Shown in pieces: positions 1 through 64,000 of a stretch of 64,000 nucleotides of DNA. Position 1 is the stretch's first letter. Each line of letters starts with the position of its first letter. This DNA is from Candidatus Zixiibacteriota bacterium (GTDB lineage: Bacteria; Zixibacteria; MSB-5A5; GN15; FEB-12): assembly GCA_040753875.1 (NCBI GenBank), contig JBFMDV010000005.1:1-64000 (forward strand). The letters run 5' to 3'. The position numbers and the translations under genes are program-made. The notes under the pieces were generated by a model. The model saw nothing but the letters and a program-made list of their open reading frames with translations. It did no database searches and had not been told where the DNA came from.

Positions 1-49
1 CGGGAGTTCTTGGCGAAGGTGTAATCTGCCATGTTCCGGCAACCGTAAT

Positions 50-149
50 CCCACCGCAAGCGGTGGGGTACCCCGCTCCTTGGGGCGGGTTGGTGGCCAG
101 AGTGGCACGCAAAGATGTCATGTGTGACGTCGGGCGTCCTCGCCCGACG
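50..149. repeat. Cluster of short palindromes
   Basis: Two perfect hairpins lie close together in gene-free DNA. One has an 8-bp stem at 50-57/60-67 with a 2-nt loop. The other has a 9-bp stem at 128-136/141-149 with a TCCT loop. Between them is another GC-rich stretch with partial symmetry. No open frame of substance crosses the region. Such palindromes are typical of interspersed extragenic repeat families, but only one copy of each is visible here, so family membership is inference. Confidence 0.45.
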
Positions 150-201
150 CTACTTGTTGCTGCCGAGATCATCTGCCTGACCGGCCAGGGCACACATGAT
201 T

Positions 202-374
202 GGGCCTGTTGAAAAACTATGCCGTTCCGAAGTCAGTAGCAATTGTTCGTTGTGGCGGGTCTTGCGGCCGCACGTTATATCATCGCCGCACTTCGACTTC
301 GCTCAGTGCGACGATGACGGTGTATGCTGGCGTTGAAGCGCGGCCGTGTGACCCGCCACTTTTTCAACAGTCCC
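202..374. repeat. 173-nt nested palindrome, MITE-like element
   Basis: The ends are a near-perfect 15-bp inverted repeat (202-216 and 360-374, both containing CTGTTGAAAAA). Inside lie a second inverted pair (GTGGCGGGTC at 252-261, matched at 350-359) and a central stem (280-292 with 305-317, one mismatch) around the loop TCGACTTCGCTC. About 35 nt interrupt only the left arm. The reading frame that crosses it has no recognisable product. The architecture fits a non-autonomous miniature inverted-repeat element or a large extragenic palindrome. No target-site duplication is obvious at the edges. Confidence 0.45.
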
Positions 375-511
375 GATTAGCTGTGTTACCTCATCGTTGG
401 ATGCCCTGTCCAATCTGTCCCTCGGCCTATTATGTAAACGATGTTACCGGTTTGTACCAATGTGTAAACGGTAGACGTCCTGACGCCGTCCCATAAGTCG
501 CGAAAATCAGT
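375..511. other. Gene-free stretch, possible insertion-sequence remnant
   Basis: No convincing coding frame. Around 431-477 the heptamer GTAAACG occurs twice, 27 nt apart, on either side of a GTTACCGGTTTGTACC-type stretch. It resembles leader DNA seen in front of some IS481/IS21-type transposases, from memory only. No transposase is present in the window, so this is at most a scar. Confidence 0.2.
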
Positions 512-562
512 TGCGTCAGTTTCTGCGACCCCGACGCAATCGGGGTCACGTGAACTGACGCA
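512..562 (-). terminator. Long two-tier hairpin downstream of the VOC gene
   Basis: A 10-bp outer stem (512-521 with 553-562) encloses symmetric 5-nt internal loops and an 8-bp GC-rich inner stem (527-534 with 540-547) with a CGCAA loop. Read on the minus strand it lies 27 nt after the VOC stop codon and is followed by a short T-run (GATTTTC). It probably terminates that gene, though its symmetry would also fit an extragenic palindrome. Confidence 0.55.
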
Positions 563-588
563 CTTTGTCTCGAAAAAGATATGGCGTA

Positions 589-1035
589 TTAAGACTTTTG
601 CTGGGCGAACTGTTCAGCGGCCCGGCGTTCCAGTTCCGCCAGGGGGACTTCCTCGACACGTGTGGCGATCCACCATGAATTGCCGCTCGGGTCGACCACG
701 CCGCAGCAACGGTCACCCCAGAACTGGTTTGCCGGCTCAGCCATGGATGTCCCGCCGGCCTGCAAGGCACGCCTGTAGACGGTATCGACATCGTTCACAT
801 AGTGATAGAGGCACGACGGCATCGGCTTGTGAGGCCCTGTGGCATCCGAGAGCATCAGGACCGAATCACCGATCCGGACCTCGGTGTGCCCAACGGTCCC
901 GTCCGGGCGCATCATTTTCTCGGAGACTTTGCCGCCGAACGCACCTTCAAGAAACTCGATCAGTTTGACAGCACCTTTCACGACCAGGTATGGGGTGACG
1001 CTGTGGTAGCCATCAGGGATAGGTTTCACTGTCAT
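589..1035 (-). CDS. VOC/glyoxalase-fold protein, PhnB-like
   Basis: A 148-residue cytosolic protein of the vicinal-oxygen-chelate superfamily, closest in pattern to PhnB/YaeR-like glyoxalase-bleomycin resistance proteins. The start MTVKPIPDGYHSVTPYL and the later segments FYHYVNDVD-like and DPSGNSWWIATR are the usual PhnB landmarks. I moved the start inward to ATG 1035 because AAGGAGAG sits directly upstream, while the longer frame has no ribosome site. The PhnB group is poorly characterised and its true substrate cannot be read from sequence. The gene stands alone, with a strong hairpin downstream and a palindromic gene-free region beyond. Confidence 0.8.
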   Translation of the reverse strand: MTVKPIPDGYHSVTPYLVVKGAVKLIEFLEGAFGGKVSEKMMRPDGTVGHTEVRIGDSVLMLSDATGPHKPMPSCLYHYVNDVDTVYRRALQAGGTSMAEPANQFWGDRCCGVVDPSGNSWWIATRVEEVPLAELERRAAEQFAQQKS

Positions 1036-1319
1036 ATGTCTCTCCTTTCTTTGGACCCTTGTGAAAACTTGCGGGTGTAACGCCACTGGCACCAAGCCAC
1101 ACCCTCTCCTGTGCCCGGTGAGTTGAAGATTACACTATCAGGGATGGTGGCGCAATCACTTTCGGAATGCGTTCGATAGCTCCCCTTTGGGTTGCTAACA
1201 GTTCAGTGGGGCAGATTACCATACGGCCCTGCTGAAGAAATGGACAGACTTTGCCGATTATTTCTTGTAGAGAATGTAATTCTCGCAGTCCCGATTGACA
1301 GTCTCCCAGCTGTCACGAT

Positions 1320-3442
1320 TTGACGCACGCTTGGACGTCATGGGCTGTCGGTATGAGGGAACAAAACAGTATCATGACTGCCGGAAACAGAACTTCAAGA
1401 GACATCAGTTGGCTGACGGTCGCTTCCGCTGCCTTCGGTGGCACAGCCGCCGTTATTGGACTGCTGGCGTTGGCTGGTTGGGCATTCGATAATGCCGTGC
1501 TCAAGGGTTTCCATCCGAGCTTCGTGACGATGAAACCGAATACCGCAGTCGGTTTAGTGTTCCTGGCAGTTTCCATCGTTCTCTTGAGCCTGGGTCGAGA
1601 CCGGAGGTTTGCACGGAGGTTGGCGGGCACGTTGTCGTTGCTGGCTGGCGTCCTCGGTGTACTCTCACTTGCCGAGTCTGTATTCGCATTCGACATCGGT
1701 ATCGATCAGCTTCTGTTCAGAGAATATCCAGATGCCATCGAAACTTGGAGCCCGGGACGCATGGCTTTCATCACAGGCGTCTGCTTCCTGATGGCCGGCC
1801 TGGCTATACACGTAATAGCTGCGTCATACAAACGGGTACAGCGTCTTACGGACCTTCTGCTCTCAGCTACTGCCCTGGTCGCAGTTTTTGTATTGGTCGG
1901 TTACCTTTTCGATGAATCCGGGATGCGGGACCTGGGGATGCACGGTTCGATGGCCCTCAATACGGCGATGGCTTTTTTCTTTATCTGCCTTGGGGGGTTG
2001 CGCTTGAGCCGGACCGGCGAATCATGGCCTCGATGTTCTCCAGTTCTCCGGCCGGCATAATGCTTCGCTGGATTCTTCCCGCGGCGATAGCCGTGCCTAT
2101 CATGGCCGGCTGGCTGCGCTGGGCAGGGGAGCGGCACGGTTTGTACGGCACGGGTGTTGGAGTAGCTTTATCAGTAGTCACAACCATTACGCTGTTGGTA
2201 GTACTCATTCGCATGGGAGCAGGTGCGATAGACCGCGCACAGTCTCAACTCGACCGTCTGGAGAGATCGGCGCGCGAGAACGACCAGCGCTTGCGAGCGC
2301 TGCTCGACGCCGCTCAGACCTCGATATACATCTTCGATCGAGATGGAAAATTCGTCTACACGAACCGGCAGGTTGACGATCTCTACCAGGTAGGCACGGG
2401 CGGACTGATCGGCAAGACATTATTCGATCTGTTTCCGGCCGATCGGGCTGTCATCTATCACAACCACAATGAGCGTGTATGGAATTCCGGGGCAGCGATT
2501 GAAGTGGAAGAGACGGCACAGATTCCGTCCGGTTCCAAAACGTACCTCTCGCACAAGTTTCCCATCTGTGACGAAAGCGGGAGTATGGTTGCCCTGGGGG
2601 GAATCTCGTACGACATTACGGAGCGAAAACGAATGGAGGAGGAGCTGCGCCAAAGCGATGAGAATGTCCAGGCTCTGTACGATGATTTGTTGCGACAGAA
2701 TGTACGACTGCAGTCAACCAATGCTGAGCTTGAGTCATTCAGTTACTCGGTCAGCCACGACCTGCGGGCGCCTCTTAGAGCTATTGACGGGTTCAGTCTC
2801 GCCCTGATGGAAGACTACGGCGACAAGCTGGACGGAGCAGCGAAGGACTATCTCAAGCGGGTGTGAGGCGGCGCTCAGAGGATGGCTCAACTCATCGACG
2901 ATCTTCTCCGACTGTCGCGAGTCTCTCGCGCCGAACTGGTGGTCAATGAAGTAGATATCAGTTCTCTCGCGCGGAGGACTGTCGAGCAATTACGAACCAG
3001 CGAGCCAAACCGGCAGGTTGAAGTCCATATCGAAGATGGATTGTATGTACAGGGGGATCAACAACTGTTGGCGGTACTGCTTGAGAATCTGCTCGGGAAT
3101 GCCTGGAAATTTACCGCGCGCAAGGCACGGCCCGTGATCCGACTTGGATCGATGATACAGGATGGCGAACGAGTGTTGTACGTGCGGGACAATGGCGCCG
3201 GTTTCGACATGACGTATGTCGACAAGCTGTTCAATGCCTTCCAGCGCCTGCACACGGAAGGCGAGTTTGCGGGTACCGGGATCGGCCTGGCGACAGTCCG
3301 ACGAATTATTCGGCGACATGGCGGCGATGTCTGGGCGGAGGGAGCGATAAACGAGGGCGCGACTTTCTTTTTCACATTGGAATCAATCAATTGTCAGGGA
3401 GGTGTTTATGCACCACAAGGTCATACTGTTAGTCGAGGATAA
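1320..3442 (+). pseudogene. Membrane PAS sensor histidine kinase, broken by a frameshift and a stop
   Basis: Three open segments add up to one kinase. Segment 1320-2060 encodes about seven hydrophobic helices. Segment 2024-2866 continues with a last helix, a PAS domain (around [14 protein letters not shown]) and the phosphoacceptor H-box [10 protein letters not shown]. Segment 2882-3442 carries the ATPase part (NLLGNAWKFT, DNGAGFD, GTGIGLATV). Segments 1 and 2 are out of frame: one missing G near 2012 (CGGAC where CGGGAC would restore the frame) explains the switch. Segments 2 and 3 share a frame and are separated only by TGA at 2864-2866, where Arg (CGA) would fit. The start is uncertain (1320, 1353 or 1374). 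Two independent lesions suggest a decayed gene. Assembly error is the alternative. Confidence 0.75.
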
Positions 3443-3854
3443 CGACGACGACCTGCAGCTTACGCTGCGGGCACTCAAGCAGAACAATATCACGAACGAA
3501 ACAGTGGTGACGCGTGACGGCGCCGAGGCGCTTGATTACCTGTTCGGCGGCGGAAAGTACGCCGGTCGATATCCGGCTGAACTGCCCCAGGTAGTACTTC
3601 TGGATCTGAAGTTGCCGAAGATTGATGGGCTGGAGGTACTTCGACGCATCAGGGCGAATGAGCGGACGAAACTGCTGCCGGTGGTCATTCTCACCTCATC
3701 GAACGAGGAAGTGGACCTGCTCAACGGCTATGGGTTAGGCGCCAACAGTTATGTCCGCAAACCGGTGGACTTCAACCAATTCACTGAGGCGGTGCGCTCT
3801 TTGGGGTTGTACTGGCTTCTCTTGAACGAGGTCCCTGCCCTGCAAGTGAGGTAG
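3408..3854 (+). CDS. Rcp1-type single-domain response regulator
   Basis: A 148-residue receiver domain with no output domain. It shows the acidic pair in LLVEDNDDD, the phosphoacceptor in VVLLDLKLPK, the switch Thr/Ser in ILTSS and the conserved Lys in YVRKPVDF. The long loop with YLFGGGKYAGR is characteristic of the Rcp1 subgroup, which takes phosphate from phytochrome-like or PAS kinases. ATG 3408 follows a strong AGGGAGGTG site. The gene overlaps the end of the broken kinase by 35 nt, so it was presumably translated with it. With that kinase damaged, the phosphodonor is unclear. Confidence 0.88.
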   Translation: MHHKVILLVEDNDDDLQLTLRALKQNNITNETVVTRDGAEALDYLFGGGKYAGRYPAELPQVVLLDLKLPKIDGLEVLRRIRANERTKLLPVVILTSSNEEVDLLNGYGLGANSYVRKPVDFNQFTEAVRSLGLYWLLLNEVPALQVR

Positions 3855-3856
3855 CC

Positions 3857-5002
3857 ATGTCTGTTCCTCTTCGCGTTCTCATAGTAGAAGATTCAGAAGC
3901 GGATACGCTTCTGCTGCTCCGGCAGTTGACGCTCGGCGGCTTCCAACCCACCCATTCTCGCGTGGAAACAGCAGGCGCTTTCAGAGAGGCGCTCAATGAC
4001 GAGGCCTGGGATATTGTCATAGCGGACTACCTCATGCCAAAATTCACGGGGATCATGGCATTTGATATTCTCCGGGAGAGCGGCAAGGATATCCCGTTCA
4101 TCATCGTGTCCGGTTCCATCGGCGAGGAGATCGCAGTCTCGGCCATGAAGGCAGGGGTCCAGGACTACGTCATGTAAGGATACCTGGCTCGCCTGGTTCC
4201 CGCGGTTCAGCGAGAACTGCGTGACGCGGCCGAGAGGAAAGCACGACGCGCAGCCGAAGAAGAAGCTCGCAAATCCGAACGGTTGCGCATGGTTGGAGAG
4301 CTCACGACATCACTCATCCATGATCTCAAAAACCCGTTGTTGGTCGTGCAATTGGCCGCCGACCTGTTACGCAAGCCCAACCTCGGATTGTCCGATCACG
4401 AGAAATACTGTACCGTCATCGAGCAGCAAATCCGCCGGATCACCGGGATGAGCCAGGAGATCATGGAATTCGTGCGCGGCGATTCCAATCTGTCGGTGCA
4501 GGAAACCAACCTTCGGGAACTCATCTTGGACCTGATCGGCACATACGCCGAACCATTCGCCAACGACGGTATAACGTTGTCGCTGGATATCGGGAATTCT
4601 AAAGATGACGATCTGATAGTGCCGGTCGACGCCGACAAGTTGGCTCGTGCACTGCTGAATCTTGTCAACAACGCGCGCGACGCCGTGACCGCCGGGGGCA
4701 AGATCAGCGTTTCTATCAAGTCACTCAACGATCAGGTCAAGATTGCCGTTTCGGACACCGGCGCGGGGATTCCCGATGAGATTAAGGAAACGATCTTCGA
4801 GCCGTTCGTCACGCACGGCAAATCATGCGGTACCGGCCTCGGCCTGGCCATAGTGAAGCGAATCATCGACGCTCATGGCGGGGGGATCAGTTTTGAATCC
4901 ACCTTGTCTGTTGGGACCACGTTCAACATCACGCTGCCGCGCAGGTCGCCCGTGCAGCCGGCAACAGCGGACCTGGGCAAATCGCACGCCATGATGGCCT
5001 GA
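3857..5002 (+). pseudogene. Receiver-histidine kinase hybrid interrupted by an in-frame TAA
   Basis: Begins 2 nt after the preceding regulator. Residues 1-107 form a receiver domain (LIVEDSEADT, phosphoacceptor Asp in VIADYLMPK) that stops at TAA 4175-4177, immediately after the DYVM that precedes the conserved Lys. The same frame continues without a shift through a charged linker to a kinase core: H-box SLIHDLKNPL (His about 155), N-box LNLVNNARDAV, G1 DTGAGIP, G2 [10 protein letters not shown] single A-to-T change (AAA to TAA) would account for the stop. An internal ATG at 4283 could still yield a kinase-only protein of 239 residues. Read-through or an internal restart cannot be excluded. 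Confidence 0.75.
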
Positions 5003-5182
5003 GATCGCTTCTGGCGACCATTTCCAACCCTCTTCGACTCCTTTCACGACGGCAGGCTGTTACTGGACCGTGACGCCACAGCCCTGAGAATCGGACAGGC
5101 GCATCACCCGTATCTTTTTTCTTCAGTCCGGCCCTTTCCTTACCGATATTATGGACATATCAAACCATATCCGGGAGCATAT

Positions 5183-6277
5183 ATGCGCAAAGTAATCCTG
5201 TTTATTGCTGTGGCCGCAGCCGTGCTGGCGTCCTGCTCGTCGAGCACGGGGCCGAGTCCGGTACAGGCAGCCGCAATTGTCGCCGAACACCAGATCGTCA
5301 ACTCGTTTGGAAATATCCCGGCGGCAACGATCAACCAGATCAAAGCCAACTATCATATTTTCTATGGGCACACCTCCCACGGCAGCCAGGTGGTCACCGG
5401 CAAGAACATGCTGGCCACCGAAGACACGCTATACACATTCAACGGGTTCGTCGAATACGGTGATGATCTGGGGACACAAGGTGACACGAGCTGGGTGCCT
5501 ATCACCCGCCAGAGACTGAACGAAGCCGGTAACAACTTCAACGTCGTCATGTGGTCCTGGTGCACCGGTGTGTCGGACAACACGGAGGCGGGGATTAACA
5601 TCTACCTTCAGGCCATGGCGCAACTCGAACTGGATTACTCCAATGTAATCTTCGTCTACATGACCGGCCACCTGGACGGCGGCGGTCCGACCGGAAATCT
5701 GTATGTTCGCAACAACCAGATCCGGCAGTACTGCCTGGCCAATAACAAGGTGTTGTTCGATTTTGCGGATATCGAAAGCTACGATCCGTCCGGGACCTAC
5801 TACCCGGATGAAACCGATGCCTGCGCCTGGTGCAGCGCCTGGTGCGGGACGCATACCTGTCCGAGTTGTGCATCATGTGCCCACTCGCACTGTTTCAATT
5901 GTTATCAGAAGGGGAAGGCATGGTGGTGGCTGATGGCCCGACTGGCGGGCTGGAATGACCCTACCGGGTTCAGCGGAGGTGTCGAAACGCCGCTGCCTGT
6001 CGGGGTCGAGCTTGAACACAATTATCCCAACCCATTTAACCCGAGCACCACTATCAGGTACACGCTGACACAAAACACCGATGTAGTGCTGGCAATATTC
6101 AACACGCTCGGACAACACGTTCGCACGTTGGTCGATGGCCGGTCGACAGCCGGGGAATATAGCGTGGAATGGGACGGACGCGATGGCCACGGGCATCAGG
6201 TGTCATCGGGGATCTACTATTATTGTTTGACGGCCGGGAATCGCACGGTGAGCCGAAAAATGGTGCTTTTGAAGTAA
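5183..6277 (+). CDS. Secreted Cys-rich lipoprotein with FlgD/T9SS-like C-terminal tail
   Basis: A 364-residue exported protein. The N terminus has a hydrophobic stretch and a lipobox ending at Cys18 (VLASC). The body (about 30-255) begins with FYGHTSHGSQ and has YMTGHLDGGG and FADIESYDP motifs that recall SGNH-like hydrolases, but I cannot assign a catalytic set. Residues 214-240 hold eight Cys, mostly in CxxC pairs, plus two His, likely disulfides or a metal site, followed by an aromatic helix. The last 85 residues start at NYPNPFNPST and end in a beta-sandwich (LGQHVRTLVDG, SSGIYYY), the common FCB-group C-terminal sorting/FlgD-like module. Having both a lipobox and a C-terminal tag is odd. 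It ends 3 nt from a convergent kinase gene. Confidence 0.75.
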   Translation: MRKVILFIAVAAAVLASCSSSTGPSPVQAAAIVAEHQIVNSFGNIPAATINQIKANYHIFYGHTSHGSQVVTGKNMLATEDTLYTFNGFVEYGDDLGTQGDTSWVPITRQRLNEAGNNFNVVMWSWCTGVSDNTEAGINIYLQAMAQLELDYSNVIFVYMTGHLDGGGPTGNLYVRNNQIRQYCLANNKVLFDFADIESYDPSGTYYPDETDACAWCSAWCGTHTCPSCASCAHSHCFNCYQKGKAWWWLMARLAGWNDPTGFSGGVETPLPVGVELEHNYPNPFNPSTTIRYTLTQNTDVVLAIFNTLGQHVRTLVDGRSTAGEYSVEWDGRDGHGHQVSSGIYYYCLTAGNRTVSRKMVLLK

Positions 6278-6280
6278 CTG

Positions 6281-8305
6281 TCAGATCGAAGGCAGTGATA
6301 TCACAAAGGCGGCGCCGCCGAGCGGGCTCTCCCCTATCGCGACTGTGCCGCCAAGGTCGCTGATTATTCGATGAACGGTGGGAAGTCCCAGACCGGTTCC
6401 GACCTCTTTGGTTGTGAAGTAGGGCGTAAACACTTTTTCCCTCAGTTCGACCGGAATGCCGGGGCCGCTGTCATCGAATGAAAGCAGTACCCGATCGCCG
6501 TCGCGGCGAGCAGCAAGTGACATCCGGCCGGGGTGTCCGCCAAGCGCTTCTTTGGCATTGTTGTACAGATTCAATAGCACCTGATGCAGGGAGTCCGCAG
6601 CTCCAGCGACATGCAGATCAGTATCGACGGAGAGATCAATTCGGATATCCAGTTTTTCAGCCTCGGCTTTGACCAGCGCTGCAAATGATGCGATGACGGC
6701 CGACAGATCGACGGCACCACTTCGTTTTTTCTCCTCGCGCGCCAGCGCCAGGAAGCGAGTGATGATGTCGTTGAGCCGTTTGGTCTCGGTGCGAATCTTC
6801 TCCGTGAACGCCGCATATTCCTCGCTGCGCTCAGATGGAGAAAACTCCGAGGCCAGGCGCTGAGCGGCGATAGAGATCGTGTTGAGGGGATTGCGTATCT
6901 CATGGGCAACGCCGGCCGCCAGGTTGCCCATCTCGGACAGCCGTTCCCGTCGCGCCGCCTCCTGCTCGTACTCGCGATAGCGCGTGATGTCATAGGTCAC
7001 GGCCACAACGCCTGTACGGCGGCTATCTTCGTAGATGACCTTTGAGCGGGCCACAAGGAGCGTCCGTCGGCTGTTGTTAACGGTGATATGGGTCTCGAAC
7101 TCATCGGCTCCGAGCTGCCCGGTCATAAACGAATCGAACTGAAGAGGATTCAGTCCGGCAATCTCCTGGCGCGGTCGTCCAACCGCCTGAGAAATTCCCA
7201 TCGTAGCCACAAACGAGTCATTGGCCAGGCGAACGATGCCGTCCTCGTCACAGGCAACCACGCCAACTTTCATCTGTTCAAATATTCGATCGGTGAGGGT
7301 CTTGATATCACTGAACTGACGGCTGATCTCACGACGTCGGTGGCGGCTGTTGATGTAGAGCATCGCCACGACAACCAGCGCGAACAGTATGGCGGACATG
7401 ACGATCATCTGGCGGTCATAGCCGCGCGACACGCGATAGAAACCATCGAGAGACATACCGATCCGGAACAGCCCGAACGGATACCGCCGGGTGGCAAAAG
7501 GACGGACCAGCTCAAGCACCCTGGTCCCCTGAAAATCATAGAGTCGATTCATGATTGTATCGCTGTCGAGGGCGCTTTTCAAAAAGGGGTCAGATTCGAT
7601 CGCGAGCAGATCGCCGACCTTCCGCGAAGAGAAGATGATCCCTCTGGTGGACTGGTAGATGATGTACTCTACGCCTTTCTCCTGGGCCATCCGCTGGGCC
7701 AGGAATCCGATACCGGTCTGGCTGAGCGCTTCGTTGTACGAGCGGGCATCGCTCGAAAACACGATCACCCGGTCGAGTTCGTTGGCGATCTCGAGATAGT
7801 ACTGGACATTTTCACCCGTCTCCTCATTGGCTTCATTCAGGAGAACCGAACGCGTCACCGGATGAGCGATAAGCGAGCGAACTTCTTGGTCGATCCATTC
7901 GGGCGGTTTCAGGCGTTCTCCGCGAGCGGTGCCGGCAGCAGTCAGTATCGAGTCGGCGCCATAGAGGTAAATGCCATTGAGGTCATGGGCGCGGGCATAA
8001 CTGGCCAGCATGGCATTGGACGGGGGCCGGGTATCAAGCGCGAACAGCTCGCCGGCAAGGTCCATATAGCGGCGCTGCGCCAGGCGATCATAATACATTT
8101 CGGCGGCGATGGCATTCTCAGAGGCCTCGGCCAACGCCTCGGTAAACGCGGTCCCTTGAAGCACCAGCAGTCGGAAACTGTCGTTGCGGCTCTCGCGGAT
8201 ACCGATCCACGTGACCGCCAGCACGGCCGCCGCGATAATCAGGAAAATGACAACCAGCGATCTCTGGCCGAGGCGGGTTTCGATTGTAGAGGCGCGGCTC
8301 GACAT
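6281..8305 (-). CDS. Membrane sensor histidine kinase, NtrB/AtoS-like
   Basis: A 674-residue inner-membrane kinase. Transmembrane segments lie at about 15-36 and 300-320 and bracket a roughly 260-residue extracytoplasmic sensor region. A PAS domain (about 335-445) follows, then the dimerisation helix with H-box GVAHEIRNPL (His468), N-box (about 576-590), G1 DDSGPGIP (611-618) and G2 GTGLGL (636-641). This core is the type that pairs with NtrC-family regulators. No partner regulator is adjacent, so it is an orphan in this window. Unlike the 1320-5002 kinases it is intact. A long antisense frame over it is a codon-usage shadow. Confidence 0.9.
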   Translation of the reverse strand: MSSRASTIETRLGQRSLVVIFLIIAAAVLAVTWIGIRESRNDSFRLLVLQGTAFTEALAEASENAIAAEMYYDRLAQRRYMDLAGELFALDTRPPSNAMLASYARAHDLNGIYLYGADSILTAAGTARGERLKPPEWIDQEVRSLIAHPVTRSVLLNEANEETGENVQYYLEIANELDRVIVFSSDARSYNEALSQTGIGFLAQRMAQEKGVEYIIYQSTRGIIFSSRKVGDLLAIESDPFLKSALDSDTIMNRLYDFQGTRVLELVRPFATRRYPFGLFRIGMSLDGFYRVSRGYDRQMIVMSAILFALVVVAMLYINSRHRRREISRQFSDIKTLTDRIFEQMKVGVVACDEDGIVRLANDSFVATMGISQAVGRPRQEIAGLNPLQFDSFMTGQLGADEFETHITVNNSRRTLLVARSKVIYEDSRRTGVVAVTYDITRYREYEQEAARRERLSEMGNLAAGVAHEIRNPLNTISIAAQRLASEFSPSERSEEYAAFTEKIRTETKRLNDIITRFLALAREEKKRSGAVDLSAVIASFAALVKAEAEKLDIRIDLSVDTDLHVAGAADSLHQVLLNLYNNAKEALGGHPGRMSLAARRDGDRVLLSFDDSGPGIPVELREKVFTPYFTTKEVGTGLGLPTVHRIISDLGGTVAIGESPLGGAAFVISLPSI

Positions 8306-8685
8306 GTCCGAAAATTATCGGCGCGAGCGGGCTGCGGCAAGGTAAAGATGAGGGTCGGATCCGCCGGGGAACAAAGTAGGGAGTGGTGGAGGGGGGATGC
8401 CCGACTCTAACGTCAGGTGGCTGGCGAACCAGCACACACCACTCCCTATATTTGTATACGCTTCGGCCACCCGCGAATTTGGGGCCGTTGGAGATTCAGT
8501 GCAACCGCTGTGCCGGCCGGTGGCAGCGCCAGGCCGGGCGCCTTAAAGGCTGAAAACGGGCGAGGCAGGCTCAGCAGACCCCGTGAACGTCAAGCGAAGA
8601 GGGCGTTGGTCCGCAAGAGGTTTACCGGATACGCAACTACGTGCACAAACCCGCTTGTGATCAGCCAGTTCGCAAGACAGACCAA
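8306..8685. other. Gene-free region with a large inverted repeat
   Basis: No supported gene. The frame that could be read on the plus strand has no family resemblance and a Pro/Arg-rich composition. The notable content is an 11-bp inverted repeat, AGGGAGTGGTG at 8378-8388 and its complement at 8437-8447. On the minus strand it encloses a small hairpin GCTGG-TTCG-CCAGC (a UUCG tetraloop). It lies 73-142 nt in front of the kinase start, so it could be a structured leader of that mRNA. Confidence 0.4.
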
Positions 8686-8709
8686 GGCCGGCACTACAAC
8701 GTGCCGGCC
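8686..8709 (-). terminator. Stem-loop after the 8732-10159 gene
   Basis: A perfect 9-bp GC-rich stem (8686-8694 with 8701-8709) and a 6-nt loop, 22 nt past the stop codon of the minus-strand lipoprotein gene. The following T-run on that strand is poor (TTGGTCT), so termination may be weak. Confidence 0.5.
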
Positions 8710-8731
8710 CGATTCAAATCGTCATAGCAGA

Positions 8732-10159
8732 TCAGAAACGATCAATGCCAACGGAAACTATTGGCAAGCCTTGTAAATCTCCACGCAGATGCGAAGACTT
8801 ATTGAACATATTCAGCGACACGGTATTAGTGTCAGAAATGACCGACCGGTCGGTAGGTAACGACCGCAACATGACAATTAGCGGGAAATTGGTGGTTGTG
8901 TCCGGATTGTTGATCGGTTCCAGGCTTATAAATGCCGTGCCGGGGGCACCAATGAAGTCGATCGAACTTATACCGAATCTCGCGCTCATGGCAGCAGAGT
9001 TGATAAAGTCGCCGCCCGGATACGGCGGAGTAACCGGGTACATGGATGACGCAGGTTTCGGAAAACCGAAGGGGTTGCCATCATCATCGGGCAGGTCGAT
9101 ATGGGAGAAGGTCCCGGTTGACATCAGACCTCCGTCGTCGCCAGGAATATAGTTGAAACTGACCCCTTTGTATACCCAGGCAGGCGGTGAGAAGGGTCCG
9201 ACGGCTGTTTTCGGTATCGCGTTTGACACTACCCAGCCCTTGTATTTCCAGCCCCACGGGGTGAAGTCAGGCAGGGCAAAATTGTCCTGCGTGAAAATAT
9301 GCAGCTCGGCCAAAACCGGAGTTGTTTGATACACAAAATCGTAGTCCGGCCGCTGATACGGCGGAGCGGGCACACACAAATCAAAATCGTAGCGAACGGC
9401 AACCTTCTTCAGCGTGTCGCTGCTGTAATATAAAGTATCCGGCCCGAATGCGACCAGAGTCGTTTCAACGCGAATGTTCCGGAGGTTGCACACGTAGAGA
9501 CTCTCCGGCTTCTGTGCCGCAGGAGGGATTTCGACCATCGTGGATGAGGTGTCCAGATCTATGGAATCGAGATACTCGTGGATCGTGTCACGGTAGATCG
9601 AGAACCAGATACCACTGCCATCCCCCACATTCCCGTCCCGGTCGGACACCGTTTCCATATTCATGCGCACTGTCGACAGCCACATGGTGTCGCTTTCCGG
9701 AAACACCAAGTCGAGCGGATCGATTCCTGGGTCCGTTATATCATCAATGAGCATAATCGGGCCGTGCGGTGCGGCATCCGTGGGATAGGTCTCCACGGAA
9801 ATAAACAGTGACTTGTACTTGAGCGATTTGTTGCCGTTGGTGACCATGTATTTGAGGATATCATCTTCAAAAAGAAAAACGTTCGAACGGGTCATCCAGG
9901 TGCCACCCGTCCCCGGCGTTGCGAATCGCGCATTCCTGTTATCCCAAAAGAATTTCCCGAGGGAAATAGTGTCGCTCGTACCGGCGACCCAGAGCTCATA
10001 GATCATGCCGTCCGGCGTGGTGGGCAGACGCTCCACCGAGAGAGTAAGGGTAGTCGATGTAATTGATGTCACGACATCTTCGGGCTGTGAGCAGCCCAGA
10101 CTCAGGGCCAGCATGGCGGCTAAGACTAAGAAAGGCAGGTGGTTAATTCGCCTCAGCAT
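8732..10159 (-). CDS. Lipoprotein of unknown function
   Basis: A 475-residue exported protein. The first 23 residues are a lipoprotein signal with lipobox LSLGC. The rest is beta-rich, with many Asp/Thr/Pro turns and no helix-rich or catalytic signature I can recognise. The N-terminal part (LTLSVERLPTTPDGMIYELW) resembles the start of anti-sigma/Ig-like surface lipoproteins in FCB genomes. The Trp- and Gly-rich central part (DFTPWGWKYKGW) may be a ligand-binding face. GGAGGAAGG precedes the ATG, and a consensus sigma-70-type promoter lies upstream. No neighbour suggests a pathway. Confidence 0.7.
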   Translation of the reverse strand: MLRRINHLPFLVLAAMLALSLGCSQPEDVVTSITSTTLTLSVERLPTTPDGMIYELWVAGTSDTISLGKFFWDNRNARFATPGTGGTWMTRSNVFLFEDDILKYMVTNGNKSLKYKSLFISVETYPTDAAPHGPIMLIDDITDPGIDPLDLVFPESDTMWLSTVRMNMETVSDRDGNVGDGSGIWFSIYRDTIHEYLDSIDLDTSSTMVEIPPAAQKPESLYVCNLRNIRVETTLVAFGPDTLYYSSDTLKKVAVRYDFDLCVPAPPYQRPDYDFVYQTTPVLAELHIFTQDNFALPDFTPWGWKYKGWVVSNAIPKTAVGPFSPPAWVYKGVSFNYIPGDDGGLMSTGTFSHIDLPDDDGNPFGFPKPASSMYPVTPPYPGGDFINSAAMSARFGISSIDFIGAPGTAFISLEPINNPDTTTNFPLIVMLRSLPTDRSVISDTNTVSLNMFNKSSHLRGDLQGLPIVSVGIDRF

Positions 10160-10225
10160 CTATTCCTTCCTCCTCCCGGACGAAGCCGGAACGGGTCTTT
10201 AGAATCTTCCCAACAACAGACGGCC

Positions 10226-10254
10226 AGTATATAGGGCCAGGCAAGGGGTGTCAA
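10226..10254 (-). promoter_or_regulatory. Consensus promoter for the 8732-10159 lipoprotein
   Basis: On the minus strand TTGACA (10249-10254) and TATACT (10226-10231) are separated by exactly 17 nt. This predicts a transcript start near 10219, about 60 nt before the start codon. Confidence 0.75.
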
Positions 10255-10376
10255 GCCCATATTTGCAATGGAGTTGACCGAGTGGAGACGAATGGCCGGA
10301 CCGGTTTATTTAAAGAAATATAGCCCTAAGTCGATATTCTGATTAAAACGGATTCACCAGCTTGTGAAGGGGAAAC

Positions 10377-12497
10377 GTGTCGCTAAACAGGTGTCCAAAC
10401 TGCAAGGTGGAACTCCTCTTTGAGGGTTCTGAATTTTGCGAGCATTGCGGCGTCAAGCTCGACCGCGAAGCTCTCAAAGCGAGTGAACCGCCCGCCGGCG
10501 ATGATGACCTGGATTTTGTCGTCACGGAAGGGCATGAAGATTATTCACAGCATGTGGTCGGGAACAAGAAAGAGAAGTCCGAGGATCTGGGCCTGCAATC
10601 CAGCGCCGAGATCATGGAGCATATTTCTGACACGGACCAGCGAACCGCGCCGACCTCTCCCTCAGTTCCGTCGGCCTCTGGGACACAACCGATCCAGATA
10701 ACACCCGGGTCCGTCCCAGCCACTAGTGGTACCGCCGTCAAACAACCGGGGCCGGACGATACGGGCGGACTGCGACGGTTATCAGTCGACGAAGTCAAGG
10801 CGATCGAGAAGAATCTTTACAGCGGTTCGTCATCGTACTTGAGTGAGGATGAGAAGCGGAATTTGCTTAAGAACATGTCTTCAATTGAACAAGCGGCCAA
10901 AGCGCCCGATAGCGCCGCCATAGCCCGGAAACAGGCAGTCAGCGCAGCCCTGAACGGCGGTGTTTCGCCGACGAGCAAGGAAGCGACTGGTGAATTCCCT
11001 AAAGCGCCGGTGGCCAAGCGTGGACGCGGAGTAGCGTTCTTTTTCAAGAACTATATCAGGCTTCAGGGACATCTGGAACTTCACGACCACGATGAGCTAC
11101 TGATAAACGAGCGGGTGTTTGTTCTGCGCAAGAAGAACTTCAGCCCCAAAGTGACGTTCAGTGTGGCAGCGGGAGTTTTCACGCTGGTACTCCTCGTCCT
11201 GGCCAGCCAGTTTCTGACCGGCAAAGGGAGCGGCAAAGGCGAAGTGGTGGGGTTTATCCTCGACGAGCAGATGCAGCCGTATTTGTCGGGTGCCACGGTT
11301 CGTTTTCCGGATCTGGGCAAAAAATACACCAGCAATTCGCAGGGGTTCTTCAAAACCGATCCCCTGCCACCTGGAAGCCATAAGATCGAATATGCTCTGC
11401 CGGATGGACGGGTGGCGGTTGATTACGCCACGGTAGTGGGTGGCGATATCACCACGCTGGTACTTCGTTCCGAGCCGGCCGGGGAACAGGAAATAGCGGC
11501 AGAGATTGAACCGACACAAAGTGCGCCGGTGACGACACGGCCAGCCCGCGAGCGAGACCGCCAGACGGAAGCTCCGCCTCAGCAACCGGCGAATGTGGTG
11601 CCCGAAGTGACGAGAGCGAACGCCCGGGTGACACTGGCAGCGAATGTCGAGGGGGCACGCTTGGTGATCGATAATACAGTCCTGGGGGCCGGCAATCTCA
11701 CCTACGGGCGTCTGAAACCCGGGAACCATCAGTACAGTGTCTCGAAAGAAGGGTACCAGACAGCTACGGGCACAATCGACCTGACCGGAGGTGAGACTGC
11801 TGTTCTGGCGGTGACACTCAGCCCGTCACAACAGAAACCGGCAGCGCCACAGTTGAATCCATCGGAGCAGGCATACAACGACGGCCAAACCGCCATGAAC
11901 GCACAGAACTACGCAGCGGCGATCGGCAGTTTTTCAACGGCGATAGAGCAGAACGCCAATTATATCGCGGCCTATATGGCAAGGGCAAAGGCATATGCTG
12001 CTACCGGACAGAAGCAGGCGGCCCACGACGACTTTCTCAAGTCGGCGGAAATGTACCGAATGAAAAAGAACTACGATCAGGCGGTGCAGGCCTACAACAA
12101 GGCTATCGAGGCGAATCCCAAGTCCGGTGCAGCGTACCTAGGCCGGGCCGACTTATATCTCGACAAAGGCGAAGAGATCGCCGCTATTGCAGATTACGAA
12201 ACGGTGACGCGTCTGGACCGCCGCAACCCCCAAGCCTACATGGGACTGGGGGAAGCCAGGTTCAACCAGGGGAATTTCGAGAAGGCGATCAAGTACTTCA
12301 AGGATGCCAAGGACCTCGATCCCAACAACGCCGAGGTGTACGAGCATCTGATGCTGAGCTATCTGGCGAACGGTGACATCAAGGATGTAAAAAAGACCTA
12401 CGAGAAGTACAAATCAATCGCCAGTCCGGAAGCGCAGAACCGTCTGGCGCGAGACAATCGCTTCAGCGCGGTGATGAGTCTGGTCGGCAACGAGTAG
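10377..12497 (+). CDS. Zinc-ribbon, single-TM, PEGA and TPR protein
   Basis: 706 residues. An N-terminal zinc ribbon has Cys 6, 9, 21 and 24. A long acidic/Ser-rich cytosolic linker leads to one transmembrane segment (259-281). Outside are a carboxypeptidase-regulatory-like beta-sandwich (about 287-365), a Pro/Glu linker, a PEGA domain (about 416-482) and four to five TPR repeats (about 497-680). It probably senses or scaffolds across the inner membrane, binding zinc or a protein inside and cell-wall or protein partners outside. The exact role is unknown. Translation starts at GTG 10377 behind GAAGGGGA. The two-CW gene follows after 12 nt, suggesting an operon. Confidence 0.78.
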   Translation: MSLNRCPNCKVELLFEGSEFCEHCGVKLDREALKASEPPAGDDDLDFVVTEGHEDYSQHVVGNKKEKSEDLGLQSSAEIMEHISDTDQRTAPTSPSVPSASGTQPIQITPGSVPATSGTAVKQPGPDDTGGLRRLSVDEVKAIEKNLYSGSSSYLSEDEKRNLLKNMSSIEQAAKAPDSAAIARKQAVSAALNGGVSPTSKEATGEFPKAPVAKRGRGVAFFFKNYIRLQGHLELHDHDELLINERVFVLRKKNFSPKVTFSVAAGVFTLVLLVLASQFLTGKGSGKGEVVGFILDEQMQPYLSGATVRFPDLGKKYTSNSQGFFKTDPLPPGSHKIEYALPDGRVAVDYATVVGGDITTLVLRSEPAGEQEIAAEIEPTQSAPVTTRPARERDRQTEAPPQQPANVVPEVTRANARVTLAANVEGARLVIDNTVLGAGNLTYGRLKPGNHQYSVSKEGYQTATGTIDLTGGETAVLAVTLSPSQQKPAAPQLNPSEQAYNDGQTAMNAQNYAAAIGSFSTAIEQNANYIAAYMARAKAYAATGQKQAAHDDFLKSAEMYRMKKNYDQAVQAYNKAIEANPKSGAAYLGRADLYLDKGEEIAAIADYETVTRLDRRNPQAYMGLGEARFNQGNFEKAIKYFKDAKDLDPNNAEVYEHLMLSYLANGDIKDVKKTYEKYKSIASPEAQNRLARDNRFSAVMSLVGNE

Positions 12498-12509
12498 CGG
12501 TGGGGGCCG

Positions 12510-12794
12510 ATGGACGGGAAGTTGAACTGCTGGCAGTACAAGAACTGCGGTCGCGAAAAAGGGGGACTTCTGGCAGAGATTCTGGGGGAGTGCCCGGTTT
12601 CGTCGGAAATGAAATATGACGGTGTGAACGGCGGACGCGGCGCCGGACGGGTTTGCTGGGCGGTGGTCAACGCCGGTTGCTGCGACCCGCGTGGCGGCAC
12701 CCCTATTAGTTGTCATACCTGCGACTTCTATCGACGAGTCGTGTTCGAACAGGCCGACGCTGTGAGTTGCAAGTACTTCTCAGTCACGGCGTAA
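12510..12794 (+). CDS. Two-CW domain protein
   Basis: A 94-residue cytosolic protein with the pattern of the 'two-CW' domain: NCWQYKNCGRE at the start, ECPVS, a second CW in RVCWAVV, then CHTCDFY and a final SCKYF, ten Cys in all. The domain name comes from its repeated Cys-Trp pairs. It is usually found fused to chemoreceptors or histidine kinases in anaerobes, and a metal or Fe-S ligand role is presumed but not shown. Here it stands free, 12 nt downstream of a zinc-ribbon/TPR membrane protein, which may be its partner. Confidence 0.7.
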   Translation: MDGKLNCWQYKNCGREKGGLLAEILGECPVSSEMKYDGVNGGRGAGRVCWAVVNAGCCDPRGGTPISCHTCDFYRRVVFEQADAVSCKYFSVTA

Positions 12795-12867
12795 GGCAGA
12801 CGCGCCGCCGCCGGTGAATGCCAAGGCCCCTCCCCTGCCGCCGGCAGGTGAGCGGGTCTTTTTGCTG

Positions 12868-12896
12868 TTGCCCCCACAACCTTTGATCTCTATAAT
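12868..12896 (+). promoter_or_regulatory. Promoter for the S9 peptidase gene
   Basis: TTGCCC (12868-12873) and a perfect TATAAT (12891-12896) with a 17-nt spacer. Predicted start of transcription is near 12903, giving a 5' leader of about 45 nt. Confidence 0.7.
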
Positions 12897-12948
12897 CGTC
12901 CAAGAAATGATGACTTGAAATCTCAGCCGTCTGGAGGCCGATGTGCAT

Positions 12949-14889
12949 ATGCGAGTCTTTCGAAGCACCGCACAGCTTGCGGTAATGTTGGCATTGACTA
13001 CCGGGGCTATTGCCCAAACTGCGACAATCGAGCAAAGGGTCCTGCGAAAGCAGAAATATATTCCGGATATCGCCACGTTTCTCCAGATTGGCGGATCATC
13101 GGCGGCGGGATTGAGCTGGGACGGGAAACAGGTGTTCTTTACTTCCTCCATGTCGGGGGCCAACCAAGTGTACCGGTTGACTGAGGCCGGCTGGCCGTAT
13201 CAACTGAGCATGTTCGAGGATGGCATCGATTTCTTCACATTGTCATACGGCAGTGATATGGCGATCGTGGGAGCATCGGTGGGAGGGTCGGAGCAGTCAC
13301 AGCTTTTCTTGATGGACACGCAAACCGGCCAGGTCACCCGGCTGACCAATCTGCCGAAAGTACAGTTCGGGTCGGTGACGTGGGCGAAAGACGACCGGTC
13401 GATATACTACCGTTCCAACGAAGAGAATCTCAAGGACTTTTTCATCTACCGGATGAGCCTGGCCGATGGTCAGTCGGTCAAGGTCTTCGGAGACACTGCC
13501 GGCGTGCGGGGTAGCAACTCCATCGCCGATATTTCGCAGGATGGAAACAAGCTTATCGTTTCGAACTATCGGTCGACTGTCGACAACGACCTGTATCTGG
13601 TTGACCTGAAGACTGGCGGTCATCAGAAGTTGACCTCGGATACGCTCGATGTCATGTACTCCTCTCCCACGCTGATGCCCGACAACACGACGATATGGGT
13701 GCTCTGCAACGACAACCCGGATGGTATTTCGCGGCTGGCGAAGATGCGGGTTGGCTCGCCGGAGGTGGAATTTGTCACCGACGGTTGGGTCGACCCGAAA
13801 TGGGAGGTGGAAGGGCTGGGGTTCTCGCGCGACTACAAATACCAGGCGGTGTCGATCAACGAAGACGGTTATATGCGCCTGAAGATACGGGAAGTTGAGT
13901 CCCGCACTGAACTGCCGTCTCCCCCGCTGGCCGGGATGCTGGGGGGTCCGCTTTTCGATCAGAGTGGTGCTTGCATCGTATCGTTCAACGGCCCGACCCA
14001 TGCACCGGATGTATGGCGGTGGAACCCTGCCACGAAAGAACTCAAACAGCTTACCTTTGCTCCGTATGCGGGTATCGACCGCGAGTTGTTTGGTGAACCG
14101 GCGCTTGTTCATTATCGGAGTTTCGACAGTCTCGAAATCCCCGCACTCCTCTACCTTCCCAAGAACTATCAAAAAGGGACGCCGATCCCATTCCTGGTGG
14201 ATGCCCACGGAGGGCCGGAGGGGCAGTCACGCCCATATTTCACGCGGAATATCCAGTATCTGATTCTCAACGGTTTCGGCATTATTCAGCCGAACGTGCG
14301 GGGCTCGGAGGGGTACGGGCGCGAGTACATCAACCTGGACAACTACAAGAACCGCAAAAATTCACTTAAGGACTACAAGGTGGCGGTCGACTACCTGATC
14401 GCCAACGGATATTCCAAAGCGGGTCAGATCGGCATTCGCGGCGGATCGTACGGAGGCTATGTGGTGCTGGGGATGATCACGGAGTATCCGGACCTGTTCG
14501 CCGCGGCAGTGGACGAAGTGGGAATCGCCAACTTCGTGACGTTCTTGCAGAACACCGCGGCTTATCGGCGGGCGCTCCGCGAAGCAGAGTATGGCCCGCT
14601 GTCCGATAGCGCGTTCCTGCGGGAGATCTCCCCTATCTGGAAGGCAGACCGGATCAAGACGCCGCTGCTCGTAGTGCATGGCGCCAACGATCCCAGAGTG
14701 CCTATATCGGAGGCGCGGCAGATCATCAAGGCGATCCAGGACAACGGCGGCGTTGTCGATTCGCTGATCTTCGCGGATGAAGGACATGGTTCGTCAAAGC
14801 GCGTAAATATCATTGCCGAGTATCGGAAGCAGGTGGAGTTCTTCGGCAAGCATCTGCGCAAGGACGAGTCGGCCCAGACCGGTCAGTAG
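12949..14889 (+). CDS. Secreted S9 (prolyl oligopeptidase) family peptidase
   Basis: A 646-residue periplasmic or secreted serine peptidase of the acylaminoacyl-peptidase/DPP-IV type. A signal peptide (about 1-23) precedes a beta-propeller (about 40-380) built of WD40/PD40-like blades, then an alpha/beta-hydrolase domain. The triad is visible: Ser500 in RGGSYGGY, Asp581 in GANDPRVP and His613 in DEGHG. ATG 12949 is chosen because GGAGG lies 11 nt before it. GTG 12943, 5 nt from that site, is an alternative. These enzymes release dipeptides or acylated residues from peptides and would suit scavenging of products from the several proteases encoded nearby. A strong terminator follows. Confidence 0.9.
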   Translation: MRVFRSTAQLAVMLALTTGAIAQTATIEQRVLRKQKYIPDIATFLQIGGSSAAGLSWDGKQVFFTSSMSGANQVYRLTEAGWPYQLSMFEDGIDFFTLSYGSDMAIVGASVGGSEQSQLFLMDTQTGQVTRLTNLPKVQFGSVTWAKDDRSIYYRSNEENLKDFFIYRMSLADGQSVKVFGDTAGVRGSNSIADISQDGNKLIVSNYRSTVDNDLYLVDLKTGGHQKLTSDTLDVMYSSPTLMPDNTTIWVLCNDNPDGISRLAKMRVGSPEVEFVTDGWVDPKWEVEGLGFSRDYKYQAVSINEDGYMRLKIREVESRTELPSPPLAGMLGGPLFDQSGACIVSFNGPTHAPDVWRWNPATKELKQLTFAPYAGIDRELFGEPALVHYRSFDSLEIPALLYLPKNYQKGTPIPFLVDAHGGPEGQSRPYFTRNIQYLILNGFGIIQPNVRGSEGYGREYINLDNYKNRKNSLKDYKVAVDYLIANGYSKAGQIGIRGGSYGGYVVLGMITEYPDLFAAAVDEVGIANFVTFLQNTAAYRRALREAEYGPLSDSAFLREISPIWKADRIKTPLLVVHGANDPRVPISEARQIIKAIQDNGGVVDSLIFADEGHGSSKRVNIIAEYRKQVEFFGKHLRKDESAQTGQ

Positions 14890-14918
14890 TCCGCTTCATA
14901 TCGCAGACTGATATGCGT

Positions 14919-14949
14919 AAGCGGCCGGAGGAGTTCCCCGGCCGCTTTT
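14919..14949. terminator. Intrinsic terminator between convergent genes
   Basis: A perfect 10-bp stem (AAGCGGCCGG at 14919-14928, complement at 14938-14947) with a 9-nt loop, running into TTTTC on the plus strand. It ends the S9 peptidase transcript and may also stop the minus-strand SPOR transcript. Confidence 0.85.
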
Positions 14950-14977
14950 CTATATGGCCTGTCTTCTAAGTTACCTG

Positions 14978-15616
14978 TTATTCGGAGATCTTGTCGATCC
15001 AGGGCTCTATGGCGTATTTCGTTGCCAGCTCGTCTTTCAGGCGCATAGCTTCATCGGACGTGGGTAAGCGTCCGACGCGAATGCGGTAATGGTCACGATC
15101 ATTGACAGTCACCGTGGCAATATACGGCTGGTAGCCATCGTTCTCGAGCTTAGTGACCAACGCCCGCGCCTCCACCAATGTCACGGCACTCCCAACTTGT
15201 ACAGTGAAACTCTCCCCTACTGGACGACGAGGCATGGTGGGACGGGAGACAGCGGCTTCCTCCGGGATAGCGTTGATATCCGGGACCGTATCTGGTGGCA
15301 CGTCCGCTGCCATCGGCTCGACAGTGACCTGGTCGATAAGGGTGACGGCGGTCTGTTCTGTCGCGGTTCTGTCGACGCCGGTATCTGCCCCGATAGGGGC
15401 TTCCATGGCGCTGTCGGTCAGGTACTCTGCATATTGGACTACTGGGGAGCTGTCCTGCAAGATGGTCGAGTATGAACTGTCGATTTGGGCGACCGTATCG
15501 CCGGACAACATTCTCTCCAGACGGGCCGCCTCCCGCTTCCGTTCCTCCGAGCAGGAAATGAGACCAACCGCCATAACACCTGTGAAAATCACCAAAACTC
15601 GTGTCGTCATCGTCAT
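14978..15616 (-). CDS. SPOR-domain lipoprotein
   Basis: 212 residues. A lipobox ending at Cys22 (GLISC) follows a short hydrophobic segment. The middle (about 40-130) is Asp/Pro/Thr-rich and disordered. The last 75 residues are a SPOR domain (SFTVQVGSAVTLVEARAL, then HYRIRVGRL and EA..LKDEL). SPOR domains bind denuded glycan strands of peptidoglycan at division sites, so this is probably an envelope protein anchored by lipid and held to the wall. ATG 15616 has GGAG 5 nt upstream. A second ATG at 15610 would be better spaced. It is convergent with the S9 peptidase and divergent from the cystathionine synthase gene. Confidence 0.85.
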   Translation of the reverse strand: MTMTTRVLVIFTGVMAVGLISCSEERKREAARLERMLSGDTVAQIDSSYSTILQDSSPVVQYAEYLTDSAMEAPIGADTGVDRTATEQTAVTLIDQVTVEPMAADVPPDTVPDINAIPEEAAVSRPTMPRRPVGESFTVQVGSAVTLVEARALVTKLENDGYQPYIATVTVNDRDHYRIRVGRLPTSDEAMRLKDELATKYAIEPWIDKISE

Positions 15617-15783
15617 GTTACTCCGTATTCATCGAGACCCGGCCGAACCCGGCTCGGCACAGCGACAAAAACTATTGGGCGTCGACGGCAGTGTCAATGT
15701 AAAACGGCAGATTGTGGCGGAAATGAAAAATCTTGAATTCGCGAAAGCTGGTGTATAACATATGGAGGACACAAGGAGAATGA

Positions 15784-16773
15784 ATGCGCGCATATGAAAG
15801 CATACTGGACCTTATTGGTCGGACCCCCTTATTGCGCCTGCAGACCGGAATTCCGGTCCCCGGCCCACAGGCGTACGTCAAGCTCGAGTTTTTCAACCCG
15901 ACAGGATCCATCAAGGACAGGATGACGCTTCACATAATCCGGAAAGCCATGTCGGAAGGGCGCCTGAGACCGGGGGACACGGTGATCGATAATACTTCGG
16001 GCAATACCGGGTCGGCGCTGGCGATGGTGGCATCGGTACTCGGTTTGAAGGCGATCCTGGTGACGCCCGAGAAGACCAGTCAGGAAAAAGTCGACCTGAT
16101 CAGATCATACGGGGCGGAAGTCATTGTCACCCCCACGGAGGCGGCTCATCATGATCCGGCGGGGTGCTACATGGTGGCCCGTCGGTTGGCCAAAGAAAAG
16201 GGATATTTCGACCTGGATCAGTACGACAGCCAGGACAACGTGGAGGCCCACTACTTGTCGACCGGGCCGGAGGTCTGGGACGATACCAGCGGCAGGATAA
16301 CGCATTTCGTGGCGGGAATCGGGACTGGTGGGACGTTTTCGGGTATGGCGCGATTCTTGAAGGAGAGAAACCCCCGCATACAGGCAATCGCGGTTGACCC
16401 CGAGGGCTCCATTTTCGCGGATTATATTCGCGACCGGAAGGAGACCACCGGGTACACGTACAAGGTCGAGGGGATCGGTTCCGATGTCATCACCAAAGCG
16501 TTTCACCCGCAGTACGTGGATGCGGTGATCACGGTGTCGGACAAGGACTCGTTCAATAGAGCCCGCCAGATCGCGCGCAAGGAAGGGATCTCGGCCGGTG
16601 GATCCTCAGGTGCGGTGGCGGTGGCGATGGAACAGGTGGCGGCGAAAGCGGGGTCGGGCGCGATCATAGTAGGGATCTTCGCCGATGCCGGTATACGTTA
16701 TCTCAGCAAGTGTTACAACGATTCCTGGATGCGCCAGCAGGGGTACCTGCCGATGTCAGAGGAGAAGCGCTGA
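15784..16773 (+). CDS. cbs: Cystathionine beta-synthase-like PLP enzyme
   Basis: A 329-residue cytosolic fold-type II PLP enzyme. The Schiff-base Lys is K44 in GSIKDR, the substrate loop is SGNTG (72-76), the PLP-phosphate loop GTGGT (180-184) and the ring-N Ser region GGSSG (272-276). Segments PEKTSQEKVD, LDQYDSQ.N..AHY, VDPEGSI and KVEGIGSD match cystathionine beta-synthase better than cysteine synthase. It would condense serine (or O-acetylserine) with homocysteine or sulfide. The C-terminal regulatory CBS pair found in animal enzymes is absent. The AAGGAG site is strong. The next gene starts 1 nt after the stop, so the two are co-translated. Confidence 0.85.
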   Translation: MRAYESILDLIGRTPLLRLQTGIPVPGPQAYVKLEFFNPTGSIKDRMTLHIIRKAMSEGRLRPGDTVIDNTSGNTGSALAMVASVLGLKAILVTPEKTSQEKVDLIRSYGAEVIVTPTEAAHHDPAGCYMVARRLAKEKGYFDLDQYDSQDNVEAHYLSTGPEVWDDTSGRITHFVAGIGTGGTFSGMARFLKERNPRIQAIAVDPEGSIFADYIRDRKETTGYTYKVEGIGSDVITKAFHPQYVDAVITVSDKDSFNRARQIARKEGISAGGSSGAVAVAMEQVAAKAGSGAIIVGIFADAGIRYLSKCYNDSWMRQQGYLPMSEEKR

Positions 16774-16774
16774 C

Positions 16775-17464
16775 ATGTTGCGCTGCTGGATCATGGCCGG
16801 TGCCGGGGCAATCCTGATCCTCGCGTCATCGATTGGCGCCCAAGAGGGGCTTCGCTGCGACGAGCAGATCTATGATTTCGGGCATATCGGAGTTGATTAC
16901 CAAGTCTACCATGACTACAAGCTTCATAATCCCGGCAGCCGACCGGTCAGGATCGATTCCATGAAGGTCCCCTGTGACTGTTCGACTGCTCAGTTGTCGG
17001 ACTCCACAGTACGCCCGGGAGACTCGGTGACGGTCCATGTGACGTTCAGCACCCGGGATTACTATGGCCCGACGAGCAAATCTATCACGCTGTATACCGA
17101 CGGCCCAGGATCGCCGAAAATCGAGCTGTTTTATCTGTCGAATGTGGGTCGATGGATAGCCGGCCTGAAACCGGAGCCGATCTCTCTATTTTTCTTGCCG
17201 GGTCACAAGGCCAAGAAAGTAACACTGACCAACACGCAATTCGAGTCGTACGGGCTCGAGCCGGCCGGCACAGCCGACAACCTGCTGACAGTGTCGCTGG
17301 CGAAGTCCGAAGTACGGAAAGGGCAGTCGTCCACGTTCGATGTCAGCGTGTCAGACAAGGTTGGGGCCGGGACGGTGAACACCTGTTTTCGATTGAAGGC
17401 GGTGGTGCCGGACATCAAAGACCCGGTATTCTTGACCATTCCGGTCAAAATTGTCCGCTATTAG
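16775..17464 (+). CDS. DUF1573-type exported protein
   Basis: 229 residues. A signal peptide (about 1-22, ending near IGAQ) precedes an Ig-like DUF1573 domain: YDFGHIGVDYQVYHDYKLHNPG, here split, then VPCDCST and PGDSVTVHVTFS are standard landmarks. The second half repeats a similar beta-sandwich without the Cys pair. Such proteins are common on FCB cell surfaces, and their job is unknown. ATG 16775 lies 1 nt after the stop of the synthase gene, with GGAGAAG inside that gene's end, so expression is coupled. A link with sulfur metabolism is only positional. Confidence 0.75.
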   Translation: MLRCWIMAGAGAILILASSIGAQEGLRCDEQIYDFGHIGVDYQVYHDYKLHNPGSRPVRIDSMKVPCDCSTAQLSDSTVRPGDSVTVHVTFSTRDYYGPTSKSITLYTDGPGSPKIELFYLSNVGRWIAGLKPEPISLFFLPGHKAKKVTLTNTQFESYGLEPAGTADNLLTVSLAKSEVRKGQSSTFDVSVSDKVGAGTVNTCFRLKAVVPDIKDPVFLTIPVKIVRY

Positions 17465-17521
17465 ATCGCCTGCGAACGTAACACTTTCGAGCCGAATGCC
17501 TAAATGTTGGCGGCAAATGGC

Positions 17522-17553
17522 TTGACAAAAATTCCGATGCGGGCGATTATATA
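17522..17553 (+). promoter_or_regulatory. Promoter in front of a structured non-coding transcript
   Basis: TTGACA at 17522-17527 and TATATA at 17548-17553 (20-nt spacer), or TTATAT one base earlier (19 nt). The spacing is longer than ideal but the hexamers are good. The predicted start falls at the G that opens the stem of the RNA described at 17560. Confidence 0.5.
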
Positions 17554-17559
17554 CGAACC

Positions 17560-17630
17560 GAGGGTGACTCTCTGCTGTCCCTGGGTAGTTTCCTAGCCCC
17601 CTCTACCCAACCAGATGAGCACCCTCTTTT
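17560..17630 (+). ncRNA. Candidate small structured RNA, about 71 nt
   Basis: No open frame fits here. The sequence begins with GAGGGTG (17560-17566), whose complement CACCCTC lies at 17620-17626 and is followed directly by TTTT. Inside, TGGGTAG (17582-17588) pairs with CTACCCA (17603-17609) around a 14-nt loop. A promoter ends 6 nt before the first G. Promoter, closing stem, inner hairpin and U-run together look like a self-contained small RNA. It matches no RNA family I recognise (not SRP, 6S or tmRNA). Confidence 0.45.
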
Positions 17631-17677
17631 AATGTCTCTGCTCCGCAAACTCCCACGATTCGCGAACACACCCAGCC

Positions 17678-17713
17678 AAAAAAAAACCGCCGGTCAGACC
17701 GACGGTTCGTTTT
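17678..17713. terminator. Bidirectional terminator
   Basis: A nine-pair stem with one C-A mismatch (17685-17694 with 17698-17707) and a CAG loop, with an A-run on the left and CGTTTT on the right. It can end transcription from the DUF1573/small-RNA side and from the minus-strand ferredoxin gene, whose stop codon is 13 nt away. Confidence 0.8.
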
Positions 17714-17725
17714 GATGAATCGACG

Positions 17726-17911
17726 TCAGGCTTTCACGATGCAGTCAACCGGGCAGACCGCCACACAATGCTGCCCATCGTCTTGATCCTCGCATTCGTT
17801 GCATGTATCCGGGCTGATAACATAGATGTCCCCCTCCGATATCGAACTGGTAGGACACTCGGGAAGACACAGGCCACAGGCCGTGCATTCTTCGGTTATT
17901 TTCATCGCCAT
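17726..17911 (-). CDS. Small 2[4Fe-4S] ferredoxin
   Basis: A 61-residue electron carrier. The first cluster motif is CTACGLCLPECP. The second has an eight-residue insert between its second and third Cys (CNEC, then CVAVCP), as in Chromatium/Allochromatium-type low-potential ferredoxins. I place the start at ATG 17911 because GGAGGTGG lies 6 nt upstream; the longer frame lacks a site. It is a stand-alone gene with its own terminator. Redox partner not evident. Confidence 0.9.
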   Translation of the reverse strand: MAMKITEECTACGLCLPECPTSSISEGDIYVISPDTCNECEDQDDGQHCVAVCPVDCIVKA

Positions 17912-18298
17912 ATACAACCACCTCCGCAAATGAGTTTCGTGTTGTCACTCTCGTTCATGCGGCGGACAATATACCTAAGGGGAATACGCAGGGACAAGGG
18001 CTACTTTGAAGATTTTGAGAGCGCGGGATATCCGTCCTTGAATTCAATACAAGTTGGTAAGAATTGCGCGCCATACGAACGGACCGCCTCTTGCACGACG
18101 AAGCGGCCCTTTTACATAAAATACGCGCGGAATGAAGGTGCTACGAACACAATGGCAACGCGCCAAAGAAAAAGAATAAGAGGTAGCCAATCGGCATGAT
18201 CTGCAACGCACTGCCAGACTCACCGCCTGACTGAGAGCAGGGACCGAGAGGGTCCCTGCTTTACGCAAGTGATCGCACTGTCTGTTCTTCGAACTATC
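17912..18298. other. Intergenic region with one strong hairpin
   Basis: No supported gene. The short plus-strand frame crossing it has no family pattern. A TTGTCC/TATATT pair (18-nt spacer) on the minus strand around 17968-17997 is a plausible ferredoxin promoter. At the far end lies a perfect 10-bp hairpin (see 18236). Confidence 0.4.
18236..18260 (-). terminator. Stem-loop downstream of the 18299-21157 gene
   Basis: AGCAGGGACC (18236-18245) pairs perfectly with 18251-18260 around GAGAG. It lies 38 nt past the stop of the minus-strand gene. There is no T-run on the minus strand, so its efficiency as a terminator is uncertain. Confidence 0.5.
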
Positions 18299-21157
18299 TT
18301 ACGGACAGCTCGGCAGCGCGACGCCGAAGAACAGGAAATCAACCAGTGCGCTCAGATCGGAAATATCGACGGTGCCATCTTTGGTCACGTCATTCTCGGT
18401 CGGGCATCCCGAAATGGAGCCGCCTGAGAACAAATAGTCAACCATGGCGGACAGATCGGAGATATCGACCAGGTCGGCGGGATCGCCATCGCAGTTGCCG
18501 GTGACGTTGATGCAGCAGCAGCTGTCGCCGATACCGTCACCGTCGGTGTCCTCCTGCAGGGGGTTGTAGTCGTACGGGCAGTTGTCACAAACATCACCGA
18601 CTCCATCCAGGTCACCATCCTCCTGACCCGGATTGTAGTCAAACGGACAGTTATCCTGATCATCGGGAATTCCGTCGCCATCGGTGTCCGGCACAACCGG
18701 ACAGATGACGATGGCATACTCGATGAGCGTGTGCATTGGTCCGCCTTGATACTGGTGCTGCGCACCGGTCGGGTCAAATGCATTCTGGCCATAGAAATTG
18801 ACCGGATCGACCGGATAGTTGGCCAGCTCGCAGCTAAACGGAGGCGCCTGCAGCGGCATGCAGCCCGCGGGGATGACGTTGTAGCGGTCGTGATGCATGG
18901 TTCCGTGCGGACCGGAAACGTACTGGGCATCATTGTGCACGTTGGGGGCGTGCCCGACCCCTTCGTTGTTGTCGAAGTACGGATCGGAGATACAGAGCGC
19001 GGAATCGAGCGGGTTGGTGCATACACCCGCGACGGTCACAAAGTGGCCGCCGACGCGCTCACAGACCATGGTGGTCATCTCTTCCCAATAGCCCAGAAGC
19101 AAGATGACGTTCTGGCTGAGCAGCACCTGCTCCTTGATGAATCTGAATCCAAACGCCGGATCGATCGGCACAACCTGAATATTGTACTTGGGAGTCAGAC
19201 CACAGCTGTCAATCCACTGCTGTGCGGCTGTTGCCAGATCGAACACGTTGGTACCTGTCTTCCCACCCTGATTGGTCAGGGCGTACTTGGCCAGAGTGTC
19301 TACGAATGGCAGGACGTTTACGGGATCGTGGTCATCCAGAACCGGCGGCATTGTCGAGAACCACCGTACCAACGGATAATGATCGTTGACTGTCGGCGGC
19401 GGGATCGGAACTGTCTCGAACTTGGAGTCAAACCACCAGAAGCAATTGGCGAGGGCCAGCGGACCGCAATGCGTCCACTGCTGCACTGGCGGCTGACCGA
19501 CCATCACAAACCAATTGTCTTGTTTCTGGTCGAAATCGGGCACTCCTGCCGGTGCATAATCGACATAGGCCGGCTTGTAATATTCGCAGGTGTCCAGAGC
19601 GTGCTCGCCGGTCACGACGACTGTGGCGCTGAATTCCGATGTATTGACATTCAGATCAGTTGCTGTTGCCGTCACCGAATCACCAACTACCAGACCGAGT
19701 ACGGTAAGGCTCCAGTTTCCGAGGGCATCGGGGTTGGTGGAACCCAGGTAGGTCTTCCCTTCGCCGAAGCCTGTTGGGTCAAGTGCCGCCTTGAAAACTT
19801 CGACCGTGGCCTGCGTGGGGTCAGTGTCAATGCCGAGCGTGCCGATTATTGGCGTACCTGCAGCGGCATAGACGGCAGAGGTGATGACCGGGTAATTCAG
19901 TTCTTCGTTAGGGCCGGTATCCAGATCGCCGAGATCGTTTATGCCCACACCGTTGTGCTGATGGTCTATGCCGATTGAGGCGTTATCGTAGAGCGAGTTC
20001 TGTGTAATCCGGTTCTTGTCGGCATTCGTGGCGTTGACGGGGTCCTCCCAGACCACGACTCCTACGCAACCGTTGGTGGCGATTTTGTTGTCCGGGCCAA
20101 TCCGATTTCGATCAGCGCATCCCCAGAATGCTGGTCCGTACATGCCCACAGCCACGCCGTGCGTACTGTTCGGCAGAGTCGCGAGGGTGATGGTGAGCCC
20201 TATGATATTCGAGTCGACTATATTGTTGTAGGTCTGGATTGGTGGTGCCTGGTACTGGACGTTATTAAAGCCGTTGATAGAGACGCCGTCGTAGTCGTTA
20301 CCGGAGCTCAGGTTTCCGCGAATGAGGTTGTCATGGGTCCCCTCGGCCAGAGTGACGCCGCAGTGATCGTTGCCGAGATCGACCGTGCCGGTGATGTCGG
20401 TACCGAGATAGTTGTAGGTTACCCGGTTGTTCCAGACATCGCCGGGCTGCATCGGACCGATGATAGCGACACCGTCGGCCCAGTTGCCTGATATCAGGTT
20501 CTTATTGACGATGTTGTCGCAGGTGTAGGTGCCGGGGAGGTTTTTGATCATGACGCCAGCCCAGAGAGTCGGCACACTGAGGCCGTTCCCACGGTCAATT
20601 GTGCCGGTCATATCGGTGCCGATAAAATTGCAGTAGATGATGTTATAGCAGGCCTCGCCCTGCGGTGCCTCGATGCGAATGCCGTCCTCCTGGAAATCGT
20701 TTATGATCAGTCCCTGAATCACGTTGAAGTTGGACTGGATCCATAGGCCGCAGGCGGCTCCGGCAAGACTGCCGTCGATCTCCATTACCAGAGTGGCCGT
20801 AGACGGAGGATTTGCACCGGGCGCGGCACCGGCCTGGCTCAGGCCGTCAATAGTGACACCTGAGGGATCGGTCAGGGGCGGGAGCTGGGACAGCGGCATA
20901 ATGGTATATGGGGGTATTCCCGGAGGCATTATGGCGAAATTGATGAGGTCGTTTCCCGGGCTGCCGTTGGCGGCCTGGATGGCCGCTCGAAGCGTGCCGG
21001 GACCGGCGTCGGCAAGACTGGTAACAGTGAAGATGAGCCCAGGTCGTGCCGGCGAGATGTTCTGCGCCGACGGCGGGCCTGCGCCGTCGAAGAAAACTGC
21101 GAGCAGAACCAGCAAGAGCCCTCCCACTAACGCTGGCATTAGCGTGTGTCGTTTCAT
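18299..21157 (-). CDS. Secreted beta-helix / C39-like peptidase / TSP3 / dockerin-like protein
   Basis: 952 residues, modular. A signal peptide (about 1-32) is followed by SLADAGPGTLRAAI and a right-handed parallel beta-helix rich in N-x-I and GN.I turns (about 45-420), then an Ig-like segment (to about 520). A papain/C39-like domain follows with Cys564 in WTHCGPLALANC and His705 in GGHFVTVAG, with Asp in SDPYFDN. Next are thrombospondin type-3 calcium repeats (DTDGDGIPDDQDNCP and copies, about 835-885) and two dockerin-like repeats with DISDLSAMVDYLF and DISDLSALVDFLF. Likely a surface or secreted peptidase-like protein that binds polysaccharide. GGGAGG precedes the ATG and a consensus promoter lies upstream. 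Confidence 0.8.
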   Translation of the reverse strand: MKRHTLMPALVGGLLLVLLAVFFDGAGPPSAQNISPARPGLIFTVTSLADAGPGTLRAAIQAANGSPGNDLINFAIMPPGIPPYTIMPLSQLPPLTDPSGVTIDGLSQAGAAPGANPPSTATLVMEIDGSLAGAACGLWIQSNFNVIQGLIINDFQEDGIRIEAPQGEACYNIIYCNFIGTDMTGTIDRGNGLSVPTLWAGVMIKNLPGTYTCDNIVNKNLISGNWADGVAIIGPMQPGDVWNNRVTYNYLGTDITGTVDLGNDHCGVTLAEGTHDNLIRGNLSSGNDYDGVSINGFNNVQYQAPPIQTYNNIVDSNIIGLTITLATLPNSTHGVAVGMYGPAFWGCADRNRIGPDNKIATNGCVGVVVWEDPVNATNADKNRITQNSLYDNASIGIDHQHNGVGINDLGDLDTGPNEELNYPVITSAVYAAAGTPIIGTLGIDTDPTQATVEVFKAALDPTGFGEGKTYLGSTNPDALGNWSLTVLGLVVGDSVTATATDLNVNTSEFSATVVVTGEHALDTCEYYKPAYVDYAPAGVPDFDQKQDNWFVMVGQPPVQQWTHCGPLALANCFWWFDSKFETVPIPPPTVNDHYPLVRWFSTMPPVLDDHDPVNVLPFVDTLAKYALTNQGGKTGTNVFDLATAAQQWIDSCGLTPKYNIQVVPIDPAFGFRFIKEQVLLSQNVILLLGYWEEMTTMVCERVGGHFVTVAGVCTNPLDSALCISDPYFDNNEGVGHAPNVHNDAQYVSGPHGTMHHDRYNVIPAGCMPLQAPPFSCELANYPVDPVNFYGQNAFDPTGAQHQYQGGPMHTLIEYAIVICPVVPDTDGDGIPDDQDNCPFDYNPGQEDGDLDGVGDVCDNCPYDYNPLQEDTDGDGIGDSCCCINVTGNCDGDPADLVDISDLSAMVDYLFSGGSISGCPTENDVTKDGTVDISDLSALVDFLFFGVALPSCP

Positions 21158-21294
21158 ACGACCTCCCGGACAAAGGTTTTGTCAATGAGCAACGACATCC
21201 TTGCATTCGCTGCCGATGGACTGTACTGATATATCGTCGGGCCGAGCTGACAAGCGCGGAGTTGGACCAGCCCGTTGTGGATGAATCTGTCTAT

Positions 21295-21323
21295 AAATTA
21301 TCTCATTTGGTGCTATCTGTCAA
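21295..21323 (-). promoter_or_regulatory. Promoter for the 952-residue secreted protein
   Basis: On the minus strand TTGACA (21318-21323) and TAATTT (21295-21300) with a 17-nt spacer. The predicted start near 21288 gives a leader of about 130 nt. It is divergent from the promoter at 21355. Confidence 0.65.
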
Positions 21324-21354
21324 GAACTTCCGTCATTCTCACCTCAAATTGTTG

Positions 21355-21383
21355 TTGCGAGAGGTAAGTGTCGGGCCTATATT
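21355..21383 (+). promoter_or_regulatory. Promoter for the M64 peptidase pair
   Basis: TTGCGA (21355-21360) and TATATT (21378-21383) with a 17-nt spacer. It sits about 40 nt upstream of the 21428 start codon and back to back with the minus-strand promoter. Confidence 0.55.
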
Positions 21384-21427
21384 AGTCGTGAGAGTTCCCC
21401 AACTCGTCCCACCTTCTACCGCCGCGC

Positions 21428-21931
21428 ATGAAAGGAGCAAGGTTTACGCGCCCTCGATTCCACACACTCGCCTCTGCCCTTCTTCTGATACTGATGCTCG
21501 TTGGCTCGACGCTGGGTGCCGACAATGCAGCCACCCGCGTCGCTTTCCTCCAGATACATGTTGATTCCTCCGGAGTGAGGCTTGAAAGCGCGAAGGTGGT
21601 CAAGGGAGCGTTCAAGCAGCCAAGGGGTGAATCGAACCGTTCCGGTATTCTCTACGAGGTCGTTCTCGACGATGGCTCTGTCTTAACATCGGGCATTGTA
21701 GCAGATCCGCTCATTAAGAGATTCGAATACGAAGATCCGGATCAGCCCAGTCGACTCAGGTCGAAGGTGGTTGCATTGGATGAAGCAGTGTTTACCGTTC
21801 GCATTCCATACAACGATGCTGTTGATCAGGTCGTATTTTCTCGTGTAGCCCTGTCAACTGATGTTTCGCGCAAACAAGTGGTACGGCGGCTCGGTGCTAT
21901 CCGCCTTGACGACCTGCATGGGGATAAGTGA
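21428..21931 (+). CDS. Small exported protein coupled to the M64 peptidase
   Basis: 167 residues. A signal peptide (about 1-30, ending near TLGA) precedes a single beta-sandwich-like domain with DGSVLTSGIV, RFEYEDPDQPSRL and DEAVFTVRIPYND. That pattern recurs in FCB secreted proteins as an accessory domain and is reminiscent of the N-terminal domain that some M64 peptidases carry within one chain. The stop codon overlaps the start of the M64 gene by 1 nt (TGATG), so the two are translated together. I infer a partner, propeptide-like or chaperone role. No direct evidence. Confidence 0.6.
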   Translation: MKGARFTRPRFHTLASALLLILMLVGSTLGADNAATRVAFLQIHVDSSGVRLESAKVVKGAFKQPRGESNRSGILYEVVLDDGSVLTSGIVADPLIKRFEYEDPDQPSRLRSKVVALDEAVFTVRIPYNDAVDQVVFSRVALSTDVSRKQVVRRLGAIRLDDLHGDK

Positions 21932-23319
21932 TGAGACGGGTCACGGCCTTATTCATGTTATTCTTCGTCACCATCAGCGTCTCCCCGGCGCTGTGTCAGG
22001 TCGTTTTCAAGCAGCTTGTCGATAACGGTCCGCGCGAAAAGCGCATCAATTTCGTGATGCTGGCCGATGGGTACACGAGTGCGGAACAGAACAAGTTCGA
22101 TGCCGACGCGGCCGTGCTCCAAAGCTATCTGTTGTCATTCTCACCGTTTTCCGACTATGCCGAGTACTACAATGTCTTCACTATTTACGTTCCATCGGTT
22201 GAATCCGGGTCTGACCATCCGTTCTCAGGAATCTATCGCAACACCTATTTCAGCAGTTCGTTTGATTGCTACGGTATCCAACGGCTGGTAACGATCCCAC
22301 CGAACGACTGGGATCCGGATTACAGTCATGGGGCCGGGAAAGTGTATTCGTTGCTTGGCACCTGGCTTCCCGAGTATGATATAATAGCCGTAATAGTCAA
22401 CGATCCGGAGTATGGCGGCTCTGGTGGAGACATTGCGGTACTGTCCAACCATTCGGCGGCACCGGAGGTAGTTGTGCATGAGCTTGGGCACACGCTGGCG
22501 GGGCTGGGGGATGAATACGAGGACGCGTATCCGGGCTACCCGGATATCGAAGAACCGAACACTACGCAACAGACCGTCCGCGAGTTGATAAAATGGAATC
22601 CCTGGATACTTCCGAGCACTCCAATCCCGACTCCGGAGAATTCGGGCTATAGCGGCGTAGTGGGTCTGTTCGAGGGGGCACATTATCACACAACCGGATG
22701 GTACCGCCCGCGCCTGAACTGCGAGATGCGCTCCCTCTATCAGCAGTTTTGCGATATTTGCAAGGAGCAGTTGATTTTGGCGAAATACGCAAGAGTGGCG
22801 CCGATCCAGGGGTTCTCCCCCACCGCGCCGGCTCTGACCATGACGACGGTCGAATCGCAGAATCTCGGAGTTACGACCATGATGCCAAATGGTCTCCCGC
22901 TATCCTGCCAGTGGCATCTGGACAGTATTCCGATACCAGGGGCTACGGACACGAGTCTTGTTGCTATAGGTTATCAACTTGGTTTGGGCACACATCGCAT
23001 TCAGGCAAAAGTATGGGACAACAGCAGCTCTGTTCGGATGGACCCACAAGGATTGCTCGACGAATGGCACGGCTGGACGGTGACGGTAACGGGCTGCTGC
23101 CGGGATCGAACGGGGAATATCGATGGTGACATTGATGACCTAACGGATATTTCGGATCTGACGGCGCTGGTCGAGTACCTGTTCAACAGCGGAACGATCT
23201 CCCCTTGCGATCCGGAGAATGATATTGACGGCTCCAGTGCGATCGATATCAGCGATCTGACGCTGCTGGTGGATTACCTGTTTTTCGCAGTGCCGCTGCC
23301 GGTGTGTCCGTTGCCGTGA
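21931..23319 (+). CDS. Secreted M64 (IgA-peptidase family) metalloprotease with dockerin-like tail
   Basis: 462 residues. After a signal peptide (about 1-24) the M64 domain begins with RINFVMLADGYTSAEQNKF and has the zinc site HELGHTLAGLGDEYE (His183, His187, with the third ligand Asp194 expected). From about 290 an Ig-like domain (LSCQWHLDSIPIPGATD) follows. The last 70 residues are two dockerin-like repeats (DISDLTALVEYLF, DISDLTLLVDYLF) behind a double Cys. ATG 21931 is chosen; GTG three bases earlier is possible. M64 was named from an IgA-cleaving Clostridium enzyme, but environmental members probably degrade other proteins. Confidence 0.88.
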   Translation: MRRVTALFMLFFVTISVSPALCQVVFKQLVDNGPREKRINFVMLADGYTSAEQNKFDADAAVLQSYLLSFSPFSDYAEYYNVFTIYVPSVESGSDHPFSGIYRNTYFSSSFDCYGIQRLVTIPPNDWDPDYSHGAGKVYSLLGTWLPEYDIIAVIVNDPEYGGSGGDIAVLSNHSAAPEVVVHELGHTLAGLGDEYEDAYPGYPDIEEPNTTQQTVRELIKWNPWILPSTPIPTPENSGYSGVVGLFEGAHYHTTGWYRPRLNCEMRSLYQQFCDICKEQLILAKYARVAPIQGFSPTAPALTMTTVESQNLGVTTMMPNGLPLSCQWHLDSIPIPGATDTSLVAIGYQLGLGTHRIQAKVWDNSSSVRMDPQGLLDEWHGWTVTVTGCCRDRTGNIDGDIDDLTDISDLTALVEYLFNSGTISPCDPENDIDGSSAIDISDLTLLVDYLFFAVPLPVCPLP

Positions 23320-23358
23320 CGGCGTTTCCCGACGTCCGAGATGTCCCGCAGAAGAAAG

Positions 23359-23430
<72 letters not shown>

Positions 23431-23438
23431 CGAATAAT

Positions 23439-23514
<76 letters not shown>

Positions 23515-23540
23515 TTACATATCATTGTATGGCGGTCAAA

Positions 23541-23569
23541 AATATATACGGTATCGTATAGGCTGTCAA
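23541..23569 (-). promoter_or_regulatory. Promoter of the tRNA-Gly/tRNA-Cys unit
   Basis: On the minus strand TTGACA (23564-23569) and TATATT (23541-23546) with exactly 17 nt between. The predicted start is about 20 nt before the mature tRNA-Gly 5' end. As expected for tRNA genes, it is among the best promoters in the window. Confidence 0.8.
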
Positions 23570-23611
23570 CTTCTTTTGAGACACTATCCGATGGCTCGTC
23601 GCTCCGGTCTC

Positions 23612-25507
23612 TCAGCCCGATTCTCCCTGCCTGATATCGGCTTGCGCGGCCACGGAATCCAGTCGCGGCAAATACCACGGGCCATATTTTGCCAGCCATT
23701 CCCGGTGCGGGCTGGCGCCGGTTGTATCATGGTTGAGCATCCGGTACAAATACAAATCGGCATGAGCTCCGAAAACCAGCGAATCCCGCGCCAGGACACT
23801 GTCCATGAGCTGCTGAGCCAGCGGACCCTGATTAAGGCCGCCATAACAATAGGCCATGAGATACAACATTTCCGGGTACGGCGGGCATCCGGGCACCGCC
23901 AGCGCCAGATTAAATGCATTGATCGCCACCGCAAACTTGCGTGCAGTAAGCGCCTCGCATCCCGCCTTGTAATACTCCACCCATTTCAACGGATACGTGC
24001 GGGTTATCGGCCCGCGGATCGGCCGCATTTTTTTGAACGCGCTGATCAGACGACCCGATTTCGGATTCGATACCGACTGATAGTACCAGCCGACGCTCCG
24101 ATACGACTCCACGAATTGAGGGTACAACAGGAGCGCTTGTTCGGCCGGTGCGGTTGGTTTCATACCGGTCGAGAAAACTATGTAATCGGGAGCGCGCTGC
24201 AACAGGTACGGCGTATTGTAGTTACTCTCTTTCCAGGTGATGGTCATGCCGGGGACCGGTTCTTCCGGATGGCGCGCTATGGTCGAATCGGTGAGTCCCA
24301 CCATATCTATCAAATCGTGGCCGAGCAGTTCGTAGCCGATGATCCCGATCGTGGGAACAGATAACGAGAAAGACGTGGAATCCGTCAGTTTCATCGCGCT
24401 TGCGGTCGCCGACATGGTCTCGGTGAGACCGGTTCCGAAATAATTCGCTGAGTGGACCTCTTTCCGAGGGAGGTAGTAGGTCAGAGCCATGAGTGCGAGG
24501 CCGCATATTCCCAGCACGACATGACGTGCCGTTGTGGGTAACCACTGGGTCGTGAGGATCACTGACGCTGTGATCAGGATCGCCGAGGCGCCGAACAACG
24601 GCAGAAAGAATCGGTACAGTTTCAGACCGTCGCCGCCCACAACGACGATGTATGCCGTATAGAGTATCGTGAATAACCAGACAGCTATCAGGTCCCTGGT
24701 CAGTTTCCGCGCAAACAGCAGGGGAACGACCAAACCGAGTCCAACGAACCCCAGACGAAGAAAATAGTCTCCCGCGTATGCAAGACCGCTCTGGAGCTGT
24801 TCGATAGTGAATCCGGTCTTGGCGTAGAATGGGTTTGGAAAGATGGATCCATAGTAGAGGTACTTGAAGACGACATATGGCAGTGAGAGCACAAATGCCA
24901 CAGCCGAGCATCTCAAAGTGAAAAGCGGCAGCCGTCGTTCGACAAGTGCCTCCACCGCGATGAGCACAGCCGCCGCCAATCCCCCCTCGGGACGCATCCA
25001 CACCCCCAGCAGCAACGAGGCAATGAGCAGGTGATTTCGCTTTAGATAAAGATACAACGAGAGCACTGCAAAGAATGCGAATGCCGCTGTCTCCAGGCCG
25101 GCGGGGGCCCAGTAGGCCAGCGGGAAATTGACGGCCAACACATACACGGGGACGACCGCGTACCATTCATGATGACCGGAAAGAAGACGACGGGCGGTCA
25201 GAAAGGTAACAATGATGGCCCCGGCCCCAAACAGCAGACCAACGATCTTGGAAATAAGAATGTAGTCAAGACCGAACTCGCCCCAGAGAATGCAGAAAAT
25301 GACCCATCCGAAATTGGTGAATCCTTCAACGCGTTCACCAATATTGAACACCAGTCCGTGCCCGTCCAGAAAGTTGGCTACATAACGGTAAGAGATGTAA
25401 GAGTCATCCTGGGTGTAATTCAGGTAGTAGCAGATTACCGTGTAGATCACCAAGGCAGGGAGGATCGGAAGCAAGAACTTGGTCAGATTTCTCAACTGTC
25501 TCTCCAT
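23612..25507 (-). CDS. GT-C membrane glycosyltransferase with C-terminal TPR-like part (copy 2)
   Basis: 631 residues. About ten hydrophobic helices occupy residues 10-345, and the first extracytoplasmic loop has the Asp pair of GT-C enzymes in TQDDSYISYRYVANFL, followed by GHGLVFNIGERVEGFTNFGW, here read in parts. That loop recalls the actinobacterial AftB arabinofuranosyltransferase and related lipid-linked-sugar users. The C-terminal 270 residues are soluble, with a TPR-like helical repeat near the end. It should transfer a sugar from a polyprenyl-phosphate donor on the outer face of the inner membrane. The donor and acceptor are unknown. It is a paralogue of the next gene, 108 nt upstream. 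Confidence 0.75.
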   Translation of the reverse strand: MERQLRNLTKFLLPILPALVIYTVICYYLNYTQDDSYISYRYVANFLDGHGLVFNIGERVEGFTNFGWVIFCILWGEFGLDYILISKIVGLLFGAGAIIVTFLTARRLLSGHHEWYAVVPVYVLAVNFPLAYWAPAGLETAAFAFFAVLSLYLYLKRNHLLIASLLLGVWMRPEGGLAAAVLIAVEALVERRLPLFTLRCSAVAFVLSLPYVVFKYLYYGSIFPNPFYAKTGFTIEQLQSGLAYAGDYFLRLGFVGLGLVVPLLFARKLTRDLIAVWLFTILYTAYIVVVGGDGLKLYRFFLPLFGASAILITASVILTTQWLPTTARHVVLGICGLALMALTYYLPRKEVHSANYFGTGLTETMSATASAMKLTDSTSFSLSVPTIGIIGYELLGHDLIDMVGLTDSTIARHPEEPVPGMTITWKESNYNTPYLLQRAPDYIVFSTGMKPTAPAEQALLLYPQFVESYRSVGWYYQSVSNPKSGRLISAFKKMRPIRGPITRTYPLKWVEYYKAGCEALTARKFAVAINAFNLALAVPGCPPYPEMLYLMAYCYGGLNQGPLAQQLMDSVLARDSLVFGAHADLYLYRMLNHDTTGASPHREWLAKYGPWYLPRLDSVAAQADIRQGESG

Positions 25508-25615
25508 AGGCTCTCAGTGATCCACAGGCCGACTACGGTGTCTGTGACTATCACAGCGTTCAATCTTAATATACTGTCGATTTCAGGCTGTCAACCGCTT
25601 TCGCCCCGAATCAGT

Positions 25616-27520
25616 CTATCGAATCGGTTGCACTGATTGACCGGCTCGATGCTGTGTCTCAAGTGCTTGAGAAATGAGATAATCTGCCCGCGAAAGATAC
25701 CACGGAACGAGCCTGCGAAGCCATTCGCGATGGTACTGGCCGCGCTCATGGTTACCGGTGACGCTGTAGTACAGATAGAGGTCGCGGTGGGTCATATATG
25801 TTGCGGAATCAACCGCCAGCGCGCGGTTCATGGCCGTCAGTGCGGGCTCTTCCTGTTTGAGACGCATGTAGCTGAATCCCAGCGAATTCAGAAGTTCCGG
25901 GTAGTTGGGGCTCGAGGGTGCGGCCAAGGCGCGTTCGAAGCAACTGACGGCCCGGCGGAAGTCCTGCGAAGAGACCGCTTCTTCCCCAGCCTTGAACTGC
26001 TGCACCCACTCAAGCGAATACGCAGGCACCGCGGAATGCGGCAGGTCTTTCATTCGCTTGAACGCACCCACCATCATGCCCCGAGGCGAATATGTGACAT
26101 CCTGGTAGAACCAGCCGGTCTGGCGGTATCCCATCACGAATTCCGAGTAAAGCATGAGCGCCTGTTCGGCGGGAGCGGACGGTTTGACACCGGTTGAAAA
26201 CACGACGTAGTCCGGTTTCCGTGATAGCAGATACGGGGTATTGTGATTGCGTTCTTTCCAGGTTGCTTTCAAATCCGGGATCGGTGCCTCAGGGTGACGG
26301 GCTATTGTTGAGTCGGTCAGGCCGACCATATCGATGATCTGATGACCAAGAAGCTCGTATCCAAAGATGCCGATCGTGGGGAGAGCCGCGGAAAACGGGC
26401 GGTCGTCTGATGATCTCATGAAATTCGCCAGTGCCGCCATCTTATGGGTGAAGCCCCGCTCGTTCCGGTTGAACCGGATCACGGTGTCGTACGGCAGATA
26501 GACAGTCAGACCTGTCATGATGAGTCCCGCAATAACTCCTGCCACCAGTGTTGCCTTCGGAGTCCGCCTCCGAATCACGGTGCTTATGCTCCAGGCCGCC
26601 AGTATTGCGAATGCCCCGGCGACCGGCAGGAAGAACCTGTGGACTTTGAGCACATCACCGCCTATCACCACGATGTACAACGTGTATAGGACGGCAAGCC
26701 ACCAGACGGCCTGGATTTCTTTGGAGAGCTGTTTGATGAAAACGAGCGGAAGAATCAGGCCGAGACCAACAAATCCGTAATGCTGTGCGAATTCAGCCGC
26801 GTATTCGAGGCCGGAGACCAGTTGATCCAGCGACCAGCCGGTCTTGGCGTAGAACGGGTTCGGAAAAATCGAGCCGTAATACAGGAGTTTGAACAGAGCA
26901 AGCGGAACGGAGACAATCGATGCGCCGATCGCGCAGAGGAGAGTGAAGCGAGGGAACCGCCGTTCGGTGAGCGACTCGATGATCACGAACAATCCGGCCA
27001 GGAGTGCCCCCTCGGGTCTGACCCACGCTGAGATAGCCAGACCGGCCATCAGCAACCAATTGTGCGTCACGTACCAGTGAAGACACAGTACAGCCAGGAA
27101 AACGAAGGCTGCAGTCTCCAGACCGGCAGGGGACCAATAGGCCAGCGAGAGATTGGCGGCAAGGAGATATGGCGGCAAGAGGGAAAACCAGCGCTGGTCA
27201 TCCGGGAATATTCTGCGCGCTGTCAGATACGTTACCACGATCGCCCCTGCGCCCAGAAATGCGCCAGTGATCTTTGATATGGTGATAAGATCGATGTGAA
27301 GCGCGCCCCATACGAGCAAGTAAACGAGCCACCCGAAATTGGTGAATCCCTCCACCCTCTCCCCTATGTTGTACACCAAACCATGCCCGTTCAGATAATT
27401 GGCGGCGTAGCGGTAGGTGATATAGGCATCGTCCTGGGTGAAATTCAACCAGGCGGCCAGCATGCCGTACAGCAGAAGCGCCGGCAGTACCGGCGCGATG
27501 AGACGTAATGCGCTCTTCAC
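25616..27520 (-). CDS. GT-C membrane glycosyltransferase with C-terminal TPR-like part (copy 1)
   Basis: 634 residues, colinear with the gene at 23612: the same TQDDAYITYRYAANYL loop, the same NIGERVEGFTNFG segment, the same central GYELLGH..IDMVGLTDSTIARHPE block (given in parts) and the same CAF-like soluble tail. A recent tandem duplication with clear divergence is the simplest reading. Start is GTG 27520 with AGGGA just upstream, 18 nt after the glgA stop, so it probably shares that operon. The TPR-like part at about 545-610 may bind the acceptor or a partner enzyme. Confidence 0.75.
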   Translation of the reverse strand: MKSALRLIAPVLPALLLYGMLAAWLNFTQDDAYITYRYAANYLNGHGLVYNIGERVEGFTNFGWLVYLLVWGALHIDLITISKITGAFLGAGAIVVTYLTARRIFPDDQRWFSLLPPYLLAANLSLAYWSPAGLETAAFVFLAVLCLHWYVTHNWLLMAGLAISAWVRPEGALLAGLFVIIESLTERRFPRFTLLCAIGASIVSVPLALFKLLYYGSIFPNPFYAKTGWSLDQLVSGLEYAAEFAQHYGFVGLGLILPLVFIKQLSKEIQAVWWLAVLYTLYIVVIGGDVLKVHRFFLPVAGAFAILAAWSISTVIRRRTPKATLVAGVIAGLIMTGLTVYLPYDTVIRFNRNERGFTHKMAALANFMRSSDDRPFSAALPTIGIFGYELLGHQIIDMVGLTDSTIARHPEAPIPDLKATWKERNHNTPYLLSRKPDYVVFSTGVKPSAPAEQALMLYSEFVMGYRQTGWFYQDVTYSPRGMMVGAFKRMKDLPHSAVPAYSLEWVQQFKAGEEAVSSQDFRRAVSCFERALAAPSSPNYPELLNSLGFSYMRLKQEEPALTAMNRALAVDSATYMTHRDLYLYYSVTGNHERGQYHREWLRRLVPWYLSRADYLISQALETQHRAGQSVQPIR

Positions 27521-27538
27521 AAAGTCCCTGACGTGAGT

Positions 27539-29014
27539 CTATTCCCTGGCCGAGAGGTCTTTGAACAATGACGAGTACTGTCGGGCGGAGGTGGTCCAGG
27601 AAAAATCCTGTTTCATGCCGGCTTTCATGAGGCTCATCCAGGTCCGCTTGCGAGCAAACAATTTCACCGCTCGTTGAATCGCCTCCAGCAATGCCTCAGG
27701 TTCGTACTTCTCGAATACAAATCCGGTACCGGTGCCGGTGTTAAAGTCATAATCATCGACCGTGTTCGCCAGGCCGCCGGTGGCACGGACCACCGGCACA
27801 GTTCCGTATTTGAGAGAGTACATCTGGTTCAGGCCGCACGGTTCCCAGCGAGACGGCATGAGAAAAATGTCGGCGGCAGCTTCGATCCGGTGCGCCATAG
27901 TGTCATCGAAACCCAGGTACACTTTCACTTTATCCGGGAATTCGGATTCCAGTGACGTGAACAGCTCATGATATTTCTCGTCTCCCGTACCCAGCACGAC
28001 GAACTGAATGTTCATAGCCAGCAGTTTTTCAGAGATCGCTTCGACCAGGTCGAGCCCCTTCTGGTCCGTGAGCCGCGTGATCATGCCGATGAGAGGGGCG
28101 GATTCGCGAATCGGCAACCCTGCCGACCTGAGCAACTCAATCTTGCTTTCGCGCTTACCGGACAGGTTGGGGATCGTGTAGCGATGTGGGATAAGCTTGT
28201 CGCGCGACGGAGACCAGACCGTGTAATCGACACCGTTGAGTATGCCAACCAGATCGGTCGCGCGTTCCTTGAGCACTCCTTGCAGGCCGCAGCCGAACTC
28301 CTCGCCGGACTGGATTTCCTCGGCATACCGCGGCGAGACAGTGGTCAGCTTGTCGGCGAGGCGGATCGCCCCTTTGAGAAAATTCACTTTGCCGAAAAAT
28401 TCAAAAGGTCCGGTCATGGCGTAGAACAGCTTTTCCGGCAGCCCAAGCCTGGGGTACCGGTCACCGGCAAACAGCCCCTGGTATCCGAGATTGTGTACGG
28501 TCAGTACTGTTCGGGTGTCTGCAAAGAAGCGGTCGGCTGCGTAGATCGTTTTCAGGTAGGCGGGAATCAACCCCGCCTGCCAATCATGGACATGGATGAT
28601 ATCCGGTCGCCAGTCGAGCTGTTTTACCGTCTCCAGAACCGCGCGACAGAAGAAGGCAAAGCGATCATCGTTATCGGGATAGTCTTCCTCGGTAGACGGG
28701 TCGCGATAGAAATCCGGACGGGAGAACAGATCCTCGTTACCGATGAACAGGTGCTCTATCCGTCGACGTGAATCACGCACGCTGGACACCCGCAGCGCGG
28801 CTTTGGTCTCGCCTGCCGGAGCTGAAGAACTCCAGTCCAGCGGAGTAAGACGGTCCTGTTGTTTCAGGAAGCCATAATGCGGGAGACAGACTTTGACCTC
28901 ATGGCCAAGCGCCGCGAGCGCCTTGGGCAGCGCGCCGAGAACATCTCCCAATCCTCCGGTACGGGCATACGGAGCGACCTCGGAGGCAACTTCGAGAATG
29001 CGGAGTTTAGGCAT
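27539..29014 (-). CDS. glgA: Glycogen/starch synthase, ADP-glucose type
   Basis: 491 residues, the usual size for bacterial GlgA (GT5, GT-B fold). N-terminal ILEVASEVAPYARTGGLGDV contains the substrate-binding TGGLGDV motif (the K of the classical KTGGL is Arg here). Also present are HVHDWQAG, VHNLGYQG, and the C-terminal MPSRWEPCGLNQMYSL and TGGL(A)NTV motifs. It extends alpha-1,4-glucan from ADP-glucose in the cytosol. The start overlaps the end of galT by 8 nt, so the two are translationally coupled. No glgC, glgB or glgP is present here. Confidence 0.95.
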   Translation of the reverse strand: MPKLRILEVASEVAPYARTGGLGDVLGALPKALAALGHEVKVCLPHYGFLKQQDRLTPLDWSSSAPAGETKAALRVSSVRDSRRRIEHLFIGNEDLFSRPDFYRDPSTEEDYPDNDDRFAFFCRAVLETVKQLDWRPDIIHVHDWQAGLIPAYLKTIYAADRFFADTRTVLTVHNLGYQGLFAGDRYPRLGLPEKLFYAMTGPFEFFGKVNFLKGAIRLADKLTTVSPRYAEEIQSGEEFGCGLQGVLKERATDLVGILNGVDYTVWSPSRDKLIPHRYTIPNLSGKRESKIELLRSAGLPIRESAPLIGMITRLTDQKGLDLVEAISEKLLAMNIQFVVLGTGDEKYHELFTSLESEFPDKVKVYLGFDDTMAHRIEAAADIFLMPSRWEPCGLNQMYSLKYGTVPVVRATGGLANTVDDYDFNTGTGTGFVFEKYEPEALLEAIQRAVKLFARKRTWMSLMKAGMKQDFSWTTSARQYSSLFKDLSARE

Positions 29015-30053
29015 CGGTGCCGGCGGCTTCCGGCCGGATCAGGCGCCGCGAGCCGTTCAGGTCGATCCCGCGGAGAAACGTGGCAGCTTCTTCCGGCGAC
29101 GTGGGATTGATATAAAAGCCGGACCCCCATTCGAAACCGGCCACTTTGGTCAGTTTAGGCATGACTTCCACGTGCCAGTGGAAAAAGTGGGAGGAGTCCG
29201 GTGAGATCGGCCGGGTATGCAGGATGAAATTGAAGGCCGGGTCGTTCAGCGCCAGTTTAAGGCGGAGCAGGGTATCTTTCATCGCTGACGCCAGATTGAG
29301 ATATTCGGCATCGCTCATTTCCAGATAGCTCGATTGATGTGTCTTAGGGATAATCCAGGTCTCGAACGGAAAGCGCGAGGCGAACGGCTGGAACGAGATG
29401 AAGGCATCGTGATCCTTCACGATGCGCTCGTTTTCCATGATCTCCTGGCGTATGATATCGCAAAAGATGCAGCGCTCTTTGAATTCGTAATACCGTTTGG
29501 CTCCCTCGAGCTCCTCGGTAACCCGTTTGGGAATAATGGGCGTGGCGATCAACTGGCTGTGCGCATGTTCCAGCGAAGCGCCGGCGGCCTCGCCGTGATT
29601 CTTGAACACCAGAACATATTTGAAACGGCTGTCTCGTGCCAGGTCGAGCATTCGCTCGCGATAAGCCCAGAGAATGTCCCGGATCTCTTCATCGGCCATA
29701 TCCACCCAGTCGCGCATGTGGTCGGCGGTCTCGATGATCACCTCATGGGCGCCGATGCCATTCATGCGGTCATAGAGACCTTTGGCCTCGCGATTCAGAC
29801 CGCCCTCGATAACCAGGGCCGGGTATTTGTTGGAAATGACTCGAAGGCGCCAGCCGGGCCGGTTCCGCTCCGTCTGCGGTTGGCGATATGCCATGATCTC
29901 GGGCGGAGTGGCGCTCTCATTGCCGGGACAGAAGGGGCACATGGTGGCCTCGGAACGACGAGAAACAGAACTGAACGAGGTAGGACGCTTGCCCCGTTCC
30001 GTGGAGATGATCACCCAGCGCCCGATGATAGGGTCTTTGCGAAGTTCAGGCAT
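29007..30053 (-). CDS. galT: Galactose-1-phosphate uridylyltransferase
   Basis: A 348-residue HIT-superfamily enzyme of the Leloir pathway that swaps UMP between UDP-glucose and galactose-1-phosphate. Features: LRKDPIIGRWVIIS at the N terminus, zinc site CPFCPGNE, and the active-site triad as HAHSQ in LEHAHSQLIATP instead of the classical HPHGQ, a common variant in this lineage. Then CIFCDI and the C-terminal HWHVEVMPKL. I trim the frame to ATG 30053, which begins the conserved MPELRKDP. It overlaps glgA by 8 nt. Related ADP-glucose/ATP adenylyltransferases are an alternative and would fit the GlgA link. Confidence 0.85.
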   Translation of the reverse strand: MPELRKDPIIGRWVIISTERGKRPTSFSSVSRRSEATMCPFCPGNESATPPEIMAYRQPQTERNRPGWRLRVISNKYPALVIEGGLNREAKGLYDRMNGIGAHEVIIETADHMRDWVDMADEEIRDILWAYRERMLDLARDSRFKYVLVFKNHGEAAGASLEHAHSQLIATPIIPKRVTEELEGAKRYYEFKERCIFCDIIRQEIMENERIVKDHDAFISFQPFASRFPFETWIIPKTHQSSYLEMSDAEYLNLASAMKDTLLRLKLALNDPAFNFILHTRPISPDSSHFFHWHVEVMPKLTKVAGFEWGSGFYINPTSPEEAATFLRGIDLNGSRRLIRPEAAGTDA

Positions 30054-30164
30054 GCAGTCAATCTCAATCGCCGTTGTATGAATACGGCGCATCTACTGGT
30101 TTGTCAAGGGCAGGCCGCGGTTTCTTCATTTCTGCCGAACTGAGCATGGTCCGATCACCACATT

Positions 30165-31439
30165 TCACAGGTCAATGACTCCCGTGCGGTCGACCCGACC
30201 TTCGTGGATCGCTTTCAGAAGGTCCGCCTCACGTCCGGAAAGCGAAGTGTTTCGCCGTTCCGCCACGACGCGCACGGTTTCGAGCGCCTTATCGAGCGCG
30301 AACTTGCGGTAGCTGCCGGTGTTGCCCCAACTGAACGAAGCGATCTCTTTGTCGCTTGTCAGACCGCCGCCGAATATATTGCAGCATGCGCCAATATTGA
30401 TCCCAGTGTTCAACAATGTCCCGATGCCGAACTTCGTATGATCGCCAATGAACGATCCGACCTTCTGTGAACCGGTGTTGAGAGACTCGCCGTTGACGGT
30501 CGATCGAATTGTCGAATAGTTATTTTTGAGATCGGAGTTAGTGGTCATCGCGCCAAAATTGACCCAGGGACCGACATAGCTGTGGCCGATGAAACCGGCG
30601 TGGTATTTATTTACGTAAGCATGGAACACCGATTCTTCTACCTCTCCCCCAACCCGACACGTGTGCCCTATTGACGAGGCCTTGATCTTGCCGGCCAGCA
30701 CGACAGAATTAGCGCCGATGAAACAGGGGCCATAAATGGCCGCATGGGCTTCTACTCGGACATTGGCACCGATATAGACCGGTCCTTTGGAAGCATCGAC
30801 GAGCGCAAGCGGCGCGATCTCGACATCGTTGCCCATAAGGATATTCTCATTATTGACCAGGTAGGCGCCTTGATACACACGGATGTTCTCGCCGGGCGGG
30901 GCAGTGGTTTTCATCCGGCCGAAATCGGCGACAATCTCCGATTCAACGTCGGCAACAATCTCCCATAAGTAATTGTAAAGGGTTGCCGACGTGCTCAGGT
31001 CCGGAAATTCTGATGCTTCATTCTGGTAGGCGGCCATGTAGATCTCCGGAGTGGCCAGCGCCGAGACAGTACTCATCGACTCAGGTTTGAAGAGGATAGC
31101 CACGGTTTCGCCGTCATGCTTGAAAACGGTGGAGAGACGCGCCTCTTTGACGAGATTCGGGAGGTCACCGAAACTACGTACCCGACCATTCAGAAAGAGA
31201 ACGTCACTCCCCTTCTCCCGCTTGATGATATTGACCGGATAGTCTTTGAACTGCTCGGCCAACAGGGCAGCAACCTGTTCGCGCGAGACCAGACAGAGTT
31301 CGGAATCAACGAACATCCGTCCCGCCCGCCTGAAGAGCGGCATTATGCCGGCCCGAAGCGTATAGACAGGGCGGGTGAGTGTCAGCGGATTGAACTGCGT
31401 GAATTTCGTATCTTCGTAGACACAGATTCTCAACGCCAT
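30165..31439 (-). CDS. GlmU-like sugar nucleotidyltransferase with left-handed beta-helix
   Basis: 424 residues. The N-terminal ICVYEDTKFTQFNPLTLTRP and YTLRAGI form the signature of the putative sugar-nucleotidyltransferase family of FCB bacteria. From about 200 onward come hexapeptide repeats (VYIGANVRVEAHA, YGPCFIGANSVV, SSIGHTCRVGGE), a left-handed beta-helix as in GlmU. The canonical GlmU pyrophosphorylase motif is not seen, so activity cannot be assumed. A nucleotide-sugar role fits its place as first gene of a minus-strand run leading to galT, glgA and two membrane glycosyltransferases. The gap to galT is 111 nt. Confidence 0.75.
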   Translation of the reverse strand: MALRICVYEDTKFTQFNPLTLTRPVYTLRAGIMPLFRRAGRMFVDSELCLVSREQVAALLAEQFKDYPVNIIKREKGSDVLFLNGRVRSFGDLPNLVKEARLSTVFKHDGETVAILFKPESMSTVSALATPEIYMAAYQNEASEFPDLSTSATLYNYLWEIVADVESEIVADFGRMKTTAPPGENIRVYQGAYLVNNENILMGNDVEIAPLALVDASKGPVYIGANVRVEAHAAIYGPCFIGANSVVLAGKIKASSIGHTCRVGGEVEESVFHAYVNKYHAGFIGHSYVGPWVNFGAMTTNSDLKNNYSTIRSTVNGESLNTGSQKVGSFIGDHTKFGIGTLLNTGINIGACCNIFGGGLTSDKEIASFSWGNTGSYRKFALDKALETVRVVAERRNTSLSGREADLLKAIHEGRVDRTGVIDL

Positions 31440-31547
31440 AGCCCAGACACCTTCAGAGACAATACGATTCCATTCGTTCCCCTGTTATCGGCAGGGACCG
31501 ACCGTCGGTTAATGCCGTGGCAGGAAGCCGTTGAATGCACTGGTGTG

Positions 31548-32108
31548 TTATCGTGGTATGCCCCATTTGACCGCAAAACTGTCGGCGACTTCATTGCTCA
31601 CCAGGTACTCGGCGAGAGCGAGAGAAAATGGGATGGCCGCACCCGGACCCATTCCCGTAATGATGTTATTGTCACGCGTCACCGGTTGACCGGTAACGAT
31701 AGCCCCGGCGGCAGCCAGGCGATCGTTAAACGCGGGATCACCGGTAGCACGTTTCCCTTTGAGAAGGCCGGCGGCCTCGGCCAGAACATGGCTTGGCGCC
31801 GCACAGATGGCCGCCACCAGTTTTCGTTCGCCAAAGTGGCGGCGGGCTGACTCGACCACCCGGCGGTCGACGGCCAAGGCAGCGGCATTCCTGCGACCGC
31901 CCGGAAACACGATGGCGTCAAACAGTCTCCCCTCCCAGGCCACACCGGCATCGGTCATAAGGGTAGTCCCGTACGCCCCTTTTGTTGGACGATCGGTGAG
32001 TCCGACCACGGTTACCTCCACGCCCGCGCGAGTAAGAACATCGATCGGCGCAACTGCCTCGATATCTTCAAATCCCTCAGCGAGAACCATGAGCGCCTGT
32101 TTAGACAT
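31548..32108 (-). CDS. DJ-1/PfpI family protein
   Basis: 186 residues, the usual DJ-1 length. MSKQALMVLAEGFEDIEA gives the conserved Glu, AAICAAPSHVLAEAG-like gives the reactive Cys102 at the nucleophile elbow, and GKRATGDPAF and DNNIITGMGPG are standard DJ-1 segments. Members act as glyoxal/methylglyoxal-handling or chaperone-like stress proteins; the specific activity is unsettled. AAGGAG precedes the ATG. Divergent from a VOC protein, another possible reactive-aldehyde function, across 181 nt. Confidence 0.92.
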   Translation of the reverse strand: MSKQALMVLAEGFEDIEAVAPIDVLTRAGVEVTVVGLTDRPTKGAYGTTLMTDAGVAWEGRLFDAIVFPGGRRNAAALAVDRRVVESARRHFGERKLVAAICAAPSHVLAEAAGLLKGKRATGDPAFNDRLAAAGAIVTGQPVTRDNNIITGMGPGAAIPFSLALAEYLVSNEVADSFAVKWGIPR

Positions 32109-32216
32109 TGTGCACTCCTTCGTGACCGGCCTGTCCGAACCTACGTGCCGACATTAGCGACGCGCCTGTCGCAAGTCAACAGAAAAGAACCGGCCGCCGA
32201 GGCAGGTGGTCAAGCG

Positions 32217-32245
32217 TTGACAATTATAGTCTACATTTGTACATT
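32217..32245 (+). promoter_or_regulatory. Promoter for the VOC gene at 32290
   Basis: TTGACA (32217-32222) and TACATT (32240-32245) separated by 17 nt. Predicted start near 32252, with an AGGAGG ribosome site at 32279-32284. Confidence 0.65.
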
Positions 32246-32289
32246 GCCAGCAGTCATCACGCAACAATTGAAATCGTCAGGAGGCAGTC

Positions 32290-32658
32290 ATGTTTCGCCC
32301 CATGCACTTTGAAATTCACGCCGATCAGCCGGAGCGGGCGGTTCGGTTCTACAGCGAGGTCTTTGGCTGGCTGTTCAGCAAATGGAGCGGTCCCCAGGAT
32401 TACTGGCTCATCACCACCGGCGCGGTCGACCAGCCGGGCATCAACGGCGGCCTTATGCAGAGGCGTGACCCCGGCGGCGCTACGTACAATACCGTCGATG
32501 TTCCTTCGGTCGACGAGTTCCTGATCAAGATCACGTCGCACGGCGGGACGATTGCGTTGCCCAAGATGGCCATACCGGGTGTCGGCTGGCTGGCGTACTG
32601 CAAAGACACTGAAGGGAACATCTTCGGGATCCACGAGGCGGACCCTAGCGCTAAGTAG
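32290..32658 (+). CDS. VOC/glyoxalase-domain protein
   Basis: A 122-residue single-unit VOC protein with paired beta-alpha-beta-beta-beta modules: HFEIHADQPERAVRFYSEVFGW, given here in the family's usual opening, then GGLM, YNTVDVPSVDEFL and DTEGNIFGIHE. It lacks a substrate-specific signature. The sequence type (opening with HFEI and a 'mixed' KWSGPQDYW loop) is widespread and often annotated as a glyoxalase-like dioxygenase, without proof. Strong AGGAGG site and its own promoter. Confidence 0.88.
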   Translation: MFRPMHFEIHADQPERAVRFYSEVFGWLFSKWSGPQDYWLITTGAVDQPGINGGLMQRRDPGGATYNTVDVPSVDEFLIKITSHGGTIALPKMAIPGVGWLAYCKDTEGNIFGIHEADPSAK

Positions 32659-32677
32659 AAAGTAACGTCAGCGGTTA

Positions 32678-32872
32678 TCAGAGAAATGTCGGTTGGTAAT
32701 CGGCCCAGTTCTCGCGGTCTATCTTGTAATCGTACTTGTAGCGGCATTCGCCGGACCGACAGGTTCGAGGGCGCGAACGAGAGAGGTGCTGAAACGAACG
32801 CCCACAGACCGGACAGGTGTTTCGCTTCCACGGGAGGTCAGGGAGCTTGATATTGGCGGGCGGTGTTTTCAT
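32678..32872 (-). CDS. Small zinc-finger protein
   Basis: 64 residues, basic. CPVCGRSF and CRSGEC frame a treble-clef-like zinc site with HLSRSRPRTC between; the C terminus is KIDRENWADYQPTF. Function unknown; small proteins of this kind often bind nucleic acid or ribosomes. ATG 32872 is preferred because homology-like sequence begins there, but no good ribosome site is visible and the longer start at 32914 is possible. Convergent with the VOC gene, 19 nt apart. Confidence 0.6.
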   Translation of the reverse strand: MKTPPANIKLPDLPWKRNTCPVCGRSFQHLSRSRPRTCRSGECRYKYDYKIDRENWADYQPTFL

Positions 32873-32975
32873 ACAGCAGGCTCGTTCATCGCTGCGCCAG
32901 TGTAGGGGATTCATAAGCCGCGGTCAATGATTTCCTGCGATGATATTCTACGCGTCTGCCCGAGAAATTGACGGG

Positions 32976-33800
32976 CTACAGCACAAAAAGATCAGAGCGG
33001 CGCTGCAGGAGCGCCAGGAGCGGTAATCCTATCAGATAACAGGCGATTAGCTCCCCCACACCGATCATCTGCACCGCGAACCAGTAACTCACGCCCATGA
33101 GGGGAGCCAGGTACAGAGCGACGCCGAAAGCGTTCAATATGACCGGTGGAAGCGGCGCTAACAGGATGTTCGGTGGCAGGTCACGGGCCCAGATGACGCT
33201 CAGGCCCCAGGTCACCACCCAAGCGGCCAGAAGCGACAGTCCGCCGAGCAGGAAGAATCTCCCCTGCGCCTTTCCCGAGACCAGATACAACAGAAGCAGA
33301 GCCAGTGCGAAGGACAGAATCCGCACTGCCAGCACCGTCAGATCGCGCCGCGGTGAGCGGCTGCCCCACTTCACCGAGAACACCAGCAAGCCAACCGAAA
33401 GCACGACGCAAACGAGTGTCCAGGGGGACGGATGTTTACTGTCCAAAAGGAAGATGGCGGCCCCCCACAGGAGCAGAACTGGTATGGCCATCAGCGATAT
33501 GGTCCAGGGACGGCTCGGCAATTTTGCGGTGAGATGGGTCAGGAAGGCCGCCGCAAGAGTCAGGAGCGAGCCGAAGACCACATCCTGCCAGCCCATGCCG
33601 CCAAAAATATTGGCCAAGAGGCAGCCGACGAACAGGCCAGGGATGGCCGCCCGACTGAGGAACGGGAGTACGGTCAGGGCCTCCGCTACGCGAACCTGAT
33701 AGACGCCAAATGAGATTGGTAAGAACGCCAGAGTGGCGACGACATACACTGCCGCCACCAGGCCTGCTACCGCCAGCTCTTTTAGCCTCAATGGGTTCAC
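32976..33800 (-). CDS. queT: QueT-like queuosine-precursor transporter with an internal helical insertion
   Basis: A 274-residue membrane protein. The N-terminal part (PISFGVYQVRVAEALTVLPF, AIPGLFVGCLLANIFGG, DVVFGSLLTLAAAFLT) and the C-terminal part (PPVILNAFGVAL, GVGELIACYLIGLPLL) match QueT, the presumed ECF substrate-binding subunit for queuosine precursors. Family members are usually about 160-170 residues; here about 100 residues with three or four extra hydrophobic helices lie between the two halves (about 95-200). Start is GTG 33800; the ribosome site is weak. No ECF energy module or preQ1 riboswitch is seen nearby. Confidence 0.7.
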   Translation of the reverse strand: MNPLRLKELAVAGLVAAVYVVATLAFLPISFGVYQVRVAEALTVLPFLSRAAIPGLFVGCLLANIFGGMGWQDVVFGSLLTLAAAFLTHLTAKLPSRPWTISLMAIPVLLLWGAAIFLLDSKHPSPWTLVCVVLSVGLLVFSVKWGSRSPRRDLTVLAVRILSFALALLLLYLVSGKAQGRFFLLGGLSLLAAWVVTWGLSVIWARDLPPNILLAPLPPVILNAFGVALYLAPLMGVSYWFAVQMIGVGELIACYLIGLPLLALLQRRSDLFVL

Positions 33801-33859
33801 GCCAAGAGAGCTAAGCGTGTAATAGTGGGCCTGTCAACTCTTAATTTTGCGCGAATCGG

Positions 33860-34825
33860 CTATTCGCCCTCAGTGACGACGTACCGAGCGGCCGTTTCCC
33901 GAGAAATCTGCCCGATACTTTCCCGCAACCGCGACGGCGACACAACGAGCGCTTCGGGTCCAAATCCCAAGAGCCATCGCCGGATCTCCTCAAGACCTCT
34001 GACCGTGACGGTGTAACGGACCAGTCCTCCCTTGAGCGGCTCGACCCGCTCTCCTACGTGATGAGTGCCGGAGGCGATCACGCGTGCTGCGGCTCCGGTG
34101 AATTCGACCACCACGGTGAGGGATTCGCCGCTATAGACCTCCCAACTCCCCTCGAAATATGACTGCGCGGTAATCCCCTGTTTCGGACGGAATTTCTCTC
34201 TCAATGGTGTCACGGCCAGCACCCGATCCATCCGGAACGTGCGGAAATCCTGACGCGAGCGGCAATAGGCCACAAAATAGAACGCCCGCCCGCGAAACAC
34301 GATGAAGTATGGTTCCACGACGCGGGTGGTTCGACCGGATTGTATAGAATCATAGTCTATTTGAAGACAGGTCAAATTTCGCACCGCTTCCTCGATAAGC
34401 CCATAATACAGCTCGGCGCGTTCTCGTTCGAGCGACACGGCGATATCGATATAGGTCGACTCGACGGCCGTTTTCTTCTTCTCCCTGACGATATCAGACA
34501 ATCCTGCCTCGATCTTCGCGCGTATGCGCTTGAGTGTTTTCGTATATGTGCCGGTCTTCTGCAGCGGCGTCGACTCGATCGCCATCTTCAGGCACGAATA
34601 TTCCTCGAAATCAAGATTCAACGGCGGCAGAAAATTGTCGGATGCGAGTTTATAGCCGTTGTCGAAGTAGATTGGAACGTTTGCCTCCGACAGACTGATG
34701 ATATCCCTGTAAATCGATCGTTCGGTGACGCCGCATTCCAGTGCCAGCCGAGCCGCGTTGAGATTGCGGCGCGTGCGCAGCAGATTAAGGATATAGAGCA
34801 GCCGGTCATACTTGGTCATGCCCAT
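33860..34825 (-). CDS. HTH/WYL-domain transcriptional regulator
   Basis: 321 residues. The N-terminal winged HTH (YDRLLYILNLLRTRRNLN, then LALECGVTERSIYRDI) resembles DeoR/HTH-11. The WYL domain follows at about 150-230 (YDSIQSGRTTRVVEPYFI, then RGRAFYFVAYC), with a C-terminal WCX-like extension (VVEFTGAAARVIASGT). WYL proteins often bind nucleic-acid ligands or regulate defence and DNA-repair genes. None are adjacent, so its targets are unknown. ATG 34825 is chosen because GGAGGT stands 6 nt before it. Divergent from the gene at 35057. Confidence 0.85.
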   Translation of the reverse strand: MGMTKYDRLLYILNLLRTRRNLNAARLALECGVTERSIYRDIISLSEANVPIYFDNGYKLASDNFLPPLNLDFEEYSCLKMAIESTPLQKTGTYTKTLKRIRAKIEAGLSDIVREKKKTAVESTYIDIAVSLERERAELYYGLIEEAVRNLTCLQIDYDSIQSGRTTRVVEPYFIVFRGRAFYFVAYCRSRQDFRTFRMDRVLAVTPLREKFRPKQGITAQSYFEGSWEVYSGESLTVVVEFTGAAARVIASGTHHVGERVEPLKGGLVRYTVTVRGLEEIRRWLLGFGPEALVVSPSRLRESIGQISRETAARYVVTEGE

Positions 34826-34950
34826 CACAATACCTCCGCCAGTTTGCATCAGCATATGCGGTTTTTTTGAACGGAAATCAATATGGTGTTTGCCCCATAG
34901 TCCGGTCAAAAAGCCTGTTCGGCTTAATCAGGCGGCGTCTCATCTTTCCC

Positions 34951-34956
34951 TATAAT
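34951..34956 (+). promoter_or_regulatory. -10 element upstream of the 35057 operon
   Basis: A perfect TATAAT with no good -35 at 17 nt. It lies about 100 nt before the first gene of the lipoprotein/barrel/protease operon. A 5-bp hairpin (AAGCC-GGCTT) near 34912-34926 could be an operator for the divergent WYL regulator, which is speculation. Confidence 0.4.
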
Positions 34957-35056
34957 CTATTGTGACGCAAACACTTGGCAAAGCCTGACGGCTCGGCACC
35001 CGCTTTGCGAATAAGTCGGCAGCGAACACGGGGAAACACTGAAATGAGGAGGTCAT

Positions 35057-37102
35057 ATGGCCCGCAGACGCACGAGCAGACGTCCCGCCGAGCCGACCAA
35101 CTTCTGGGACTCGCTCTTCTTTCGATTCGGTTCCAAGCTGTTGTTTGCGGTGGCGGTGATCGTCGTGGTGCTGACCCTGGCTCAGTGCACGATAAAGAAG
35201 CCGGAGGCTCCCACCTGGGAGACCCAATTAACCGTTCCGCTCATCAACCGCACCTATCCGATGGCAGAGTTGATCCGGCGCGCCGACCAGGATGGGATCG
35301 AGATGATCGGAGACACGATCCAGTACTCGATCACCTACGGTCTGGACACGTTTCGGTTGGACCAGAGCAATCTGACCACGCCGGACCTGACATATAATTT
35401 CTCCAAGCAGGTCGGGGTAATTGAACTGACGCCGCCAAGCTCCACACCGGTCACGGTGGCGGCTTCGAGCATTCCCGGCCTTTCCGCTTTCATTCCCGGC
35501 AGCGTGCCGCCGGTATCGTTCACGGTAACCAATGCCGTGCCGGCCATCGCGTCGTTCACGAGTGTCAGCGTGAGCAACGGGCAAGTGTACGGCATTGTCA
35601 CGAACACCCTTGGGATCGATCTCGACACGGTGAGAGTCATCGTGATCGATGTCATCGCAGGTGCACCAATCGACACCGCCTGGATCATTGGCGGTCTGCC
35701 TGATGGCACCAGCGATTCAGCGTTGATCGACCTGAATGGCAAGACCATCTTCAACCAGTTCCAGGTCGATCTGGCCTGCCACACGCCCGGCGGAACGGTG
35801 TTGTCATCTTCCGGGAAGGAGATCGTGACCGCCATGCGGTTTGCGTCACCGTTCACGGCGAACAGCGCCGTAGCGCAGGTGCCGTCGCTGTCGCGAACAG
35901 ACTCGCAACAGGTCACACTGAACGAGCTGGATCCCATAAGCGATGCCGTTATCAGCGGCGGCTCACTCAACGTGACGATCAGTAACAACACGGCGCTTTC
36001 TGCCGACGTCCAGATCTCGATGCCGCAGCTTTTGCTGTCCGGCGTGCCGCTCGCGATTACGAGTCCGGTGATGGCCAATGCCACGACTCCGATTTCAATT
36101 AACCTTACCGGATATCGACTGCAACCGATGGGCGCAGGCGTGCCGCAGGCGGTAGCTGTCATCGCGGACCTGGCTTCCCCCGGTAGTGGTGTCCAAACAG
36201 TAAGCATTGACCAGAGCAATTCGTTCTCGGTCGATGCCATGCTTTCAAATCTGGTGTTCAATTCAGTAACCGGTGTTTTCGCCAACACGGCAGCAACGTT
36301 CACGCCGGTGGTCGAAAACATCGATGTGCCGCTGGGATTCGAGGGGATCCATCTATCGCACGTCGTCCTGAGTCTTGAAATTACCAACGGCGTCAATCTG
36401 CCGGGTCAACTGGATGTCACTCTCGACGGCAACAACGGGCGAACGCTTCAGTTGCAGGATGCCGTCGCAGCCGCGACACTGAGTACGGCGGCAACGACAT
36501 TCATAGTTGATACCGGCGCGGCAGCTTTCCTTGATCCGATCCCATCGCAGATCACCATCTCCGGCCAGGCGGCGTTCGGCGACGGCATAACACCGGGAAC
36601 TATCCGGTCCGGCGATTTTGTCACGGGTACAGTCAGTCTGACGGCCCCCTTGGAGATGATCCTCGATCGGACGCCGGTTGAAACAGACATCGAGCGTCAG
36701 GAGGTCAAGCAAGATGATATCGACAAGATCACCGATCACGTACTTGAAGCATCGTTTATCTACAACGTGGTCAGCCGCCTGCCGATAGGCGCTACTCTGA
36801 ATATCTATCTGGGGGCTGATTCGGCGACCCTCTATACCAATCCGCAACTGTTGATCGACAGCATTCAGGTTCCGGCGGCACCGACTGTCGGTGGCATCGC
36901 CAGCGATACTATCTCGACCGGAGACCAGAATGTGGTACTCGATAGCGCGGATATCCAGATCCTGAAAAACCCCATCCTGTTTGTTGGTCAGGAACTGGTA
37001 CTGGAAGGGTCTGGTGGTCAGGTGATTCGGTTAACGCCAAGCGATGCCATCACCCTCACGGGACGAATCGAAGTCAACTACCGCTTTGACGGTGAGTTTT
37101 GA
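35057..37102 (+). CDS. Large surface lipoprotein, beta-rich
   Basis: 681 residues. An unusually long, Arg-rich n-region (1-28) precedes a hydrophobic segment and lipobox LAQC (Cys44), then KKPEAPTWETQLTVPLINRTYP, shortened here, a pattern typical of FCB lipoproteins. The remainder is repetitive beta-sandwich-like sequence (ISNNTALSADVQI, VLSLEITNGVNLPG). No catalytic motif. GAGGAGGTC precedes ATG 35057, supporting this start despite the long n-region. The next gene's ribosome site overlaps this stop codon, so it is coupled to the outer-membrane barrel. Confidence 0.7.
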   Translation: MARRRTSRRPAEPTNFWDSLFFRFGSKLLFAVAVIVVVLTLAQCTIKKPEAPTWETQLTVPLINRTYPMAELIRRADQDGIEMIGDTIQYSITYGLDTFRLDQSNLTTPDLTYNFSKQVGVIELTPPSSTPVTVAASSIPGLSAFIPGSVPPVSFTVTNAVPAIASFTSVSVSNGQVYGIVTNTLGIDLDTVRVIVIDVIAGAPIDTAWIIGGLPDGTSDSALIDLNGKTIFNQFQVDLACHTPGGTVLSSSGKEIVTAMRFASPFTANSAVAQVPSLSRTDSQQVTLNELDPISDAVISGGSLNVTISNNTALSADVQISMPQLLLSGVPLAITSPVMANATTPISINLTGYRLQPMGAGVPQAVAVIADLASPGSGVQTVSIDQSNSFSVDAMLSNLVFNSVTGVFANTAATFTPVVENIDVPLGFEGIHLSHVVLSLEITNGVNLPGQLDVTLDGNNGRTLQLQDAVAAATLSTAATTFIVDTGAAAFLDPIPSQITISGQAAFGDGITPGTIRSGDFVTGTVSLTAPLEMILDRTPVETDIERQEVKQDDIDKITDHVLEASFIYNVVSRLPIGATLNIYLGADSATLYTNPQLLIDSIQVPAAPTVGGIASDTISTGDQNVVLDSADIQILKNPILFVGQELVLEGSGGQVIRLTPSDAITLTGRIEVNYRFDGEF

Positions 37103-37114
37103 GGAGGTGCAACC

Positions 37115-38359
37115 ATGAGACGCACAAAAATAATCGCAGGAGTGCTGCTTGCCGCGCTCGTCGCCTCTTCGGCACTGGCGGGCGGGCAATCTTCGGCGCG
37201 AAGTGTCGCCATGGGCGGCGCACATCTGGGGCTGGCCCGTGGAGTGGAAGCGGGGCGTTACAATCCCGCCAACCTTGGGTTGACCGGCTACAACCGTTCC
37301 GGTCTGGAAATCGTGGGCGTGGGCGCCAATGTCGCCAACAACAGTTTCACCCTCTCGGACTATAACAGGTATAGCGGTGCGTTTTTGACCGACCAGGACA
37401 AGGCGGACATCCTGGACAAGATCCCTGTTGAGGGGCTGAAGTTATCGGCTGATGTCGAAGCCACCGCACTGTCGACAGCGATCGGTGCGTTCGCGTTCAA
37501 TGTTACCGGCGTCGGCCTGGCCGACGTGAACATGAGCCGCGACATATTCGAGCTGGTATTCAACGGCAACACCTATGCGGATACGATTGATGTCACCGGC
37601 TCGTACTCAGATGCGGTCAGCTATGTGTCAGCCGGACTTTCGTACGGCCATTCGCTGTACCGCTCCGGTTCCCGTGAACTCGCGGTCGGCGCCACCGCCA
37701 AGTACCTGCGCGGCGTGGCGATGGAGCGGGTGACGGAGCTTGAAGGCATGATGGCCACTTATGCCACGGGTTTTGCCGGGGAGGGCCACATGGTGGCGCG
37801 AACGGCAACCGGCGGATCCGGCTACGCACTTGATCTGGGCGCTTCACTGCGACTTAACAACGATTACATCGCCGGCGTGGCGATCCAGAACTTCATCAGC
37901 CGACTCTCCTGGAATCGCGAGACCCAGGAGCACGGATATAATTTCTCGTTTGATACCATGACGGTCGCCAACATGGGAGACGATTACATCGTCTCTGACG
38001 ACTACAGTGTCGATATCCCGAGCTTCTCCACGAACCTGCCGTCGACCATGACATTCGGCCTGGCCAACACAACCGGCAAGTTTGTCTGGGCGATAGACTA
38101 CCTGCAGGGGTTCAGGCAGGCGGCAGGCGCATCCAAGAATCCCCGGCTGGCGTTCGGCGCTGAATGGACCGGATTGCCGGTCGTGCCGCTTCGCGCGGGC
38201 TATGCAACGGGTGGGGGCAAAAACAGCTCATTCTCATTTGGTTCCGGTCTGAGCTTCTCGGTCTACTATCTCGACCTGGCTGTCGTGACCGGCTCCAGTT
38301 TCTCCGGATATTCATCCAAGGGTTTGAATTTCGCGGTGTCCACCGGGCTTCACTTCTAA
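37115..38359 (+). CDS. Outer-membrane beta-barrel protein
   Basis: 414 residues. A signal peptide (about 1-22, SALA) precedes SARSVAMGGAHLGLARG and RYNPANLG, the pattern at the start of PorV/TraF-like and DUF5723 barrels. Alternating aromatic beta-strands continue to a C-terminal Phe (VSTGLHF), the expected BAM recognition signal. TGAGGAGGTG places the ribosome site on the stop codon of the lipoprotein gene. In other FCB bacteria PorV-type barrels take part in type IX secretion of tagged proteins. The following protease carries such a tag, so a transport role is possible but unproven. Confidence 0.75.
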   Translation: MRRTKIIAGVLLAALVASSALAGGQSSARSVAMGGAHLGLARGVEAGRYNPANLGLTGYNRSGLEIVGVGANVANNSFTLSDYNRYSGAFLTDQDKADILDKIPVEGLKLSADVEATALSTAIGAFAFNVTGVGLADVNMSRDIFELVFNGNTYADTIDVTGSYSDAVSYVSAGLSYGHSLYRSGSRELAVGATAKYLRGVAMERVTELEGMMATYATGFAGEGHMVARTATGGSGYALDLGASLRLNNDYIAGVAIQNFISRLSWNRETQEHGYNFSFDTMTVANMGDDYIVSDDYSVDIPSFSTNLPSTMTFGLANTTGKFVWAIDYLQGFRQAAGASKNPRLAFGAEWTGLPVVPLRAGYATGGGKNSSFSFGSGLSFSVYYLDLAVVTGSSFSGYSSKGLNFAVSTGLHF

Positions 38360-38374
38360 GCAGAGGGCAGTACC

Positions 38375-40096
38375 ATGAAACGGATCATTTCGCAAGCACG
38401 AATTGTCGTCAGCAGCCTGATAGCTCTGACGTGCGGCCTGACGTCCGGATACGCCATGCCGCCACACCCTGGCGGCTCCGGTTCGGACGCCGCTCCCAAG
38501 GTACAGGAATCATATTACGTTCAGCACCTGGACGAACTGCACGCCCGCGGCGTGTGCAGCGCGGACGATTTCTTTCTGAACAATACGGCCGCCAAGCTGA
38601 CCGACGGCAAGGCGCCGGCGATCACCGGACCGTTCCGCGTGCTGGCCATATTGGTCGAGTTCTCGGATGACACCAACAAGGTGGCAGCAACGTATTTCGA
38701 CTCGCTGGTTTTTGGAACCACCGGCAGCACGGTGAAAAACTACTTCAGCGAAGTATCGTACACGCAACTTGACCTGCTCACGGTCAATTTGCCAAGTGCT
38801 CTCGGCTGGCGGACGGCGCCACAGACGTACGCGTATTATGTTGGTGGTGCGCAGGGGTTGGGGAGCTATCCCAACAATTCACAAAAGCTCGTGGAAGACC
38901 TGGTGGATCAGGTTGACCCGGTGGTGAATTTCGCGAACTACGACAATGATGGTGACGGCTACGTCGATGTGCTTTTGGTCATCCACGCCGGCACCGGCGC
39001 GGAGTTCAGCGGCAGCGCCAACGATATATGGTCACACAAATGGGCTATATCACCGCGCTCGAAAGACGGCAAGTTCATCAGCGACTATACCGTTCAGCCG
39101 GAGTACTGGCAGAACCCCGGCGACATGACGATCGGCGTCTATTCGCACGAACTGTCGCACGGTTTCGGGCTGCCGGATCTGTACGACACCGACAACTCGT
39201 CCTACGGCGTTGGCCGCTGGTGTATCATGGGATATGGTAGTTGGAACGGACCCGGCGGCATGGGCGGGTCGCCATCGCACCCATGCGCGTGGAGCCGCGC
39301 CCAGATGGGGTTTGTAACCCCGACCAACGTAGCTGCCAATATAACCGGACAGTCGATTGCCAGTGTGGAATCGGGCGGACCGATCTTCCGGCTATGGACG
39401 TCAGGAGCGCTGGGAACGGAATATTTCCTCGTGGAAAACCGGCAGCGTACCGGCTATGACACCTACCTTCCGTCCGCCGGATTGCTGATTTGGCATATCG
39501 ATGATCTTAAGACCGGCAACGCCCAGGAGTGGTATCCGGGGCAGCCGGGTGCAAACCACTCGCTGGTGGCGTTGGAGCAGGCGGACGGTTTGTTCGAACT
39601 GGAACATAAGACCGATATCGGTGATGCAGCGGATCCATTTCCGGGTTCCGGCAGTGTCACGGCGTTCAACGCGGTCTCAACGCCGAACAGCAATTCATAT
39701 CTGAGTGGCAATTCGTTCGTGGCCGTGAGCAATATTTCGGCTTCGGCACCGACAATGCAGGCTGACTTGATCGTCGGTCTGGCGGCCGGAGCGAATGATC
39801 CGCCGGACCAGCTGCCGATCAGCATCGACCTGTCACAAAACTACCCCAATCCGTTCAACCCATCGACGCAGATCGAATTCTCGCTGTCGGACAGCGGACC
39901 GGCAAGGCTTGAGATATTCAACCTGCTTGGTCAGAAAGTACGCACGCTCGTCGACGGACGCGAGTTATCCGGTGGAAGCACAGTGGTTTGGGACGGCACG
40001 ACCGATGCGGGTACCGAAGTGTCTTCAGGCGTATATATGTACCGCCTGACGGTTGGTGATCGCTCGATGGTTCGGAAGATGATGCTTGTCCGTTAG
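38375..40096 (+). CDS. Secreted M6-type metalloprotease with FlgD/T9SS-like tail
   Basis: 573 residues. A signal peptide (about 1-27) leads to the M6/immune-inhibitor-A-like domain: LAILVEFSDD, FSEVSYTQLDL, DNDGDGYVDVLLVIHAG, and the zinc site HELSHGFGLPDLYD (His258, Glu259, His262) with the Met-turn CIMGYGSW. After about 480 comes the C-terminal module beginning NYPNPFNPST and ending VYMYRLTVGDRSMVRKM, the same type as in the 5183 gene. Third gene of the operon starting at 35057, 15 nt after the barrel gene. It ends at a strong terminator. Confidence 0.9.
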   Translation: MKRIISQARIVVSSLIALTCGLTSGYAMPPHPGGSGSDAAPKVQESYYVQHLDELHARGVCSADDFFLNNTAAKLTDGKAPAITGPFRVLAILVEFSDDTNKVAATYFDSLVFGTTGSTVKNYFSEVSYTQLDLLTVNLPSALGWRTAPQTYAYYVGGAQGLGSYPNNSQKLVEDLVDQVDPVVNFANYDNDGDGYVDVLLVIHAGTGAEFSGSANDIWSHKWAISPRSKDGKFISDYTVQPEYWQNPGDMTIGVYSHELSHGFGLPDLYDTDNSSYGVGRWCIMGYGSWNGPGGMGGSPSHPCAWSRAQMGFVTPTNVAANITGQSIASVESGGPIFRLWTSGALGTEYFLVENRQRTGYDTYLPSAGLLIWHIDDLKTGNAQEWYPGQPGANHSLVALEQADGLFELEHKTDIGDAADPFPGSGSVTAFNAVSTPNSNSYLSGNSFVAVSNISASAPTMQADLIVGLAAGANDPPDQLPISIDLSQNYPNPFNPSTQIEFSLSDSGPARLEIFNLLGQKVRTLVDGRELSGGSTVVWDGTTDAGTEVSSGVYMYRLTVGDRSMVRKMMLVR

Positions 40097-40126
40097 GGAC
40101 AATGGTACTCCTCACCCCCGTCCAAG

Positions 40127-40156
40127 AGAAAACCCCAGTCCGCACTGGGGTTTTTT
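40127..40156 (+). terminator. Intrinsic terminator of the 35057-40096 operon
   Basis: ACCCCAGT (40131-40138) pairs with 40143-40150 around CCGC and runs into TTTTTT. An A-run precedes the stem, so it may also act on the minus strand for the convergent zinc-ribbon gene, whose stop is 12 nt away. Confidence 0.9.
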
Positions 40157-40167
40157 CATTGTGCCGC

Positions 40168-40377
40168 TCAGTCAGGCTGCTTCACGCCGTCGTGAAGGGT
40201 CGCGTGACCATGCGGTTGACGCTGCATTCGTTTGTGCTGGGTGTGGCAGGACCTGCATCGCTTGGGATCTTCCGTGTACCCACGCTCCGCGAAGTACTGC
40301 TGTGCTTCCGCCGTAAACGCGAACTCCTCACCACACTCACTACAGATCAGAACCCTTGGTTGGAACCGATGGTCCAT
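40168..40377 (-). CDS. Small zinc-ribbon protein
   Basis: 69 residues. CSECGEEFAFTAEAQQYFAERG (given in the family's typical order) and PKRCRSCHTQ form the 'probable zinc-ribbon' domain found in short bacterial proteins; the tail is basic and His-rich. The role is unknown. Similar proteins are often induced in anaerobes. A GAGGGGG site precedes the ATG, and a near-consensus promoter lies upstream. Convergent with the M6 protease operon. Confidence 0.75.
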   Translation of the reverse strand: MDHRFQPRVLICSECGEEFAFTAEAQQYFAERGYTEDPKRCRSCHTQHKRMQRQPHGHATLHDGVKQPD

Positions 40378-40452
40378 TCGGGTTCCCCCTCTCTATGTTC
40401 GGTTCAGCATCCCTGTGCGCCGAACACAGGCTAAAGTTCATGTGACGGACCA

Positions 40453-40481
40453 TCTATAGCGGAGCTATGTGATGGTGTCAA
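40453..40481 (-). promoter_or_regulatory. Promoter for the zinc-ribbon gene
   Basis: On the minus strand TTGACA (40476-40481) and TATAGA (40453-40458) with a 17-nt spacer, 25 nt after the stop of the upstream minus-strand gene. Predicted start near 40446. Confidence 0.7.
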
Positions 40482-40505
40482 GAAAAAACTTGTGAATGGA
40501 CCGTT

Positions 40506-42539
40506 TTAGAACGGATTGCAGACCGGCCCGCTGCCGGATGCAAACAGGTACTCCACTATCTGCGTTAGATCGCTGATATCCACCGACTCAACGCAGTCGA
40601 AATTGCCCGACTGAAGTACGGGAAGCGGCGCCGGACCGGACGCGAACAGGTACTCCACGAGGTAGGAAAGGTCGGAGATGTCAATGTACCCGTTGTAATC
40701 AGTATCCCCCACCTGCAGCACAGTTATCGCGCTGACATTCTGCATGGTCTGGACGGTGGTATCATTCTGCGAGATGCCGCGGAACGTGAGTATTGATTGC
40801 GAGCCGAGAGGTATCCCCGCCGGCGCCTGCGCTGGGAAGGTGACAGTAGTGCTATCACCCGGATACAGTAACACAGCAACCGTGTCCGGGACTATCCAAC
40901 CATGATCGTCACGAGCGATGATATTGACAACGTCGCCGAGCGCAGACGTGTTGTTCACCTGATAGAGATATGTCCTCGGCGCGCCGCCATAAAGCAGGCT
41001 GTCGGTGAGCACGTTGGATGACAATGAATACGGCCGCCGGACCAACGCCGAATAGGTAAACGATGCTGAGGTCGAGAACTCGGTCACGTTGGCGGCAACC
41101 ATCGTGATTTTAGTATAAGTCTGGAAATCAGGTATTTCGATCGTATCGATGTAACTAACCGGGTCAAGTGTCAGCTTCTCGATCTGATACGAAGTCGAAC
41201 CCTGTGTCTTGATGAGAAACACTGCCCACTGACGGGCGTTGTCGCCATCAAACGTCAGTTTGAAATTGCCGTTGGAACTGCCGGGGAAGAAATCGATGTA
41301 CACTGAGCCGTAGCCGGCCGGGCTCTTGGGCCCGGTAGTGGAGTTCACGGGATATGCGTTGTGGGTGCGGTCAACCATGATCAGCGGATACGATATCCCT
41401 TCGCCATAGTGCAAGCCATCGTCACGGCCCGAAGTCATATAATTCCAGGTGACAAATTCACCAAAGGCGGAATCCTGAGACCAGCCATAGCGGCCGAGGA
41501 GCGTATCGGACGTGGTGTTGAATACGGTGGCGCTGTAGCGGGCGCCCTCCCAGACCGCGCGCAGCAGCGACGTATCGAACTTCTCGGCCAGGAACATGCC
41601 CCAGATGAAGCTGGCGTACATGTGGATGCTGTTGGTCATGAGTGAAAGCTCCGGATCGTTCATGAAATCCGGCAGATAATTGTAATTGTCATTCACCTGG
41701 TCGTAGACAATATCTTCCATGTATGTCGCATCCAGTTCCATAAACCAGCTCGCCTCATTGGCATCATAGGCGAATTGCACGCAGTGATGAAACTCATGCG
41801 CCGCGGTAGCCTTGGCGGCGCCCGCTTGATTCCCCTCGGGGTCGTAATTGGGCGGGAAACCAATGAAGTTGCGATGCATCACCAGATAGCTATAATAGTC
41901 GTTCCAGGCTTGCGACCCGGCTCCTTCAGGCACAGCATACCCGTAGTAGCCCATCTCTTCAAAATAGACGTCGAACATGCTGTCACCGCCCCGGGTACCG
42001 TCGGATGGAGGCGCCAGATAGCCGAGCGTAAGATGCATGTCGAGTGATGTATCACAATAGGCCGCGACTTTCTCAACATAATCGGGCACACCGTCGACAT
42101 CCAAATCGGCCGTGGGGACCGCGTTCGTACCGGTAATGTCATAGTGCATCTTGAAGAAGCCGCCCGGAGAATTGAACGTGTACACGGTGCTCCACCGAGT
42201 GAGCGCTTCGTTCACCGAGGCCTGAGTCTCCGGGGTCAGCAGGTCGAAATTGAGCTTGATATCCCTGATAGCTAGCGTCGCGCTCCGCGAGGCCGACCGC
42301 CCGGTGACCGGATCGAGCAACTGGTATTGGGCTGGAAGTTCAGTCGGGTGCTTAATCGCTTTGATCACCATCAAAGCTCGTTCGTCAGGAGTAAGGTGTC
42401 CCTGTGCATAATCGCTTTCGATGGCGCTGATCGGGTCAGCCGGCCGAGCGGTGGTATTGCCGGCTGCCGAGAGCTGTCCGGCGGTGAGAAGAGCCCCGAG
42501 GAAAAGTGTTGTCACTAACAGGCGATTCCAACGCAGCAT
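40506..42539 (-). CDS. Secreted MXAN_6640-type metalloprotease with dockerin-like tail
   Basis: 677 residues. A signal peptide (about 1-26) is followed by a domain with ADLDVDGVPDYVEKVA and the gluzincin site HEFHHCVQFAYD with a downstream Glu in WFMELDATYMED, as in the putative metalloproteases named after MXAN_6640. An Ig-like region follows (about 480-600). The C terminus holds two dockerin-like repeats (GDTDYNGYIDISDLSYLVEYLF and VDISDLTQIVEYLF, each read in part). Third protein in the window with this tail. ATG 42539 is preceded by AGGGAG. Confidence 0.8.
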   Translation of the reverse strand: MLRWNRLLVTTLFLGALLTAGQLSAAGNTTARPADPISAIESDYAQGHLTPDERALMVIKAIKHPTELPAQYQLLDPVTGRSASRSATLAIRDIKLNFDLLTPETQASVNEALTRWSTVYTFNSPGGFFKMHYDITGTNAVPTADLDVDGVPDYVEKVAAYCDTSLDMHLTLGYLAPPSDGTRGGDSMFDVYFEEMGYYGYAVPEGAGSQAWNDYYSYLVMHRNFIGFPPNYDPEGNQAGAAKATAAHEFHHCVQFAYDANEASWFMELDATYMEDIVYDQVNDNYNYLPDFMNDPELSLMTNSIHMYASFIWGMFLAEKFDTSLLRAVWEGARYSATVFNTTSDTLLGRYGWSQDSAFGEFVTWNYMTSGRDDGLHYGEGISYPLIMVDRTHNAYPVNSTTGPKSPAGYGSVYIDFFPGSSNGNFKLTFDGDNARQWAVFLIKTQGSTSYQIEKLTLDPVSYIDTIEIPDFQTYTKITMVAANVTEFSTSASFTYSALVRRPYSLSSNVLTDSLLYGGAPRTYLYQVNNTSALGDVVNIIARDDHGWIVPDTVAVLLYPGDSTTVTFPAQAPAGIPLGSQSILTFRGISQNDTTVQTMQNVSAITVLQVGDTDYNGYIDISDLSYLVEYLFASGPAPLPVLQSGNFDCVESVDISDLTQIVEYLFASGSGPVCNPF

Positions 42540-42678
42540 ATGACTCCCTATGTCGTACCTTCAGGCAGGCTGTTCATTCACTCTTATCGGCCCGGCCGCA
42601 CGATTTTGTGAGACGATCTCGGGCGTGATCACTCAAACCATTTGGCCCGCGAGCGGGTCAAGCAGTGGCCCCAATGTG

Positions 42679-42786
42679 AAAAAGGGCGGACTTGGCCGCC
42701 GGGCGCATATTCTGTTGAAGTAACCTGTCGAACGGGTAACTAAGTCCAAGTTGTGACCAGTCAATATCATAGAATCCGGTTCGACC
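42679..42786 (-). ncRNA. Candidate small RNA or orphan promoter/terminator pair
   Basis: On the minus strand TTGACA (42816-42821) and TAAATT (42794-42799; 16-nt spacer) sit right after the barrel gene's stop. About 108 nt downstream is a terminator: GGCGG/CCGCC stem (42685-42689 with 42696-42700) running into CTTTTT. No frame of note lies between. Either a short RNA is made here, or the hairpin ends the barrel mRNA and the promoter match is chance. Confidence 0.35.
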
Positions 42787-42827
42787 AAATCTAATTTATT
42801 GATTTCCAATGAATTGTCAAGAGCAAA

Positions 42828-44510
42828 TCAGAAGTACTGGCCGGTACCAAAGCCGAGCTCGGCCGGTCCCTCATCAGGCTTGATCACGTCAATGCGAATG
42901 AGGTCCGTCTTGGTGATATTCTTGAACGCGATGCGTAGCCCCGCACCTGCTGCGCTGTGCCATCCCTTGAGTTTCCAGACCTCCTTCGGCTCCCAGGCGC
43001 GGGCGATATCTGCGAACAGCACCCCGCCCACCATCGCCGACATAATGTCGATACCCGGGAAGAAACGTGCCTCGAAGTTGACAACCGTGGCCCGGTCCCC
43101 TGTGTCCGCAAAGCGGTCGTGCCCGCGGAGGCCGTTTTCACCATCGACCACCAGCGCCATCGCGCCGTCTCGTCTCCAATCCGAGCGGTACAGACAGCGA
43201 AACGCAAACGTAAGAAAGCTGATGCGGTTGTTATAGAATCGGAGGGAGACGGTGCTCGTGCGACGGACGTCTATGCCATTCGCTACCCAGAACATCGGCG
43301 AATAACCGAGTTGCACTATGGAAGCGCCCCGTCGAAATCCAAACGAAGACTGAAACGAATAGCGGTCATAGACAGCTTGGTCGAAACCAGGCCGGAGTGC
43401 ACGGGCATATCCGAGCGTGATATCGGCTCCCAGGGTGAAGTCCTCGGTGTAGTCGAAACCGTTGATACGAAGCGCCGTGATGAATACCGGGTGGACGAAT
43501 GATACGCTCAGGCCCAATTCATGATAGACGGAGTCCCGGGAGGTAGTTACCCGGCCAGAATCGACCGGGCTCAGAATCACCGGGTTGGAGTTAGACTCAT
43601 ACACGTATCGATAGGAACCGCCCAATCCGATCTTCTCGTCGTACCGCCCAAAGCGATATTCGGCGCCAAAGTCCACCTTTTGTCCCGAATATCCGGATTC
43701 GGCGATTCGTACCGTATCCCGATACTGATCTCGCCGACCTTTGGTACTGCCGACGGTGGCGAATGTCGAGAACCGTTGCGACAAGTTGTAGAACGGACGC
43801 GAAACGCCGATCGACCGTCGGTCATCCAGCGGATTATTGGTGTAGGCCAAGTCGAGCCGCACCGGGGCCCCCATCAGGCGCGAATCCCGAAAGGCGGTGC
43901 TCCAGTAGCTATCGCGGTTTCCTGGAACATAGCGATACACGGACACGAACTGGTTATAGCCAAGGAAATTCAACTCTTCCAGACCAAAATGGTAATCGGT
44001 GACGTTGGCGTCGCGCTTGATTCGGAACCCACCGCGCAGACTCCACTGGTCGATCGTGGTCACGCGGAGCACGGCATGACCGCTGTCCGTCTCAAAGGCC
44101 TCGATCCAGGCGTCGTACAGGGCGTATCGCAGGCGAAGGTTGCGCGCCGTCTCCTCTACCAACTCGTGAGAATACTCGTCCCCGACTTTGAAGAGCAACT
44201 CGCGCCGGATCATGCCCAGTCGTGTCCGTACCCGCAGCTTATTGGCGGTCCGAAACAGGAAGTTGTTGTACCGGGGTATGGCGGTATCATAGACATTGCG
44301 GTTGTCGATAATGATGCTGTCGATTATCCGGCCCTGAAACGCCGCCGCCTGCGCTATGCTGTCGGGTTGTAGCCCCAAAGCGCTCTCAGCCGCGCGACCA
44401 GGTGCAGGGGCAAACCACGCCACAATCAGAAAACCTATCAGTCCACGGGCGAGGGTCGTTGTTCCGGGGGGCCAATGGGATGACTTCTCAGGACGGCGCG
44501 GTAAGACCAT
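42828..44510 (-). CDS. Outer-membrane barrel with POTRA-like N terminus (BamA/ShlB-type superfamily)
   Basis: 560 residues. A signal peptide (about 1-42) is followed by one POTRA-like domain: KVGDEYSHELVEETARNLR and later VTTIDQWSL, where the alpha-beta pattern is clear. The rest is a large barrel of alternating aromatic/small residues with turns RDSRLMGAPVRL and PFYNLSQRF, ending in Phe (GTGQYF). One POTRA is fewer than the five of BamA and nearer to TPS-type transporters. I use ATG 44510, since further upstream the frame runs into the divergent gspE gene. Substrate unknown. It is divergent from the pilus/secretion operon. Confidence 0.7.
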   Translation of the reverse strand: MVLPRRPEKSSHWPPGTTTLARGLIGFLIVAWFAPAPGRAAESALGLQPDSIAQAAAFQGRIIDSIIIDNRNVYDTAIPRYNNFLFRTANKLRVRTRLGMIRRELLFKVGDEYSHELVEETARNLRLRYALYDAWIEAFETDSGHAVLRVTTIDQWSLRGGFRIKRDANVTDYHFGLEELNFLGYNQFVSVYRYVPGNRDSYWSTAFRDSRLMGAPVRLDLAYTNNPLDDRRSIGVSRPFYNLSQRFSTFATVGSTKGRRDQYRDTVRIAESGYSGQKVDFGAEYRFGRYDEKIGLGGSYRYVYESNSNPVILSPVDSGRVTTSRDSVYHELGLSVSFVHPVFITALRINGFDYTEDFTLGADITLGYARALRPGFDQAVYDRYSFQSSFGFRRGASIVQLGYSPMFWVANGIDVRRTSTVSLRFYNNRISFLTFAFRCLYRSDWRRDGAMALVVDGENGLRGHDRFADTGDRATVVNFEARFFPGIDIMSAMVGGVLFADIARAWEPKEVWKLKGWHSAAGAGLRIAFKNITKTDLIRIDVIKPDEGPAELGFGTGQYF

Positions 44511-44592
44511 TGGTACAAGGATAGCTCCGGGCGCCGGGATCGCAAAGTTAAAAAAGCGATTGCGCCGCCGATACAAGAAAGAGCGGCCTAAC

Positions 44593-46344
44593 ATGAGCAC
44601 AAGACAATCGGTTACACGCAAGAAGATCGGCGATCTGCTGGTCGACAAGGGGTACATTACCCCTGCCATCCTGCATGACGCGCTGCGCGAACAGGCCACC
44701 AGCGGCAAGCGCCTCGGAGCGCTGCTGGTCGAGCGCGGGTTGATCACCGAAGACCAGCTTCTGGACACGATTTCGGAGCGACTGGCCATCCCCAGAGTAA
44801 CCGTGACGTCGATGGTCCTCGACCCCAATGTCGTACAGTTGATCCCGGTGGAGGTAGCGCGCCGGTACCTCCTCATCCCCATCTTCGCCATCGGCAACAC
44901 GCTGACGCTCGCCATGTCCGACCCGCTGAACATTATCGCCATCGACGAGATCAAGTACCTGACCGGCCGCGACGTCAAGCGTGCGGTTGCCAAGACCTCG
45001 GAGATTAAGGAGGCGATCGACCAGTATTATTCGGTGGCGGATTCGCTGCACGAGATCATGGGGACACGCCGCGAGCCAAGCGAGGTGGCCGAGCTGGCAG
45101 CGATCGAGGTAAAGACGGGCGAAGCGGAAAGTCCGATCATCAAGCTGGTCAACCTGATTATCGCCAAGGCGGTCCGGGACAGGGCCAGCGATATACACAT
45201 CGAGCCGGATGAGACCACCCTGCGCATTCGGTACCGCATCAGCGGCGTCATGCGCGAGGAAGCGGCCCCGCCGAAAAGCATGCAGAACGAGCTGATCTCG
45301 CGCACGAAAATCGCCGCCGATCTCGACGTATCCGAGAAACGGCTCCCTCAGGATGGGAGATTCGCGGTGAAGGTGGATGGCGCGCCGGTCGATTTGCGAG
45401 TCTCTACCCTACCCACGATCCATGGCGAGAAGATCGTCATCCGGATACTCGACCGCCGCAATCTCCTTTCGTCGTTCCGTCAGCTCGGGTTTCGGGAGCA
45501 GCTTCAGGATCGGTGGAGCAACATCATTCGCAAGCCGGAGGGTCTGGTCCTGATTTCAGGCCCGACCTCAAGCGGCAAGACCTCCACGCTCTACGCGACG
45601 CTTCAGGAGATCAACTCCATCGAGAAGAACATCATCACGGTAGAGGACCCGGTTGAGTATTCGCTGCCGCTTATCAACCAGATACAGATCAATGAGAAGG
45701 CCGGGCTGTCGTTCCCGACCACGCTGCGGTCGATGCTCCGTCAGAACCCCGACATCATCATGATCGGTGAGATCCGGGATCGCGAGACGGCTCAGATGGC
45801 CATCCGCTCGGCGCTGACAGGTCATCTCGTGTTCTCCACCATTCACACCAACGACGCACCCTCTGCGATTACCCGGCTGATCGACATGGGGATCGAAAAC
45901 TACCTCGTGGCGGCTGCGATAAAAGGCGTCCTGGCGCAACGGCTAGTGCGCTTGAATTGCCAGAACTGTCTTGAGACCTACCGTCCAACCGAGGCGATGT
46001 TGCGTCGGGCCGGATTGATGGAGTTGGCCGACGTGGTCGAATTCAAGCATGGCGTCGGGTGTCCTCAGTGTCGGAACACCGGCTTTCACAAGTTAACCGG
46101 CGTGTTCGAATTCGTGGAGATCACGCCGGCGATCGCCGATCTCATCATCGCCAACGCATCACTCAACCGGATCCGGGAGGAATCACGACAGTCCGGTTAC
46201 GTGCCGCTGTTCGAGGCCGGCCTCGAGAAACTCACGCAAGGGTTGATCTGCCTCGAGGAACTGCTCAAAGAGACCAGCAGTATTGAGGAATATATCCCCG
46301 AGACGCGGTTGAGAGAGGCTACACTGCATGCAGGCACAGTATAG
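44593..46344 (+). CDS. gspE: Type II secretion / type IV pilus assembly ATPase
   Basis: 583 residues. The MshEN/T2SSE N-terminal domain (KIGDLLVDKGYITPAILHDAL, shortened) precedes the hexameric ATPase: Walker A GPTSSGKTS, Asp box with EDPVEYSLP, Walker B IIMIGEIRDRETA, His box HTNDAPSAI, and the zinc module CQNC...CPQC of GspE/PilB. It powers pilin polymerisation from the cytosolic face. ATG 44593 begins the conserved domain; the longer frame only overlaps the divergent gene. It overlaps the platform gene by 17 nt. First gene of an eight-gene operon. Confidence 0.93.
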   Translation: MSTRQSVTRKKIGDLLVDKGYITPAILHDALREQATSGKRLGALLVERGLITEDQLLDTISERLAIPRVTVTSMVLDPNVVQLIPVEVARRYLLIPIFAIGNTLTLAMSDPLNIIAIDEIKYLTGRDVKRAVAKTSEIKEAIDQYYSVADSLHEIMGTRREPSEVAELAAIEVKTGEAESPIIKLVNLIIAKAVRDRASDIHIEPDETTLRIRYRISGVMREEAAPPKSMQNELISRTKIAADLDVSEKRLPQDGRFAVKVDGAPVDLRVSTLPTIHGEKIVIRILDRRNLLSSFRQLGFREQLQDRWSNIIRKPEGLVLISGPTSSGKTSTLYATLQEINSIEKNIITVEDPVEYSLPLINQIQINEKAGLSFPTTLRSMLRQNPDIIMIGEIRDRETAQMAIRSALTGHLVFSTIHTNDAPSAITRLIDMGIENYLVAAAIKGVLAQRLVRLNCQNCLETYRPTEAMLRRAGLMELADVVEFKHGVGCPQCRNTGFHKLTGVFEFVEITPAIADLIIANASLNRIREESRQSGYVPLFEAGLEKLTQGLICLEELLKETSSIEEYIPETRLREATLHAGTV

Positions 46345-47542
46345 ATATAAGGCTGCTTCTCAGGACGGCGCCGTCAGGCAGGGGACCATCACCGCACACA
46401 GCGAGGAGGCGGCCGAAGAGTTTCTGGCCGGTCAGGGGCTCATTCCGCTTGAAGTCCGTTCGCTCGAAGGCCGCCAGGCACTGACCCTGTTTGGTCTGCT
46501 CAAAGGGACTGATTATGAACAACTGATCATGTTCACCAGCCAGCTTGCGACCCTTCACCGGGCTGGTGTGCCGCTGTTACGGGCACTGTCAATCATTCGC
46601 ATCGGCAAACCGGGTGGCCGGTTCAACCAGGTTATCGACCAGATCCGCCTCGCGGTCCAATCCGGCAAATCGCTCTCCGAAGCAATGAGCGACCATACCG
46701 ATGTCTTTTCCCGCGTGTACACATCAAGTGTCGCTGCCGGCGAGGAATCCGGCAAACTCGAACATACGCTCGATGAACTCTCGGCCATGCTCGAACGGGA
46801 GATGGAACTGGGTCGACAGATCAAGACCGCGACCCGGTATCCGTTGATCGTGCTTGGCGTGATCGTCCTGGCGATTATCGTAGTTATGACCTTCGTCATC
46901 CCACGTTTCATCGCGTTCTACGATGCGTTCGGCGCCCAGCTTCCGCTCCCGACCAGAATCCTGATCGGTATCAGTCGGTTCATGACCCATTACTGGCCGA
47001 TCCTGCTTGGGTTGGCGGTTGTAGGCGGGTTCGGCATCCGGAAGATCCTCGGAACAACCGGTGGTCGACACTGGCTGGACCGCCAACTACTTCGCCTGCC
47101 GATATTCGGAGACTTGATTGTCAAAAGCAACGTTGCCCGATTCACCCTACTCTTTCGCATGATGTTTCGTGCCGGACTGCCAATAATCAGATCGCTTGAG
47201 ATCCTGTCGACGGCGATCCGTAACACGGCGATCTCTGCGGAGATTCGCAGACTCGAAGAGCTGTTCAGACGCGGGCGGGACCTATCGGGATCAGAAGGAG
47301 AGTTCCGGTTCTTCCCGGACCTGGCCCTTCAGCTCATGTCCATAGGGTTCGAGTCCGGATCGCTTGACAACATGCTTCAGGAAATCGGCAGTCATTACAT
47401 CAAGGAAGTCAATTATCGCGCGCGTCAACTGACCGCCGTGATCGAGCCTATCCTGACTCTGGTTCTGGGCTGTTTCGTGCTGCTTCTGGCCCTGGCTATG
47501 TTCCTGCCAATGTGGAACTTGATCAAGGTTTTCCGCGGCTGA
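46328..47542 (+). CDS. gspF: Inner-membrane platform protein GspF/PilC
   Basis: 404 residues, normal length. Two repeated T2SSF domains with FTSQLATLHRAGVPLLRAL and FRMMFRAGLPIIRSLE (each given in part), and transmembrane segments at about 170-195, 220-240 and 375-397. YRYKAASQDG at the N terminus is typical. It anchors the ATPase and moves pseudopilin subunits. Its start lies inside the end of gspE, suggesting translational coupling. Confidence 0.93.
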   Translation: MQAQYRYKAASQDGAVRQGTITAHSEEAAEEFLAGQGLIPLEVRSLEGRQALTLFGLLKGTDYEQLIMFTSQLATLHRAGVPLLRALSIIRIGKPGGRFNQVIDQIRLAVQSGKSLSEAMSDHTDVFSRVYTSSVAAGEESGKLEHTLDELSAMLEREMELGRQIKTATRYPLIVLGVIVLAIIVVMTFVIPRFIAFYDAFGAQLPLPTRILIGISRFMTHYWPILLGLAVVGGFGIRKILGTTGGRHWLDRQLLRLPIFGDLIVKSNVARFTLLFRMMFRAGLPIIRSLEILSTAIRNTAISAEIRRLEELFRRGRDLSGSEGEFRFFPDLALQLMSIGFESGSLDNMLQEIGSHYIKEVNYRARQLTAVIEPILTLVLGCFVLLLALAMFLPMWNLIKVFRG

Positions 47543-47626
47543 GGCTGGTCAAGATTTGGACCATCTGGCCGATAATTATTCAAAAAAGGACTTCGTCACC
47601 TTTTTCACTAAACCAGGAGGACAGAG

Positions 47627-48058
47627 ATGCATTTGAGCGCTCTCAAAAGCAACCGAGGGTTTACCCTCATCGAGTTGGTGATCATCATCGTGATTCTGGG
47701 AATTCTTGCGGCCGTCGCTATTCCCAAGTATCAGGACATGTCGGCGCAGGCGAAAGATGCTGCCTGCCGCGGCTCGCTGGGCTCACTGCGGTCCGGTATC
47801 ACCATATTCTATGCCAACCAAGCGGTAACGACAGGCACGGCTACATGGCCGACTCTCGTGCAACTCGGCACCGTAGGTACCGTCATGGCTCAGGCCATAC
47901 CCAAGAATCCGTACCAGACATCTACCAACGCCCCTGACTCGATCGTCACCGGCGTGACCAAGGGCGTGATTGTCGGTACGCGCGGTGGCTGGGCGTACAA
48001 CGCCACCACCGGCGAAGTCTGGCCGAACACCAACACAGTCGGCGAGAACAATCTTTAA
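47627..48058 (+). CDS. gspG: Major pseudopilin, GspG-like
   Basis: 143 residues. A short basic leader (NRG) and the prepilin cleavage site before FTLIELVIIIVILGILAAVAIP, including Glu5; this is read in pieces here. The mature domain is short, with AKDAACRGSLGSLRSGI and a C-terminal loop ending in VWPNTN. A strong AGGAGG site 85 nt after gspF suggests high expression, as expected for the main filament subunit. Prepilin peptidase is not encoded in the window. Confidence 0.88.
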   Translation: MHLSALKSNRGFTLIELVIIIVILGILAAVAIPKYQDMSAQAKDAACRGSLGSLRSGITIFYANQAVTTGTATWPTLVQLGTVGTVMAQAIPKNPYQTSTNAPDSIVTGVTKGVIVGTRGGWAYNATTGEVWPNTNTVGENNL

Positions 48059-48072
48059 GATCGGACAGCCCA

Positions 48073-48543
48073 ATGGACACTGGGTTGACGCAAACCCGGC
48101 ATGAGCTCGATCGGGGCGGATTCACCCTGATCGAGCTTATTATCATCATCGTGGTGCTCGGAATTCTGGCGACCGTGGCGATACCCAAGTTTTCCAACAT
48201 GTCGACCAGCGCCAAGGTCACGGCCACGAAAGAAGAGCTGAACACGCTCAAGAGAGCGCTGGTCGGCAATCCATCGGTGGTCGCGGGCGGCACCTACGTG
48301 GATCGCGGTTTCGAAGGGGATGTGGGATACCTGCCTTCACAATTGGCCGACCTGGTGGCCAAGCCGGACTCGATTGCCGCCTACAACCCGTTGACAAGGC
48401 TTGGTTGGAACGGGCCTTACGTTGACGGTTCCAACGGCGATTACCTCACGGACGCCTGGGGGGTCGGTTACGCGTACGATCCGGTCAACCGGTTGCTTCG
48501 CTCGACCGGCGGAGGTCCGGACAGCGTTAGAGCGAGTTTTTGA
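48073..48543 (+). CDS. Second pseudopilin
   Basis: 156 residues. Leader of 15 residues ending RGG, then FTLIELIIIIVVLGILATVAIP with Glu5, the same N-helix as its neighbour. The C-terminal domain has DGSNGDYLTDAWGVGYAYDP, the calcium-loop/aspartate-rich style of GspG-like pseudopilins. It starts 15 nt after gspG. It may be a minor subunit that caps or initiates the filament, or a GspG paralogue. Confidence 0.85.
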   Translation: MDTGLTQTRHELDRGGFTLIELIIIIVVLGILATVAIPKFSNMSTSAKVTATKEELNTLKRALVGNPSVVAGGTYVDRGFEGDVGYLPSQLADLVAKPDSIAAYNPLTRLGWNGPYVDGSNGDYLTDAWGVGYAYDPVNRLLRSTGGGPDSVRASF

Positions 48544-48554
48544 ATGGAAATGTC

Positions 48555-50153
48555 ATGCCAAGTGCGCTGATCCAAAAGATGTTCCGCAGGTCGGCACCGC
48601 CGGAGCAGGTGGCTGAGACGCCGGCTAAATCGGTCTTGTTTGAGACCCCATTGGCGCCCCGCAAACATTTCGAGTGGGGGACGCGTCTCGGATTCGCGGT
48701 CGATCAAACCGGCATCCAGATGGCTGCGGCTCGGCACACGGCCGGCAGGGTTGCACTGGTCGATGCCCGCAAGGTCTATTTCCCGGCCTCCGATTATGCC
48801 GACCGGGGTACCTTCATCACCCAGACGATCTCTGAGTTCACAGGACGTTTCACCAGACGAAATTTGCCGGTCTCGCTGGCCGTGACTGGACCGGAGACCG
48901 TGTTCAGAACGTTCCATGTGCCGAATCTCCGGGCGGGCGCTTTTGATGCGGCCGTTCAGTTCGAAGCCAAAAAACAGATCCCGTTTCCCATCAAAGACTG
49001 CCAGTTCGGGTATCGTTCGACGTACCGATTGGGGACTGATTCACGGTTCCGGGTCAAGGTAGCGCTGCACGCCGCCAAGAGCTCCTTCGTGCAGGAGCAG
49101 ATGGCTCCATTCGAGCAATGCGGACTTGATGTCGGCCACGTGTATCATTCTCACGACGCGCTTGGACACCTGCTGTGCTATCTGCCGGATTTCAGTGAGG
49201 ACAAATTATACACGCTGCTTTCGGTGGAGCGACAGCACGCCGAACTGTCGTATTTTCGCGGATCGAATCTTGAATTCTTCCATATCTGCTCGGTGGGATC
49301 GTCGTTCTTGGCCCGCCGTTCCGATCCGACCATTTTCGAATATTTTGCCGAGGCGCTGGCCGGCGAAATTCAGAACTCGCTTGACTATTACACCGGACAG
49401 TATTCTTCGCAGTTTTCCAATCGAATCTACATCCATGGGGATCTGTCGTACAGTGACGAACTGATCCGTCTGTTAACTGACCGCTTTGGTTTTGAGTTCG
49501 CCAGGTTTCCCGGAGAGACACTCTGCCTGCCCGGCAGCGATCGCGAACCGATCTCGGCATGCCTGCCCGCCGTGGCGGCGGCCACGTGCAACGTGCGTCT
49601 GGCCGACCTGTTGCCTCGCGATCACGTAGAGAGGCACAGGGCCCGCTTGATGAATCGCGTTGCCCTGGCGGCGGCCGTCGTAATTCTCACGACCCTTCTC
49701 GGCATCTGGCTTTTCGACCGTCACGATCTGGCCGACCAGCAGACCCGCCTGGACGCCTTAACCGTCGAGATGGAGAACTTCAAAGCATCGAATCTCTACG
49801 ACACGTATAACATGCTCAAGCGGGAAATCGCAACGAGTCGAACCTATCTCGAAAAATGCAAGCCGACGCCAGGCTTTTTCAGCGCCCTGGTCCGCGATCT
49901 GTCACAGATAACGCCCTCGCCGATCCGCCTGTCAAATCTGGACTACACCGGTTCGATAGAGACCATGAACGTGCATCTTCAGGGACGGGTGCTTTCCGAC
50001 GCCATCCCGCCGGAAGTCCTTCTCGCCGAATATGTGGAAACACTTAATGCCTCTCCCCTTTTGGACAGCGTGGTCGTGCAGCAGTACAGCAAACGTCCGG
50101 AGAAAGGGAGTTTTGCGCTCGATTTCGTGCTCGACATGAGGTATCTGCAATGA
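48555..50153 (+). CDS. pilM: PilM-PilN fusion (GspL-like)
   Basis: 532 residues. Residues 1-350 are an actin-like PilM/GspL-cytosolic domain: RLGFAVDQTGIQMAAAR, SLAVTGPETVFR, FEAKKQIPFP and SLDYYTGQYSS. A transmembrane segment follows at about 368-387, then a coiled coil and a periplasmic PilN-type ferredoxin-like domain to the end. In most type IV pilus systems these are two genes; here they are one, the arrangement of GspL in type II secretion. Start ATG 48555, 12 nt after the pseudopilin stop; an earlier TTG at 48540 is possible. It overlaps the next gene by 4 nt. Confidence 0.8.
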   Translation: MPSALIQKMFRRSAPPEQVAETPAKSVLFETPLAPRKHFEWGTRLGFAVDQTGIQMAAARHTAGRVALVDARKVYFPASDYADRGTFITQTISEFTGRFTRRNLPVSLAVTGPETVFRTFHVPNLRAGAFDAAVQFEAKKQIPFPIKDCQFGYRSTYRLGTDSRFRVKVALHAAKSSFVQEQMAPFEQCGLDVGHVYHSHDALGHLLCYLPDFSEDKLYTLLSVERQHAELSYFRGSNLEFFHICSVGSSFLARRSDPTIFEYFAEALAGEIQNSLDYYTGQYSSQFSNRIYIHGDLSYSDELIRLLTDRFGFEFARFPGETLCLPGSDREPISACLPAVAAATCNVRLADLLPRDHVERHRARLMNRVALAAAVVILTTLLGIWLFDRHDLADQQTRLDALTVEMENFKASNLYDTYNMLKREIATSRTYLEKCKPTPGFFSALVRDLSQITPSPIRLSNLDYTGSIETMNVHLQGRVLSDAIPPEVLLAEYVETLNASPLLDSVVVQQYSKRPEKGSFALDFVLDMRYLQ

Positions 50154-50710
50154 AACCGCGCGTCATTCAGCTTGCCGTCGCCACAGTAATGCTGGCTGCA
50201 ATCTGGTACGTGGTATTGTTCCTGCCTCTCCAGCGCGAGCACCAGGCGATCGGGGCACAGATTGCTGAAGCCGAAGCCCAGATGGCAGACTTCAACGGCA
50301 CGATCAGCCAGTTGCCGTCATACCTCGAGACTCGTGACGAATTGCACAAACGTATGGCGGATATGAACTCCAAACTATACGCCAAACAAGACGTCCTGAA
50401 GCTGCTCGACCGCCTGAAACAGGATGCCGCCGATTATCGACTCAGGGTAGTCGAAGTGATTCCACCGGTCTCAGAACTGCTGCAGTTAAGTCGCACACTA
50501 CCGGTGGCCGGTGAACCGCAGTTTTTGAACGTGACGTTGAAATTGACCGGCAGCTATGTCTCGTTTGGAGAGTTCACCGGCGCGCTGGAACATGAGGAGT
50601 TTTTCCGCGGGGTTACCGCCTGCCATATAGGAACGCCCGATGTGAACCTGCCGGTGCAGTATGCAGTAACATTCAGAGCCCTGCTCGGAATAGGTACGGG
50701 GCGATCATGA
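50150..50710 (+). CDS. pilO: PilO-like inner-membrane protein
   Basis: 186 residues. One transmembrane segment (about 7-26), a coiled coil (about 30-95, EHQAIGAQIAEAEAQMADF) and a periplasmic ferredoxin-like domain (LNVTLKLTGSYVSFGEF). That is the PilO/GspM architecture, which pairs with PilN to link the cytosolic ATPase complex to the secretin. ATGA overlap with the fusion gene upstream and with the next gene downstream. Confidence 0.82.
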   Translation: MKPRVIQLAVATVMLAAIWYVVLFLPLQREHQAIGAQIAEAEAQMADFNGTISQLPSYLETRDELHKRMADMNSKLYAKQDVLKLLDRLKQDAADYRLRVVEVIPPVSELLQLSRTLPVAGEPQFLNVTLKLTGSYVSFGEFTGALEHEEFFRGVTACHIGTPDVNLPVQYAVTFRALLGIGTGRS

Positions 50711-51150
50711 CTGAGACTCGCCGCAAGCAGGTCGTCTATTCGGCGCTGGTACTGGCCATGATCTACGGACTGTGGAATTTCACGGTTGGTCGCAAGGCCG
50801 AGATCGCCCCGGAGGCGGACGAGCCGGTGACCCGGACCGACAGCCTGATACCGAAACCAGCCCGGCCAATCGATGTCTCCGATATCATGGCGCGACCCTG
50901 GGGGCGCGATCCGTTCAGCGGCGAGACTGCCAGGCTCCGTCTGCCAATCAAGGCGCAGACCCCTGACCGGTTCTACTGGATACTCTCTGGCATAATCTAC
51001 AGCGACAAACGACCGATGGCGGTCATCAATTATACGCCGGTTGCGGTCGGAGATATCGTCGGGGGCGCCCGCGTGGTGAAGATCGAAAAGAGCAAGGTTA
51101 CCCTGGAGCAGAACGGGAACCGATTTGACATATTCGTGACGAAGGGTTGA
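50707..51150 (+). CDS. PilP/GspC-like linker protein
   Basis: 147 residues. An N-terminal membrane anchor (about 8-25) and a Pro-rich linker precede a beta-domain: RPWGRDPFS, FYWILSGIIYSDKRPMAVIN, VGDIVGGARVVKIEKSKVTLEQNGNRF (in parts). This matches the HR domain of GspC or PilP, which binds the secretin N0 domain. Overlaps pilO by 4 nt. It precedes the secretin by 4 nt, as its partner should. Confidence 0.75.
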   Translation: MTETRRKQVVYSALVLAMIYGLWNFTVGRKAEIAPEADEPVTRTDSLIPKPARPIDVSDIMARPWGRDPFSGETARLRLPIKAQTPDRFYWILSGIIYSDKRPMAVINYTPVAVGDIVGGARVVKIEKSKVTLEQNGNRFDIFVTKG

Positions 51151-51154
51151 AGCC

Positions 51155-52453
51155 GTGAAAAAGATACATCTGATGACACTCGGCCTGCTGGCCGTATTGG
51201 CGATAGAGACTGCGGCCAATCCGCTGCAGACGGGACAGAAGATCAGTTTGTCGCTCGAGTCGGTTCCGATGTCCAAGGTGCTGCGCATGATAGCCGACCA
51301 GAACGGGCTGAACCTGGTGATGTCCGACCAGATCGAGGGGGCGATCTCGGTCCAACTGGAGAACGTGGACCTTCAGACGGCGCTTGATGCCATCCTGACG
51401 GCCAACGGGTACAGCTATTCCGTCAGAGAAAATATCGTCGTCATCAAGGCCCAGGAAAGCACCGACTCCGGCGAGTTGACTTCGCGCACGGTGCTCCTCA
51501 AGTACCTTGACCCGGTGACCGCCAAAAAGGCGCTCGAGTCACGCAAGTCACAGAAAGGACAGATCATCATTCTGGACAACAACGGCGGCGAAGGCACGCC
51601 GGCCACGAGCTACCGGGCGAACCGGATACTGATCACCGACTACCCGTTTATTGTCGATCAACTGGTGCAACTGGTCAGCGACATGGATGTCCCTGAGCGG
51701 GTCATCCTTATAGAAGCGAAGATCCTGGAAACCAAGGTGGATAACAAATCGAAGCTCGGTTTCCTGTGGCCCAGTTCGGCCTCGACCAAGCTGACGGGCG
51801 TGAGCGATGGCACGACAACATCGAGCTCCTCAAGCACGACGACCACCACCAAAAACTCCTCCGGCGCCTACCAGCCACAGAACGGCAGTTGGACCTGGGG
51901 GACGCTCTCTGTGGGCGAATTGAGCGCAGCGCTCGATTTTCTTGAACAGAACGGCAACAGCAAGCTCCTGTCGGACCCGCGTATCACGACGCTCGAGAAC
52001 AACGAGGCGGAAATAAGCATAGCCACGGTGATTCCGATTCAGACCATCAACCGGTTTACCGAGGGAGCGGCAACACAGGATATCGTGACATTTCAGGACA
52101 TTGACGTTGGCATCTCGCTGAAAGTAACGCCGCGGATCAACGAAGATGGCCGGATCACGCTTGATGTACAACCGAAAGTGGAAGACATCATCGGCTATGT
52201 CGGCACCGGTGGGAATCAGAAACCTATCACTTCGTCACGATCGATCAAGACCAGAATCACAGTCAACGACGGTGAAACGGCGGCACTCGGCGGACTTTTG
52301 AAGGAAGACGAGATCAAGACAGTTCAACGCGTGCCACTGCTCGGCCACATTCCTCTCTTGGGAAGCTTGTTGTTTACCAATCAGGCCAAAGAGAAAAGCA
52401 CGACCGATCTTATCATTTTCATCACGCCGCATATTCTCCCGGCCGGGGATTAA
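51155..52453 (+). CDS. Short secretin (GspD/PilQ family)
   Basis: 432 residues. A signal peptide (about 1-21) is followed by an N0/STN-type domain (ISLSLESVPMSKVLRMIADQ, read in part), an N1-like domain (TVLLKYLDPVTAKKALE) and the secretin barrel (VILIEAKILETKVDNKSKLGF, VGISLKVTPRINEDGRI, VPLLGHIPLLGSLLF). At about 215-245 there is a Ser/Thr homopolymeric loop. Typical GspD or PilQ proteins are 600 or more residues; this one lacks N2/N3 or AMIN domains. It forms the outer-membrane pore. The stop overlaps the convergent MauE gene by 4 nt. Confidence 0.87.
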   Translation: MKKIHLMTLGLLAVLAIETAANPLQTGQKISLSLESVPMSKVLRMIADQNGLNLVMSDQIEGAISVQLENVDLQTALDAILTANGYSYSVRENIVVIKAQESTDSGELTSRTVLLKYLDPVTAKKALESRKSQKGQIIILDNNGGEGTPATSYRANRILITDYPFIVDQLVQLVSDMDVPERVILIEAKILETKVDNKSKLGFLWPSSASTKLTGVSDGTTTSSSSSTTTTTKNSSGAYQPQNGSWTWGTLSVGELSAALDFLEQNGNSKLLSDPRITTLENNEAEISIATVIPIQTINRFTEGAATQDIVTFQDIDVGISLKVTPRINEDGRITLDVQPKVEDIIGYVGTGGNQKPITSSRSIKTRITVNDGETAALGGLLKEDEIKTVQRVPLLGHIPLLGSLLFTNQAKEKSTTDLIIFITPHILPAGD

Positions 52454-52896
52454 GACTCGGCGAACGTCCACCGCCGCGAGCGACTGGCAAGCAAGTGGAC
52501 AGCCGGGATCAAGGCCGCCAGATCAAACAGGATCGCCTTCCAGGCCGAATGGTTCGCCTGTTCGGCCGCCTTGAAACAACCACAATCGATACTTATCCCG
52601 CGCACGATGGTCGTTGAGAGGGCGATCACGAAGACAATCAGAAGCAGGTTGCTCCACAGCGCTGCACCGCGGTACCCCAGACCCAGAATCAATGCCACCC
52701 CAATCACAACTTCCAGCCAGGGTATAATCACGGACATGAGATTGATCAGGTACCCCGGCACCAGGTGATAGTACCAGATAGAACGGGCGAAATCGGACGG
52801 TTCGAGGATCTTGTACCAAGAAGCGACGAGAAACATGCCCCCGATGAGCAGCCGCGAGAGCATGGTCAGGAGGTCATTGTCGATCAGTTTCCGCAC
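52450..52896 (-). CDS. MauE/DoxX-like membrane protein
   Basis: 148 residues with four hydrophobic helices. GGMFLVASWYKILEP and the Cys pair of GISIDCGCF are the landmarks of the MauE/DoxX group, thought to handle disulfide or redox chemistry at the membrane. I trim to GTG 52896, which sits 7 nt after AAAGGAGG within the end of the rhodanese gene; the two overlap by 13 nt. The C-terminal stop forms a palindromic TTAA shared with the secretin stop on the other strand. Confidence 0.82.
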   Translation of the reverse strand: MRKLIDNDLLTMLSRLLIGGMFLVASWYKILEPSDFARSIWYYHLVPGYLINLMSVIIPWLEVVIGVALILGLGYRGAALWSNLLLIVFVIALSTTIVRGISIDCGCFKAAEQANHSAWKAILFDLAALIPAVHLLASRSRRWTFAES

Positions 52897-53399
52897 TGCT
52901 TCCTCCTTTCCATCGCAAACCCGAATTTCTCCCATTCCCTGGCGCCGCCGAAGAAGATGGCCAACTGGGTGTACCCAAGCTGCTTCAGGTTGCGCGCCAG
53001 GTGGAGCGACAGGTCGCATTCCTCCCCGGAACAAAAACAGACTATGCGGTGGTCTTTTGCCACTTTCCCCAGTGCCGAGTCCAGGTACGGACCAAGATCA
53101 CCATCGGGGAGCTGCTCGAACGGAATATCGATAGCACTCGGAATGGTCCCGCATGCAAACTCTTCCGGGTTGCGGGCATCGACAAACAAGCTTTGCCCCA
53201 GACTATGTTCCATCTGGGCGGTATTGACGTCTATGAAAGGCGGGTCGCCTGCCTCGGCCGTAGGCGGAACGATTGGTCCGGAGCCGCTGTGCAGGTCCCG
53301 GTAAGCGCCAATGAGAGGTATGCGGTTTGGGGAGAGCAGATTGGCAGCCAGACCCAAGACCGTCGAGATCGCGAGCAGAATAAACGTCTGTCGAATCAT
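52884..53399 (-). CDS. Membrane-anchored rhodanese-domain protein
   Basis: 171 residues. An N-terminal hydrophobic anchor (about 5-24) is followed by a rhodanese domain from about 58: FVDARNPEEFACGTIPSAIDIPF and the active-site region VCFCSGEECDLS, where a loop Cys is the expected sulfur carrier. The start is uncertain because the ribosome site is weak. Co-translated with the MauE-like protein. Together they suggest periplasmic or membrane sulfur/disulfide chemistry, perhaps for folding of Cys-rich exported proteins (inference). Confidence 0.85.
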   Translation of the reverse strand: MIRQTFILLAISTVLGLAANLLSPNRIPLIGAYRDLHSGSGPIVPPTAEAGDPPFIDVNTAQMEHSLGQSLFVDARNPEEFACGTIPSAIDIPFEQLPDGDLGPYLDSALGKVAKDHRIVCFCSGEECDLSLHLARNLKQLGYTQLAIFFGGAREWEKFGFAMERRKQCGN

Positions 53400-53476
53400 G
53401 TGGGGTCCCGTTGCATGAGCCAGAGGTTTAACTGAATCTTATACACGTGCAGCTGCTGGAGTTTCATTCGCTGCTG

Positions 53477-54217
53477 TCAATGTTGATGTACATGCTCGAA
53501 TCCAAAACTCACCAGCGCCATCACCAGCACCCCCACGACCAGCACGCCGAGGTTGCCCCACCGGCCATGACGGGAATGGAACGCCTCGGGCAGGAGGTCG
53601 CCGGTGGCGACATAGAGGAATGTGCCTGTCATGACCCCGGCGAGGATAGCAAAAAGAGGGTCGGAGGCACTGGAGAGCATTGGCTCAAACAAGAGCGCGC
53701 CGATCATCGGCATAGCTGAAAACAATAATACCAGCCAGATGAGCTTGCCACGACCGAATTTCCCAAGGGTCAGTAACGATGACACTGAAAACGAGGCCGG
53801 TACGTGATGGGCCAGGATAGAAAAAAAGACGATTCTCCCCAAGCGTGGATCGAGGGAGCCGACAGCCAGGCCAAGACCATCGATGATCGAATGGACCGAA
53901 AGGCCAGTGAAGGCCGCGATGGAAGTTACCTTGTGACCATAGTCGTAGCCCCCATCGCCCCGGACCATGAGAATTTTCTCGACCGCAAAAATGGCGAGGT
54001 AGCCGACAAGGATGGCGACCCCGACCGCCCGGTTGTTTTCATGCGACATCGCTTCGGGAAGAAGCTCAAAAAAGACCGCGCCGAGGAATATCCCGGCTCC
54101 GAAAGAGATGAACATGTGGAGGAGGCGGTCCGACCAGCTTCGCGCGCATGCCACCAGCCCCGCCAAAAATGCGGCAGCCGTAATGGTTAGACAGTACGTG
54201 AGGAGCTGACTGCTCAT
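53477..54217 (-). CDS. ZIP-family metal transporter
   Basis: 246 residues with eight predicted helices. FGAGIFLGAVFFELLPEA (in part), the metal site in helix IV SVHSIIDGLGLA and helix V ILAHHVPASF are ZIP/GufA-type. Expected to import zinc or another divalent cation. The frame extends to 54385, but ATG 54217 starts the conserved fold. A promoter predicts transcription from about 54220, so the mRNA would be nearly leaderless, which explains the missing ribosome site. Confidence 0.85.
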   Translation of the reverse strand: MSSQLLTYCLTITAAAFLAGLVACARSWSDRLLHMFISFGAGIFLGAVFFELLPEAMSHENNRAVGVAILVGYLAIFAVEKILMVRGDGGYDYGHKVTSIAAFTGLSVHSIIDGLGLAVGSLDPRLGRIVFFSILAHHVPASFSVSSLLTLGKFGRGKLIWLVLLFSAMPMIGALLFEPMLSSASDPLFAILAGVMTGTFLYVATGDLLPEAFHSRHGRWGNLGVLVVGVLVMALVSFGFEHVHQH

Positions 54218-54226
54218 GGGTGAGGC

Positions 54227-54256
54227 AATAGAAGACCAGGAACTCGGCACTGTCAA
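54227..54256 (-). promoter_or_regulatory. Promoter of the ZIP transporter
   Basis: On the minus strand TTGACA (54251-54256) and TCTATT (54227-54232), spacer 18 nt (17 if TTCTAT is used). The expected start falls within about 3 nt of the ATG at 54217. Confidence 0.55.
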
Positions 54257-54286
54257 GCGAATTTGTGGTGGGACAACGACACATAG

Positions 54287-54318
54287 AAAACGGGGATGTC
54301 GTAAGGACAACATCCCCG
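54287..54318 (-). terminator. Intrinsic terminator after the 57-residue ORF
   Basis: A perfect 9-bp GC-rich stem (54291-54299 with 54310-54318) and a 10-nt loop, followed on the minus strand by TTTTC. It closes the unit 55651-54391. Confidence 0.75.
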
Positions 54319-54390
54319 GAAATCTCGTGGCTGCAACTGTCCAGTGCCCGGACTGCACTGGCACACCCTTGCGCCGGGCGTGCAAAACAT

Positions 54391-54564
54391 CTAAACGGCA
54401 GCCCTGTCCTGCATTCTGGAGTTGATCAGCACGTACTGACCTTTGAGTATATTACCGACCACTTGAGCAAACCGGCTGGTGGATAACGCTTGCAGGCTGT
54501 AAGAGTGCCAGCAATCTTTCGATCCAGTTGCAGCGAACTTCTCGGCCTCTTTTCTCTTTGGCAT
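54391..54564 (-). CDS. 57-residue hypothetical protein
   Basis: A short open frame, ATG 54564 to TAG 54391. AGGGAG lies 6 nt before the ATG, and an intrinsic terminator lies 73 nt after the stop. The peptide begins MPKRKEAEKF, has a central DCWHSYSL and an ending QYVLINSRMQDRAAV. It is basic at the start and probably cytosolic, with no family I recognise. The ribosome site and terminator favour a real gene. Coding potential needs comparison with relatives. Confidence 0.45.
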   Translation of the reverse strand: MPKRKEAEKFAATGSKDCWHSYSLQALSTSRFAQVVGNILKGQYVLINSRMQDRAAV

Positions 54565-54774
54565 CAAAAACTCCCTAAATGCTTTTCCCCTCTATCTTTC
54601 TTTCGTGAAGTAGTTACCAAGCAATATATCAGATAGCAGTGGCATTAGGGATATGCGCTTCTGTGGACTTCTCACCTCCTTCAAACGTTTGGCCGGATTA
54701 AATGTGCTGTCGTGTGCGATGGAGCAGCACCGGCCCAGCACCACTCACTCAATAGATAGAGGTTTGACATACAC
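54565..54774. other. Gene-free gap with an orphan Shine-Dalgarno match
   Basis: On the minus strand AAGGAGGTGA (54672-54681) is a 10-base match to the complement of the 16S 3' end. No ATG, GTG or TTG lies 4-12 nt after it. The frame from the overlapping GTG is 26 codons long. It may be the remnant of a gene or a regulatory ribosome-binding site. Nothing else recognised in the gap. Confidence 0.35.
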
Positions 54775-55092
54775 CTACCGAACCATTAGTGCCTGCAACC
54801 TCTTTATAGCTCTCTGCTTATAAATATTGACGACCTGCTGTGTGATCCCGAGCGCTACAGCGATCTCCCGCTCTTTTTTGCCGGACAGATACTGCTTAAT
54901 CACCTGCCGTTGCCGAACTGACAGGGAGTGGCTAATATGCCAGGCTAACCTGCCGCGAAACTGATCGAGCATTGGGCCCCGCTTGACCTCGGATTCAGCA
55001 CCATGGTACGCAGATTGTTCATTGGCAAACGACTCAAGAAACAGCCGGTCGACCAGAACTTCGGCAAATTCAAACTCTTTTCGTGGCGTCAT
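54775..55092 (-). CDS. Sigma region 4-like HTH protein
   Basis: 105 residues. The C-terminal half (about 56-105) is a helix-turn-helix with LSVRQRQVIKQYLSGKKERE and ALGITQQVVNIYKQRAIKRL, the pattern of sigma-70 region 4 or LuxR-type domains. The N-terminal half (FEFAEVLVDRLFLESF) is helical. There is no region 2, so it is not a complete sigma factor. It follows the coiled-coil gene after 16 nt and is probably its partner, as sigma-like/anti-sigma pairs are often neighbours (inference). Confidence 0.65.
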   Translation of the reverse strand: MTPRKEFEFAEVLVDRLFLESFANEQSAYHGAESEVKRGPMLDQFRGRLAWHISHSLSVRQRQVIKQYLSGKKEREIAVALGITQQVVNIYKQRAIKRLQALMVR

Positions 55093-55108
55093 GGCCCCGC
55101 AACCGGTC

Positions 55109-55651
55109 TTAGTTTGTCAGCTTAACGGCCTGACAGATCTTGTCCAGCTCGTTCATCGTAATGGCGAATTTCCTCGTGGTCTCATCACGTACTTCATTCA
55201 CCGCCACCCGCTTTTCATATTCGGAGAGGTCGGCCGGAAGTTCCTTAATCCGGCGACGGTAGTAGGAAAGGATCTGTTCGTGTTTCTGGGACAAGCCGGT
55301 ACTGTCCTTCTGGGCCTTTATCCCGGGCTTGGATGACTGCACGGCGCGCTTTCGGTCGGCCAACCGTTTGATCTCCTGATCCTTCGACGCCACAACCTGT
55401 CCCATGGAATCAACCACTGCCTGGTAACCGGATTCAAGACGGTGCAGCGAGTCGGTCAATTGGGCCTCTCTCATCGCCAGAGCGCTGCCGAGGGAGTCGC
55501 TTCGTTTCTGGTACACGCTGAGCGCCTCTTTTCCTTCAGTCACTCCCTTGCTAAATTGGTCGGAGAGTTCCCCTTGATGCCTGGATGTCCGGTAGTACGC
55601 AATAGCCACAACTATGGCCAATAGAAGGAATGCGAGCAGTGCTTTTTTCAT
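55109..55651 (-). CDS. Single-pass membrane coiled-coil protein
   Basis: 180 residues. An N-terminal hydrophobic segment (about 4-20) followed by heptad-rich, highly charged helix to about 125 (LGSALAMREAQLTDSL, VASKDQEIKRLADRKR) and a C-terminal helical end (NELDKICQAV). No enzyme motif. It resembles small inner-membrane or periplasmic coiled-coil proteins (tail-like, OmpH-like). First of a minus-strand unit with the HTH protein and the 57-residue ORF. Confidence 0.65.
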   Translation of the reverse strand: MKKALLAFLLLAIVVAIAYYRTSRHQGELSDQFSKGVTEGKEALSVYQKRSDSLGSALAMREAQLTDSLHRLESGYQAVVDSMGQVVASKDQEIKRLADRKRAVQSSKPGIKAQKDSTGLSQKHEQILSYYRRRIKELPADLSEYEKRVAVNEVRDETTRKFAITMNELDKICQAVKLTN

Positions 55652-55831
55652 GTGGGTACGGTGCCTATGGAGGCGATTGTACTGAGGCTACGGAATGCCG
55701 TCAAGTTTGAACTGAACGCAAATCCGGCACGTCCAACACCCGTCCGAAATAGTACCCCAAGATCGCATAGGTACATAACATATTATGCCTCAATGCGTTA
55801 CAAGCCTGAAGACCGACCGCGCTTCAGTCGT

Positions 55832-56872
55832 CTACTTTTTCTTGTACCCTTCCGGAATCTCGAATGAGGCCTGAGAAACCGGGGTGACGCCGACCTCAGT
55901 CACCGTGTTCGTGATGTGAAAGAGGTACTGGGGGGCATCTTGCTTAGCCGACTCCGTATTGTCATCATCCCCTTTCTTGACTTTCTTCTTGCCGAAAAGG
56001 CCTTTTAGTGCTTTGGATGCGACTGCCTTGCTGTCGGTTTCTTCTTCCGAGGATTCTTCGGCCGACTCAGCTTCCCCTTCAGCCACCGTTTGACGGCGTT
56101 CGGCGTTCTGTGTAGCGGCCGCAAGGCTGTCCCCGGCCGGAACTGCCGTCATCGTGGTCATGAGCGGGATACCCTCAAGGTCCCCCATTCTTTTCCAAAT
56201 GTCCTTGTCGTTGGCCCCGAGCGAGGCCAGAGCCTTTCCGAAATTCTGGTTCGGCCCAAGGATGCCCAGTTTCTCCGCAAGCCGTTTCTGGAAGTCCACG
56301 TACTCGGTCATACCGGGGACATCCTTGCTCAGCCACATATCGAGATTCACCTTAAATTCTCCGGATTCACCGGATTCGGAATCCTTTCCTTTGAAGATGA
56401 TCGTTACCAGTACCTGTTCGGCGTTGTACCCGGCGATCTGCTGGGTCTTGCCGGTCCGGTCGATCTTGACCTCCGTAGAAACATCGAGAGAGTCGTCTGC
56501 TTGTTGCTTCTTGTTCTCACCGGCTTTTCCCAGGCTTTGCTCCGCCTGCGCTCGAAAGTCCGCGAAGGTCAACTCCGTGTATTCTTTGTCTTTGGGTGTG
56601 AGCTGCCAGAAAAGCTCTTTGTCGAGCCGGGTGATCTGCACCGTTTCCTGCGGTTTGCCGGCGCCAAGCATTTTCATCGTCTTGCTGGTGGACTTCATGG
56701 ATGATTCCTCGCGGGACATATCCCCGGAGATGATCATCTGCTGCGTCCCCTGCATATTCAAGAGCCCTATCGCCCCTTTGCTCTCAACTGTTGATTTAAT
56801 CGTCAGGTCACCGGCCGATGCGGAAAGACACAGAGCGACCATCAACGAAAGCGTGAGAAGACTCCTTTGCAT
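55832..56872 (-). CDS. Exported DUF4412-like protein
   Basis: 346 residues. A signal peptide (about 1-20, SASA) precedes a beta-rich domain: DLTIKSTVESKG, QQMIISGDMSREE, ELFWQLTPKDKEYTEL, TQQIAGYNAEQVLV. This order (dye-like 'steady' repeats of LTIK, IRLDK, YTE) is as in DUF4412/lipoprotein-sorting-like domains that bind lipid. A Glu/Lys-rich region (about 260-310) and a final beta-strand EIPEGYKKK follow. Probably periplasmic; function unknown. It stands alone, 112 nt upstream of the end of the glycan operon. Confidence 0.6.
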   Translation of the reverse strand: MQRSLLTLSLMVALCLSASAGDLTIKSTVESKGAIGLLNMQGTQQMIISGDMSREESSMKSTSKTMKMLGAGKPQETVQITRLDKELFWQLTPKDKEYTELTFADFRAQAEQSLGKAGENKKQQADDSLDVSTEVKIDRTGKTQQIAGYNAEQVLVTIIFKGKDSESGESGEFKVNLDMWLSKDVPGMTEYVDFQKRLAEKLGILGPNQNFGKALASLGANDKDIWKRMGDLEGIPLMTTMTAVPAGDSLAAATQNAERRQTVAEGEAESAEESSEEETDSKAVASKALKGLFGKKKVKKGDDDNTESAKQDAPQYLFHITNTVTEVGVTPVSQASFEIPEGYKKK

Positions 56873-56983
56873 ACCATTCCTCCAATACTATTGACATTGG
56901 AACATGAACTGTATCACTCGTGTGAACGAAAGCTGAGCCAGGACACGACGTTTGTCCAGAAAAAAGATATCAGAGTCCTGATT

Positions 56984-57697
56984 CTACTTCTTGAGACGGA
57001 GCATCAGAAACACCCACGGGCGCAGCATTGACCACCAGCCGACAAGCGGCTTGATCTTTGAGTAGTTCTGGTCCCCTTTGGGATAGACCATAGAGACCGG
57101 AACCTCGACAAATCGATAGCCGCCGGTCAAAACTTTGTAGTGCAGATAGTATTCCAATTCGTAGCGATTGAGCCAATCTTGATTGAGGTCGATCGAAGGA
57201 TTATCAAAGATACCGAGTCGGTAGGCGCGGAAGCCGCAGGTGACATCGGTGTTTCTAACTCGCAGCATGACATTCACGATTAAGGTGAACAACTTGATCG
57301 CCACTCTTCTAAAGAGCGGGAGGTTCGGCGACTGCCCCCCGTGCAAGTTGCGCGAGCCCTGTACATAATCGGCCCGATCTTCGAGTAAGGGAGTTACCAA
57401 TCGCGGAATCTCTTCGGGCAGCATTTTCCCATTGCCGGCCATGATAACGATTATCCCATAGTTGTTTGCCCGGCCATATGCGATGGCATCGCGGAGACTG
57501 GCTCCGACACCGAGATTCTCAACGTGTCGTATTATGGTGTGTCCACGGGATTCGATCAGGTCTGAAGAACCATCGGAAGAGCCGTCATCGACGAAAAGCA
57601 GATCATAGTTTCGGTCTGAAGGAAACCGATCCATGAGCGCCGCCAGTTTCTCCCCCTCATTGAAGGTAACGACAGCGACCAGGATTTTTTGGTTCAA
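56984..57697 (-). CDS. Family 2 glycosyltransferase, DPM1-like
   Basis: 237 residues. GT-A fold with VTFNEGEKL, the Asp motif LLFVDDGSSDGS, and a DxD-like position at IVIMAGNGKM where an Asp is often expected but Ala-Gly-Asn is seen. Then GSRNLHGG and the C-terminal QDWLNRYELEYYLHYK, given in part. It belongs with polyprenyl-phosphate mannose/glucose synthases or polysaccharide GT2s. Start is TTG 57697 with GGAG 7 nt upstream. It closes the minus-strand glycan operon 64000-56984. Confidence 0.8.
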   Translation of the reverse strand: MNQKILVAVVTFNEGEKLAALMDRFPSDRNYDLLFVDDGSSDGSSDLIESRGHTIIRHVENLGVGASLRDAIAYGRANNYGIIVIMAGNGKMLPEEIPRLVTPLLEDRADYVQGSRNLHGGQSPNLPLFRRVAIKLFTLIVNVMLRVRNTDVTCGFRAYRLGIFDNPSIDLNQDWLNRYELEYYLHYKVLTGGYRFVEVPVSMVYPKGDQNYSKIKPLVGWWSMLRPWVFLMLRLKK

Positions 57698-57709
57698 GCA
57701 GCCGCTCCG

Positions 57710-58294
57710 CTATTTCGATGTGACCACGAGGCCATCGCTCAGTCGGTACGAAAGACCGCAGCGACAGCGTGCGACTCTTGACCCGCCCGATTCTTCGTCA
57801 AAAATCAGCCGTTCCGTGCATTTGCAGATATAGGCAACGAACCTGGCCGGGTTCCCGAACCAGAGGCTGAAATCGGGCACGTCCCTGGTGACCACCGCAC
57901 CAGCACCGATCATAGCCCACCGGCCGATGGTGTGCCCGGCAACGACGACAGCGTTGGCGCCGATGGTGCAGCCTTCTCTCAGCAGCGTACGGTCGACCTG
58001 GTCGTGGTACACCTTGCTGCGGGGATAGATGTCATTGGTGAAAACGGCGTTCGGACCGATGAAGACGTTATCCTCGATAGTCATGCCATCCCACAATGAC
58101 ACGCCGTTCTTGACCGTAACGCGATTCCCAATGGTAACCCTGCTTTCTACAAAACAGTGGTCGCAGATATTGCAGTCCTCGCCGATGACGACATCTTTCT
58201 GGACATTCGCGAACGCCCATACGCGACTCCCCTTGCCGATCCGGTCGGTGGCCACAAGAGCGTTAGGATGGACAAAGTACAGGCGGTCGTTCAT
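57710..58294 (-). CDS. Left-handed beta-helix acetyltransferase, WbpD/WlbB-like
   Basis: 194 residues. Hexapeptide repeats (IGKGSRVWAFANV, VIGEDCNICDHCFVES, IEDNVFIGPNAVFTND, IGANAVVVAGHTIG, each in part) of the acyltransferase type. The combination with the adjacent dehydrogenase matches WbpD/WbpB of UDP-diacetylated-mannuronic-acid synthesis. The C-terminal CKC...CRCGLSYRL adds a zinc-like Cys cluster seen in some of this group. ATG 58294; the frame is trimmed from a longer one. It starts 4 nt after the dehydrogenase stop. Confidence 0.85.
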   Translation of the reverse strand: MNDRLYFVHPNALVATDRIGKGSRVWAFANVQKDVVIGEDCNICDHCFVESRVTIGNRVTVKNGVSLWDGMTIEDNVFIGPNAVFTNDIYPRSKVYHDQVDRTLLREGCTIGANAVVVAGHTIGRWAMIGAGAVVTRDVPDFSLWFGNPARFVAYICKCTERLIFDEESGGSRVARCRCGLSYRLSDGLVVTSK

Positions 58295-58298
58295 ACGA

Positions 58299-59306
58299 TC
58301 ACAGCTCCACCACCTGGCCGTTGTTCCGAATGGAACGATTGGCGGCCTCAAGAATCCGCACAACCTGAAGCCCGGCCTGGCCATCGGTGAGCGGCTTTCG
58401 CCCATCCTGTATGGCGCGACAGAACTCAAGACTCACCTTCTTCAACGCTTCGGTCAGATCGATCTTTGGCGCCAGCATATCGCCAGTCCGGTACTGCACC
58501 AGCATATGGTAGATCTGGTCACGGTCGGTGATGAATTCGACACCGCTGTCGTAGATCTTGACCTTCTCCGATGGCTCCATGTCATCGTAGATGATCATTT
58601 TCTTCGAACCGGAAACCAGCGTCCGGCGGACCTTCACCGGCGCCAGCCAGTTCACGTGGATATGGCCAAGCAGATTGTTGTCATAATAGGTTGAGATGTA
58701 CGCGATATTCTCGACACTGTTGGGAAAATGGGCTACCCCTGTGGCGGAAACCGCCAGAGGCGGTCGGCCCAGCAAAAAATCCATGATGGAGACATCGTGC
58801 GGCGCCAGATCCCAGATCACGTTAACGTCGTGCTGAAACAGCCCGAGGTTGACGCGCACTGAATCGAAATAGTACAAGTCGCCAAGATGGCCGGCGTCGA
58901 TGTATCGCTTGATACTTTCGACCGCCCCGGTATAAATGAACGTATGGTCCACCATTAGGCGGAGATTCTTCGCCTGGGCGAGGTCGATCAACTGGCGCGC
59001 TTCGTCAGACGTAGCCGTAAAGGGCTTTTCCAAAAGTACGTGTTTGCCGTTTTCGAGCGCTTGTCTGCCGAGAGCGAAATGAGTCGAGACGGGCGTGCAG
59101 ATTACCACGGCATCCACGAGCGGCGATGAGAGCACCTCGGCCGCTCGAGTGGTGTACAGTTTGACGGCAGGATACTGACGTCTGACAAACTCCAGCCGTT
59201 CCGGGCGAAGGTCACTGACTGCGGCCACTTCGACATCGGGTAAAGCGGCAAAATTGCGGACCATGTTGGGGCCCCAGTAGCCGCACCCGATCACACCTAT
59301 TCTCAT
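58299..59306 (-). CDS. Gfo/Idh/MocA dehydrogenase, WbpB/WlbA-like
   Basis: 335 residues. Rossmann start MRIGVIGCGYWGPNMVRNF, then CTPVSTHFALG and the catalytic EKP of LLEKPFT, and the second-domain motif VDHTFIYTGAV. The second domain also holds NVIWDLAPHDVSIMDFLLG. It is the family that oxidises sugar nucleotides (UDP-GlcNAc-3NAcA pathway and relatives) with NAD. Neighbour to an acetyltransferase of the same pathway; the aminotransferase (WbpE) that normally lies between them is not in the window. Confidence 0.87.
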   Translation of the reverse strand: MRIGVIGCGYWGPNMVRNFAALPDVEVAAVSDLRPERLEFVRRQYPAVKLYTTRAAEVLSSPLVDAVVICTPVSTHFALGRQALENGKHVLLEKPFTATSDEARQLIDLAQAKNLRLMVDHTFIYTGAVESIKRYIDAGHLGDLYYFDSVRVNLGLFQHDVNVIWDLAPHDVSIMDFLLGRPPLAVSATGVAHFPNSVENIAYISTYYDNNLLGHIHVNWLAPVKVRRTLVSGSKKMIIYDDMEPSEKVKIYDSGVEFITDRDQIYHMLVQYRTGDMLAPKIDLTEALKKVSLEFCRAIQDGRKPLTDGQAGLQVVRILEAANRSIRNNGQVVEL

Positions 59307-59330
59307 ACACGTTGTCCTTTACACCACGTA

Positions 59331-61547
59331 TTAGTAGACGGCCAGACTGCTGTCGCTTCGGAAATGCATCAGGAGTATGTGAAACCGACCTGTCTGCAAG
59401 CCCGGTGCATCCGACAAGTCACCGCCACTGTTTTCCGCGCCACTATTGGGGCCAATATAATAGGAAATCGCCGAATCTGACATGAAATCTGCCCGCAGTC
59501 GAAGGCGCGGATCATCGGCGCACACCCATCGCTCGAGACTGGTGTAACGCATGGATGGAATGAAGGCATCGCGACCCGAATCTCTGGTGGCGTACACAGT
59601 CACGCTGTTTGCGCCGAGACTGTCGGCGAGCGGGCTGATGCTCACATCAAGGTACCCCGCTTTCGCCACTTGTTCGGCGATCAGCGTCCGGTCGACTGAA
59701 ATGTATGCGTACTGGCGTATCTCGTTCCGGGCGATATCGGCCAGTTTCATCACGTAATCATAGTTAGTTTTGACATAGCTCTGTTCGAACGGAGGCTTTT
59801 CGGCAACCTGAAACTCATGAGCAAACTCGCCGATCCTGAGCGAATATGCGCCGCTCATGGTCCGATTGCTGGTCATGTCGAGGACTATGCCAAGGGGATC
59901 GCCCGCTTTGATGGCGTCGAGATCGGAGATATACAGTCTGGTCCCGGCACGATGGTCGGGTGAGTTGAGTCGGCACGAAAACTCGCTCCAGTTGTCTCTT
60001 GAGATCGCCCGGGCGAACATCGGGACGGCAAGGAACCCTGCCACTGTCAATATCAGCACCATGCTCCGCCAGCGTGGCTCTCCTTTGAACAACTGCGTCG
60101 ACAATAGCGCCAGGCCACTCATCAACAATCCAGTCTTGACGACGAGCATGAGTACAACCCACCCGTGAGTGAGCGCGACGATACCAATGCTTTCCGGCCA
60201 TTGGTAGTCCAGTATCCACGCGGCCGCCAAGACAACAACACCGAGGACGACCGGTTTCCTGATGGATGAACCGTGAAGAACTGCGGCGCCAACCGTTACG
60301 AAAGCGTACGCGGCTGAAATCAGCACCAAGGGAAGGGCATTGAAACTGTATCGCGATACCGAATGATAGATAAGATGGATGGCCGTGTAATATCCTGCTA
60401 TCAGGAGACTCCAGCTTCCCAGGTGAGGTGACCGTACGGCCAGAAGGATCATCCCGAACAAACCGGCTACCACCAGTATCAAGTGGAAAGACTCGTCAAA
60501 CCGATACGGTGTGATGAAACTCTTGCGGAAGTCGTTGTACGGCCGACCCCACAAGCGGTCGAATTTTTTGATGAACAAACCTGCATACTCAAGGGGACTT
60601 TGCATTATGTCCGAGTAGATGCCCCGGCTCCAAAAATTGGCCGAGACGATATCCAGATCGTAGCCCTCGTAGAGGACGGACGAAGATGACCGGAGTCCCG
60701 ATTCCTGATACATGGGGTCCCTCAGTGACAACTGACCATATTTGATGGCGCCGACTGTCAACCAGGCAGCAAATACCACGGCGACCGGAGCCACGAACCA
60801 GCTCAATCGCCGGAGTTGGTCCTTCGTACGGAGTTGTGATGGATGATTGACTACAATTCCGATTGCCAACGGAATGACAAGCAACATGGCGGTTGGTTTG
60901 TTCAAAACCAGGACCGCGACGAGTGAACCCGCGCCCAGATACATGCTGCGCGAGTCATTTTCCAATGCCCTTAGCACCAGTGCGATTGCCGCCAGGAGCA
61001 GAAAGCTGGTAGAACTTTCCAACAACAGCATGGTACTGGTCTGGATGAACGGAAAATAGAGGGCGTAGAACAGCCCGGCCACGAACGCCGCAGCAGTTCC
61101 GACCAATCGGCGGGCGATCAGGATCACCAGAAGCGTCGAGACGATATCAAGCAAGACGCCAAACAGCCGAGCGACGGTGAGGTCTCCGACCGGCGACACG
61201 ACGAATAGAATCGCCAGCACGGAGGGATAGAGCGGCCCACCCACCATGATGTCATCGCGTGCTTCGCTAAGCGTGTGCGGCTTGTACGGCAACCAGTGGA
61301 TTCTCTCCCCCTCAAGGTACTTATCGACATAATACTGTAGATTCGCTCGATCCTGGTTCTCATCATCAGGTGCGGGCCGGACAGAACGGTCAAGATAGGA
61401 AATGACCCCAAGCGCCGCAGCAGCGTAGCGTCGGGCGTCGAATATGACCGGCACGACATCGCCGAAAGTCAGAAAGCCCACGCGAAGGAGCGCCGACGCT
61501 ACCACGACGGCAATGGTCAACTGCCGAAAGCGCCGATTATCGATCAT
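59331..61547 (-). CDS. Large GT-C membrane glycosyltransferase, PMT-like
   Basis: 738 residues. Ten to eleven hydrophobic helices occupy about 8-500. The first loop has an Asp (VVPVIFDARRYAAAAL) and IMVGGPLYPSVLA, and a further loop has KYGQLSLRDPMY. The C-terminal 230 residues are soluble (RAISRDNWSEFSCRLNS...). This architecture is that of ArnT/PMT GT-C enzymes that use polyprenyl-phosphate sugars. GAGGTGAGGA precedes ATG 61547. Lies between the flippase-like gene and the dehydrogenase in one operon. Confidence 0.78.
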   Translation of the reverse strand: MIDNRRFRQLTIAVVVASALLRVGFLTFGDVVPVIFDARRYAAAALGVISYLDRSVRPAPDDENQDRANLQYYVDKYLEGERIHWLPYKPHTLSEARDDIMVGGPLYPSVLAILFVVSPVGDLTVARLFGVLLDIVSTLLVILIARRLVGTAAAFVAGLFYALYFPFIQTSTMLLLESSTSFLLLAAIALVLRALENDSRSMYLGAGSLVAVLVLNKPTAMLLVIPLAIGIVVNHPSQLRTKDQLRRLSWFVAPVAVVFAAWLTVGAIKYGQLSLRDPMYQESGLRSSSSVLYEGYDLDIVSANFWSRGIYSDIMQSPLEYAGLFIKKFDRLWGRPYNDFRKSFITPYRFDESFHLILVVAGLFGMILLAVRSPHLGSWSLLIAGYYTAIHLIYHSVSRYSFNALPLVLISAAYAFVTVGAAVLHGSSIRKPVVLGVVVLAAAWILDYQWPESIGIVALTHGWVVLMLVVKTGLLMSGLALLSTQLFKGEPRWRSMVLILTVAGFLAVPMFARAISRDNWSEFSCRLNSPDHRAGTRLYISDLDAIKAGDPLGIVLDMTSNRTMSGAYSLRIGEFAHEFQVAEKPPFEQSYVKTNYDYVMKLADIARNEIRQYAYISVDRTLIAEQVAKAGYLDVSISPLADSLGANSVTVYATRDSGRDAFIPSMRYTSLERWVCADDPRLRLRADFMSDSAISYYIGPNSGAENSGGDLSDAPGLQTGRFHILLMHFRSDSSLAVY

Positions 61548-61598
61548 GCTTCCTCACCTCAAAAGCTCTGCAGGCGACGCCTCGGATGCACCGGAGGA

Positions 61599-62612
61599 TC
61601 AGTCGGTCTTCTCGACCGCCTCGGCCTCCAGGCGCTTCAACGACAGATGCTCTTTCTTGAGATAGTAGAACCCCATCAGCGTAATGGGGATGTACTGCGC
61701 GGCGTGAAGCACCAGCGCAAACGAGAGCGCCTGCTCCTTGGCGATGCCGTAGCTGGCCAGTGTCCAGACGGTTCCGTAGTGGTAGACACCCACGTATCCG
61801 GGAGATGATGGTATGAGGATCGAGATCGACACCACGACCAGCAGCACGAACGAGGCGGTCAGCGGCAGGTCGAACCCGAAGGCCAGGAACACGAAATAGT
61901 TCGAGAGTCCCATAAACAGCCAGAGGACCACCGTTTGGACAAACACCCAGACAAGCGTCTTGGTGTCCTTGATGAACTCAAGCCCGCGGGAGAATTTCAG
62001 GACTGTCCCCTGCACGCTTTGGCGGACCCGTTCCGGGGCGAAAAAAAGCAGTTTGGCGATGACCTTACCTGAAGCTGCCGGTCGCAGGGCGAGAATGATG
62101 ACGAAGATCACGCCGACCAGGGCAATGAGGACCGCCAGGAGTGTCCCCTGTTTCATGTCGTCATGCAGCGCCATATGTGACGACGCCACCACCGCGCCGA
62201 AAATGAAGAGCAGCACCACCAGATCGAACACCATCCGCTCGATGAAAATGGTCCCCAGCGAGGCCGACTTGGTAACCCCGGGGTCTTGATAGGAGAGCGA
62301 ATAGGCACGCACGAATTCGCCGAGACGAAGCGGCAAGACGTTATTGGCCATGAAGCCAATGCAAGTGGCAGCAAGCAGCTTGGGATAGGTGACGGCCTTG
62401 ATCGGGGCGAGCATGAACCGCCAGCGATAGGCACGCTGGTGCATGGCAAAGACGACAAAAAACAGATTCGGCAGCAACCACCAGTAGTTTGCCTCCTTGA
62501 GGGCGGTCACAAGCTCCGAGAAATCGACATTTCGGAACAGCGCCCACAACAACACCAGTGAAATGCCCACGCCGACCACAAGATAGAGGAGGCGCTTCTG
62601 CTGCATCGTCAC
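61599..62612 (-). CDS. Flippase-like integral membrane protein (LPG_synthase_TM/UPF0104 family)
   Basis: 337 residues with about eight to nine helices. FRNVDFSELVTALKEANYWW, RWRFMLAPI, NNVLPLRLGEFVRAY and IPSSPGYVGVYHYG are the signatures of the lysylphosphatidylglycerol-synthase transmembrane family. In glycan clusters this family is presumed to flip lipid-linked sugars. Start GTG 62612, 6 nt after GGAGAG and overlapping the GT4 stop by 4 nt (GTGA); ATG 62606 is also possible. Confidence 0.88.
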   Translation of the reverse strand: MTMQQKRLLYLVVGVGISLVLLWALFRNVDFSELVTALKEANYWWLLPNLFFVVFAMHQRAYRWRFMLAPIKAVTYPKLLAATCIGFMANNVLPLRLGEFVRAYSLSYQDPGVTKSASLGTIFIERMVFDLVVLLFIFGAVVASSHMALHDDMKQGTLLAVLIALVGVIFVIILALRPAASGKVIAKLLFFAPERVRQSVQGTVLKFSRGLEFIKDTKTLVWVFVQTVVLWLFMGLSNYFVFLAFGFDLPLTASFVLLVVVSISILIPSSPGYVGVYHYGTVWTLASYGIAKEQALSFALVLHAAQYIPITLMGFYYLKKEHLSLKRLEAEAVEKTD

Positions 62613-63724
62613 AATGGTCTCTCCGCTACCTGTTTCAACAGTTCATCGAATTTGCGCGCGGCAACATCCCAATTAAACCGTTCGGCCCAGGAGAGCGCCC
62701 CCTGCTCCAGTTGCATTCGCAGTTGCTCGTCTTTGAGAATCCGCAGCAATTTGTCCGCCAGTTCGGCCAGGTTGCCGTGTTCGTACAAGAACCCGGACTG
62801 ACGATCGCGGACCGAGTCGCGCAGACCAGGGGCGTTGGCAGCCACGACAGTTGTGCCCACCGAGTTCGCCTCGATATTTGTCAGTCCCCATCCTTCCTTG
62901 AGCGAGGGGAGCACTGCCACATGAGCGCGGCGCATTCGCATCACTTTGTCCGCCTGCGGCACAAAACCGGTGAATTCCACGCTATTGGCAAGGCCGAGTT
63001 TGCCGGCCAGTTCCCGCAAGTACGGCAGATAGTCTCCGTCGCCAACGATCATCAGGCGCGCGTCGGGCAGCTCTTCAATAACGCGCTGGAACGCCAGTAT
63101 CAAATGATGAATGCACTTGTACTTCTTGATCCTCCCCAGGTACAGGACAGTCGGTCGATCGTACTTGGTTACCGAGGGATCATGGGCGTAGAGTCTCCGG
63201 TCGATCCCGCAATGGATGATCGAGACATCACTGCGTGGGATCCCTCGGGCGACGATATCGTCGGCGGTAGATTCGGAAATGACGTTAAACGCCCTTCCCC
63301 GGTACACCGACACGAGCGGTCGCTCGGCCAGGTAGATGTAACTGCCGAGAAGAAAATTGATCTCTTGAAACACGGTGGTGGCGAACAAATGCGGTATCAC
63401 AACTAACGTCTTCAGGTTCAAATAGAGCGGCGTGTAGAAAGGGATCTTGTTGATATCTTCGATCAAAAGGTCAAACGGCCGGCTGCGTGCCAGCCGCCTC
63501 AGATGTAACGGCGCGATCAGGTTGAAATCGTACCGGTTACCGCGCCGGATGATCTTCACGCCCTCGACTGTTTCCTCGGGGAGACCGCCGGGGAAATTGG
63601 AGCAAAATAGAGTCACGTCGTGGCCATAGGTCACCAGACGCCGCAGCAGTTCTTCAAGGTGCACTTCCGCGCCGCCGGCGAACGGATTCTTGAGGTCGTT
63701 CCAGTTGAGAGCCAGTAGTTTCAT
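62609..63724 (-). CDS. Family 4 glycosyltransferase
   Basis: 371 residues, GT-B fold. NPFAGGAEVHLEELLRRL is the acceptor-side Gly loop, VLYLGRIKKYKCIHHLI starts the C-terminal domain, and the donor motif EGWGLTNIEANSVGT has the E-x7-E pattern of GT4. It adds a sugar to a growing glycan at the cytosolic face. ATG 63724 overlaps the preceding stop by 4 nt. Confidence 0.92.
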   Translation of the reverse strand: MKLLALNWNDLKNPFAGGAEVHLEELLRRLVTYGHDVTLFCSNFPGGLPEETVEGVKIIRRGNRYDFNLIAPLHLRRLARSRPFDLLIEDINKIPFYTPLYLNLKTLVVIPHLFATTVFQEINFLLGSYIYLAERPLVSVYRGRAFNVISESTADDIVARGIPRSDVSIIHCGIDRRLYAHDPSVTKYDRPTVLYLGRIKKYKCIHHLILAFQRVIEELPDARLMIVGDGDYLPYLRELAGKLGLANSVEFTGFVPQADKVMRMRRAHVAVLPSLKEGWGLTNIEANSVGTTVVAANAPGLRDSVRDRQSGFLYEHGNLAELADKLLRILKDEQLRMQLEQGALSWAERFNWDVAARKFDELLKQVAERPL

Positions 63725-64000
63725 TTGGGCTGAGCTGACGGAGTTGGGGCGGCGCCGCTCATCTGTTTGACGAGGTCGTCACGCAGACGGCGGACATCCT
63801 GGTCCGATGGATCCGAGTTGAGCCACATATCCAGAAGTGTCTTTAGACTCGGGTATTGATTGGTTTCCACATACAGTCGTGCGAGTTCCTCGAAAGCCGG
63901 GCGGTAGGTCGGGTTCTGCGTCAACACCTGGGTCAGCAACTGCTCTGCCTCCAGAGGTGCGCCAGCTTTCCGCTTGATCCGTGCCAACATAGTGCTAAGC
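63721..64000 (-). CDS. TPR protein, 3' end only (5' end beyond the window)
   Basis: The frame is open to the right edge, so the gene starts beyond 64000. The visible 93 codons have TPR-like helix pairs (KRKAGAPLEAEQLLTQVLTQ, in part, and PAFEELARLYVETNQYPSLKTLL, in part) and a Pro/Ala-rich end. The stop overlaps GT4 by 4 nt, so it belongs to the glycan operon, perhaps as an assembly or regulatory subunit. Confidence 0.75.
   Translation of the reverse strand, partial: LSTMLARIKRKAGAPLEAEQLLTQVLTQNPTYRPAFEELARLYVETNQYPSLKTLLDMWLNSDPSDQDVRRLRDDLVKQMSGAAPTPSAQPK

Follow-up and report, generated by a model that had tools for sequence, protein, structure and literature searches.

A structured RNA with a near-constant C-rich loop, recurring through most of Candidatus Zixiibacteriota

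The locus and its promoter-like site

The window, as the term is used here, is the whole stretch of 64,000 nucleotides of Candidatus Zixiibacteriota DNA that was analysed. The site of interest at 17522–17630 sits between a gene for a DUF1573 protein on the plus strand (16775–17464, PF07610) and a convergent gene for a 4Fe-4S ferredoxin on the minus strand (17726–17929, PF00037). Ahead of the DUF1573 gene lies a plus-strand gene for a PLP-dependent enzyme (15784–16773, PF00291), the product of which we read as cysteine synthase-like. The ferredoxin gene has a strong terminator-like site of its own at 17684–17708 on the minus strand, with an 11-bp stem and a T-run, 54 nt past the RNA described below, and two neighbouring tRNA genes are found further along at 23359–23514 (minus strand).

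An earlier note, made from the letters of the window, had proposed a self-contained small RNA at this site, with a promoter of the form TTGACA/TATATA. The first half of that promoter stands, as TTGACA at 17522–17527 (plus strand) matches the −35 consensus. The second half does not, since TATATA (17548–17553) is spaced at 20 nt and GATTAT at 17545–17550 (plus strand) fits better: the spacer is then 17 nt, and the pair agrees with the consensus at 10 of 12 positions. TTGACA/GATTAT was the best sigma-70-type promoter-like site that a scan found within 14000–21000. Taken alone the promoter scan is weak: it picked up 7 promoter-like sites in the region, where shuffled sequence yields 4.1 on average. 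The rod-shaped structure following the promoter-like site is missing from the terminator-like sites listed by a scan of the same region. With both scans weak by themselves, the proof of the RNA is comparative.

Downstream of the promoter-like site comes the RNA body at 17560–17630 (plus strand), a conserved block at whose borders most BLAST alignments end. It starts about 96 nt past the DUF1573 stop codon and would give a transcript of approximately 71–72 nt. The earlier note had described the element as having no coding frame, and indeed no open reading frame of at least 60 amino acids spans the body.

Fold of the RNA in the window

The body folds into a rod of three helices capped by a single loop, with the 3′ strands placed by the fold and by pairing across the RNA family (all on the plus strand). 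In the closing helix, GAGGGUG at 17560–17566 pairs with CACCCUC at 17620–17626. In the inner helix, UGGGUAG at 17582–17588 pairs with CUACCCA at 17603–17609, and a U-run (TTTT, 17627–17630) adjoins the end of the closing stem at 17626. These are the 7-bp closing stem, the inner 7-bp hairpin and the U-run directly after the stem that the earlier note had pointed out, and each was found where it should be. Absent from that description was a middle helix in which CUCUCUG at 17568–17574 pairs with 17612–17615 and 17617–17619, the 3′ strand (17612–17619) reading CAGA, one bulged U, and GAG; compensatory changes occur in all 7 of its modelled pairs. The apical loop at 17589–17602 is 14 nt long and C-rich, reads UUUCCUAGCCCCCU, and is the most constant part of the whole element. 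For 17522–17640 the folding z-score was −2.66, and 1 of 200 shuffles folded to as low an energy.

Comparative evidence for structure

A set of 121 copies, a part of all the copies found, was reduced to 101 distinct sequences for folding; L057 and L063, both truncated at a contig end, are not among the 121. Folded independently, all 101 distinct members formed a single hairpin with closed ends, and all 101 had z-scores below −2 with a mean of −4.62. Over the family the closed span measures 55–72 nt. In 86 of them, none of 100 shuffles folded as well.

Alignment of 94 distinct rows to the covariance model R1, which was built from 37 sequences, placed paired bases in 89.8% of cells, rising to 96.2% for the closing helix (helix 1) and 98.4% for the 6 modelled pairs of the inner helix (helix 4). 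The middle helices were the least regular, with 69.8% and 79.6% of cells paired (helices 2 and 3). Two-sided changes were seen in 20 of 20 modelled pairs, amounting to 262 cells compared with 75.8 in shuffles, so the search for paired substitutions in relatives that the earlier note had called for gave a positive answer. The covariation score was 0.411 against 0.152 in shuffles, a value reached by 0 of 500 shuffles, and pairing falls to 42–47% once the partners are slid by one column. Because the 94-row alignment was fitted to a model, the independent folds of the 101 sequences matter. RNAalifold, applied to a first plain MAFFT alignment, returned only 11 pairs, of which 6 showed compensatory change, a low count that arises because the stems of paralogues misalign in the MAFFT alignment.

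Pairing of the 5′ GAGGG with CCCUC of the loop instead was considered and rejected on inspection, as stems of other members have changed (to 5′ GGGAG in L070, for example) while the loop has stayed constant. The motif AGCCCCC occurs in 88 of the 101 distinct members and CCCCC in 97, and in the folds CCCC lies inside the apical loop in 98, making the loop the least-changing part of the RNA. It is the same across paralogues whose stems differ and yet stay complementary. Tandem double copies were noted at L122, L123 and L141, with starts 207–290 nt apart; in L122 and L123 the loop of the second copy is altered.

Probable transcribed strand and transcript ends

Promoter-like and terminator-like features recur across the family. 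Where 60 nt of upstream sequence were available (120 copies), TTGAC lies within those 60 nt in 78 copies and a site with at least 10 of 12 matches to the promoter consensus in 62, compared with 98 of 2400 shuffled sequences. At least five T occur in the 10 nt past the closing stem in 112 of 119 copies, and the mirror feature expected for a minus-strand RNA in 36 of 119. This asymmetry, together with the upstream promoter-like sites, favours the plus strand as the transcript, and on these signals the plus strand is the likelier one. The promoter-like site, the structure and the U-run recur on one and the same strand in most of the copies examined, and the rod is probably its own intrinsic terminator. 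In L070 and L072, inverted repeats of the GCTTC/GAAGC type precede the RNA where other copies have TTGACA. These two loci and L068 have neighbours in common, an HD protein and a DNA polymerase III delta-like protein, as well as a sigma-factor-like gene recognised by eye.

With the conserved rod, the paired substitutions, the promoter-like site and the U-run taken together, the small-RNA interpretation has gained support, and we are all but certain that 17560–17630 is a real structured RNA gene.

Distribution of the family

A BLAST query of 161 bases was compared with 61 genomes of the window's family and order, its own genome included. The body was matched in 49 of the 61 at E < 1e-15, with identities of 82–100%; the 82% belongs to an alignment that extends past the body into upstream flanking sequence, and all others reach at least 89%. 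With the covariance model R1, a single copy was detected in the window's own genome. Across the phylum Candidatus Zixiibacteriota, 107 of the 132 genomes searched carried one or more copies, and these represent 73 of 85 genera; among the accepted matches the weakest had E-values of 0.001 to 0.007. Of the 78 genomes of good quality (completeness of 90% or more, contamination of 5% or less), 65 had a match and 13 did not.

Outside the phylum, a gapped loop pattern was run over one genome each of 84,980 species. It picked out 78 stretches, of which 64 are named Zixibacteria, 13 were matched to genomes of the phylum and one comes from Komeilibacteria. Five of the 13 less clearly named stretches scored 88.5–93.2 bits with R1. 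The Komeilibacteria stretch (L230) was taken as a chance match, with only the loop region aligned at 15.7 bits and an E-value of 0.064. Of the 121 known copies the pattern recovers only 82, so other phyla may still hold divergent relatives. From these comparisons of genome sequence, a free-standing RNA gene on the plus strand, belonging to an uncatalogued family present in most of Candidatus Zixiibacteriota, is the supported conclusion.

In the window's own family, four genomes (G008, G021, G025 and G032) keep the synthase, DUF1573 and ferredoxin genes in place, and R1 finds no copy of the RNA in them, either genome-wide with stricter filters or at the locus up to E = 5. The ferredoxin gene is thus retained while the RNA is absent from the same place. 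Loss of the RNA from an otherwise kept locus means that it is dispensable in some lineages, and the four genomes offer natural controls for its function.

Gene surroundings

The counts of nearest genes given here ignore unclustered small open reading frames below 130 amino acids. Among the 111 copies for which an upstream gene could be seen, 50 have a member of the DUF1573 cluster as their closest gene on that side, separated from the RNA by 51–348 nt. In 11 loci drawn from seven families (L110, L111, L114, L115, L116, L119, L122, L126, L128, L131 and L144), a gene of cluster F7 ends 41–228 nt before the RNA. All five F7 proteins scanned from beside the RNA carry Response_reg and GerE domains and are response regulators, and in 7 of the 11 loci a member of cluster F15 lies ahead of the F7 gene. 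Both F15 proteins scanned have the HisKA_3 and HATPase_c domains of histidine kinases. Two-component control of the RNA at these loci is possible.

On the downstream side, a convergent gene for RtcB ligase is nearest in 25 of 117 copies; such copies occur in families f2, f4, f5, f9 and others (e.g., L022 and L028), often with archease as the next gene. In 14 of 117 the nearest gene is a convergent member of a PHP-type cluster, from which the one protein scanned fell just below the Pfam cut-off. In 8 of 117 copies, all paralogues (L067, L069, L071, L073, L151, L152, L157 and L159), the nearest downstream gene is a codirectional one of cluster F10, which starts 223–355 nt from the RNA start. The F10 proteins reach 1270 amino acids within the fetched loci, and the one member scanned, that of L069, has kinase, TPR, GAF and sigma54-activator domains. 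A signal input or a leader role is possible in this neighbourhood.

A proposed mode of action

The RNA would be transcribed from its own sigma-70-type promoter and would accumulate as a stable molecule of 70-odd nucleotides, a rod of three helices with a 13–14-nt C-rich apical loop and a U-run after the rod. The exposed AGCCCCC(U) loop would then pair in trans, without Hfq, with G-rich stretches near the translation starts of a few mRNAs, the translation of which would be blocked or altered. On this model the stems could change freely as long as they pair, because they merely present the loop, and each copy, depending on the signalling genes beside it, would link another signal to one shared loop chemistry. 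We judge this model, a trans-acting and Hfq-independent small RNA acting by loop–mRNA pairing in the manner of 6C, sX13 and Yfr1, to have an even chance of being right.

With respect to Hfq, the Pfam model found the protein in 0 of the 31 genomes searched, and the same model was positive in 5 of 14 control genomes.

The searches for targets were negative or weak. In the window's genome the loop was compared with 369 translation-start regions, taken from 462,564 of its 3,291,798 bases with start codons chosen by script, and its complementarity was no better than that of shuffled loops, 82 of 100 of which paired as well; a genome-wide anti-Shine–Dalgarno action was rejected on this count, and single mRNAs may still be targets. 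Twelve 6-mer pieces of the loop complement were also counted and gave no clear signal. Near-full complements of the loop (17 nt, at most 2 mismatches) were found 9 times outside recognised copies in 41 genomes, compared with 21 times for the reversed control. Eight of the nine were scored with R1, yielding seven weak matches in the loop region (10.9–18.0 bits) and one with none; L287 and L289 may be divergent copies of the RNA.

As for the neighbours as targets, 28 gene clusters revealed no general complementarity to the loop. Cluster F21 stands out, with 0 of 60 shuffles as good, but this comprises five related sequences among 28 tests. It is a TonB-receptor gene beside paralogues (L077 and L147), and a stretch near its start, GGGCUCAGGAAA, is complementary to the main loop, a match in sequence that is suggestive for a small sample. 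Across 30 TonB-receptor starts, taken from among the matches listed in 26 genomes, 29 of 100 shuffles pair as well. Pairing of the loop with the csrA leaders of 12 genomes came to −11.9 to −16.2 kcal/mol, and no site was shared by the leaders. Immediately ahead of the start, these leaders (L274–L285) carry CCACGGAGGG in 9 of the 12 genomes and CCAAGGAGGG in 2, a motif that looks like a CsrA autoregulation site. Since the target tests were negative, loop–mRNA pairing is a mechanism that we infer, and a protein partner stays a serious rival.

Alternatives to loop–mRNA pairing

In the main rival, an RNA-binding protein would recognise the constant loop, and the RNA would titrate or guide that protein as a C-rich-loop analogue of CsrB or RsmY. 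The loop and the closing UAG/CUA pairs do seem constrained beyond what the pairing of diverse mRNAs would need, and the F7 and F15 genes upstream of some copies recall the GacS/GacA two-component system, which stands in such a relation to RsmY and RsmZ. CsrA was found in 20 of the 21 genomes searched. CsrA, however, binds GGA motifs, and there is no GGA on the transcribed strand of the loop; in addition, G008, G010 and G011, in which no copy of the RNA was detected, still carry CsrA, and no candidate protein has been identified. Overall, a protein decoy or ribonucleoprotein is possible but rather doubtful.

Could the element be a housekeeping RNA in disguise, such as 6S, SRP or a tRNA-like RNA? 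Its wide distribution, its single copy in the window's genome and its consensus-like promoter would suit one, and the 6S role is unfilled, as the Rfam model RF00013 matched 0 of 21 genomes. Against this, Rfam at gathering score put no match on the RNA in the window or at 20 diverse loci of the family, the 187-position 6S model is more than twice as long as the closed span, and the RNA can be lost. We regard a housekeeping RNA as improbable, and membership of the 6S family in particular is contradicted by the same model and the same lengths.

A cis-acting leader or attenuator of the downstream gene would fit the eight paralogues that precede F10 genes. The downstream gene is, however, often convergent, as with RtcB, the PHP-type cluster and the ferredoxin gene of the window, which makes a leader function very improbable. 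The idea that the element is merely the transcription terminator of the synthase–DUF1573 operon draws on the strong hairpin followed by U at a short distance from the DUF1573 stop codon, and is more improbable still. Termination needs neither a constant 14-nt loop nor 72 nt of conserved sequence, the element has its own promoter-like site and occurs in unrelated contexts, with fewer than half of the copies behind a DUF1573 gene, and the four genomes noted above manage without it in the same place. A conserved short peptide on the minus strand, where one frame of the 72-nt body has no stop, can practically be dismissed, as the closed-span lengths differ by amounts that are not multiples of three and the substitutions preserve base pairs.

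Relation to known small RNAs

Rfam release 15, at gathering score, matched only tRNAs in the window and in the 20 diverse loci, and up to E = 10 within 17400–17760 its matches fell only at 17676–17741 on the minus strand, the region of the ferredoxin terminator. Openly licensed papers on small or noncoding RNA in Zixibacteria, C-rich-loop RNAs and structured RNAs did not, among the matches listed, describe this RNA.

Loop–mRNA pairing would place the RNA nearest to the Hfq-independent C-rich-loop small RNAs, a working mode and no homology family, with which it has in common the C-rich apical loop found in nearly all of its distinct members. The 6C/B11 RNA of Actinobacteria (Mycobacterium) is likewise a small RNA with C-rich loops, and is chaperone-independent going by the title of a paper cited in PMC10470900. 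According to PMC10470900, B11 has two C-rich loops, in contrast to the one rod, one loop and closing stem running into a U-run seen here, and the leader of the B11-repressed eccB4 contains a six-G tract that could bind either of them. The present RNA matches no Rfam model for 6C, and its fold is a single hairpin in every distinct member instead of one with two C-rich loops.

The sX13 RNA of Xanthomonas also has C-rich apical loops, is Hfq-independent and represses mRNAs with G-rich motifs near the start codon, but it consists of three stems and three loops in place of a single hairpin (PMC3771888), and it belongs to another phylum. No sequence relation between sX13 and this RNA appeared in the Rfam and pattern searches made. 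In Yfr1 of Cyanobacteria the motif lies between two stem-loops, whereas the motif of the present RNA differs in sequence and caps a rod as its apical loop; the pattern matches but one fall within Candidatus Zixiibacteriota, again with no Rfam match. Yfr1 is nonetheless alike in being conserved through a phylum with a constant motif. The Yfr1 motif is fully conserved, and for most of the 11 targets put to the test its predicted contact site lies immediately before the start codon (PMC6974561).

CsrB, RsmY and RsmZ resemble the present family in that genes for a histidine kinase and a LuxR-type response regulator lie upstream of some copies. They differ in that the loop here is without GGA, so that titration of CsrA by the known rule does not apply. 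The RNA would thus work most like the C-rich-loop small RNAs, but falls outside the structural definitions of 6C and sX13, and is therefore filed as a new family.

Significance for Candidatus Zixiibacteriota

Spread through a phylum, absent from Rfam and almost unvarying in its loop, the RNA points to a layer of regulation in bacteria whose genomes, as used here, are almost all metagenome-assembled. With a covariance model ready and the loop as a clear candidate active site, its function can be tested in a heterologous host. Tentatively, the RNA may be a post-transcriptional hub of a phylum in which Hfq was not detected: a constant C-rich loop on interchangeable stems, placed beside different sensors (a histidine kinase with a LuxR-type response regulator in some loci, kinase–TPR–GAF–sigma54 regulators in others), would let their signals converge on a single recognition event, with mRNAs or with a protein that binds the C-rich loop. 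The finding thereby bears on RNA regulation in bacteria without detectable Hfq or 6S RNA.
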